32,840 bases of DNA, taken from contig QHWJ01000367.1 of NCBI GenBank assembly GCA_003222535.1, positions 1 through 32,840 of the forward strand, given 5' to 3'. The translations under genes and the position numbers were made by a program. The notes under the pieces were generated by a model. It saw only the letters and a program-made list of their open reading frames with translations. It ran no database searches and had not been told where the DNA came from. Positions 1 to 32,840 of this stretch are shown in pieces. Each line of letters opens with the position of its first letter. The stretch's first letter is position 1. The DNA is from Acidobacteriota bacterium. GTDB taxonomy: Bacteria; Acidobacteriota; Vicinamibacteria; Vicinamibacterales; CAVVIG01.

Positions 1-66
1 CCTCAACGCCACTTCCTCGTCGCGAGTGGTGTCGCCCGCGAGTCGACCAAGGGACCGCTCGCGCTG

Positions 67-321
67 TCACCGCGTTTCGAAGCCGGCATACCGCGCCAGC
101 TCGCCCGTGACGACCCGCGCGAGCAGGCGCGTCTGGATTTCCAGAACACGCCGGTAGCTGACACGATACCCGAACACTGGATGCGTGACGAGCGTGTCCA
201 TCCGCTGCTCGTAGGCGCGGAGACAGGCCGGCACCTTGTGCTTAGCGAGGAATCTGAGAATGTCTCGGGCGGCCAGGGCGAGTCCGCGTGCTGGGACCTT
301 CAGATGTGTTTTTTTCGCCAT
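67..321 (-). pseudogene. cas1: Chimeric ORF: unknown/nucleotidyltransferase-like N-terminus joined to the Cas1 C-terminus
   Basis: An 84-codon frame whose last ~48 residues, from about AYEQRMD to the end, read as the extreme C-terminus of Cas1 ([13 protein letters not shown], then [11 protein letters not shown]-like helix residues, ending GFETR). This is the style of the Cas1 half of type I-G Cas4-Cas1 fusions. Full Cas1 is over 300 residues, so the catalytic Glu/His/Asp region and any Cas4 domain are absent. The first ~34 residues ([20 protein letters not shown] and on) do not look like Cas1; they resemble the start of a small nucleotidyltransferase-like protein, but that is a guess. The join near base 220 implies a deletion fusing two genes. 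The ORF overlaps the upstream small gene by 22 bp. An integrase function is impossible; it is most likely a deletion scar. Confidence 0.6.
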
Positions 322-557
322 AAGGCGAAGGCGCGCTGCACGCGGATGAGGGCGTCGGCGTCGTCACCGGGACGATCGGGCTGCCACAGGCTGAGCAGAT
401 CGAGCGTCATGCTTGCCCGCTGCCCGGTTCGCATGGCCCCCAACCGGCGCCAGCGTTCGGCGTCGAGCACGGGGCCGACACGCTTCCAGTTTTCGAGCCA
501 CCGTTTCGTCGCGGCGCCGGTGTCGTCGACGATGGTCGGTGACCGGCTGGCGCGCAC
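300..557 (-). CDS. Small hypothetical protein upstream of the Cas1 chimera
   Basis: An 85-codon frame starting ATG at 557. The predicted protein is helical and charged, with [20 protein letters not shown] near the start and LSLWQP in the middle. This type of short protein often precedes a nucleotidyltransferase or other toxin-like gene, and here its end overlaps the next frame by 22 bp. That agrees with the idea that the following chimera began as such a partner. I do not recognise a defined family. It could be an orphaned antitoxin-like gene whose partner was truncated by the Cas1 fusion. Confidence 0.45.
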
Positions 558-581
558 CAGATGATTCTACAGTTCCGGACC

Positions 582-587
582 TATAAT
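582..587 (+). promoter_or_regulatory. Perfect -10 box (TATAAT) six bases before the MntA start codon
   Basis: TATAAT is followed by six bases and then ATG at 594. Transcription normally begins 6-7 bases after a -10 box, so the mRNA would begin at or next to the start codon, that is, be leaderless. No good -35 hexamer is seen 16-18 bases upstream. Confidence 0.5.
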
Positions 588-593
588 CCAGCG

Positions 594-989
594 ATGGATC
601 CGGATCGCCTTTCGGCTGTGTGCCGCACCCACGGCGTCCGTCTGCTGCTGCAGTTCGGATCGACAGTTTCCAACCGCGCGCACGCGGCGAGCGACACCGA
701 TCTGGCCGTGCTGCTGGAGAGGCGGCCGGCGTCTCTGGACGCGTACGCTGATCTCTCTGGGGATTTCCAGGCGCTGCTACCAGGCCGGGAAGTCGACCTG
801 GCGCTCATCAACGGCGCCGATCCGCTCTTCCTCAAGAGGATCACCGAAAATTGCCGGCTTCTGTATGGGCCGATGCGAGCGCTGCAGGAGCTGAAGATCT
901 ATGCGTTCAAGCGATACCAGGACCACCGCCGGTTCCTGGCGATGGAGCGCAATTACGTGCGTGACAAGATCCGGGCGCTGGCGCGATGA
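594..989 (+). CDS. mntA: MNT-domain nucleotidyltransferase, antitoxin of a HEPN/MNT pair
   Basis: A 131-residue minimal nucleotidyltransferase. The active-site pattern GS-x10-DxD is present: G22-S23 then D34 and D36, with a probable third carboxylate at D68 (REVDLALI). In characterised HEPN/MNT systems the MNT protein AMPylates a tyrosine of the HEPN RNase and so neutralises it; transfer of that role here is inference. The ATG at 594 was chosen over an in-frame ATG at 561 because a TATAAT box sits at 582-587, inside the longer reading. The stop overlaps the HEPN start (ATGA at 986-989), indicating translational coupling and a conserved stoichiometry. All catalytic residues look intact, unlike the broken genes around it. 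Confidence 0.85.
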   Translation: MDPDRLSAVCRTHGVRLLLQFGSTVSNRAHAASDTDLAVLLERRPASLDAYADLSGDFQALLPGREVDLALINGADPLFLKRITENCRLLYGPMRALQELKIYAFKRYQDHRRFLAMERNYVRDKIRALAR

Positions 990-1420
990 CGGTCGATCGC
1001 GAGCTCGTCACCCGGAAGCTGCTGCTGATCACCCAGGACCTTGACGCCGTCGCGCCGTTCGCGACAAAGCCGGTTTCGACGTTTCTGGAGAGCCGCGTCG
1101 ATCGGGCGGTGGTCGAGCGGCTGCTGGAACGGGTGATCGGCCGGATGATTGACGTCAAGTATCACCTGATTACGGAGTGCGGGCACCCGCCGCCGTCCGA
1201 CTATCACGCCTCCTTCCTGAAACTGGCCGAGCTGGGAATCTTGGACCACGAGTTCGCGCGGCGCATCGCGCGGTGCGCCGGCCTGCGCAACCGGCTCGTG
1301 CACGAGTACGAGGAGATCGATCCACGCAAGGTCTTCGAGTCGCTTCAGGCCGCCAGAGACGACATCGTCACGTACGTGCGCAGCGTCGAGTCGTACTTCG
1401 ACGGACTATCGGGACCGTGA
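986..1420 (+). CDS. hepT: HEPN-domain RNase toxin (DUF86/HepT type)
   Basis: A 144-residue helical HEPN protein of the DUF86 family. The signature RX4HXY is intact as RNRLVHEY (R101, H106, Y108). Arg and His are the RNase residues in this family and the Tyr is the site that the MNT partner AMPylates in the studied Shewanella pair. The start codon overlaps the MNT stop by 4 bp, the usual operon layout. The gene ends 17 bp from the convergent end of the PIN-associated gene. The pair appears functional and is probably a toxin-antitoxin or phage-defense module. Confidence 0.85.
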   Translation: MTVDRELVTRKLLLITQDLDAVAPFATKPVSTFLESRVDRAVVERLLERVIGRMIDVKYHLITECGHPPPSDYHASFLKLAELGILDHEFARRIARCAGLRNRLVHEYEEIDPRKVFESLQAARDDIVTYVRSVESYFDGLSGP

Positions 1421-1437
1421 GCGAAAGATTCCGGGCA

Positions 1438-1632
1438 TCAGGACGATGGCTGGCCGATCCTCGGGACGTCGTGGTCGTCAGGCCGCTTTGGCGTCAGCAC
1501 GACTGCCGTTCGCCCTGCGGCGGCCTCCTCACGAGCCAGGAGATCGAGTAGCCCGTCCAACGTGCCGCCGGCGGCCTGCAACAGTGCGGCGCGCGCCGCG
1601 CGGACCTCGTCGACAATCTGGTCCCTCGTCAT
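1438..1632 (-). CDS. Small partner protein of the PIN toxin (putative antitoxin)
   Basis: A 64-residue protein beginning MTRDQIVDEVRAARAALLQA. It has the layout of the short proteins commonly found just after one VapC-like PIN family: an N-terminal xIVDEVRxxR helix, then a segment ending ...AGRTAVVLTPKR. The ATG at 1630-1632 overlaps the TGA that would end the undamaged PIN frame (1632-1634). This supports both the start choice and the view that the PIN gene once read through to 1632. The protein itself has no lesion. The antitoxin role is inferred from context; no DNA-binding motif is obvious. Confidence 0.6.
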   Translation of the reverse strand: MTRDQIVDEVRAARAALLQAAGGTLDGLLDLLAREEAAAGRTAVVLTPKRPDDHDVPRIGQPSS

Positions 1633-2104
1633 CAGAGCTCCTCCATGAGCTGCTCCGGGGTGCACACGACCGGCGCGATGTAGCCTGCCGAGACGCAGGT
1701 GCGCTCAATGCGCCACTTGATTTGCGCTTGGCGCTGAGCCGGAGATTCCACGTCATCAGGTAGTCAATGCCATGCACAGCCGCGACGGCGATGTGCACGG
1801 CGTCCGCCACGGCGTAGGCAGGCACGACCGCTTCTCGAAGAAGTCGCGTACCAAGCTCTCGGACCGCCGGCGTGAGAGCGAGCGACGGAATGTCCCGCAG
1901 CATGTCATAGCGTCGCTCGGCGGCCTCCGGATTCCCGCTGCGTGCCTCCTGATGCACCAATTCCGACACGAACAGCGCAAACGCCAGACGCCGGGACGCC
2001 CACCAATCGAGCGTGGTCCGCTGGTGAGCGGCGGTCACCAAGTCCGAACTGATGCGAGCCGCCAGATAGCTGATGACTGTCGTCTCCAGGTACACGGACG
2101 CCAT
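1632..2104 (-). pseudogene. vapC: PIN-domain (VapC-like) toxin with a one-base frameshift
   Basis: The frame from ATG 2104 encodes a PIN nuclease: MASVYLETTVISYL (first acidic site), FVSELVHQEAR, YAVADAVHIAVA and DYLMTWN. After TWN (about 1745) the frame becomes arginine/serine rich and runs on to 1529. The other frame, however, gives the expected tail: AQIKWRIERTC, SAGYIAPVVCTPEQLMEEL and a stop at 1632-1634. Adding one base near 1725-1735 restores a protein of about 157 residues, the normal size for this family. The lesion removes only the C-terminal part, after the last catalytic Asp. It could be a true mutation or a sequencing error; no slippery site suggesting programmed shifting is seen. 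Confidence 0.75.
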
Positions 2105-2116
2105 GACGCAGGTTCC

Positions 2117-2143
2117 ATTGTAGCGGGCTTACTCATCCGTCAA
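2117..2143 (-). promoter_or_regulatory. Possible promoter of the PIN gene
   Basis: On the minus strand TTGACG (2143-2138) and TACAAT (2122-2117) are separated by 15 bp, shorter than the usual 17. TACAAT lies 12 bases before the PIN ATG, so the leader would be very short, as for the MNT genes of the same island. The -35 part overlaps the end of an upstream frame fragment. Confidence 0.35.
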
Positions 2144-2290
2144 TTCTCGACGCAGGGATCCGATGTCCACGACGAACGCGTCCACGCCCGCGCGGGAGCG
2201 GGCTTCTTTCGACAGGGCGGGGATCTCGTCACGCTGCAATCTGGTGTCGTCAAAAAGCCTGCGTTTCGACTGAAAACAATCGCCTCTTCA
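2129..2290 (-). pseudogene. Unrecognised gene fragment between the Csb2 remnant and the PIN gene
   Basis: The gap 2105-2340 holds one minus-strand frame with protein-like composition, roughly 2290 to TAA at 2129. It reads ...SKRRLFDDTRLQRDEIPALS, continues with RSRAGVDAFVVDIGSLRREL and ends TDE. It has no start codon because an in-frame stop precedes it. It stands where cas4-cas1 would be expected after csb2, but shows no Cas4 cysteine motif, so I do not assign it to Cas4. It may be the tail of an antitoxin or other gene removed by the same deletions. No CRISPR repeats are seen here. Confidence 0.3.
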
Positions 2291-2340
2291 ATGCGTGGAC
2301 ATCGATTCAACGTGACAGTCTGACGGGCGGAGGGTCGTCA

Positions 2341-2850
2341 TCACTGCCTCCGCCCCGCGAACAGGCCACCGCCCAGATGCCGGCTCCTTCCGAGGACGAT
2401 TGGCCCCCCGACGGCCACTCTGAACGCCAGGACCGCGCCCCCAACCAAGCCGACTCCGGATACGCCGCGCAGCTCGCAGGGCGTTACAAGCGGTTCAGGA
2501 AGACCGCCTCGGCGACACTCCGCGCGAAGATCTGCGGCCAGAGCCTCTGTGGCGCCAACCTGTTTCGTGTGACGCGTGACCTGATACGGGGTCACGCTCT
2601 CCCAGGTGCGGGTTGGAGCGAAGAGCCGATCGGCACCGAGGTCAATAGACGCCTTGGTCAGCATCAGGCGGCCCGCCGAACCTGCCCGCAACTCGCGAAA
2701 CTCGGTCATAGCGATATCGAGGATTTCCAAATGCCCCTTCTCCTCGTGGGTTGGAGGACGCCGATCGACGACATGAGGCGCAAGGACCAAAATCCGAACT
2801 GGCCCAGGGTCGAACACGAATGTCAGATGCGGATAACGCTCCGTTCGCGC
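2341..2850 (-). pseudogene. csb2: Csb2 (type I-G Cas5/Cas6-like) C-terminal remnant
   Basis: From about 2841 the minus frame ending at 2341 reads as the C-terminal ~165 residues of Csb2: HLTFVFDPGPVRILVLAP, KASIDLGADRLFAPTRTWES, VTPYQVTRH, ALAADLRAECRR, ELRGVSGVGLVGG, and the glycine-rich ending GPIVLGRSRHLGGGLFAG. This ending with LGRSR-GGG is typical of the type I-G Cas5-Cas6 fusion protein. The 5' part is missing, and the frame is entered from cas3 codons in a different reading frame, so no normal start exists. In intact type I-G loci csb2 lies after cas3, csx17 and csb1 and before cas4-cas1. The order here fits that with internal deletions. Confidence 0.7.
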
Positions 2851-3406
2851 GGGTGAGCTTCTCGAACGGTGGGACCAGATGCGCCTCATCGAGCACGACC
2901 AATGTGTCGGCTCCGAGGAGGCCGGCGTGGTATGGCCGCATCTTGCGGGATGTCCCATAGCCCTCGAAGAGAAGCCGGGAGCCGATCATGTCGACGGTGC
3001 CCACGATGATGGCGGGCGAGGCGGGATCTTCCAGCCAGTCCTTGTTGTCAATGTATTGACCACGGAGAGTCGAGATCGGCAGCGAGCGTGCTCCCAGACC
3101 GAGCGCTTGTTTGAGCTTTGCATCGCGGTCAACGCAGGCCCGGAGCCCGTTTGCTACATCCGTTGCCTGGTCGACCACTGCGCGCCGGTCCACAACATAG
3201 ACGAGGCGGCGGGGCAACGGCGCACGGTGCGCCCGTGCGACAAGCCAGATCGCCATCACCGCGGTCTTGCCGAGTCCTGTCGGAATGTCGCACGCCCTCG
3301 GGATTCTGTTTTCAATCAGCTCGGCGAATAGTGCCTGTTGCCATGGGAACGGCGTGTTGCCGGTGAGGCCCTCGAATTGCGCACAGAAATCTCCGCTGAG
3401 ATGCAC
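2642..3406 (-). pseudogene. cas3: Cas3 helicase N-terminal remnant (type I-G), fused out of frame to csb2
   Basis: The start is taken as GTG at 3406, preceded by AGGAGG with 5 bp spacing. The protein begins VHLSGDFCAQFEGLTG and carries the type I-G Cas3 helicase start: FPWQQALFAEL, Walker A in DIPTGLGKTAV, RRLVYVVDRRAVVDQAT, STLRGQ, AIIVGTVDMIGSRLLFEGYG, and the DEAH box in LVVLDEAHLVPPFEKL. At about 2855 the Cas3 similarity stops, and the frame continues through csb2 DNA in the wrong frame to a stop at 2642. The remainder of the helicase and any HD domain, together with csx17, csb1 and the 5' half of csb2, are missing. Only about 184 Cas3 codons remain, so no functional nuclease-helicase is expected. 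Confidence 0.75.
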
Positions 3407-3457
3407 CCTCGCCTCCTGGTGGCGATCATCGACCGCAGCCGTGACAAGACAGGTCAC

Positions 3458-3905
3458 GGCGAGCCAATCGCTCTGAAAGGAATCGCGAGGTCGTAATACG
3501 ACGTCGCGAGTTCGATGATCAGGAATCTGAGACCTTCCGACTCATTGGGGCTGTACCGGATTGCACACTTACAGCGGATTGCCACCTGCCTCGCGGTTGG
3601 CACAAGGAGCAGCGATGCGATTAATGAGGGCCTGCTGGACACCGTGTCCATGTCGTGCGCTAGTCGATTCAAGGAGCTTGCCGTGCCAAAGTCCGTTTGA
3701 GCGCGGCCACTACTCGTGATCGCTTGCTGGACGCTCCGCAACAAGGTGTGCTCCGCGGCAAATACGATCCCGTACACCGGGCCCCCACCACGGGCTCTGC
3801 TTCGATAGAGCCGCGGATCTACATGGGCGGACTGGGCGTGGAGCACACTTGGTGTTTTGAGCCCGATAGGCCGTGAATGCTTACGATCGATGGAGACTTC
3901 GCATC
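3458..3905. other. Gene-poor stretch upstream of cas3
   Basis: About 450 bp with lower GC than the rest. A minus-strand frame of 130 codons (3846-3454) is open but matches no family I know, lacks a clear ribosome site, and its composition is not clearly coding. No tandem repeats, CRISPR repeats or tRNA folds are apparent. It may hold decayed remains like its neighbours. Confidence 0.4.
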
Positions 3906-4119
3906 ATGACGTTCGTCATCACCGTCATCCAGGACGAAGACGGCATGTTCGTCGTCGAGTGCCCGGCGATTCCGGGGCTACGTGAGCCAGGGGCGGACGG
4001 TTGCGGAGGCGGAGGACAACATCAGGGACGCCATCCGCGAATGTCTCGCGGCGCGACGCGAACTGGGACTGCCGCTCACGATCGAGGTGCGCGACCTGGA
4101 CGCCTCTGTCGAAATATAG
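3906..4119 (+). pseudogene. hicB: HicB-like antitoxin with a one-base frameshift
   Basis: The frame from ATG 3906 starts MTFVITVIQDEDGMFVVECP, a HicB partial RNase H-fold start, then AIPG. After CCGGGG (about 3973-3976) it loses sense. Removing one G restores YVSQGRTVAEAEDNIRDAI, RECLAARRELGLPLTIEV and a stop at 4117-4119, giving a ~70-residue protein typical of short HicB/UPF0150 proteins. No hicA is next to it, so it was probably an orphan before breaking. The lesion sits in a four-G run, so a sequencing slip is possible. It lies between the cas3 remnant and the second MNT/HEPN pair. Confidence 0.75.
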
Positions 4120-4162
4120 ATGGCTCCAATCAGGCGACTCTGCTGAACCGAAAACCCGACGA

Positions 4163-4168
4163 TATACT
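4163..4168 (+). promoter_or_regulatory. -10 box (TATACT) six bases before the second MNT start codon
   Basis: TATACT, then six bases, then GTG at 4175: the same spacing as at the first MNT gene. Aligned from the box to the start codon, the two sites agree at 11 of 15 bases. This again predicts a leaderless mRNA. No convincing -35 box is seen. Confidence 0.45.
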
Positions 4169-4174
4169 ACAGCC

Positions 4175-4510
4175 GTGGTCAGCAGCTCGATCAGAAGGCG
4201 CGCGCTGGACCTCTTCGCCGAACGGGCGCGAGAGATCCTTGGGCCGAAACTGCTGGATCTCCGTCTCTTCGGTTCCGAGGCTCGTGGCGAGGCCAGACCC
4301 GACTCCGATCTGGACGTGCTCGTCGTCGTGCAGCCCGACGCGGAACGCGCGACCCTCGAGGACCGGATCGTCGACATCGCATTTGACGTCAACCTCGAAT
4401 TTGGCCTCTATATCTCTCCACGGGTGGTCACGCGCGGCATCCTGGATGATCCCGTCTGGCGCGAGACGCCGTTCTTGAAGAATGTCGTCCGCGAAAGCAT
4501 TCCGCTGTGA
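4175..4510 (+). CDS. MNT-domain nucleotidyltransferase of a second HEPN/MNT pair
   Basis: A 111-residue minimal nucleotidyltransferase with GS-x10-DxD: G33-S34 in RLFGSEARGEARPDSDLDVL, then D45 and D47; a third Asp is probable in the FDVNLEF strand. The GTG at 4175 is chosen because upstream codons of the same frame lie in the HicB gene and read as arginine/serine-rich noise, and because a -10 box lies just upstream. The stop overlaps the HEPN start (GTGA, 4507-4510). It belongs to a different subfamily from the first MNT gene, with a classic FGSxARGEAxxxSDLD motif. Probably the antitoxin or regulatory half of the pair. Confidence 0.8.
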   Translation: MVSSSIRRRALDLFAERAREILGPKLLDLRLFGSEARGEARPDSDLDVLVVVQPDAERATLEDRIVDIAFDVNLEFGLYISPRVVTRGILDDPVWRETPFLKNVVRESIPL

Positions 4511-4923
4511 CGCCCTCGGAGTCCCTGGCGCACCACCGGATGGCTCGCGCGCGCGCAACATTCGACGACGCTGACGCGCTGATCGAGGGGAAGCGCTGGA
4601 ATGGCGCGCTGAACCGGTTGTATTACGCCGCCTTCTATGCGGCTCGAGCGCTCCTGGCGACGCAGAGTCTCGATTCGTCCCGTCACAGCGGGGTCATCTC
4701 GTTGTTTCAGCAGCATTTCGTGCGGACCGGCCGCGTTCCTCAAGAAACCGCCCGGGCGCTCCCGCGCTTGTTCGAAAAACGCCAAACGACAGACTACGGA
4801 GACTACGCCGAGGCGACCCGCGACGAAGTCGCAGCGCTGAGAGTTCAAGTCGCGGCGTTCCTCAAAGCGTGCGAGGATTTGCTTCCTCCCCCTGAATCGC
4901 CTGCCCGTCCGACCGACGACTGA
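4507..4923 (+). CDS. HEPN-domain protein of the second HEPN/MNT pair
   Basis: A 138-residue helical HEPN protein (PF05168-like). Recognisable parts are ALNRLYYAAFYAARALL and RHSGVISLFQQHFV. The canonical RX4-6H RNase motif is absent: the matching place reads KRQTTDYGDY, as is common in this subfamily, so RNase activity is uncertain. The GTG start overlaps the MNT stop. The last ~12 residues are proline rich and probably disordered. The gene is undamaged. It may be a toxin by another mechanism or a binding partner of the MNT enzyme. Confidence 0.75.
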   Translation: MTPSESLAHHRMARARATFDDADALIEGKRWNGALNRLYYAAFYAARALLATQSLDSSRHSGVISLFQQHFVRTGRVPQETARALPRLFEKRQTTDYGDYAEATRDEVAALRVQVAAFLKACEDLLPPPESPARPTDD

Positions 4924-4988
4924 AACCGCATCGGATTCGCGCAGGCCAGGAAAAAAAGCGAGCGCGCTACGACGCATTCACCAAGACC

Positions 4989-5005
4989 GGCTGAAGCCTT
5001 CGCGC
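4989..5005 (+). repeat. Copy of the GGCTGAAGCCTTCGCGC repeat
   Basis: In the gap between the HEPN gene and the SNF2 helicase. The same short sequence occurs at 9631-9656 (inside a gene), 19065-19086 (reverse strand) and 32810-32834. This copy marks the right edge of the left-hand island, which otherwise lacks repeats. Confidence 0.6.
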
Positions 5006-5041
5006 GACGACGCGCGGTCGCACCAGTCCGCTGGACCTGTC

Positions 5042-8000
5042 GTGATATCCTGCGCGCCACGGTCGCCCTCGGATGCCTCCCTTGCACACGAAGCTCTCCA
5101 CCGTTCTCGCCAGTCAGGTTCCCACGCAGTCTCGCACCCGCGGACACGCGTACTTCACGAGCGGCGCCGTCCGCAGCTTGACCGCGCAGCACGGGATCAT
5201 CCAGGCGACCGTCCGCGGCTCGGAGCTGTACCACGTGTGGCTCGAGCCGGACGGCGGACTGCTCCGCTGCTCAGGCCCGGCGTCACGCCCGACGAGGTGT
5301 ATCTCGAACCCCTGGTCCCCGACGACGACTATGACTCGGAAGACGAGGACGAGCGCGTCTGGAAGCCCACCGTCCCCTTGCGTGCGCCGGCGCCCGCGCC
5401 GCGCCGCGAGCCGCAGCCTCCACCGCCGTGGCGGGCACTGATCGACGCGGTCAGCGCCACCGTCCCGGCGACTCCTCCGCTGCGCCCACAGCTCGCCGCC
5501 GGCCAATTGCTCTACGTCGTCGACGTGGCCGCCACAACCGCCAGCGGAGCGCTCGTCATGGAGCTGATGACGCGCGACCGCAAAGCCAACGGCGACTGGG
5601 GCAAACCGAAACCCGCCAGGGTGACGGCCGCCGGCGTGGCGTCGCTGCCCGACCCGGCGGAGCGCGAGATCCTGCAGCGACTGTCGGGCGGGCGCTCGCA
5701 ATTCGAATGGGGATACAACGGCTACGGCCCGGATCTGTGCCGCGTGGAGCTGCGTGGCGTCCTGGTCACCGATGTCGTACCCGGCGCATGCGCGACGGGG
5801 CGTTGCATGGTGCGCGTCAGGACTCCGGCCCGACCACCTGTCGTGAGCGAGACGCCCATTCTCCGACGGGCTCAGGATGAGCGGCGAGTCGAAGGGCCGT
5901 CGAACGTACCGTCACTCTCGCCTGTCGCCTGGGATGACGGCGCACCGTGGACGTTCGCCATCGGCGTGTATCACGTCCCTGATGAATCCCCCGGCGGGTA
6001 CGCGATCGAAGGCTGGCTGAGGCGGGACAACGAGCGGATGGAGTTGTCCGATGCGCTGCTGCTGCACGACGGGGTGCTGTTCACGAAAACGCACGCCGCA
6101 GTCCTGAACCACGGCGGTGCGTTCACGTGGCTGAAAGCGTTGCAGCGCACCGGCCGCGTGACCGTTCCAGCCGAAGCCCGCGACGAGCTCGTCGACGCGC
6201 TGCTGCCTCTCGGGCCGCTGCTGGCCGCGTTGCCGGACGATCTCCGCGTCGAAACGGTCGCGGGACAGCCGCGACCGCACCTTCGCCTCCGGCCGGCGCC
6301 CTTTCGATCCGACCGGCTCATCGCCGAGGTCGCGTTCGAGTACGACGGCACGCTGGTCGCTCCAGAATCGCCCCGCCCGATCGTTCGCGCCGCCGGCGCG
6401 CCGCGCGCAATTCGTCGCGACGCGGATGCCGAGCGGCGAGCCGTGGATGTGCTGTTCGAACGGGGCATCCGCTCCGAGTGGAACCATCAGACCGGCCAGC
6501 CCGCGCTGCAGCTCCCCTCGACCCTGCTGCCCCGCATCGCCCGGCAACTGCTCGGTGATGGGTGGCACGTGGAAGCCGCGGGACGGATCTATCGACGGCC
6601 GGCCGCCCTCCCCACGCTGCACGTCGCCTCCGGGATCGACTGGTTCGAGCTGCACGGCGACGTGGCCTACGACGATCAGCACGCCTCGCTGCCGGCTCTG
6701 CTCGCGGCGCTCGATCGCGGCGAATCGTTCGTGACGCTCGGCGATGGGACAATCGGCCTGCTGCCGGAGGAATGGCTCCGCAAGCATGCGCCGATCGCGC
6801 GGCTCGGAACGCGCGACGGCACGCAGATCCGGTTCAAAGCGTCGCAAGTGGCGCTGCTCGATTCGCTGATCGCGGCGCAGCCGGACGCCTCGTGGGACGA
6901 GACGTTCACTCGTGCCCGCGCGGAGCTCCAGACCTTCGACGGCATCCGGCCAGTGGACCCGTCGGCGACGTTCGCGGGCACGCTGCGCGGCTATCAGCGC
7001 GAGGGGCTCGGCTGGCTGCTGTTCCTGCAGCGATTCGGCTTCGGCGGCTGCCTCGCGGACGACATGGGCCTCGGCAAAACCGTGATGGTCCTCGCGCTTC
7101 TCGCGGGGCGGCGGGACGCGCAGCCGGACGCCGGTCGCCGTCCTTCGCTCGTGGTCGCGCCGCGGTCGGTCGTGTTCAACTGGCGGCAGGAGGCGGCACG
7201 ATTCACGCCGGGGCTGCGTGTGGTCGAATACACCGGCTCGGGCCGCACCGAGATCCGGACGCAATTCCGCGATCACGATCTGGTGCTGACAACCTACGGC
7301 ACGCTGCGTCGCGATGCCGCCCATCTCGCCGCGACACCGTTCGACTACGTCGTCCTCGATGAAGCGCAGGCCATCAAGAATGCCGCAACCGTCTCGGCCA
7401 AAGCGACCCGCCTGCTCGACGCGCGCCACCGGCTGGCGCTGAGCGGCACGCCCATCGAGAATCACCTCGGGGAGTTGTGGAGTCTGTTCGAGTTTCTCAA
7501 TCCGGGGCTGCTGAGCACCGCGCACGCCTTCGAGCGGGCCGGCGCCGGCCGCCACATGGACGACGATGCGATCGCCATGCTGGCGCGCGGGCTGCGCCCC
7601 TTCATGCTGCGACGGACCAAGGATCAGGTCGCGCGTGAGCTGCCGGCAAGAACCGAACAGACGCTGTACTGCGATCTCGAGCGACCGCAGCGAGCCCTGT
7701 ACGACGAGCTGCTGGGCCACTACCGCCGGACGCTGCTCGGTGAATCGCCGGCGAACGGGCTCGGCCGCGCGAAGCTGCAGATCCTCGAAGCCCTCCTTCG
7801 GCTGCGCCAGGCCGCCTGCCATCCCGGCCTGATCGACAAGCGCCGGTCGCATGAGGCGTCGGCGAAGCTCGACATGCTTGTGCCCCGGATCGCCGAGGCG
7901 GTCGCGGAGGAGCACAAGGCGCTCGTCTTCTCACAGTTCACCAGTCTGCTCGCGATCCTTCGCGCGCGGCTGGACGAGGCGCACGTTCCGTACGAGTATC

Positions 8001-8365
8001 TCGATGGCCGGACACGGGATCGTGAGTCGAAGGTCGAGCGGTTTCAGTGCGACCCGTCGTGCCGCCTGTTCCTGATCAGCCTCAAGGCGGGCGGCCTCGG
8101 GCTGAACCTCACGGCCGCGGAGTACGTGTTTCTGCTCGATCCGTGGTGGAATCCAGCCGTGGAAGCCCAGGCAATTGACCGCGCGCACCGGATCGGCCAG
8201 ACGCGCCAGGTGTTCGCCTATCGTCTGATCGCGCGCGATACCGTCGAGGAACGCGTGCTGGAGCTCCAGCGTCAGAAACGCGGGCTGGCCGATGCGATTC
8301 TCAACGCCGACAGCCGTCTGCTCCGCGATCTGCGCCGCGAGGACCTGGAGCTCCTGCTCTCGTGA
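5042..8365 (+). CDS. SNF2-family helicase/ATPase (DEAD/DEAH type), N-terminus frameshifted
   Basis: A long frame to TGA 8365 whose C-terminal ~450 residues are a complete SNF2 ATPase: RGYQREGLGWLLFLQ (motif Q-like region), ADDMGLGKT near residue 672, VVLDEAQAIKN near 773, LSGTPIENHLGELWSLFEFL, then the C-lobe LISLKAGGLGLNLTAA, LLDPWWNPAVEAQAIDRAHR and IGQTR near 1046. The middle (residues ~80-640) resembles the long regulatory region of bacterial SWIM-SNF2 proteins. The first ~78 codons of this frame are arginine-rich noise. The true N-terminus is in another frame (5073-5273), so the natural start is unclear. Residues ~275-285 (RRAQDERRVEG) come from an inserted palindromic repeat. Likely a DNA-translocating ATPase; the target is unknown. 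Confidence 0.85.
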   Translation: MISCAPRSPSDASLAHEALHRSRQSGSHAVSHPRTRVLHERRRPQLDRAARDHPGDRPRLGAVPRVARAGRRTAPLLRPGVTPDEVYLEPLVPDDDYDSEDEDERVWKPTVPLRAPAPAPRREPQPPPPWRALIDAVSATVPATPPLRPQLAAGQLLYVVDVAATTASGALVMELMTRDRKANGDWGKPKPARVTAAGVASLPDPAEREILQRLSGGRSQFEWGYNGYGPDLCRVELRGVLVTDVVPGACATGRCMVRVRTPARPPVVSETPILRRAQDERRVEGPSNVPSLSPVAWDDGAPWTFAIGVYHVPDESPGGYAIEGWLRRDNERMELSDALLLHDGVLFTKTHAAVLNHGGAFTWLKALQRTGRVTVPAEARDELVDALLPLGPLLAALPDDLRVETVAGQPRPHLRLRPAPFRSDRLIAEVAFEYDGTLVAPESPRPIVRAAGAPRAIRRDADAERRAVDVLFERGIRSEWNHQTGQPALQLPSTLLPRIARQLLGDGWHVEAAGRIYRRPAALPTLHVASGIDWFELHGDVAYDDQHASLPALLAALDRGESFVTLGDGTIGLLPEEWLRKHAPIARLGTRDGTQIRFKASQVALLDSLIAAQPDASWDETFTRARAELQTFDGIRPVDPSATFAGTLRGYQREGLGWLLFLQRFGFGGCLADDMGLGKTVMVLALLAGRRDAQPDAGRRPSLVVAPRSVVFNWRQEAARFTPGLRVVEYTGSGRTEIRTQFRDHDLVLTTYGTLRRDAAHLAATPFDYVVLDEAQAIKNAATVSAKATRLLDARHRLALSGTPIENHLGELWSLFEFLNPGLLSTAHAFERAGAGRHMDDDAIAMLARGLRPFMLRRTKDQVARELPARTEQTLYCDLERPQRALYDELLGHYRRTLLGESPANGLGRAKLQILEALLRLRQAACHPGLIDKRRSHEASAKLDMLVPRIAEAVAEEHKALVFSQFTSLLAILRARLDEAHVPYEYLDGRTRDRESKVERFQCDPSCRLFLISLKAGGLGLNLTAAEYVFLLDPWWNPAVEAQAIDRAHRIGQTRQVFAYRLIARDTVEERVLELQRQKRGLADAILNADSRLLRDLRREDLELLLS
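5073..5273 (+). pseudogene. N-terminal SWIM-finger fragment of the SNF2 helicase, out of frame
   Basis: From ATG 5073 the frame reads like the N-terminus of SWIM-SNF2 proteins: MPPLHTKLSTVLAS, RTRGHAYFTSGAVRSL, QATVRGSELYHVWLEPDG, then GLLRCS. A SWIM finger needs CxC-xn-CxH. Here the first Cys is followed by S-G, and the rest of the finger is missing before the sequence resumes in the +2 frame (PGVTPDEVYLEPLVPDD). A deletion that is not a multiple of three at about 5273-5280 explains this. The helicase therefore probably lacks a zinc finger, or is expressed from an internal start, or is a pseudogene. Confidence 0.65.
5838..5896 (+). repeat. Palindromic repeat inserted in frame in the SNF2 helicase
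   Basis: CTGTCGTGAGCGAG, then CCGACGGGCTCAGGATGAGC and GAGTCGAAGG. The GGCTCAGGATGAGC core is one half of the palindrome at 13053-13094. It encodes VVSETPILRRAQDERRVEG in the non-catalytic middle of the protein. Confidence 0.6.
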
Positions 8366-8392
8366 TTCGTCACGCGTCCCCGCACCGGCGCC

Positions 8393-8449
8393 GCTGAAGC
8401 GGCGCCCTACGTACTTGCGCGGCACACGAACGTAGGGCGCGGCTTCAGC
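8393..8449. repeat. Inverted repeat between convergent genes, possible bidirectional terminator
   Basis: The arm at 8393-8412 and the arm at 8430-8449 (ACGTAGGGCGCGGCTTCAGC) are reverse complements with one mismatch in 20, loop 17 bp. A partial third copy (GGGCCGCCCTACGT) lies at 8495-8508 at the end of the acyltransferase gene. There is no T run. It sits between the convergent helicase and acyltransferase genes, so either a mobile palindrome or a terminator is possible. Confidence 0.65.
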
Positions 8450-8503
8450 CGTTCTTCATGGTCGCGGCAGCCTTCGCCGAATGGCGACCCTGAAAGGGCC
8501 GCC

Positions 8504-9187
8504 CTACGTGAGAGAGACCATCGCGCGCGCCCGCGTTTCAAGCGCGTGCAGCCGGTGCTCGAGGCTCCGCCGCGCCTCCTCGATCGCCGAATCGTCTGCG
8601 TCGGAAGGTACCGTGAACGGCTCACCGACGGCGATCGCGACGGTCGCGAACGGCTTGGGGATCTGGGTGCGGTCCCAGCTCTTCAACGTCCAGTGACGGC
8701 TGGCTTCGAGGTGGAACGGCAGCACCGGATTGCCCGTCGCCTTGGCGAGCCACACCGCCCCCGGCTGCGCGACTCGCGCCGGCCCGCGCGGACCGTCGAT
8801 CGTGAAACCGGCGGGCTTCCCCGCCGCCATATCGCGCGTCAGCTGCAGCAGCGCCTTGCGGCCGCCGCGCGACGTCGAACCGCGCGCGGTGCCGTACCCG
8901 AACCGTTCGATGATGCCGGCGATCCACTCGCCGTCGAAGTTTTCGCTCGTGATGACGACGATGCCGCGGCGCCGGAAGTAGTACGTGGCAGGAAGAATGC
9001 GGCCATGCCAGAACGCCATGATCGGCTGGCGGCCGCTCCTGAGGATCGCGTCGAAGTGCTCGAGGCCGTCGGGGCGCCAGCGGAGCGTCGAACCCAGCAC
9101 CGCAATCAGCCGATAACCGGCGGTCGAAATCAGCCTGGCCTGCAGGCGCTTCGCAGGGGAGTTTCGCCAGTCGGACGCTGCGCTCAT
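8504..9187 (-). CDS. Lysophospholipid acyltransferase-like protein (DUF374)
   Basis: A 227-residue protein of the DUF374/LPLAT family, which transfers acyl chains in lipid A or phospholipid synthesis. Visible family motifs: IMAFWHGRILPATYYF (the conserved FWH block), ENFDGEWIAGIIERFGYGTARGSTSRGG, FTIDGPRGPARVAQPGAVWLA, and a late VGEPFTVP. No clear signal peptide; the hydrophobic segment around TAGYRLIAVLGSTLRW may associate with the membrane. ATG 9187 is adopted because the DNA upstream is an octamer repeat array. It is the last gene of the long minus-strand series and converges with the helicase. The exact substrate cannot be deduced. Confidence 0.85.
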   Translation of the reverse strand: MSAASDWRNSPAKRLQARLISTAGYRLIAVLGSTLRWRPDGLEHFDAILRSGRQPIMAFWHGRILPATYYFRRRGIVVITSENFDGEWIAGIIERFGYGTARGSTSRGGRKALLQLTRDMAAGKPAGFTIDGPRGPARVAQPGAVWLAKATGNPVLPFHLEASRHWTLKSWDRTQIPKPFATVAIAVGEPFTVPSDADDSAIEEARRSLEHRLHALETRARAMVSLT

Positions 9188-9194
9188 TGAAATT

Positions 9195-9277
9195 GGTGAG
9201 TCGGTGAGTTGGTGAGTTGGTGAATGGAGAACACGAGCATTTGAATCACCAAGTCACCAATTCGCCAAGTCACCAAC
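9195..9277. repeat. Octamer array with inverted octamer array
   Basis: Four 8-bp units GGTGAGTY/GGTGAATG (9195-9226) face four units TCACCAAG/T/C and TCGCCAAG (9246-9277) across a 19-bp loop. The arms are reverse complements and could form a ~32-bp stem. The element fills the whole gap between the acyltransferase start and the stop codon of the Fe-S oxidoreductase. Confidence 0.9.
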
Positions 9278-9279
9278 TC

Positions 9280-11145
9280 TCAGAGTCTGTCCTTGACGAA
9301 TGTCATCAGGTCGATGAACTGCGTGTCCGCCTGGGCGCTGGCCTGCGCGCCCTTGAGCATGATCGAGCAGAACGGACAGGCGGTGACGACCGTGTTCGCG
9401 CCGGTGGCGCGCAGCTGCTTGAACCGGACGTCGCTGATCCGCGTGCCGGGCTCTTCTTCCTTGTCGGCGAAGAGCAGTCCGCCGCCGGCGCCGCAGCAGA
9501 ACGGGTTGTCGCGGTTGCGCTCGGGCTCCTTGATGTCGGCGCCGAAGCGCGTCAGCAGCGCGCGGGGCTCGTCGACTCTTCCGGCGTAGCGTCCGAGATA
9601 GCAGGGATCGTGGAAGGTGACGATTTCACGCTCGGCTGAAGCCTTCGCGCTCCGGGTGTCGCTCGCCTTCGCGCTCCGGGCGTGGCGCGTCGTCGCGCTG
9701 CTTTCGCGCGTGAGCTCCTCGACGAACACAGACGAGTGCACGACGTCGACCTCGTAGCCGAACTTGCGATAGTCGCTGCCGATCGTCTTCACGCAGTGCG
9801 GGCACGACGTCAGGATCTTCTTCGGGGCGGCGGCCCTGAGCTCCTCGATGTTGCCGTTGGCCAGCTCCTGGTACACGTACTCGTTGCCCGTGCGCTTCGC
9901 CGGATCGCCGGTGCACCGCTCTTTCGACAGCACGCCAAACGGGACGCCGCGGGCGCGCAGAATCTCGAACAGCGATCGCAGCGATTTCTGGAAGTCGGCC
10001 TCGAACGCCCCGGCGCAGCCGAGCCAGACGAGGACGTCGTGCGTCGACGGATCGAAGATCTCGAGCTTCGCGGCGTCGACGAATTTCTGCCGCTGATCGT
10101 AGCCGAGGCCCCAGATGTTGCCCCGCCGCTCGAGGTGGTTGTAGACCGCGCCGAGATACTCCGGCGCGTCACCGTTGGAGACGAGGCCGCGCCGCGAGCC
10201 GATCAGAATCGGCAGGTGCTCGATTCCGACGGGACACTGGTTCTCGCACGCCCCGCAGGTCGTGCACTGCCAGAGCACCTTCTCCGAGTACACCTCGCCC
10301 AGCTTCTTCTCGCGCTCGCCCGCCAGCAGCGCCTCCCGGGTCTGCAGGACGATCCTCTTCGGGTTGAGCTCCTTCCCGGCGCCCCACGCCGGGCAGTTCA
10401 CCTGGCAGCGCCCGCACTCCACGCACGTCAAGGCGTCGAGCACGATCTTGCTGCCGAGGTCCTTCACGGTCTCGAGCCCGACCTGCTCCTTCTCGAAATC
10501 GAGGTTCGGAAGGTTGCCGAGCTCCGGCGACTTCAGGAACACCGTGATCGGAGACAGCACCAGATGGAGGTGCTTCGACGCCGGAATCAGCGCCATGAAC
10601 GTCAGGATGACCATCGCGTGCACCCACCAGTTCACGCGCCCGGATGTGGTGCCCTCCTCCAGCCTGAACGTCAGGAGGAAGGTGATCATGAGGGTCGCGA
10701 TGAAGAGGGCGATGACGATGGACTCGATGGACACGGTCGTGCCGAGGCCGACGGGCCGGACGAACGCCCGGCGGATGAGGAGATACAGAATCCCGACGAG
10801 GACGGCCGTGGCAGGCGGCGTCAGCGCCAGGCGATAGGCGCGAAACCAGCCGGCGTGCGTCAGGTCGACGATGCCCAGCCCGTGGAGAAACTCGGTCAGC
10901 GTATAGCCGCCGAACGCGACGAATCCCCAGAACACGAACGCGTGCATGAGGCCGGTGAGCGGACGCTCCCTGATCGTCCTGCGCTGCAGCAGGACGTCGA
11001 CGACGAACCGCCCGGTGCGGGTCCCGAGCCTGTCGTGAGCGAAGGTGTTGGGCGCCGCCGCGATCAACTGGACACGCCGCGCCACCTGCGCCGCGAAAGC
11101 GGCGAGGAACAGCAGCAGAAGAATCCAGAAGGCGAGGGTGGACAT
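9280..11145 (-). CDS. Membrane-bound Fe-S oxidoreductase, probable ETF:menaquinone oxidoreductase partner
   Basis: A 621-residue protein. The N-terminal ~210 residues hold several membrane helices (STLAFWILLLLFLAAFAAQV, LTPPATAVLVGILYLL, VIALFIATLMITFLL), like the gamma subunit of nitrate reductase. Two 4Fe-4S motifs follow: CVECGRCQVNCP near residue 241 and CTTCGACENQCP near 293. Two cysteine-rich (CCG-type) domains end the protein (LGCAGAFEADF...ERCTGDP...SCPHCVKT; DPCYLGRY...CCGAGGG...CPFC). Such proteins next to etfAB are thought to move electrons from ETF to the quinone pool. ATG 11145 starts right at the first helix. A stretch SAKASDTRSAKAS before the second CCG domain comes from an inserted repeat. 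It follows etfA after 87 bp. Confidence 0.88.
   Translation of the reverse strand: MSTLAFWILLLLFLAAFAAQVARRVQLIAAAPNTFAHDRLGTRTGRFVVDVLLQRRTIRERPLTGLMHAFVFWGFVAFGGYTLTEFLHGLGIVDLTHAGWFRAYRLALTPPATAVLVGILYLLIRRAFVRPVGLGTTVSIESIVIALFIATLMITFLLTFRLEEGTTSGRVNWWVHAMVILTFMALIPASKHLHLVLSPITVFLKSPELGNLPNLDFEKEQVGLETVKDLGSKIVLDALTCVECGRCQVNCPAWGAGKELNPKRIVLQTREALLAGEREKKLGEVYSEKVLWQCTTCGACENQCPVGIEHLPILIGSRRGLVSNGDAPEYLGAVYNHLERRGNIWGLGYDQRQKFVDAAKLEIFDPSTHDVLVWLGCAGAFEADFQKSLRSLFEILRARGVPFGVLSKERCTGDPAKRTGNEYVYQELANGNIEELRAAAPKKILTSCPHCVKTIGSDYRKFGYEVDVVHSSVFVEELTRESSATTRHARSAKASDTRSAKASAEREIVTFHDPCYLGRYAGRVDEPRALLTRFGADIKEPERNRDNPFCCGAGGGLLFADKEEEPGTRISDVRFKQLRATGANTVVTACPFCSIMLKGAQASAQADTQFIDLMTFVKDRL
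9631..9680. repeat. Duplicated CTTCGCGCTCCGGG repeat inside the Fe-S oxidoreductase
   Basis: CTCGGCTGAAGCCTTCGCGC at 9631-9650 is followed 30 bp on by a second CGCCTTCGCGCTCCGGG (9664-9680). The insertion is in frame and gives the low-complexity peptide RSAKASDTRSAKASAERE between the two cysteine-rich domains. Related copies: 4989-5005, 19065-19086, 32810-32834. Confidence 0.75.
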
Positions 11146-11156
11146 ACTACGCTGAC

Positions 11157-11230
11157 AAGGACACAAAGGGTCTGCTAAAGGACACAGAGGAGTCTCGCCG
11201 CTCTGCGGCCTCTGTTGACCTTTGTGTCCT
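11157..11230. repeat. GGACACARAGG direct repeat with inverted copies
   Basis: AAGGACACAAAGG (11157-11169) and AAGGACACAGAGG (11178-11190) face CCTCTGTTGACC (11209-11220) and CCTTTGTGTCCT (11219-11230). They form a stem-capable element that fills the etfA to Fe-S oxidoreductase gap. Confidence 0.8.
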
Positions 11231-11232
11231 CG

Positions 11233-12210
<978 letters not shown>

Positions 12211-12232
12211 CGCCCGCTCGCCAGGAAGCCGC

Positions 12233-13021
12233 TCAAATAACCCTCGCCTCTTCTCGAAGCCTCCGCACGAGCTCCTTCGCCGCTTCGCCCGGCGAGCCGC
12301 CGATGATCTGCGTTTTCTTCCCCTTCTCGGGCACGTAGAGGCTCACGATCTTCTGCCTGCCCGCCGACGTGGCCGCTGAAGGTGGGGCCGCCTTCCGGAT
12401 TTCCTTCTTCTTCGCGGCCATGATCCCCTTGAGCGTCGCGTAGCGGAGCTGGTTGATGCCGCTCTGGATCGTGAGCACGGCAGGCAGTGGCATCGCCACC
12501 CACTGGAACCAGCCGCCTTCGAGCTCGCGCTTGACGCGCAGGGTCGCCCCGCGCCCTGAGCCAGTCGAAGGGTCCGCGTGCACCTCCATGATGATCGTGG
12601 CGTGCGGAAGGCCGAGACGCTCGGCGAGGATGACGCCCACCTGAGCGAACCCCTGGTCGTCTGACTGCAGGCCGGTGAGGATGACGTCGAACTGCTCGTC
12701 CTTCATGGCGCCGGCGAGCGCGCCCGCGGTCACGAATGCATCGGCGCTCGCCAGCCCGTCAGCCTCGACGTGGATCGCCCGGTCGGCTCCGCGCGCGAGC
12801 GCCTCGCGGATGACCTGCGACACGCGCGCCGGTCCGCCGGAGCAGACGACCACTTCCCCGCCGTGCTTCTCCTTCAGCCGCAGCGCTTCCTCGAGCGCGT
12901 AGGCGTCGGGCTCGTTCATCTCGAAACCGGCGTCCTGCTCGCGAATCCAGGTTTTGGCGTCGTCCAGGCGGGGCTGCCACTCACGGGTCGGAACCTGTTT
13001 GATGCAGACGGCGATTTTCAT
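12233..13021 (-). CDS. etfB: Electron transfer flavoprotein, beta subunit
   Basis: A 262-residue EtfB, start ATG 13021 (MKIAVCIKQVPTREWQPRLD). Features: EMNEPDAYALEEALRLKEKH, VVVCSGGPA, the nucleotide-binding loop ending in LTGLQSDDQGFAQVGVILAE, and the C-terminal arm LRYATLKGIMAAKKKEIRKA. EtfB holds AMP and wraps around EtfA. An extra peptide HADPSTGSGRGATLRV lies where homologs go directly from the VEV strand to LRVKRE. It matches a half copy of a palindromic repeat in the DNA (12554-12572) and is in frame. The upstream 100 bp contain the full palindrome, so transcription may start separately from fabF. Confidence 0.95.
   Translation of the reverse strand: MKIAVCIKQVPTREWQPRLDDAKTWIREQDAGFEMNEPDAYALEEALRLKEKHGGEVVVCSGGPARVSQVIREALARGADRAIHVEADGLASADAFVTAGALAGAMKDEQFDVILTGLQSDDQGFAQVGVILAERLGLPHATIIMEVHADPSTGSGRGATLRVKRELEGGWFQWVAMPLPAVLTIQSGINQLRYATLKGIMAAKKKEIRKAAPPSAATSAGRQKIVSLYVPEKGKKTQIIGGSPGEAAKELVRRLREEARVI
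12554..12572 (-). repeat. Half palindrome inserted in etfB
   Basis: CCCTGAGCCAGTCGAAGGG matches the right half of the palindrome at 13053-13094 (CTGAGCCTGTCGAAGG) apart from one or two bases. It encodes the extra PSTGSG residues of EtfB. Confidence 0.65.
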
Positions 13022-13052
13022 ACGGTCACGATGTCCGACGATCAACGCATGG

Positions 13053-13094
13053 TTCGACAAGCTCACCATGAGCGCTCATCCTGAGCCTGTCGAA
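13053..13094. repeat. 42-bp palindrome between fabF and etfB
   Basis: The left arm 13053-13073 and right arm 13074-13094 (GCTCATCCTGAGCCTGTCGA plus A) are reverse complements with three mismatches in 21. Related partial copies lie in the SNF2 helicase and in etfB. It may be a REP-like mobile palindrome and could also end fabF transcription. Confidence 0.8.
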
Positions 13095-13129
13095 GGATGC
13101 GGGCTTCGCGCGCTTCGCGTTCGGTGTTG

Positions 13130-14377
13130 TCACGCTTCGAATCGCTTGAACAGCAACGCGGCATTCGTGCCGCCGAAGCCGAACGAGTTGGAGAGCGCAT
13201 ACTGAATCGGCAGCTCGCGCTTCGTGTTCGGCACGTAATCCAGATCGCAGCCTTCGTCCGCCATCTCCAGGTTGATCGTCGGCGGGGCGACCTGATGGTG
13301 AACCGCGAGGACGGTGATGCCGGCTTCGAGGCCGCCGGCCGCGCCGAGCAGGTGGCCCGTCATCGATTTGGTCGAGGACACGGCGAGCTTGTCGGCGTGC
13401 CCGCCGAAGCTCCGGCGGATGGCGAGCGACTCGATCTTGTCGCCGTGCGGCGTCGACGTGCCGTGCGCGTTGATGTAATCGATCCGGGCCGGCGCGATGC
13501 CGGCGCTCTTGAGCGCCTGGTTCATGACGCGGAACGGGCCGTCGCCGTCGTCGGACGGCGCCGTGATGTGGTGCGCGTCGGCCGACATGCCGTAGCCGAC
13601 CAGCTCGGCGTAGACGCGCGCGTCGCGGCGGCGCGCCAGATCGAGCTCCTCGAGGATGAGCACGCCGGCGCCTTCGCCGACGACGAACCCGTCGCGATCC
13701 TTGTCGAAGGGGCGGCTCGCGCGCTCGGGCTCGTCGTTGCGCGTGGAGAGCGCGCGCAGCGCGCCGAAGCCGCCGATCCCCATCGGCGTAATCGCGGCTT
13801 CCGATCCGCCGGCGATCATCACGTCGGCGTCACCGCGCCGGATGATCTCGAAGGCGTCGCCGATGGCGTGCGCCGAGGCGGAGCACGCGGTGCACGTGGC
13901 GGAGTTGGGGCCCTTCGCGCCGTAGCGGATGGAGACCTGCCCGGCGGCGAGGTTGATGATCGCCGACGGGATGAAAAACGGCGAGATCTTGCGCGGCCCA
14001 CCCTCGAGCAGCGCCTTGTGCTCGCGTTCGATGGTGGTGAACCCGCCGATGCCGGACGCGATGAACACGCCGGCGCGCGGGCCGAGCTCGGGCGTGATCA
14101 CGAACCCCGAATCGTCCATCGCAAACTGCGACGCCGCGATCGCGTACTGGATGAAGACGTCCATCTTCTTGACGTCTTTCCTGTCGATGAACTGCAGCGG
14201 GTCGAAGTCCTTCACCTCGCCCGCGATGCGGGTCGCGAACTGCGCCGCGTCGAACTTGGTGATCCGCGCGATGCCGCTCTGGCCCGCGCAGAGCGCGGCC
14301 CAATTCGGCTCGGTTCCGATGCCGAGCGACGACACCAGGCCGATGCCCGTGACGACGACTCGCCGTGTGTTGGTCAC
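13130..14377 (-). CDS. fabF: 3-oxoacyl-[ACP] synthase II
   Basis: A 415-residue KAS II. It starts at GTG 14377 (VTNTRRVVVTGIGLVSSLG) after AGGAG with short spacing. The catalytic triad is intact: Cys near 165 in CTACSASAHAIGDAFEIIRR, His in NAHGTSTPHGDK, and His in STKSMTGHLLGAAGG. The C-terminal end is SNSFGFGGTNAALLFKRFEA. It condenses malonyl-ACP with growing acyl-ACP in fatty acid elongation. It follows acpP directly and is the last gene of the fab operon. Normal length, no lesion. Confidence 0.96.
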   Translation of the reverse strand: MTNTRRVVVTGIGLVSSLGIGTEPNWAALCAGQSGIARITKFDAAQFATRIAGEVKDFDPLQFIDRKDVKKMDVFIQYAIAASQFAMDDSGFVITPELGPRAGVFIASGIGGFTTIEREHKALLEGGPRKISPFFIPSAIINLAAGQVSIRYGAKGPNSATCTACSASAHAIGDAFEIIRRGDADVMIAGGSEAAITPMGIGGFGALRALSTRNDEPERASRPFDKDRDGFVVGEGAGVLILEELDLARRRDARVYAELVGYGMSADAHHITAPSDDGDGPFRVMNQALKSAGIAPARIDYINAHGTSTPHGDKIESLAIRRSFGGHADKLAVSSTKSMTGHLLGAAGGLEAGITVLAVHHQVAPPTINLEMADEGCDLDYVPNTKRELPIQYALSNSFGFGGTNAALLFKRFEA

Positions 14378-14382
14378 GGCTC

Positions 14383-14625
14383 CTACTTCTTGGTCTTGGC
14401 GTGCGATTCGATGTACTCGACCGCTTCCTTCACGCGCGTAATCTTCTCGGCATCCTCGTCGGGAATCTCGATCCCGAACTCTTCCTCGAACGCCATCACG
14501 AGCTCGACGGTATCGAGCGAGTCGGCACCGAGATCGTCGACGAACGACGCGTCCGGCGTCACTTCTTCCTCGTCGACCCCGAGCTGCTCCACGATGATGC
14601 TCTTCACTTTCTCGGCTACGGCCAT
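14383..14625 (-). CDS. acpP: Acyl carrier protein
   Basis: An 80-residue acidic helical protein. The phosphopantetheine site is Ser36 in [20 protein letters not shown]. It carries growing acyl chains for FabD, FabG and FabF, all in this operon. ATG 14625 lies 9 bp after the fabG stop, with GGAGGG just upstream as ribosome site. The C-terminal KTKK tail is unremarkable. Confidence 0.97.
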
Positions 14626-14634
14626 TCAACCCTC

Positions 14635-15375
14635 CTACGTGTACATCCCGCCGTTGACAGCCAGAACGTGCCCTGTAATATACGACGCCTCGTCTGACGC
14701 AAGAAAGCACACGGCGGCGGCGACGTCGTCCACGGTCCCGAGCCGGCCGAGCGGGATCTGGGCCGCCCAGTCGACGTGCGTCTTCCCGTTGATCGCGCGC
14801 GTCATGTCGGTGTCGACCAGCCCGGGCGCGACCACGTTCACGGTAATGGCGCGCGACGCCACCTCCCGGGCCAGCGCCTTGGCGAAGCCGATCAGGCCGG
14901 CCTTCGACGCGGCGTAGTTCGTCTGGCCGGCATTGCCCATCTGGCCGACGACCGAGCTCACGGCAATGATGCGTCCGCCGTGCTGCTTCAGCATCGGCCG
15001 GATCGCCGCCCGCGCGAGCAGGAACGTGGCGGTCAGGTTCGTGGCCAGTACCGCGTCCCAGTCCTCCCGCTTCATCCGCACCAGCAGTTGATCGCGGGTG
15101 ATGCCGGCGTTGCTGATCAGAATGTCCAGCCGGCCGTGGCGCGCGACGATGGCGCCAGGCGCCGCCTCGACGGCCGCCGCGTCGGTGACGTCGAGGCTCA
15201 GCGCGTCGGCGCGATGCCCGGCGGCCGTCAGCGCCGCCGCGCACTCGTTCGCATGATCCCCGCGGGCCGCGGCCACGACCGTCGCGCCCTGGCTGGCGAG
15301 CCGCGCCGCGATCCCGCGTCCGATGCCGCGCGATGCACCGGTCACGAGCGCGACCTTATCCGCGAGATTGAACAT
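14635..15375 (-). CDS. fabG: 3-oxoacyl-[ACP] reductase
   Basis: A 246-residue short-chain dehydrogenase. NADP-binding TGASRGIG lies at residues 12-19 and NAG at 89-91. The catalytic set is Ser141, Tyr154 and Lys158 (SSVVGQMGNAGQTNYAASK). The end ITGHVLAVNGGMYT is typical of FabG. ATG 15375 gives the family start MFNLADKVALVTGASRG. It overlaps the fabD end by 20 bp. Position between fabD and acpP supports FabG rather than another reductase. Confidence 0.95.
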   Translation of the reverse strand: MFNLADKVALVTGASRGIGRGIAARLASQGATVVAAARGDHANECAAALTAAGHRADALSLDVTDAAAVEAAPGAIVARHGRLDILISNAGITRDQLLVRMKREDWDAVLATNLTATFLLARAAIRPMLKQHGGRIIAVSSVVGQMGNAGQTNYAASKAGLIGFAKALAREVASRAITVNVVAPGLVDTDMTRAINGKTHVDWAAQIPLGRLGTVDDVAAAVCFLASDEASYITGHVLAVNGGMYT

Positions 15376-16354
15376 GTCTCCGTCGCGCGGGTTTTCCTCC
15401 CCCGGCTTGCCGGGGATGCAAGCCGGCGAGCGCACTTTCGACCGCCGCGAGATCGTCTGGCGTGCCGAAGCTGACAACGGCGGCGTCGCGATGAATCTTG
15501 CGTACCAGTCCGCTCAACACGGTGCCCGAGCCCACCTCAACATACGTTGTGACGCCTTCAGACGCAAGGCGGCCGACGACCTCCTCCCACCGTACCGGCG
15601 ACGACACCTGCCCGACGAGCGCCTCGATCGCGGCGCCGGCATCACGCTTGGGCTCCGCGTCGAGGTTCGCGATGATCGGCACTTGAGGCGGCCCGGTCTG
15701 CAGCGCGCGCAGTTCCGGCGCGAGGCGTGCCTCGGCCGGCTTCATCAGCGCGCAGTGAAACGGCGCGCTCACCGGCAGCTGGATCACGCGCCTGGCGCCG
15801 AGCGTTCTGGCCCGCTCGCCCGCGCGCTTCACGGCTTCCCGCGCACCGGCGATCACAACCTGGCCGCCGCCGTTCAGATTTGCAGGGCTGACGACACCGC
15901 CGCCGTCGGCAACGGCCTGCGCACATGCCTGTGCGACTCGGGCCGCGTCGAGGCCGAGGATGGCGGCCATCGCGCCCTCGCCGGCCGGTACCGCTTCCTG
16001 CATGTAGCGGCCGCGGCGGCGGACGAGCCGCAACGCGTCGCCGAACGCGAAGGTGCCTGCCGCGACGTTGGCGGAGTATTCGCCCAGGCTGTGCCCGGCC
16101 ACGAACGCCGGCGTCAGCCCGCGCGACGCCAGGAGACGATACGCGGCGACGCTGACGGCGAGCATGGCCGGCTGCGTGTTTACGGTCAGCGTGAGCTGGT
16201 CCTCGGGCCCTTCGAAGATCACCCGGCTGAGCAGCTCGCCGAGTGCGGCGTCCGCCTCGTCGAACGTCGCGCGGCAGATCGGATACGCGTCGGCGAGCGC
16301 TCGACCCATGCCGACGTACTGCGAGCCCTGCCCTGGAAAGATGCACGCAATCAC
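15356..16354 (-). CDS. fabD: Malonyl-CoA:ACP transacylase
   Basis: A 332-residue FabD. The start GTG 16354 gives VIACIFPGQGSQYVGMGRAL, the usual beginning. Ser89 of the GHSLGE nucleophile elbow is present, followed by the catalytic His region APFHCALMKPAE, and VEVGSGTVLSGL near the C-terminus. It loads malonyl onto ACP. The GTG overlaps the TGA of a 35-codon frame upstream (GTGA), so translation may be coupled to that remnant. The C-terminus (HPRQAGGGKPARRRHVQSRG) is longer and more basic than usual because it extends into fabG. Confidence 0.94.
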   Translation of the reverse strand: MIACIFPGQGSQYVGMGRALADAYPICRATFDEADAALGELLSRVIFEGPEDQLTLTVNTQPAMLAVSVAAYRLLASRGLTPAFVAGHSLGEYSANVAAGTFAFGDALRLVRRRGRYMQEAVPAGEGAMAAILGLDAARVAQACAQAVADGGGVVSPANLNGGGQVVIAGAREAVKRAGERARTLGARRVIQLPVSAPFHCALMKPAEARLAPELRALQTGPPQVPIIANLDAEPKRDAGAAIEALVGQVSSPVRWEEVVGRLASEGVTTYVEVGSGTVLSGLVRKIHRDAAVVSFGTPDDLAAVESALAGLHPRQAGGGKPARRRHVQSRG

Positions 16355-16458
16355 TGGTGGGATACCGCGGCTGCCGCGATCTCGCGCCCGACAGTCGCGA
16401 CGCCCTTCACGCCGCGCAGCGGTAGGCCGGCCATCGCGTCGACGGCGATCCAAATCAC
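16351..16458 (-). pseudogene. 35-codon remnant, possibly plsX reduced by an internal deletion
   Basis: The frame GTG 16458 to TGA 16351 reads VIWIAVDAMAGLPLRGVKGV then ATVGREIAAAAVSHQ. IAVDAM is how PlsX normally begins (xIAVDAMGGD), and GLPLRGVKGVATVGR resembles a PlsX ending (APLLGVxGVxxxxHGRS). In bacteria with this operon the order is rpmF-plsX-fabH-fabD. Here both plsX (~340 codons) and fabH (~330 codons) are missing and this piece stands in their place. The identification rests on few residues and is inference. It overlaps the fabD start (GTGA), as a real upstream gene would. Confidence 0.4.
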
Positions 16459-16517
16459 GGCGAATTCAAGGTTCTGGGTTCAACGTTCGTTCTGTTCAGG
16501 GTTCAGTGGACGGGCTC

Positions 16518-16700
16518 TTATTCCTCGTCGACGGCTCGCGCCTGGCGGCCGCGGTAGTAGCCGCAGTTGGCGCACACGCGGTGCGGCAGCTTCGCCTCGT
16601 GGCACTGCGGGCACTCGCTGAGGCCGGCGGGCTTCAACGCGTCGTGGGTCCGGCGCTTGGCCGTGCGCGTTTTGGAATGTCGTCGTTTTGGATTCGGCAT
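16518..16700 (-). CDS. rpmF: 50S ribosomal protein L32
   Basis: A 60-residue zinc-ribbon L32: [20 protein letters not shown] at the start, then CPQC and CANCG as the four metal ligands. ATG 16700 is preceded by AAGGA at good spacing. It follows yceD as in many bacteria. The gap from yceD (about 32 bp) is made of GAACCTC heptamers. The C-terminus [11 protein letters not shown] is slightly longer than average. Confidence 0.96.
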
Positions 16701-16710
16701 CGGGTCCTTC

Positions 16711-16734
16711 TCGAGGTTCGAGGTTCGAGGTTCT
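16711..16734. repeat. Heptamer array (GAGGTTC) between yceD and rpmF
   Basis: Three GAGGTTC units in the plus sense (about 16714-16733) run up to the stop codon of yceD. No inverted arm is nearby. A looser GTTC-rich stretch (16470-16506) follows rpmF. Confidence 0.7.
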
Positions 16735-17263
16735 AGGGTTTTGGATTCTTCCCTTTCAGCTCCCGCAGGACGGCGAGCCGCGGGTCGTCCCATCCCTGCT
16801 TGCACGAGCACGTCTCGCGGTTCAGGTTCGTGCCGCAGATCACGCACAATCCCCGGCAGCTCCCGCGGCACAGCGGCTTCATCGGGAGCGCCAGGTAGAA
16901 CTGCTCCCGCATCAAATGGTCGAGATCGATCTGGTCGTTCTCGTAGAACGCCGTCGTCAGATCGTCCTCTTCGATTTCCCGCTCGCCTTCGCCCGTGTTC
17001 TCGGCGCGCGGGAGGTAGCGGAGATCGAAGGTCTGGTCCACCGGCATCGTGAACGGCTCGAGACACCGGCTGCACGTCAGCTCCAGAATCGTCTGCACGC
17101 GGCCGACGAGCCGGAACTGCAGCTTGTTCTTGAAGATGTCGAACGCGAGCGCAACCGGCGCGGCCACCTTGAAGTCTTCTTCGGCCCTGAACTGCTCGGG
17201 CGTGTAGACCTGCTCGAAGCGCTCTTGCGCCGCTCGGATCGTTTTGAGATTCAGCAGCAGCAT
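16733..17263 (-). CDS. yceD: DUF177/YceD-family protein
   Basis: A 176-residue DUF177 protein, associated in E. coli with 23S rRNA accumulation. Conserved parts: [12 protein letters not shown], the acidic middle [40 protein letters not shown], and [19 protein letters not shown]. The paired cysteines suggest metal binding. It begins [18 protein letters not shown] at ATG 17263 and precedes rpmF, its usual partner. The family function outside E. coli is little known. Confidence 0.93.
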
Positions 17264-17301
17264 GAAACTCTCAATATACCTTGGGGAAGGGGCGGTGGGC
17301 T

Positions 17302-17502
17302 AGCAGCCCGTGGTGAAAGTCTGGCGTCGCACCGAGACGGGCGAGGCGCCCCGCGGGCAAGGCGCGACGACTGAGAATACCGCCAGTATTTGAAGGAGGA
17401 GCAACGCAGCCCCCGCCGGGGTCCCCAACGCGGCAGCCGCGTTGGGGTGGGGCGGGGATGCATCGCCCGTCGAATGCAGCCAGACTTTTACCACGGGCTG
17501 CT
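17302..17502. repeat. ~200-bp MITE-like element with 24-bp terminal inverted repeats
   Basis: Ends 17302-17325 and 17479-17502 are reverse complements at 23 of 24 bases (AGCAGCCCGTGGTGAAAGTC onward). Inside are GACGGGCGA/TCGCCCGTC at 17336-17344 and 17463-17471 and a central CCCCAACGCGG/CCGCGTTGGGG hairpin, so most of the element is a nested palindrome. No transposase is encoded. A minus frame crossing it is not convincing as protein. Confidence 0.8.
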
Positions 17503-17506
17503 GGGG

Positions 17507-17550
17507 AGTGGGGGCTCTGCGCTGGGGCTGGGGACTGGGGACTGGGTCAA
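17507..17550. repeat. GGGGACT heptamer array, one arm
   Basis: GTGGGGGCTCTGCGCTGGGG then GGGGACTGGGGACTGGG. Units of about 7 bp, the same unit as at 22883-23189. No inverted arm follows here. The DNA from 17551 to 17690 shows nothing further that I can identify. Confidence 0.7.
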
Positions 17551-17693
17551 GTTTGAAAATGCCTGAGCACAGCCATTGCGGTGTTCGGTACCGGCGCCAC
17601 GTTACCGGCACGGTAGACAGGGACCGAGGCCAGCAGACCAACGAGGCACGCCGCGACCGCCGGTAAATAGCACCCGGACAAGCATCAGCCCGG

Positions 17694-17783
17694 CTATTGG
17701 GACCTTGAACGTCCGACGTACCACACGAGCATGATCCCAAGGAAGATCGCGAACAGGATCGGCATCGGAACGCCATGTCCCAT
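17694..17783 (-). CDS. 29-residue single-span membrane protein
   Basis: ATG 17783 to TAG 17694 gives MGHGVPMPILFAIFLGIMLV then WYVGRSRSQ: one hydrophobic helix followed by a short basic tail, inside-positive. AAGGTGAGG lies about 10-16 bases upstream as a possible ribosome site. It is isolated between the dGTPase-like gene and the yceD operon, flanked by repeats. I know no family for it. Small size lowers confidence, but the composition contrasts with the repeat DNA around it. Confidence 0.5.
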   Translation of the reverse strand: MGHGVPMPILFAIFLGIMLVWYVGRSRSQ

Positions 17784-17819
17784 CACACTGCTACCTCACC
17801 TTGCACTCAGCCAATCTCC

Positions 17820-17862
17820 AATCCAATTACCCGATTACCAGATTACCCAACGACCAGATTCC
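17820..17862. repeat. ATTACCNR octamer array downstream of the dGTPase-like gene
   Basis: CCAATTACCCGATTACCAGA, then TTACCCAACGACCAGATT. About five degenerate 8-bp units end near the stop codon (17867) of the dGTPase-like gene. No inverted arm. Confidence 0.6.
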
Positions 17863-17866
17863 AGCG

Positions 17867-18907
17867 TCAGTCCACCGTCCACGGTTTCGGGATGAAAAGC
17901 TGTTCGTAGAGGCGGATCGCATAGCGGTCGGTCATGCCGGCGATGAAGTCCCGTATGGCCGCGTCGAGGCCTTCCGACTCGATGGTGCCGCGGTCGAGGA
18001 ACTCGTCCGGCCGCTCGCGGACTTTCTCCCACAGGCCGCTGAGGATCCCCGACGCCTTCTTGAACTCGGCGGTGGCGAGGGTGTTCTCGTAGACCGCGTC
18101 GAAGAGAAAGCTCCGGAGCGCGAGCACCGCCTCGAGCACACGCTCGCTCATGCGGATCTCCGACAGGCCGCCCGCGAGCGTCTCGGTGACGACGTCCTTG
18201 ACGAGCGTCGCGATGCGCGCGGAGGACGACACCCCGAGCAGGCGGACCGGTTCGCGGGGCAGCGTATCCGCGCTCAGGAGGCCGGCGCGCGTGGCATCGT
18301 CGATGTCGTGGTTCACGTAAGCGATGAGGTCGGCGACGCGCATGATCTGCCCTTCGATTGTGCTGGCGCGCAGCGCGTCGGCCATTCCGACGGGCGCGCC
18401 CGATTTGCCTTTCGAGTGCTTGGCGATGCCGTCACGCACTTCCCAGGTGAGGTTCAACCCGCGACCGTTGTTCTCCAGCACGTCGACGATGCGGAGGCTC
18501 TGCGCGTAGTGATTGAAGCCGCCGGGCATCAGCGTGTCGATGACGCGCTCGCCGGCGTGGCCGAACGGCGAGTGCCCCAGATCGTGGCCGAGCGCGATGG
18601 CTTCCGTCAGCTCCTCGTGCAGCCGCAGGACCTTCGCGATCGTCCGCGCGATCTGCGATACCTCGAGCGTGTGCGTGAGCCGCGTCCGATAATGGTCTCC
18701 GGTCGGCGCGAAAAACACCTGCGTCTTGTGCTTCAGCCGGCGGAACGCCTTGCAATGGATGATGCGATCGCGGTCGCGCTGAAACGATGGCCGGACGTCG
18801 TCTTCGACCTCGGGACGAAGGCGCCCGCGCGAATCGGCGCTTTTCGCGGCCTGCCGCGCCAGGACGTCGCGCTCACGCGCCTCGAGTTGTTCCCGGAGGC
18901 TTGTCAT
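17867..18907 (-). CDS. dgt: dGTPase-like deoxynucleotide triphosphohydrolase (HD domain)
   Basis: A 346-residue HD-domain enzyme of the dGTPase type 2 group, which cleaves dNTPs to nucleoside and triphosphate. Key parts: RDRDRIIHCKAFRRLKHKTQ, HYRTRLTHTLEVSQIARTIA (first His), the HD pair in ALGHDLGHSPFGHAGE, and MRVADLIAYVNHDIDDA (final Asp). ATG 18907 begins MTSLREQLEARERDVLARQA, normal for the family; residues upstream in the same frame come from repeat DNA. It is bounded by repeats on both sides and is probably a single transcription unit or follows deoB. Confidence 0.92.
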   Translation of the reverse strand: MTSLREQLEARERDVLARQAAKSADSRGRLRPEVEDDVRPSFQRDRDRIIHCKAFRRLKHKTQVFFAPTGDHYRTRLTHTLEVSQIARTIAKVLRLHEELTEAIALGHDLGHSPFGHAGERVIDTLMPGGFNHYAQSLRIVDVLENNGRGLNLTWEVRDGIAKHSKGKSGAPVGMADALRASTIEGQIMRVADLIAYVNHDIDDATRAGLLSADTLPREPVRLLGVSSSARIATLVKDVVTETLAGGLSEIRMSERVLEAVLALRSFLFDAVYENTLATAEFKKASGILSGLWEKVRERPDEFLDRGTIESEGLDAAIRDFIAGMTDRYAIRLYEQLFIPKPWTVD

Positions 18908-18917
18908 ACGGTTGAAG

Positions 18918-18983
18918 GCAGAGCTCGCAAAGACCGCAGAGAATCCTCTCGAAAGAATCATACTCTGCGGGCTCCGCAGGCTC
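18918..18983. repeat. CGCAGAG-type array with inverted arm
   Basis: GCAGAGCTCGCAAAGACCGC then AGAG (18918-18941) faces ACTCTGCGGGCTCCGCAGGC (18962-18981). It lies just upstream of the dGTPase-like start. Related units recur at 20368-20398 and 20593-20614. Confidence 0.6.
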
Positions 18984-19064
18984 TACGTTCTATCTCGTGA
19001 TCTCCTTCAGGCGGCGCGCGGCTGAAACCTTGGCGCCACAACGACGACGCAGAGCACTACCGCA

Positions 19065-19086
19065 GCGAGAAGGCTTCAGCCGAGCG
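19065..19086 (-). repeat. CTCGGCTGAAGCCTTC repeat overlapping the deoB stop codon
   Basis: Read on the minus strand, CGCTCGGCTGAAGCCTTC includes the last codons and the TGA stop of deoB (SLG, stop at 19078-19076). The same motif is at 4989, 9631 and 32810. Confidence 0.7.
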
Positions 19087-20284
19087 AGATCTCCTTCAGG
19101 AAGCTCGTGCCGTGCGCGATCGGGCCGACGCCGAAGATCTCCGCCAGCGTCTGACCGAGATCCGCGAACGACCGGCGCGTGCCCAGGTCCACGCCCGATC
19201 GCACCCTCTGTCCGGTGACGAGAAGGGGCACATACTCCCGGGCGTGATCCGTGCCCGGCGTCGTCGGGTCGTTGCCATGATCGGCCGTGATGACGAGGAG
19301 ATCATCGTCGCGAAGCCTTGGGAGCAGCGCCGACAGCCGCGCGTCGAACCGCTCGAGGTTCTGCGCGTATCCCTCGACATCGTTGCGATGACCGTACTGC
19401 GTGTCGAAGTCGACGAGGTTGGTGAAGATGAAGCCGCAGTCCACGGCATTCATCTGCTCTTCGAGGCGATCCATTCCATCGGCGTCGGTGGCCGTGTGGA
19501 TCGTCCGCGTGACGCCACGTCCGGCGAAGAGATCTCCGATCTTGCCGATCGCCACCACGGGGAGCGATGCGGCGCTGACGCGATCGAGGAGCGTCTCACC
19601 AGAGGGCGGGAGCGCATAGTCGCGGCGGTTGGACGTCCGCCTGAAGAGGCCCGGCGTGCCGACGAACGGACGCGCAATCACCCGGCCCACGCCAAGCCCT
19701 TCGCACACGAGCTTGTAGGCGATGTCGCAGGCGCGATGGAGCTCCGGAACCGGCACGATCGCCTCGTGCGCCGCGATCTGAAACACGCTGTCGGCCGACG
19801 TGTACACGATCAGCGCGCCGGTCCGCATGTGTTCGGGCCCGAGCTCGTCGATGATCCGCGTGCCGGACGCCGCTCTGTTCCCCAGCACGCCGCGTCCGGT
19901 CCGGCGCGAAAACACCGCGATGATGTCGCCGGGAAATCCGTCCGGGAACGTCGGGAACGGGCGATCGAGGACGATGCCCATCATCTCCCAATGCCCGGTG
20001 ACCGAGTCCTTGCCCGCCGACGCTTCCGCCATGCGGCCGATCGCGGTTGGGGGGACCGCGGCATGATGCGCGACCGATGCGCCAATCGACGCGATGCGAT
20101 CGAACCCGAGGCCGCGCAGCGTCGGCAGCCTCAGCGGGATCCGCTTCGCGATGTTGCCGACAGTATTGCTGCCGCGATCGCCGTACGACGCCGCATCGGG
20201 AAGCTCACCCACGCCCACGCTGTCGAGGACGACCACGATGGCGCGGGTGTAGAGAGCACTGGGCGAGGTCACGCTAGAACACAT
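19076..20284 (-). CDS. deoB: Phosphopentomutase
   Basis: About 402 residues of the alkaline-phosphatase-like DeoB family, which converts ribose/deoxyribose 1-phosphate and 5-phosphate. Metal-site motifs: VVVLDSVGVGELPDA, GSNTVGNIA, SAGKDSVTGHWEMMG, IFTNLVDFDTQYGHRND, LVITADHGNDPTTPGTDHAR and SFADLGQTLAEIFG. The start is uncertain: ATG 20284 is chosen, but GTG 20308 and GTG 20272 are in frame, none with a strong ribosome site. The stop lies in a copied repeat. It ends one salvage-related unit with the dGTPase-like gene downstream. Confidence 0.93.
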   Translation of the reverse strand: MCSSVTSPSALYTRAIVVVLDSVGVGELPDAASYGDRGSNTVGNIAKRIPLRLPTLRGLGFDRIASIGASVAHHAAVPPTAIGRMAEASAGKDSVTGHWEMMGIVLDRPFPTFPDGFPGDIIAVFSRRTGRGVLGNRAASGTRIIDELGPEHMRTGALIVYTSADSVFQIAAHEAIVPVPELHRACDIAYKLVCEGLGVGRVIARPFVGTPGLFRRTSNRRDYALPPSGETLLDRVSAASLPVVAIGKIGDLFAGRGVTRTIHTATDADGMDRLEEQMNAVDCGFIFTNLVDFDTQYGHRNDVEGYAQNLERFDARLSALLPRLRDDDLLVITADHGNDPTTPGTDHAREYVPLLVTGQRVRSGVDLGTRRSFADLGQTLAEIFGVGPIAHGTSFLKEISLG

Positions 20285-20324
20285 CTCATAAATGCCTGGA
20301 AGGATCACGGTCGAAGCCGCCTTA

Positions 20325-20614
20325 CCACGAAAGTCACGAAATACACGAAGAACACGAAGAAGACGTCTAACCGCCGAGAGCGCAAAGCACGCAGAAGCAC
20401 GCGCGCGACAGCGGCCGGCACAGCCGGCCGCGAGCGAAACCTAAAGCGGCTCGCAAACGCAAACCACCTCCCAACACTCTTGTTTGTGTTTGCGAGCTGC
20501 TTTTCGTTTCGTGGCCCGCTCCGCGGGCAGTCGCGCGCTTGGTCTCTTTCGTGTCTTTCGTGGATCTTCGTGTTTTCGTGGTTCAGGTCTTCGTCTCTGC
20601 GAGCTCTGCGGTTA
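20325..20614. repeat. Composite palindromic repeat region between hfq and deoB
   Basis: In order: an arm of CACGAAR units (20325-20362), an arm of CGCAGA/AGAGCGC units (20368-20398), a perfect GCGGCCGGC-ACA-GCCGGCCGC hairpin (20411-20431), a 22-bp inverted pair 20443-20464 / 20482-20503 (two mismatches; one arm starts AAAGCGGCTCGCAAACGC), then TTTCGTG units (20543-20581) complementary to the first arm, and CTCTGCG units (20593-20614) complementary to the second. The outer arms are interleaved, not nested. No gene was seen in 20309-20645. Confidence 0.85.
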
Positions 20615-20645
20615 AACGCGGGAAACGTATGCCGCGTGACAGCAA

Positions 20646-20906
20646 CTACTGGTGCGAGAAGTAGTTGGTCACCGGCTTGGGCGTCTTGATGGCGGCGATC
20701 GCGTGCTTGAAAATCATGTGATCGGTCCCGCCCTGATCGAGCACCAGCGCGAACCGATCGAAATTCTTGATGCGGCCTTCGGTCTCGCTGCCATCCATCA
20801 TGCGGATCGTGACGGTCAGCTTCTCGCGCCGCACATAGTTGAGAAAGACGTCCTGGATGTTCGGCTGGCTGGTTTTCAATTCAGGCGCGGGCGACATAGG
20901 CGTCAA
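20646..20906 (-). CDS. hfq: RNA chaperone Hfq
   Basis: An Hfq of 86 residues (83 if started at the ATG at 20897). Sm1 motif in VTIRMMDGSETEGRIKNFDR, Sm2 in HMIFKHAIAAIKTPKPV; the N-terminal IQDVFLNYVRREKLTVTI helix is typical. Hfq hexamers bind small RNAs and mRNAs. The start lies inside the last codons of miaA, the classic miaA-hfq order. The C-terminal tail is short (TNYFSHQ), as in many non-enteric Hfq proteins. Confidence 0.95.
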   Translation of the reverse strand: MTPMSPAPELKTSQPNIQDVFLNYVRREKLTVTIRMMDGSETEGRIKNFDRFALVLDQGGTDHMIFKHAIAAIKTPKPVTNYFSHQ

Positions 20907-21816
20907 TCAGGTGCATCACCGCGGCGGCGATCGCCGATGATTCACCCGGTCCGTCGAACCAGCTTAGATTAGGCTCTTTGCGAAACCAGATCAACTGGCG
21001 CCGCGCGTAGCGGCGGTTCTCCTGGACGATGAGCGCGCGTGTCGAGTCTTCATCGCGAACGCCGTGAAGGTGCTCGAGCGCCTGCCGGTACACAAGCCCG
21101 CCGAACGGCCGCGCGGTCTCCGGAATCCCACGAGCGAGCATCGTCCGGATCTCGTCCAGCAGCCCGCGGGCGAACTGGTCGTCGACCCGTCGCGTCACGC
21201 GCTCGGCGATCAGGGCCGCGGGCAGACGAAGGCCCACCGCCAGCACGTCAAGATCGGCAATGGGCGAGGCGGTGTCTGCGAAATGGGCGGTCAGCGGCCG
21301 GCCGGTGAGGTAGAACACCTCCAGCGCGCGAACCAGCCGCTTCAGATCGCGCGGCTGAATCCGCCGCGCCGACTCGGGATCAACCTTCCGCAGCAGCCGG
21401 TGCAGGAATGCCACGCCGCGGCGTTCGGCGATCGACTCGAGCCGCTGCCGCAGGGCGGCGTTGCGCCCCGGCCCGGGAAACAAGCCGCGAGTCAGCGCGC
21501 GGAAGTAGAACCCGGTCCCGCCCGCCAGAACCGGCAGCCGCCCGCGCGCGTGGACGTCGCGGATGATCGCGGCCGCGTCGCGCGCGTACTGCGCGGCCGT
21601 GTACTCGTCGGTGGGATCCACGATGTCGATCAGATGATGCGGGATGCCGCGGCGATCCGCGGGCGCGATCTTGTCCGTGCCGATATCGAAGCCGCGATAG
21701 ACCGCCGTCGAATCGCAGTTGATGATCTCGCCGTCGTACCGCCCGGCGACCGCCAGGGCCAGCGCGCTCTTTCCGGTCGCGGTCGGCCCCAGAATCGCGA
21801 CGACGAACGGTTTCAT
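20881..21816 (-). CDS. miaA: tRNA dimethylallyltransferase
   Basis: A 311-residue MiaA, which prenylates A37 of tRNAs reading UNN codons. P-loop GPTATGKSA at residues 10-18; DSTAVYRGFDIGTDK follows, where most bacteria have DSxQVY, a replacement of the usual Gln by Ala. Also VLAGGTGFYFRALTRGLFPG, RRIQPRDLKRLVRALEV, and ENRRYARRQLIWFR. The ATG 21816 overlaps the stop of the small upstream frame (ATGA), and its own stop overlaps hfq, so tonB-type gene, peptide, miaA and hfq look like one coupled operon. Confidence 0.95.
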   Translation of the reverse strand: MKPFVVAILGPTATGKSALALAVAGRYDGEIINCDSTAVYRGFDIGTDKIAPADRRGIPHHLIDIVDPTDEYTAAQYARDAAAIIRDVHARGRLPVLAGGTGFYFRALTRGLFPGPGRNAALRQRLESIAERRGVAFLHRLLRKVDPESARRIQPRDLKRLVRALEVFYLTGRPLTAHFADTASPIADLDVLAVGLRLPAALIAERVTRRVDDQFARGLLDEIRTMLARGIPETARPFGGLVYRQALEHLHGVRDEDSTRALIVQENRRYARRQLIWFRKEPNLSWFDGPGESSAIAAAVMHLIDAYVARA

Positions 21817-21890
21817 CGCACGCGCGCGATGACGTAGGCGATGAACACGAACAGGAGGATCAGGAGACCGAGCTGCTGCGTGCGCGTCAC
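21813..21890 (-). CDS. 25-residue membrane peptide between the TonB-type gene and miaA
   Basis: GTG 21890 to TGA 21813 gives VTRTQQLGLLILLFVFIAYV then IARVR, a single transmembrane helix with basic ends. It overlaps the stop of the TonB-type gene by GTGA and the start of miaA by ATGA. Double overlap at both ends is strong evidence for translation in a coupled operon. No family is known to me; it may assist the TonB-type protein or simply be a translational bridge. Confidence 0.6.
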   Translation of the reverse strand: MTRTQQLGLLILLFVFIAYVIARVR

Positions 21891-22852
21891 CGTGGCGGTG
21901 TTTCGTTGTAGAAAAACGTGACCGTGAAGAACGCTTTGTCGGCCGGATACTCGGGCGGCAGCGGCTGCGTCGGGTTCGATCCGGACAGCGCACCGAACGC
22001 GGCGTTGTTGAAAGCGTCGACCGCCGACGGACCCACGACGGTGAGATCGGTGAGCGAGCCGTCCTTGTGCACGTTGAACTGGATGACGACGTGCCCCTTC
22101 ATCGACATCGCCGCGTAGGGAATGAACCAGTTGCGCTTCACCTGCGCGATGAAGCGCCGGATCCACGGTCCGAACTCGACGCCCTTGGTGTCGAACTGGA
22201 TTTCCGGGCCGAACTGCCCGCCGGCGCCGCCCTGGTTGTCGAACGACTCGTTCTGCACGTAGCGCTGCAGGTTGCGCAGCGCGTCGCCCAGCGATCCGCC
22301 GGTGGTTGGCGAGCGGCCGCTCGCGCCGTTCTGCGCCGCGGGAGGCCGTGCCGGCGGAAGCTGGAGCGCTGACGGCAATTCCGGCACCTTCACCATGTTG
22401 GGGTCCGGTGGCGTGTTCTCGGCCGGGCGCCCCGCCGCGGGATCCGGCTGCGGCCCCTGCCCGCGCGCGGCCTGCCGCTGCAATTCCTCGATGCGCTCCG
22501 GACTGTTCCCGCGCGCGAACGGCAACGGATTCTCCGGACGCTCGGCGCGCTTCGGCGCGCGCGCGATTCGATCGCGATCCGACGAGTCGGCACGATCCGG
22601 CGCCTTCGGCACCTGACGCTCGAAGCGAGGCTGCACGAACACGAATCGTGTGTGATCGGGCGGCGGCTGCTGCACGACCGCGAGCCTCGGCCGCCCCGGA
22701 TTCGCGAGGAACGGAAACCACTTCGGCGCGACCAACACCAGAATCACCATCATCAGGTGGAAGATGATCGACAGCAGGACACCCTCGCGCCACGAGATCG
22801 CCCGCCCGACCGGACTGATGTCCGGGTGGTAATCCTCGAAATCGAAATACAT
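21887..22852 (-). CDS. TonB-family (energy transducer-like) protein
   Basis: A 321-residue protein with a short cytoplasmic N-terminus (MYFDFEDYHPDISPVGRAIS), one membrane anchor (GVLLSIIFHLMMVILVLVAP), a long proline/charged periplasmic linker (residues ~50-200, rich in PPAR, QPDP, PENP), and a C-terminal TonB-like domain (IRRFIAQVKRNWFIPY, GHVVIQFNVHKDGSLTDLTV, SAVDAFNNAAFGAL, ending FTVTFFYNE). Such proteins transmit membrane energy to outer-membrane receptors, or act in other envelope tasks. No ExbB/ExbD is nearby. Its stop overlaps the small membrane peptide. Confidence 0.85.
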   Translation of the reverse strand: MYFDFEDYHPDISPVGRAISWREGVLLSIIFHLMMVILVLVAPKWFPFLANPGRPRLAVVQQPPPDHTRFVFVQPRFERQVPKAPDRADSSDRDRIARAPKRAERPENPLPFARGNSPERIEELQRQAARGQGPQPDPAAGRPAENTPPDPNMVKVPELPSALQLPPARPPAAQNGASGRSPTTGGSLGDALRNLQRYVQNESFDNQGGAGGQFGPEIQFDTKGVEFGPWIRRFIAQVKRNWFIPYAAMSMKGHVVIQFNVHKDGSLTDLTVVGPSAVDAFNNAAFGALSGSNPTQPLPPEYPADKAFFTVTFFYNETPPR

Positions 22853-22882
22853 CAGGGACTTAGAGTCATTATATCAGCGCAG

Positions 22883-23189
22883 TGACTGGGGACTGGGTGC
22901 TGGGGGCCGGCAAAAGATCGTAAGGCACTTCGACACCGGTGACTGGGGCCTGGGGACTTGGGGACTTGGGGACTGGAAACCAGCAAACGATGGTAAAGCG
23001 CGGCGTGGCGAGCCCCAGTTTCCAGCTCCCGAGCCCTGGTTCAGGGCCACGAGAACCACACCACGAAAAGCACGAAATACGCAAGAGCACGAAAAAGATG
23101 ATTCTGCTTCGTGTCTTTCGATTCGTGTTTTCGTGTCTTTCGTGGCTACTCTCAGAATGTTGCTCTCCCCAGTTCCCAGTCCCCAGTCC
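22883..23189. repeat. Nested inverted arrays: GGGGACT outside, CACGAAA inside
   Basis: GGGGACT-type units (22883-22906 and 22940-22977) face CCCCAGT-type units (23013-23036 and 23167-23189). Between the two right-hand blocks lies a separate pair: CACGAAA units (23056-23096) facing TTTCGTG units (23107-23145). One family therefore appears inserted in the other. No gene is seen between the TonB-type gene and ubiE. Confidence 0.9.
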
Positions 23190-23905
23190 TAGTCTCCGCG
23201 CGTGGCAGTATAAAGAATGACGCTGCCGAACGTCAGCCGGGTGGGAGAAATGCCGGTGAACCCGGCCTGTCGCAGGATTTTCACAAACTCACCGGGCGAC
23301 GCGAAGGCGCCGATCGAGGCCGGCAGGTAGCCGTACGCGTCGTCATGGCGCGACACCGCGCGGCCGATGCGCGGCAGGACGTGATCGAGGTACCACAAGT
23401 ACAGCGCGCCCACGCCGGGCACGTCCGGGACCGCGAACTCGAGAATCGCAAGGCGCCCGCCAGGCTTCAGCACGCGGCGCATCTCGCCGCACGCGAGCGC
23501 GACTTGGTCGACGTTGCGGATCCCGAACGCGATCGTGACGGCGTCAATCGAGGCGTCGGCGATCGGCACGCGCGTCGCGTCGCCACGCACGAGCGCGAGT
23601 CGATCGCCCATCCGCTCGCGCTGAATCTTCTTGCGTCCGACCTGGAGCATCACGCAGGCGAAGTCGATCCCGACCACGCGCGCAGGCGGCGGCCGGCTGC
23701 GCAGCGCCGCGATCGCGAGATCCGCGGTGCCCGTGCAGAGATCGAGCACTCGCTCCCGCCCGGTCAGCGCCAACGTCCGAATCGCGCGCTTCCGCCACCG
23801 GCGATCGAGGCCCGCGCTGAGAAGATGGTTGAGGAAATCGTATCGCCCCGCGATCGCGTCGAACATGGCGGCGATGCGTTCGGGAGACTTTGAGAGGTCA
23901 GTCAA
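23189..23905 (-). CDS. ubiE: Demethylmenaquinone methyltransferase (UbiE/MenG family)
   Basis: A 238-residue SAM methyltransferase, the last step of menaquinone synthesis. Motifs: RIAAMFDAIAGRYDFLNHLL at the start, SAM-binding RVLDLCTGTADLAIAAL, DAVTIAFGIRNVDQVALACG, and RVLKPGGRLAILEFAVP. The start is taken as TTG 23905 (LTDLSKSPERIAAMFD), which matches the family N-terminus; ATG 23866 would cut it. The frame stays open upstream into an 18-bp tandem repeat encoding GPRTDQ-type peptide, which is not protein. It lies 183 bp after ubiX, with only the repeat in between. Confidence 0.92.
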   Translation of the reverse strand: MTDLSKSPERIAAMFDAIAGRYDFLNHLLSAGLDRRWRKRAIRTLALTGRERVLDLCTGTADLAIAALRSRPPPARVVGIDFACVMLQVGRKKIQRERMGDRLALVRGDATRVPIADASIDAVTIAFGIRNVDQVALACGEMRRVLKPGGRLAILEFAVPDVPGVGALYLWYLDHVLPRIGRAVSRHDDAYGYLPASIGAFASPGEFVKILRQAGFTGISPTRLTFGSVILYTATRGD

Positions 23906-24090
23906 TCGTCGTCCCTGGTCCTTGGGCCTTGGTTCTTGGTCCGTCCTTGGTCCTTGGTCCGTCCTTGGTCCTTGGTCCGTCCTTGGTCCTTGGTCCGTCC
24001 TTGGTCCCTGGTCCGTCCTTGGTCCCTGGTCCGTCCTTGGGACCAGGGACGAAGGACCAGGGACGGACCAAGGACCAAGAACCAAGGCCT
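23906..24090. repeat. 18-bp tandem array with short inverted arm between ubiX and ubiE
   Basis: Unit GTCCGTCCTTGGTCCTTG, about 5.5 copies plus degenerate ends (23912-24037), then the reverse type (GGACCAGGGACGAAGGACC, then GGACCAAGGACCAAGAACC) from 24038 to 24087. Long false frames run through it on both strands because 18 is a multiple of three. The right edge touches the ubiX stop codon. Confidence 0.92.
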
Positions 24091-24697
24091 AAGGACCTAC
24101 CTGCCCCGTCCAGGCCGGATAGAGGCTGTGCTCGAAGCCGAGCGCCGAGAGGATTTTCCCCGCGATGAAGTCGGCGAGGTCATCGAGCGTCTTCGGCTGC
24201 TGGTAGAACGCGGGCATGGCCGGCAGAATCATCGCGCCCGCTTCGGCGCACAGCACCATGTTGCGGAGCTCGGGCAGGCTCATCGGCGTCTCGCGGGGGA
24301 CAATGACGAGGCGGCGCCGCTCTTTCAGCATGACGTCGGCCGCGCGCTCGATCAGGTTGCGCGAGAGGCCGTGGGCAACGGCGGCGAGCGTCTTCATCGA
24401 GCACGGCACGATCGCCATCCCGCTGCAGCCGTGGCTGCCGCTGGCAAGGGTGGCGCCGAGATCGCGGTTGCTGTGGACGGTCATCGTGCCGGCGCCGACA
24501 CCCGCGCCGTACTTGTCGATCAGAAACGACACGAGACGGTCGACCGAGGCCTGCTCGCCGAGCTCGTCGCGCAGCAGCCGGCGGCCGTAGTCGGACACGA
24601 TCAGCTCGACGTCCACGCCGCGCTCGAGCAGCGCGGCGAGCGTGCGCGTGGCGTAGACGGCGCCGCTCGCGCCGGTCACGGCGATCGCAATCGCCAT
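24089..24697 (-). CDS. ubiX: Flavin prenyltransferase (UbiX family; MqnM-like)
   Basis: A 202-residue UbiX. It makes prenylated FMN, the cofactor of UbiD-type decarboxylases such as the one at 31362. Motifs: MAIAIAVTGASGAVYATRTL, CSGMAIVPCSMKTLAAVAHG, ADVMLKERRRLVIVPRETPM, ELRNMVLCAEAGAMILPAMP. ATG 24697 is 22 bp after the prenyltransferase stop. The TAG stop falls at the edge of the tandem repeat, so the last residues (PAWTGQVGP) may be repeat-adjusted. Probable role here: menaquinone by the futalosine route. Confidence 0.92.
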   Translation of the reverse strand: MAIAIAVTGASGAVYATRTLAALLERGVDVELIVSDYGRRLLRDELGEQASVDRLVSFLIDKYGAGVGAGTMTVHSNRDLGATLASGSHGCSGMAIVPCSMKTLAAVAHGLSRNLIERAADVMLKERRRLVIVPRETPMSLPELRNMVLCAEAGAMILPAMPAFYQQPKTLDDLADFIAGKILSALGFEHSLYPAWTGQVGP

Positions 24698-24719
24698 GCG
24701 CCCGTGACGGTCTCCCTTG

Positions 24720-25613
24720 TCAGTGCGGCCAGGGACCATAGAGCGACACCATCAGCACCAGCAGGTACAGAATTCCGACGTAGCCGTTCAGGTCGAACGC
24801 GCGCTTCACCTGGGACAGGTCGTCGGCGCGCACCAGCGACTGCTCGTAGACGAGCATCGCCGCGACCGCGGCTACGCCGGCGACGTAGACGCGGCCAAGA
24901 GGTGCGACCACGGCGAGCGCGACGAGGCACGCGACGGCGAGGAGGTGCATGACGCGCGAGATCGTCAGCGACGCGGGGACGCCGTAGCGGACCGGAACGG
25001 ACCGCAGACCATGCGTGCGGTCGAACTCGAGATCCTGGCAGGCGTACAAGACATCGAACCCGCCGACCCAGGTGCCGATCGCCGCGGCCAGCAACCACGG
25101 CTCCCAGCCGCCGCGCCCCCCGATCGCGAGCCACCCGCCGACCGGCGCAACGGCCATCGCCAGCCCGAGAAAAAGCTGCGTCCACGTGGTGTACCGCTTG
25201 GCGAGCGAATACCAGAACACGATCGCGAGGGCGACCGGCGACAACGCGAAGCACAGGGGATTCAACCGCGACGACGCATAAACGAATGCGGCTGACGCCA
25301 TGACCACGAAGGCGACCGCTTCGCGCATGCTCATCGCGCCCCGGGGCAGCTCGCGATTCGCCGTCCGCGGGTTGAGCGCGTCGGTTCGCGCGTCGGCGAG
25401 CCGATTGAAGCCCATCGCGGCGCTGCGTGCGGCCACCATCGCGACCAGGATCCACAGCAGCGGTCCGGCCCCGTCGCCGGTCAGCGAGTACGACGCGTCA
25501 GACAGCTGTCTTCGCTGTGCCGCCAGCAGCGCACCGGCCAGCGCAAACGGCAGCGCAAACACCGAGTGGCTGACCCGCACAAATGAGGCGTAGACACTTA
25601 GACGTTTCAGCAT
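24720..25613 (-). CDS. mqnP: UbiA-family prenyltransferase (probable MqnP)
   Basis: A 297-residue membrane prenyltransferase. First Asp motif in AAMGFNRLADARTDALNPRT (NxxxDxxxD), second in ACQDLEFDRTHGLRSVPVRY (DxxxD), with about eight hydrophobic segments. It attaches the polyprenyl chain to the naphthoate precursor. Adjacent mqn genes favour MqnP over a ubiquinone enzyme. ATG 25613 abuts a repeat whose translation would otherwise extend the frame. It precedes ubiX in the same transcript. Confidence 0.88.
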   Translation of the reverse strand: MLKRLSVYASFVRVSHSVFALPFALAGALLAAQRRQLSDASYSLTGDGAGPLLWILVAMVAARSAAMGFNRLADARTDALNPRTANRELPRGAMSMREAVAFVVMASAAFVYASSRLNPLCFALSPVALAIVFWYSLAKRYTTWTQLFLGLAMAVAPVGGWLAIGGRGGWEPWLLAAAIGTWVGGFDVLYACQDLEFDRTHGLRSVPVRYGVPASLTISRVMHLLAVACLVALAVVAPLGRVYVAGVAAVAAMLVYEQSLVRADDLSQVKRAFDLNGYVGILYLLVLMVSLYGPWPH

Positions 25614-25731
25614 TGCGGATTGCAGACTGCAGAATGCGGATTGGATGGCAGATTGCGCATTGTTGACCCCGTTGATCTCAGATTCAATCGACAATCAATC
25701 TGCGGTCTGAAATCAGCGGTCTGCAATCTCA
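25614..25731. repeat. GGATTGCAGA-type arrays, inverted, between the deaminase and mqnP
   Basis: TTGCGGATTGCAGACTGCAG with GAATGCGGATTGGATGGCAG (25613-25663) faces CAATCTGCGGTCTGAAATCA and GCGGTCTGCAATCTC (25695-25731). Units of 7-10 bp. The gap is almost wholly this element. Confidence 0.8.
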
Positions 25732-26961
25732 TAGCTCGTCAACCCAGCGTATCTGATCCGGTTCGATCCCACTGACCAGGTATTCTTCCACATCGACCGT
25801 GGTGGCCGGAATCGCGACGGCCAGCAGCCGCGCGGACTTGCCGGGCTCGATGGTGCCGTAGTCGGCGTCGAACCCAAGGGCGCGGGCGCCCTGCCACGTG
25901 GCGCTGTCGAGCAGCGACGCCGCCGGCACGGTCGGCGCCAGCGCCCGCATGGTCGCCAGCTCGGCGAAAACGTTGAGGTCCGGCGCGCTCGCCAGGCTGT
26001 CGGTGCCGACGGCCACGTGCACTCCGGCGCCGTAGAAATCCTCGATCGGAGGAGCCCCGGCACCCGTGTGGAAATTGCTGCGCGGACAGGTGACCAGCGT
26101 CGAGCCGCGCCCGGCGAGCCGCTCGAGATCGGCCGGCGTCATCTGGACGCCGTGCACCGCGAGCACCCGCGCATCGAGAAAGCCGCTGTCGTCGAGAAAC
26201 TGCACCGGCGTGCCGCCTGGCGGCACCCAGGCCGGATCCCAGGACCCGAGCTCCTCGAGCAGCGCGCGCCACGGTCCGCCGCCGCTGCGGATGAACTCGA
26301 CCTCCTCGGTCGATTCCGCCAGGTGCACGCTGCACGGCGCGAACGGATCGCGATCGACCGCCAGCCGGATCGCGCGCAGGACGAGCGGCGCCACCGAATA
26401 CGGCGCGTGCGCCGCGAGGCTGGCGCGCACGCGCTCGGTGGGCGCGAGCGCCTCGATCTCACGGCAGGCGTGCGCCACCACGCCGGCCGGGTCCGCCGTG
26501 TTGAAGCGAATGAGCTCGTAAAACACGACGGCGGCCAGCGGACTGCGCGCCAGGGGACCGAACGTGACGAGCGTGTTGCTGATGTCGCCGACGATCGCCG
26601 TGCCGCACGCCACGGCCTCCGTCACCCCGCGATCGACGGCGTCGAGGATCTCCGGGCCACTTGGATTCGAGCGCCGCCGTCTGGCCGCGATCACGGCGCG
26701 GATCCAGGACACGAATTCCGACGCCGGCGGCACTTCGTCGCGGAGGTACGAGAGCTCCAAATGCGTGTGGGCGTTCACGAGGCCGGGGAGAACCGCCACG
26801 TCGCCCAGATCGATTTCACGCGCGCCATCCGCCAGCCCGCGCCGCCCGGCCGGGCCCAGCGCTCCGTACGCGATGATGCGGCCGTGCTGGACGGCAACCC
26901 ACCCGTCGCGGATCGGCGGCTCGCTGATCGGCAGGATCCAGGGTGCGTGGTAGCGAATCAT
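25729..26961 (-). CDS. mqnX: Amidohydrolase, probable aminodeoxyfutalosine deaminase (MqnX)
   Basis: A 410-residue amidohydrolase. Metal ligands: HTHLELSY (first His pair), HAPYSVAP, HLAESTEEVEFI, and the Asp in VAVGTDSLASAPDLNVFAEL. N-terminus MIRYHAPWILPISEPPIRDG forms the usual composite beta domain. The family deaminates aminofutalosine or related nucleosides; the position right after mqnC suggests the futalosine route, though a generic deaminase (MTA/SAH type) cannot be excluded. ATG 26961 adjoins a repeat. The stop region runs into the repeat at 25731. Confidence 0.82.
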   Translation of the reverse strand: MIRYHAPWILPISEPPIRDGWVAVQHGRIIAYGALGPAGRRGLADGAREIDLGDVAVLPGLVNAHTHLELSYLRDEVPPASEFVSWIRAVIAARRRRSNPSGPEILDAVDRGVTEAVACGTAIVGDISNTLVTFGPLARSPLAAVVFYELIRFNTADPAGVVAHACREIEALAPTERVRASLAAHAPYSVAPLVLRAIRLAVDRDPFAPCSVHLAESTEEVEFIRSGGGPWRALLEELGSWDPAWVPPGGTPVQFLDDSGFLDARVLAVHGVQMTPADLERLAGRGSTLVTCPRSNFHTGAGAPPIEDFYGAGVHVAVGTDSLASAPDLNVFAELATMRALAPTVPAASLLDSATWQGARALGFDADYGTIEPGKSARLLAVAIPATTVDVEEYLVSGIEPDQIRWVDEL

Positions 26962-27089
26962 GAAATTGCAGGATTGCAGGATGGCAGGATTGCAGAAAGG
27001 AATGGAGAAAGGATAAACGGCCGCACTTCCTACTTCCCGTCCTGCAGTCCTGCAATTCTGCCATCCTGCAATCTCTCCTGCTTGCCGCT
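26962..27089. repeat. ATTGCAGG octamer arrays, inverted, between mqnC and mqnX
   Basis: ATTGCAGGATTGCAGGATGG and CAGGATTGCAG (26965-26996) face CCTGCAGTCCTGCAATTCTG and CCATCCTGCAATC (27041-27075). The right arm lies inside the last codons of mqnC. Confidence 0.88.
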
Positions 27090-28265
27090 CCGGCTTCGCG
27101 CCGGATAGAAGCGGAGCTCCTCCGGCGTCGTGTTGTCGCCGGCGACTCTCGCGGTGGCGAGCTCCAGCATCCGAGGCACCTCGCGCTCGCGGAAGATGGG
27201 ATCGCCGAGGATCTCGTAGTGCATGTTGCGCCGCCTGGCCGCAAAGCCCGCGTCCTCGATGTTGCGCACGATCTCGGCTTCGTCCATGCAGTAGCTGGCG
27301 CCGGCGGCGCGGACGACGTTTTCCTCGATCATCACGCTGCCCATGTCGTTGGCGCCGTACGCGAGGCTCAACTGCCCGACCTTGCCGCCCTGCGTCACCC
27401 ACGACGCCTGGAGGTTGTCGAAGTTGTCCAGAACGATGCGGGCGATGGCGAGCGTCCGCAGGTATTCGATCCCGGTCGCTTCGCAACCGGCGAGCTCCGT
27501 GTGGTCGGGTTGATAGCTCCACGTGATGAACGCGGTGAACCCGCCGGTCTCGTCCTGGAGGGCGCGCAACCGCAGCAGATGCTCGAGCCGCTCTTCGTCC
27601 GTCTCGACGGTCCCGTACATCATCGTCGCCGTCGTGCGAAGTCCGGCGCGATGCGCGTGACGCATGACGTCGAGCCACTCGTCGGCCGTCGCCTTGCCGT
27701 CGCAGTGCAGGATCGCGCGCACGCGGTCGACGAGAATCTCGGCGCCGCCGCCGGGAATGCTGTCGAGCCCGGCCGCCATGAGCCTGGCAATCACGGCCGG
27801 CACCGGCAGTTGCGACAGCCGGGAGAGATGAATCACCTCGGGCGGCGACAGCGCGTGCAGCTTGAACGCGGGATAGCGATCCTTGACCGCCCGAAACAGA
27901 TCCTCATACCACGCGAGCGGCAGGTCGGGATTGTGACCGCCCTGCAGCAGCAGCTGGACGCCTCCCACGGCGATCGTCTCGTCGATTTTCCTGAACACCT
28001 CGTCGAAGCCGAGCACATACCCCTCGGACGAACCCACCGGCCGGTAGAACGCGCAGAAGGTGCACCTCGCCACGCACACGTTCGTGTAGTTGACGTTGCG
28101 GTCGATGATGTAGGTGACGATGCGGTCGGGATGCTTGCGCGCGCGGACGCCGTCAGCCAGACGGCCGAGCAGCGCCGTCGGCGCGCGGCGATACAGCTCG
28201 AGCGCTTCGTCGCCGCCGACGCGCTCGCCCGATCGTATTCTGTCCGCTGTGCGGTTGATGCTCAT
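27030..28265 (-). CDS. mqnC: Dehypoxanthine futalosine cyclase
   Basis: A 411-residue radical-SAM enzyme that cyclises dehypoxanthine futalosine. Cluster ligands C64, C68 and C71 in NVCVARCTFCAFYRP. Family parts: GVQLLLQGGHNPDLPLAWYE, ALSPPEVIHLSRLS, GLDSIPGGGAEILVDRVRAI, TTATMMYGTVETDEERLEHL, and QGGKVGQLSLAYGANDMGSV. ATG 28265 gives MSINRTADRIRSGERVGGDE. The last ~17 residues (KQERLQDGRIAGLQDGK) and the TAG come from the repeat, so the native C-terminus was replaced or extended. Confidence 0.94.
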   Translation of the reverse strand: MSINRTADRIRSGERVGGDEALELYRRAPTALLGRLADGVRARKHPDRIVTYIIDRNVNYTNVCVARCTFCAFYRPVGSSEGYVLGFDEVFRKIDETIAVGGVQLLLQGGHNPDLPLAWYEDLFRAVKDRYPAFKLHALSPPEVIHLSRLSQLPVPAVIARLMAAGLDSIPGGGAEILVDRVRAILHCDGKATADEWLDVMRHAHRAGLRTTATMMYGTVETDEERLEHLLRLRALQDETGGFTAFITWSYQPDHTELAGCEATGIEYLRTLAIARIVLDNFDNLQASWVTQGGKVGQLSLAYGANDMGSVMIEENVVRAAGASYCMDEAEIVRNIEDAGFAARRRNMHYEILGDPIFREREVPRMLELATARVAGDNTTPEELRFYPARSRSGKQERLQDGRIAGLQDGK

Positions 28266-28274
28266 TCATCACGG

Positions 28275-28339
28275 CAGACCTGAAGAGTGTGTGAAAAAAC
28301 CCGGGTGGAGGCGATTTTTTCACACGCTGTTCAGGCCTG
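28275..28339. repeat. Long hairpin between mqnA and mqnC, possible attenuator or terminator
   Basis: Arms 28275-28299 and 28315-28339 are reverse complements with three mismatches in 25, centred on GTGTGAAAAAA / TTTTTTCACAC with a 15-bp loop. Transcribed from mqnA to mqnC, the stem would form just before the mqnC start. There is a T run inside the stem. It could lower mqnC expression or be a mobile palindrome. Confidence 0.75.
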
Positions 28340-28343
28340 CTCT

Positions 28344-29333
28344 CTAATAAAACCGGAGCGCTCCAGCGCTAGGGACGAGGCCGGCCTCTGCCGCGTAACG
28401 GTAGAAGGCCTCGAGCCCGGCGCGCTCATCGGCGCGCAGATAGTACTGGATATTATCCCGCAGGTAGCGCGCGCCGATGGCCTGGTGCGCTGCCGAATCG
28501 GGGAAGTAGTCCCGCGCGATGACCTCCGGTTGCGCGACGCCGGCATTCCGGGCCCGTTGCAGCGCGTCGACGTCGGTTCGGGTGAGCGCGTTCGGCCGCC
28601 CCGCCCAAAACGCATACACGAACGGCAGCCCGGTCATCGTCGTCCACGCCTCGCCGAGGTCGATCTTCTCGATAGACCGCGGATTGCGGATTGCGGATTC
28701 CGGATCGCGGATTGGGGATTGCCGGCGGGTGGCGGATCGCGGACCGAGGATTGCGAAGTCTTCCCTGGCGTCCGGCTTTAGCCGGACCGAGGAGACGTCG
28801 GTAGCGTCCGGCGTCAGCCGGACCGTCGTGTGATCCAACAGCAGCGCGTTGTCCCCGATGATGAGCGCCGCGTCGCAGCGCTCGAGCATCTCCGAGACGT
28901 CCGGACCGTGCGCTTCGAGGGCCGGGTCGATCATGAAGAGCCGCGCGCACAGGACACTGGCCAGGGCGACCGACGTCCGCGAGCTGGTGTCCATCGCGAT
29001 CGACCGGACGTCCGCGATCGGCTTCTTCGAGTAGAGCTCCACCGACGCGACCGGGCCGCGCGACACGATCGCCAGATCCGGCACGATGCGGTACGGACCG
29101 CCGCGCAGATACTCGATCGACGGAATCAGGCCGACGTCAATCGCGTCGTCGTGCAGCAGGCGCGCGCATTCGGACGGGACGTCGTAGCGGACGTGGAATC
29201 GCGGCACGGCGTCGAGACCGTAGACGAGAGGGCGCGCGTTCAGGTAGCCGACGGCGCCCAGGCGGACACGGGGCGACCCGTCGAAAGCCTCAGCGTCGCC
29301 CTGATCGCTGTTGTTGAAGGGCGGCGGGCTCAC
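28344..29333 (-). CDS. mqnA: Chorismate dehydratase (MqnA) with a repeat-derived insert
   Basis: A 329-residue MqnA/MqnD-family protein; MqnA removes water from chorismate to make 3-enolpyruvylbenzoate. Family parts: VRLGAVGYLNARPLVYGLD, AIDVGLIPSIEYLRGG, SIAMDTSSRTSVALASVLCA, LIIGDNALL, then IDLGEAWTTMTGLPFVYAFW and the C-terminal RDNIQYYL. Between DNALLLDHT and KIDLGE homologs have only a short loop; here ~50 residues (VRLTPDATDVSSVRLKPDAR, then RDPESAIRNPRS) are encoded by two repeat families, in frame. The GTG 29333 overlaps the upstream stop (GTGA). Confidence 0.9.
   Translation of the reverse strand: MSPPPFNNSDQGDAEAFDGSPRVRLGAVGYLNARPLVYGLDAVPRFHVRYDVPSECARLLHDDAIDVGLIPSIEYLRGGPYRIVPDLAIVSRGPVASVELYSKKPIADVRSIAMDTSSRTSVALASVLCARLFMIDPALEAHGPDVSEMLERCDAALIIGDNALLLDHTTVRLTPDATDVSSVRLKPDAREDFAILGPRSATRRQSPIRDPESAIRNPRSIEKIDLGEAWTTMTGLPFVYAFWAGRPNALTRTDVDALQRARNAGVAQPEVIARDYFPDSAAHQAIGARYLRDNIQYYLRADERAGLEAFYRYAAEAGLVPSAGALRFY
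28678..28763. repeat. GGATTGC heptamer array inside mqnA
   Basis: GCGGATTGCGGATTGCGGAT, CCGGATCGCGGATTGGGGAT, then degenerate units to about 28757. It is in frame with mqnA and adds the IRDPESAIRNPRS peptide. The same heptamer is at 30252-30294. Confidence 0.85.
28770..28823. repeat. Two GTCCGGC-NNNN-GCCGGAC palindromes inside mqnA
   Basis: GTCCGGCTTTAGCCGGAC (28770-28787) and GTCCGGCGTCAGCCGGAC (28806-28823), 18 bp each, in frame, encoding SVRLKPDA and TVRLTPDA. Confidence 0.9.
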
Positions 29334-30244
29334 GGCGAGCGCTCCTCCCGGGGCCGTCGTCCCTCGGAGGGGCTCGCGACGACCCCGAGCGTGCCAAGGG
29401 GGCCAAGGATGTCGAAACGGCCGTTGCGCTCGACCGGCTCTTGACCCGCAGCGATGATATTGCGGCGGATCTCCTGCAGCGGCGCGCGGCGAGGCCCGCC
29501 GGCCACCTCGTCTTCAGCCGACACGGCGTCCACATCGTCGGCGCCGACGGTGAGCGCGACCTGCGCGAGCTTCGGGCCGTACAGCGACCAGTCCACCTGA
29601 ATCGACGGCACGTTGTCAACGACGAGGCGTGCCAGCGCCACATGCTTTACGTCGTCGTAACCGGTGGTCGGCGCGGTCGGGTTCACGCGGCGCGGCAACG
29701 GCGCGAACGCGCGCAGCACCGCCACCCTGCGCTGGAGATCGGCCACGGCCTTCAGCAACGGCATTGGATCGGCCGACGATGATTGATCCACGGTGAGCCG
29801 GGCGAGCGCCATGCCGGCGATGTTCACTTCCTCGATCGACCGGCGTGTGTCCTGCAGACGATCGACCGGCGCTTCGGCGACGAGCTCGAGGCCCGCCGCG
29901 CGCAATTCCTCGAGGAGCGCGCGAAGCGTGACGTTTTCCCGCGCGGACAGCTGCTCGAGATCCGCGAGCGAAAACCCGGTCACGACGGCGCGGCCGGCGG
30001 CGGACGCGACCTCTCTGACGCGTTCGACCGCCGCCGCACGACTGCCGGGAACGCCCGCGATCCTGACTTCGCCGGCGGCCGCTGGACGCGACACCGGTGC
30101 GCCCACATCCGCCGCCACGTTCGCGACGCGCACGAACGTCGTCCTGGTGCCGTGGCGCCGCCGGCGCAGATCGTCGGCGAGCACGCCGATGCTGATGATA
30201 TCGTGCGAATGGGCGAGGCTCTCCGCGTCAGCCACCGTATTCAC
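29330..30244 (-). CDS. MqnE/MqnC-like protein without radical-SAM cysteines
   Basis: About 304 residues, from GTG 30244 (or GTG 30235). The fold order follows MqnE (aminofutalosine synthase): start VADAESLAHSHDIISIGVLA, AGLELVAEAPVDRL where MqnE has AGLxSLPGGGAEI, and the ending TGYDDVKHVALARLVVDNVP, YGPKLAQVALTVGADDVDAV, RNIIAAGQEPVERNGRFDIL. There is no cysteine at all in this span, so no CxxxCxxC cluster and no SAM chemistry. Its stop overlaps mqnA. It may be a pseudoenzyme partner of MqnA/MqnC or a decaying paralog; a true mqnE must lie elsewhere. Confidence 0.7.
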   Translation of the reverse strand: MNTVADAESLAHSHDIISIGVLADDLRRRRHGTRTTFVRVANVAADVGAPVSRPAAAGEVRIAGVPGSRAAAVERVREVASAAGRAVVTGFSLADLEQLSARENVTLRALLEELRAAGLELVAEAPVDRLQDTRRSIEEVNIAGMALARLTVDQSSSADPMPLLKAVADLQRRVAVLRAFAPLPRRVNPTAPTTGYDDVKHVALARLVVDNVPSIQVDWSLYGPKLAQVALTVGADDVDAVSAEDEVAGGPRRAPLQEIRRNIIAAGQEPVERNGRFDILGPLGTLGVVASPSEGRRPREERSP

Positions 30245-30251
30245 CGGGCAT

Positions 30252-30346
30252 GCGGATTGCGGATTGCGGGTTGCGGATTGCGGATCGCGGATTGCACACG
30301 GCGCACTGTGCAATCGGCAATTCGGATCCGCAGTCCGAAGTCCGCA
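30252..30346. repeat. GCGGATT heptamer array with degenerate inverted arm
   Basis: GCGGATTGCGGATTGCGGGT, GCGGATTGCGGATCGCGGAT (30252-30294) face CAATCGGCAATTCGGATCCG and CAGTCCGAAGTCCGCA (30310-30346). It fills the gap between the lipoprotein stop and the MqnE-like start. Confidence 0.82.
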
Positions 30347-30751
30347 TCACGAGTGCAACACGGTGACGGTGTAGGTGACGGGCTCGACCAGACCGCCGAT
30401 GTCGTAGACCGAGATGCAGAACGGCCCGGCGATCGTCGCAGTGCCCGACAACTGAGCCGCCGAACCCGCGACGGTCGTGGTGGTGGTGGTCGCAACGCAG
30501 CTTATGCCGCTCGGCGTTCCGATGCCGAGACCGACGGCGGCGCCGGGATCGACGCTGGTGATGTCCACTTTCAAGCCGCCTACCTGCTGGACGCTGAACG
30601 TATGCGAGTTGACGCCCTGCACGAGGAGCGTGCCGCTGAACGTCTCGCTGATCGTGGGGGCAACCGGCGTCGGTGCGGCGGGCGCGATCGGATCGCCGCA
30701 ACCCGCCGTCAGGAGACTCAGGCCAAGAACCGCTGCAAGAATCCGCTTCAT
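30347..30751 (-). CDS. Small lipoprotein, function unknown
   Basis: A 134-residue exported lipoprotein. Signal peptide MKRILAAVLGLSLLTAGCGD with lipobox LTAGC, so the mature protein starts at the Cys. A Pro/Ala linker (PIAPAAPTPVAPT) leads to a Thr/Val/Gly-rich, probably beta-sandwich domain (TFSGTLLVQGVNSHTFSVQQ ... ISVYDIGGLVEPVTYTVTVL), similar in style to pre-peptidase C-terminal-like domains. ATG 30751 is the only start with a signal sequence. It lies 35 bp after the Yip1-like gene. The role is unknown. Confidence 0.82.
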   Translation of the reverse strand: MKRILAAVLGLSLLTAGCGDPIAPAAPTPVAPTISETFSGTLLVQGVNSHTFSVQQVGGLKVDITSVDPGAAVGLGIGTPSGISCVATTTTTTVAGSAAQLSGTATIAGPFCISVYDIGGLVEPVTYTVTVLHS

Positions 30752-30786
30752 GGTCCTCAGATCATACCCGCTGTGTGGCATGGGAG

Positions 30787-31338
30787 CTACGAGACCGCCG
30801 GCCCGAAGACCAAGCCGAGGGCCACGGCGATCCCGACGGCCAGCGCCCATCCGAGCGCGCACACTGCGACGGCGCGCGCGGTGCTCTTGTAATCCAGCGC
30901 CTGGCGGACCGCGACGACCATCGTGACGAGCATCCACACGGCCGTGACCGCGAACGCCGGAATCGTCGCGCCGGGGACGATGCCGAAGATGCGCAGCATC
31001 CCCGGCGCCGATGAGAACCCGATCGTCCGCATCAGCTCGCCCACGTCGGCATGCGTCCCGGGTTCAGGCATCAGCTTCGCGCCGATTTGAAACGTGACGA
31101 CCGCCCACGCCGCCCACGACAGGAGGGCCAGGCCGCTGATGAAGACGATACTCTTCAGCGACCCGCTGCTCAGGCCCAGCGCGCCGATGCCGGCGCCGAG
31201 GCTCGACAGCACGACGACGAGCATCGCCTGACCGGTAGCGCTCGGGTCGGCTTCGACCTCCTCGTAGGTCGCCGGGTCGAGCGCCAGCGCCCCGAGGAGC
31301 CGGATCGGAAAGCTGGTGCCGACGGTGGGGGCAGCCAT
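30787..31338 (-). CDS. Yip1-family membrane protein
   Basis: A 183-residue protein with about five hydrophobic segments (AMLVVVLSSLGAGIGALGL, SIVFISGLALLSWAAWAVVT, IPAFAVTAVWMLVTMVVAVR, AVAVCALGWALAVGIAVALG). The Yip1 pattern is suggested by FPIRLLGALALDPATYEEVE at the start and GFSSAPGMLRIFGIVPG in the middle. ATG 31338 has AGGAGGT six bases upstream, a strong ribosome site. It follows the UbiD-family gene by 23 bp. Function in bacteria is unknown. Confidence 0.82.
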   Translation of the reverse strand: MAAPTVGTSFPIRLLGALALDPATYEEVEADPSATGQAMLVVVLSSLGAGIGALGLSSGSLKSIVFISGLALLSWAAWAVVTFQIGAKLMPEPGTHADVGELMRTIGFSSAPGMLRIFGIVPGATIPAFAVTAVWMLVTMVVAVRQALDYKSTARAVAVCALGWALAVGIAVALGLVFGPAVS

Positions 31339-31361
31339 CTCAGGACCTCCTGAAAGTACCG

Positions 31362-32807
31362 CTATCGCGGTGACAGTTGCGCCCACAATTCAGCCGCTCG
31401 CCGGCCGGCGGCTTCGGTCGTCGCGACCCGCGCGGGCCAGTTGCGCGTGTACCCCTCGGACGCCCATTTCTTCGTGGCGTCGATGCCCATCTTGCCGCCG
31501 TACGCCGGGAGATCCGCCGCATCGTCCAAATCGTCCACGGGCCCCTTCGTCATCTGGACATCGCGCAGCGGATCCATGTGCGTGCCGACGATCCACGCCA
31601 CCTGGCTGAGATCGTGGACGTTCACGTCCTTGTCGACGACGACGATCGTCTTCGAGAACATGAGCTGGCCCAGACCCCAGAACGCGCTCATGATCTTGCG
31701 CGCATGACCGGGATAGCGCTTGTCGATCGAAACGAGCACGAGGTTGTGGAAGATGCCCTCGGCCGGAAAATGCATGTCGACGATTTCCGGAAGCGTCTTG
31801 CGGATCATGGGCAGGAAGATTCGCTCGCTGGCCATCCCCAGGTAGTAGTCCTCCATCGGCGGCACGCCGACGATGGTGGTGAGGTAGGTCGGGCGCTTGC
31901 GCTGCGTGATGCACGTCAGATGAAAGACGGGAAAGTCGTCGGGCTGCGAATAGAGGCCCGTGTGATCGCCGAACGGCCCCTCGCGGCGCCGCTCTCCCGG
32001 TTCGACATAGCCTTCGAGCACGATGTGCGAGCTCGCCGGCACTTCGAGATCGACCGTGATGCACTTGACCAGTTCGATCCGGCGCCTCGAAAGAAACCCG
32101 CCCAGCAGCAGTTCGTCGAGCCCTTCGGGCATCGGCGCCGTGGCGCAGTACGGCAGCACCGGCTCGGCGCTGAGCGCGACGGCCACGTCGAGCCGCCTGC
32201 CGAGGCGCTCGGCGACCCGGTAGTGCTGCGCACCGCCCTTGTGACGCTGCCAGTGCATGCCGGTGGTACGGCCGTCGAACACCTGCATGCGATAGGTGCC
32301 GATATTCCGCATCCCGGTCTCGGGATCCTTTGTGAACACCAGCGGAAACGTGATGTATCTCCCGCCGTCCTCGGGCCAGCATTTCAGGATCGGCAGCGCG
32401 TCGAGCGTCCCGTCGCGGTCTATGATCTCCTGGCAGGGCGCGGCCCTGACCGTCTTCGGCACCAGGTCGCGCAGGCGGCCCGCCATCGGGAGCATCTTCA
32501 GCGCGTCCATGATGCCTTCCGGCATCTGTGGCGTCATCAGCTCGTCGATTTCCTTCGCGAGATCATCGAGCGTCTTCACGCCGAGCGCGAGGCACATGCG
32601 CTCGGGTGATCCATAGGTGTTGGTCGCGACCGGGATGTCGAAGCCCGTCGGCTTGTCGAACAGCAGCGCCGGCCCGCCGTTCGGCGACTTGCACGCGCGA
32701 TCGGTGACCGCCGCGATTTCGAGATCGGGGCTGGCCGCGTCCGGCACGCGCGCAAGCAGCTTGCGTTTCTCGAGGTCGTCGAGGAAGTCGTTGAGGTCTG
32801 AGTACAT
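31362..32807 (-). CDS. ubiD: UbiD-family decarboxylase (menaquinone route, MqnL-like)
   Basis: A 481-residue UbiD protein that decarboxylates aromatic acids using prenylated FMN made by UbiX. Motifs: FGSPER-like TNTYGSPERMCLALG, RNIGTYRMQVFDGRTTGMHW, ASSHIVLEGYVEPGERRREG, PFGDHTGLYS (catalytic Glu region nearby), TTIVGVPPMEDYYLGMASER, and IVVVDKDVNVHDLSQVAWIV. ATG 32807 is MYSDLNDFLDDLEKRKLL, the usual start. It opens the long mqn-like gene series; a repeat lies just upstream. Menaquinone use is inferred from the neighbours. Confidence 0.93.
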   Translation of the reverse strand: MYSDLNDFLDDLEKRKLLARVPDAASPDLEIAAVTDRACKSPNGGPALLFDKPTGFDIPVATNTYGSPERMCLALGVKTLDDLAKEIDELMTPQMPEGIMDALKMLPMAGRLRDLVPKTVRAAPCQEIIDRDGTLDALPILKCWPEDGGRYITFPLVFTKDPETGMRNIGTYRMQVFDGRTTGMHWQRHKGGAQHYRVAERLGRRLDVAVALSAEPVLPYCATAPMPEGLDELLLGGFLSRRRIELVKCITVDLEVPASSHIVLEGYVEPGERRREGPFGDHTGLYSQPDDFPVFHLTCITQRKRPTYLTTIVGVPPMEDYYLGMASERIFLPMIRKTLPEIVDMHFPAEGIFHNLVLVSIDKRYPGHARKIMSAFWGLGQLMFSKTIVVVDKDVNVHDLSQVAWIVGTHMDPLRDVQMTKGPVDDLDDAADLPAYGGKMGIDATKKWASEGYTRNWPARVATTEAAGRRAAELWAQLSPR

Positions 32808-32809
32808 AT

Positions 32810-32834
32810 CGCTCGGCTAAAGCCTTCGCGCTCC
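32810..32834 (+). repeat. CGCTCGGCTAAAGCCTTCGCGC repeat upstream of ubiD
   Basis: CTCGGCTAAAGCCTTCGCGC differs by one base from the copy at 9631-9650. It lies at the right edge of the window just before the UbiD-family start codon. Confidence 0.65.
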
Positions 32835-32840
32835 TTGACG

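Follow-up and report, generated by a model that had tools for sequence, protein, structure and literature searches.

An eroded type I-G CRISPR-Cas locus with a probable cas3-csb2 deletion fusion, and candidate CreR/CreA-like mini-CRISPRs in related loci

Close to the left end of the window (here the whole 32,840 nt stretch of DNA that was analysed), a cas3 reading frame runs straight into csb2 DNA, which raises the question of how the two genes were joined and what is left of the CRISPR-Cas system to which they belonged. The DNA comes from a draft genome (8.06 Mb, 450 contigs, completeness 95.5%), in which the window forms the beginning of contig 105. We are confident that the left end of the window is occupied by an eroded CRISPR-Cas locus of type I-G (formerly I-U), of the kind with csb3 and a long Csb2, that carries a cas3-csb2 deletion fusion. 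A sequence-only reading of this DNA had proposed such a fusion, and it is still the best explanation, given a sharp breakpoint and an independent cas3-csb3 fusion in genome G016; that reading missed a third remnant of the same locus, the end of a cas4/cas1 gene. The csb3 branch of type I-G is covered by the models TIGR02621 (Cas3g), TIGR04106 (Cas8g2), TIGR02570 (Csb1), TIGR02165 (Csb2) and NF049935 (Cas4g/Cas1g). The window's Cas3 N-terminus, Csb2 C-terminus and Cas4/1 C-terminus match TIGR02621, TIGR02165 and NF049935, respectively, and lie on the same strand and in the same order as in the related loci L023 and L057. Unlike an intact type I-G locus, this one is without csb3, csb1 and most of cas3, csb2 and cas4/1, and no CRISPR array was found in the window. 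Its features are, in window coordinates:

70..228, reverse strand: 3' remnant of a fused cas4/cas1 gene, last 53 codons, stop at 67-69, 5' part gone (NF049935)
300..557, reverse strand: small ORF between the cas1 remnant and the MNT/HepT pair, no family match
561..989, forward strand: MNT nucleotidyltransferase, antitoxin side of the MNT/HepT pair (Pfam Polbeta, E 9.9e-12)
986..1420, forward strand: HepT-like ribonuclease toxin (Pfam HepT-like, E 7.1e-23)
1529..2104, reverse strand: PIN-domain toxin ORF directly downstream of the csb2 remnant (Pfam PIN, E 6.3e-5, 24.0 bits, cut-off 23.6)
2341..2856, reverse strand: csb2 3' remnant, predicted to cover the greater part of the C-terminal Cas6-like domain, with the stop where expected (TIGR02165, PADLOC Cas56g, own profile)
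2854..2858, reverse strand: deletion junction, uncertain by approximately 3 nt (switch of DNA similarity relative to L057)
2857..3406, reverse strand: cas3 5' remnant, start codon through DEAH box (TIGR02621, own profile, sequence reading)

HMM searches bore out the Cas3 and Csb2 identities, as NCBIfam, PADLOC and our own profiles, built from related loci, matched both genes, with NCBIfam scores below the cut-offs. For cas3, TIGR02621 matched 2642-3457 on the reverse strand (model 1-211 of 854, E 1.9e-73) with 248.6 bits, below the curated cut-off of 400, PADLOC Cas3g matched with E 4e-73, and our profile matched 2846-3424 on the reverse strand (model 5-200 of 914, E 4.7e-104). Pfam placed a DEAD/ResIII helicase domain in the same frame. 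The remnant is approximately 180 codons long and includes Walker A (IPTGLGKT) and the DEAH box, with matching ending approximately 11 residues past the latter. It is closest to L057 (86% identity over 115 residues), with 95% over 39 residues in L059. The start and ribosome site are intact, as previously claimed, with GTG at 3406 and AGGAGG just upstream read from the sequence. The open frame comprises 254 codons, continues to 2642 through out-of-frame csb2 DNA and could yield, on translation, a shortened Cas3 that carries the first helicase motifs. Such a protein has neither the HD nuclease nor the motifs past the DEAH box, and the gene is a remnant, not a working member, of the Cas3g family.

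For csb2, TIGR02165 matched 2341-2958 on the reverse strand (E 2.8e-9) with 36.7 bits, below the NCBIfam cut-off of 45, and PADLOC Cas56g matched with E 3e-12; the csb2 frame had no Pfam match. Our csb2 profile matched 2353-2874 on the reverse strand (E 2.7e-56) over model positions 556-729 of 732 only, and there is no second copy in the genome, so this is not a complete Csb2 (Cas5-Cas6 fusion). Cas3 does run into csb2 in another frame, as had been described, but what is left of csb2 is the last quarter of the 732-position model and not the C-terminal third. The piece has no internal stop and keeps the conserved motifs. Its closest relatives are csb2 remnants in L071 (80% identity over 84 residues), L057 (72%) and L062 (68%).

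The part of Csb2 that survives was placed with a structure prediction for the L023 protein (721 residues, mean pLDDT 82.5, pTM 0.57). Residues 489-718 of the model align to Cas6 (4z7k, Z 12.6), and the window remnant is therefore predicted to be most of the Cas6-like domain, with approximately the first 50-60 residues gone. Residues 1-235 align to 4n77 (Z 11.0), whose title says only 'Cas protein', and to Cascade chains, and residues 235-491 align to the Cmr2-Cmr3 entry 4h4k (Z 8.3, near middling), a single row among the best 50. The middle and C-terminal parts of the long Csb2 are related to one another (profile comparison, hhalign probability 94%, E 1.3e-7). According to a report on the type I-G system of Thioalkalivibrio sulfidiphilus (PMC9638904), Csb2 of that species has a Cas5-like domain and a C-terminal Cas6 domain that processes pre-crRNA; by analogy with it, the N-terminal part of the long Csb2 would be Cas5-like. 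The same report describes an effector with Csx17/Cas8g, whereas the window's relatives have csb3, and their Csb2, at approximately 720-740 aa, differs in an extra middle domain before the Cas6-like part. Long Csb2 proteins of this kind, with three predicted parts (N-terminal Cas-like, middle and Cas6-like), are represented by L023:14808-16976 and by our alignment A1 (27 sequences). Among short Csb2 proteins, several align to the long profile no further than approximately position 505; those of L010-L016 and L069 also match its last part, in some cases in a different order, which homology of the middle and last parts of the long Csb2 would lead one to expect.

The order and strand of the pieces fit type I-G, as had been proposed, since intact loci carry cas3-csb3-csb1-csb2 on one strand. 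This arrangement was found in L022, L023 and others (csb2 approximately 730 codons), and in L057, whose cas3 is cut by the contig start. The L023 operon was checked by NCBIfam, and its second gene is TIGR04106, Cas8g2 (csb3). The junction was located by DNA comparison, using reverse-strand positions of the 1,117-base stretch 2341-3457. Relative to L057, similarity to cas3 covers positions 262-602 and similarity to csb2 positions 600-1117, placing the switch near window position 2856. In L057 itself, the cas3 similarity ends at 344 and that to csb2 starts at 6555, and the 6,210 nt between these points are missing from the window. For the other relatives in this comparison, the cas3 match stops at 597-611, or at 502 for L062, a locus with a deletion of its own at that point; those with a csb2 match have it begin at 602-854. 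One edge agrees within 2 nt in the comparisons with L022 and L062 (cas3 end 603, csb2 start 602); the second edge is further off, or is cut by L062's own deletion. The relatives are too diverged (the nearest intact one at the DNA level shares 82% identity in cas3 and 74% in csb2) to show the exact breakpoint or any microhomology. The same junction was not found in any second genome.

From these matching points and the gene order of intact relatives, the deletion would have taken the rest of cas3, csb3 (cas8g2), csb1 and approximately three quarters of the long csb2. The rest of cas3 and csb1 had been named before; the earlier figure of half of csb2 is too low, and csx17, proposed as the deleted large subunit, was rejected, as L023, which has relatives of all three remnants, has TIGR04106 in that place. 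Our csb3 profile found no match in the window. In the matched cas3 and csb2 stretches there is as yet no stop or frameshift. Comparison with L057 gave synonymous and non-synonymous differences of pS 0.41 and pN 0.09 over 113 codons of cas3 and pS 0.53 and pN 0.19 over 173 codons of csb2, while the intact csb2 genes of L057 and L062 gave pS 0.53 and pN 0.17. As the frames are undamaged and the excess of pS over pN is like that between intact genes, the gene loss looks recent relative to the split from L057.

The remainder of the genome was searched for the missing genes. Beyond the window, the Cas3g profile had eight matches (best 43.5 bits), which we took for general helicases, and the only Cas4g/Cas1g match was the window remnant. 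Csb1 and Csb2 were sought with our own alignments A1 and A2, using five other genomes as controls: Csb1 had no match in this genome (4/5 controls matched in the same search) and Csb2 matched only the window remnant (5/5 controls matched). Searches with PF09609, TIGR02165 and TIGR02570 were set aside, as they matched nowhere, 14 control genomes included; the two Csb2 models, PF09609 and TIGR02165, missed even the csb2 remnant. At 95.5% completeness, absence of the other type I-G genes searched for is likely, not certain. Our cas2 profile had no match in the window; the contig starts 66 nt past the cas1 stop, and both cas2 and an array may be located further left, outside the contig. A genome search with one 14 nt core of the type I-G repeat, which a divergent repeat would escape, returned no exact match and seven scattered matches with one mismatch, against two for the backwards control. 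As none of the type I-G effector and adaptation proteins searched for is whole, no interference, crRNA processing or adaptation would be expected from the locus.

Damage of this kind recurs in related loci. Cas3g was matched with E below 1e-40 in 8 of the 27 family genomes, one of which, G016, has an independent fusion of cas3 (model 13-167) into csb3 (226-294), followed by csb1 (31-376 of 379) and csb2 (1-729 of 732); its cas3 N-terminal frame is 161 codons. A cas3 N-terminal fragment in G008 was rejected as a deletion because it is cut by the contig end (7541/7544). In L039 (9986-18964), a csb1-csb2-cas3 cassette from another type I-G branch lies inside an older type I-G operon, in the order cas3 (model 12-272), cassette, old csb2 (352-729). 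In L067 and L060, N-terminal pieces of cas3 stand immediately before csb1, and the two csb2 3' remnants of L071 follow a different effector operon, one that profiles show to be whole. Such type I-G loci seem to undergo rebuilding time and again, with a tendency for the outermost parts of the operon to remain. Two further arrangements were seen. In L071:1763-3832, each csb2 3' remnant is preceded by RhuM-type-like pieces, among small toxin-like genes (labels other than csb2 by eye). L063:3399-10140 is a scrambled type I-G locus with a cas4/1 that lacks its middle, two cas3 N-terminal pieces, scraps of csb2 and one solitary good repeat.

In the simplest reading, which is unproven, a single deletion of approximately 6.2 kb would have joined cas3 codon ~180 to the last ~170 codons of csb2. 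As L039 has a type I-G cassette between a cas3 stub and a csb2 3' end, the scar could also be produced by insertion of a second cassette into the old operon and its later loss, leaving the 5' end of cas3 and the 3' end of csb2. L039 looks like an intermediate in such an effector replacement, and the pieces in L067, L060 and L071 would fit it too, but nothing foreign lies between the window's two pieces and both look like parts of one system, with L057 the best match for each apart from the 39 cas3 residues in L059 and the short csb2 remnants in L071. A single deletion also needs fewer steps, and we regard replacement as unlikely. An error of assembly or binning, by which two ends of an intact type I-G operon, or two strains, were joined, is less probable still; the genome is a draft of many contigs, but the missing csb1 and the rest of csb2 were found on no other contig, the cas4/cas1 remnant is separately broken and sits with toxin genes placed as in a natural locus, and G016 is an independent genome with a comparable fusion. 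Retention of the Cas3 stub as a small working protein, such as a dominant regulator or helicase fragment, is highly improbable despite the intact start, ribosome site and open frame and the similar stub in G016, as the two stubs end differently (model 200 and 167), the second RecA domain and nuclease are missing and there is no sign of purifying selection after the break.

Besides the single deletion favoured here, a second change would have taken cas4/cas1 except its end. NF049935 matched this remnant at 494-546 of 546 (E 2.3e-21) and our profile at 523-575 of 575 (E 6.7e-22), with a PADLOC match as well; with only the last 53 codons present, it is not a complete Cas4/Cas1 fusion. The piece is closest to L073 (92%), L072 (84%) and L075 (80%), and shares only 61% with L057. 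To judge from these short fragments, the locus may combine adaptation and effector genes of separate origin.

The toxin-antitoxin genes between csb2 and cas1 are probably residents of the old locus that were retained, and their loss may be penalised. MNT shares 72% identity with L071:94-501. HepT was matched with E 1e-25 or better in 5 of the 27 family genomes, including this one, and its only close relative among them is in G013 (83% identity), where its neighbours are a PIN-like gene and a pair of csb2 3' remnants; a type I-G operon with a short csb2, whole by profile, lies alongside. The small ORF at 300..557 had no NCBIfam or PADLOC match, a weak PHROG match (E 0.54) and one relative, in L063 (46% identity over 70 aa). 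Elsewhere in the window, at 3906-4923, is a second nucleotidyltransferase/HEPN pair (genes 4001-4510 and 4507-4923, by Pfam), beside a short frame that is HicB-like by eye. Literature searches on truncated cas3, on Csb2 with a Cas6 duplication and on toxin-antitoxin genes with CRISPR loss turned up no mention of such a locus in titles or the opening lines of abstracts.

Upstream of the cas3 stub, three further features were noted:

3799..3834, reverse strand: degenerate type I-G CRISPR repeat (PWM)
3762..3798, reverse strand: possible guide (spacer-like) segment of a decayed CreR-like element, placed by position as the 37 nt that come after the repeat
3464..3477, reverse strand: possible target of this guide, decayed, TTC + AGAGCgatTGG, with its first base 68 nt ahead of the cas3 start codon (seed 8/10)

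According to two reports, a CreA guide matches its target at positions 1-5 and 7-11 next to a PAM (PMC8501985), and the type I-G PAM is TTN (PMC9638904). Candidate elements that follow this rule were found in 6 of the 74 sequences scanned, the window included, all six near cas3 or csb1:

L047:9754-9862, CreR/CreA-like mini-CRISPR (Lamprocystis purpurea DSM 4197; predicted 8 nt handle ATTGAAGC)
L104:6916-7024, CreR/CreA-like mini-CRISPR
L042:2705-2813, CreR/CreA-like mini-CRISPR
L028:8581-8692, CreR/CreA-like mini-CRISPR
L025:4994-5029, CreR/CreA-like mini-CRISPR
L074:6016-6125, CreR/CreA-like mini-CRISPR

In each, a handle-like end leads into a guide whose complete seed finds a match next to TTN within 1.2 kb, and the element lies within 1.5 kb of a type I-G cas gene. 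The guide-target pairs have 11 to 17 matched positions in the leading stretch, and with positions 6, 12 and 18 left free the match runs over 15-18 positions in five loci and 13 in L042. A second recognisable repeat is present in L028, L042, L047 and L104; only one repeat was seen in L025, and the L074 match relies on the stretch that follows the second of its repeats, beyond which no third was seen. The spacers between two repeats in L053 and L074 are without a local target. The six resemble CreR/CreA, as described in PMC8501985, PMC12737573 and PMC12948488, in their degenerate repeats, in a single guide near cas genes and in matching at positions 1-5 and 7-11 after the PAM (TTN here).

These six came from a scan whose rules were tightened once the outcome of a first one was known: arrays were masked, overlapping targets dropped, one handle mismatch allowed and larger stretches used for some loci. 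It gave 6 matches, against 4 in all for 12 shuffled handles. The first, unmasked scan (up to two handle mismatches) gave 31 matches, most of them in arrays or palindromic repeats, and did not separate from six shuffled handles (129, 6, 34, 12, 5 and 10). A few matches lay outside arrays and palindromic repeats, all with two-mismatch handles and presumably due to chance or local repeats: L025:15032, two in L032, L052:12403, L058:9621 and window:9240. Other solitary or paired repeats were also seen: L053:16997-17102, lying between csb2 and cas4/1, is a mini-CRISPR of two repeats, one of them almost perfect, and L099:8007-8042 and L100:4117-4152 are solitary degenerate type I-G repeats near csb1 for which no full seed target was found.

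The window differs from CreR/CreA in having only one degenerate repeat and a weak seed. Its repeat scored 15.6 with a PWM built from 12 type I-G repeats that themselves score 34-49; the next best in the window scored 4.6, and 2 of 100 Markov shuffles of the window reached its score. It is identical to the best of the 12 at 25/36 positions, a value that is borderline in a plain-identity comparison of cas3-upstream regions, where background blocks of L033 (25) and L069 (26) equal and exceed it. A second repeat at the right distance was seen by eye only. In 1.18 Mb of other loci there were 15 solitary repeat matches scoring at least 13, of which 14 lay within 1.5 kb of a cas gene; approximately six of these look like first or last array repeats, and the loci were chosen for cas genes, making this a rough background only. 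The ORF at 3454-3846 on the reverse strand, which overlaps the repeat, was rejected as a gene, having no plasmid or Pfam match and, besides itself, two weak matches (E 0.006 and 0.009) among 100 genomes.

The window's best seed match, 8 of the 10 positions, was reached by 2.5% of 5,000 random window 37-mers against the same 355 nt, and by 0.7% when the first five positions had to match. In a shuffle test on the shorter cas-proximal stretch, only L042 (0/500) and the window (p 0.012) were significant; L047 (0.42) and L021 (0.08), whose targets lie further out, were not, and in the wider 2.4 kb the window target had p 0.09. That the window keeps a decayed CreR-like relic is at best evenly balanced. 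If it does, the repeat may be the leftover of an autoregulator, evidence for which is weak, and its mini-CRISPR would have lost its purpose upon deletion of the effector genes. The wider proposal, that CreR-like mini-CRISPRs close to cas3 or csb1 autoregulate type I-G loci and that the window keeps a decayed, purposeless example, is put forward tentatively, as somewhat short of an even chance. No paper that treats both CreR and type I-G was found in the literature searched, which left out most subscription papers, and novelty is unproven.

The erosion of the locus is in itself ordinary. It illustrates how a type I-G system decays: both extremities of the effector operon persist, as does the tail of the adaptation gene, and the toxin-antitoxin genes located between these remnants have outlasted the CRISPR genes. 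The CreR/CreA-like elements in related loci are of more interest. If they are confirmed by experiment, RNA-guided autoregulation of cas genes would extend to type I-G, and the six loci, including that of L. purpurea DSM 4197, are ready test cases.
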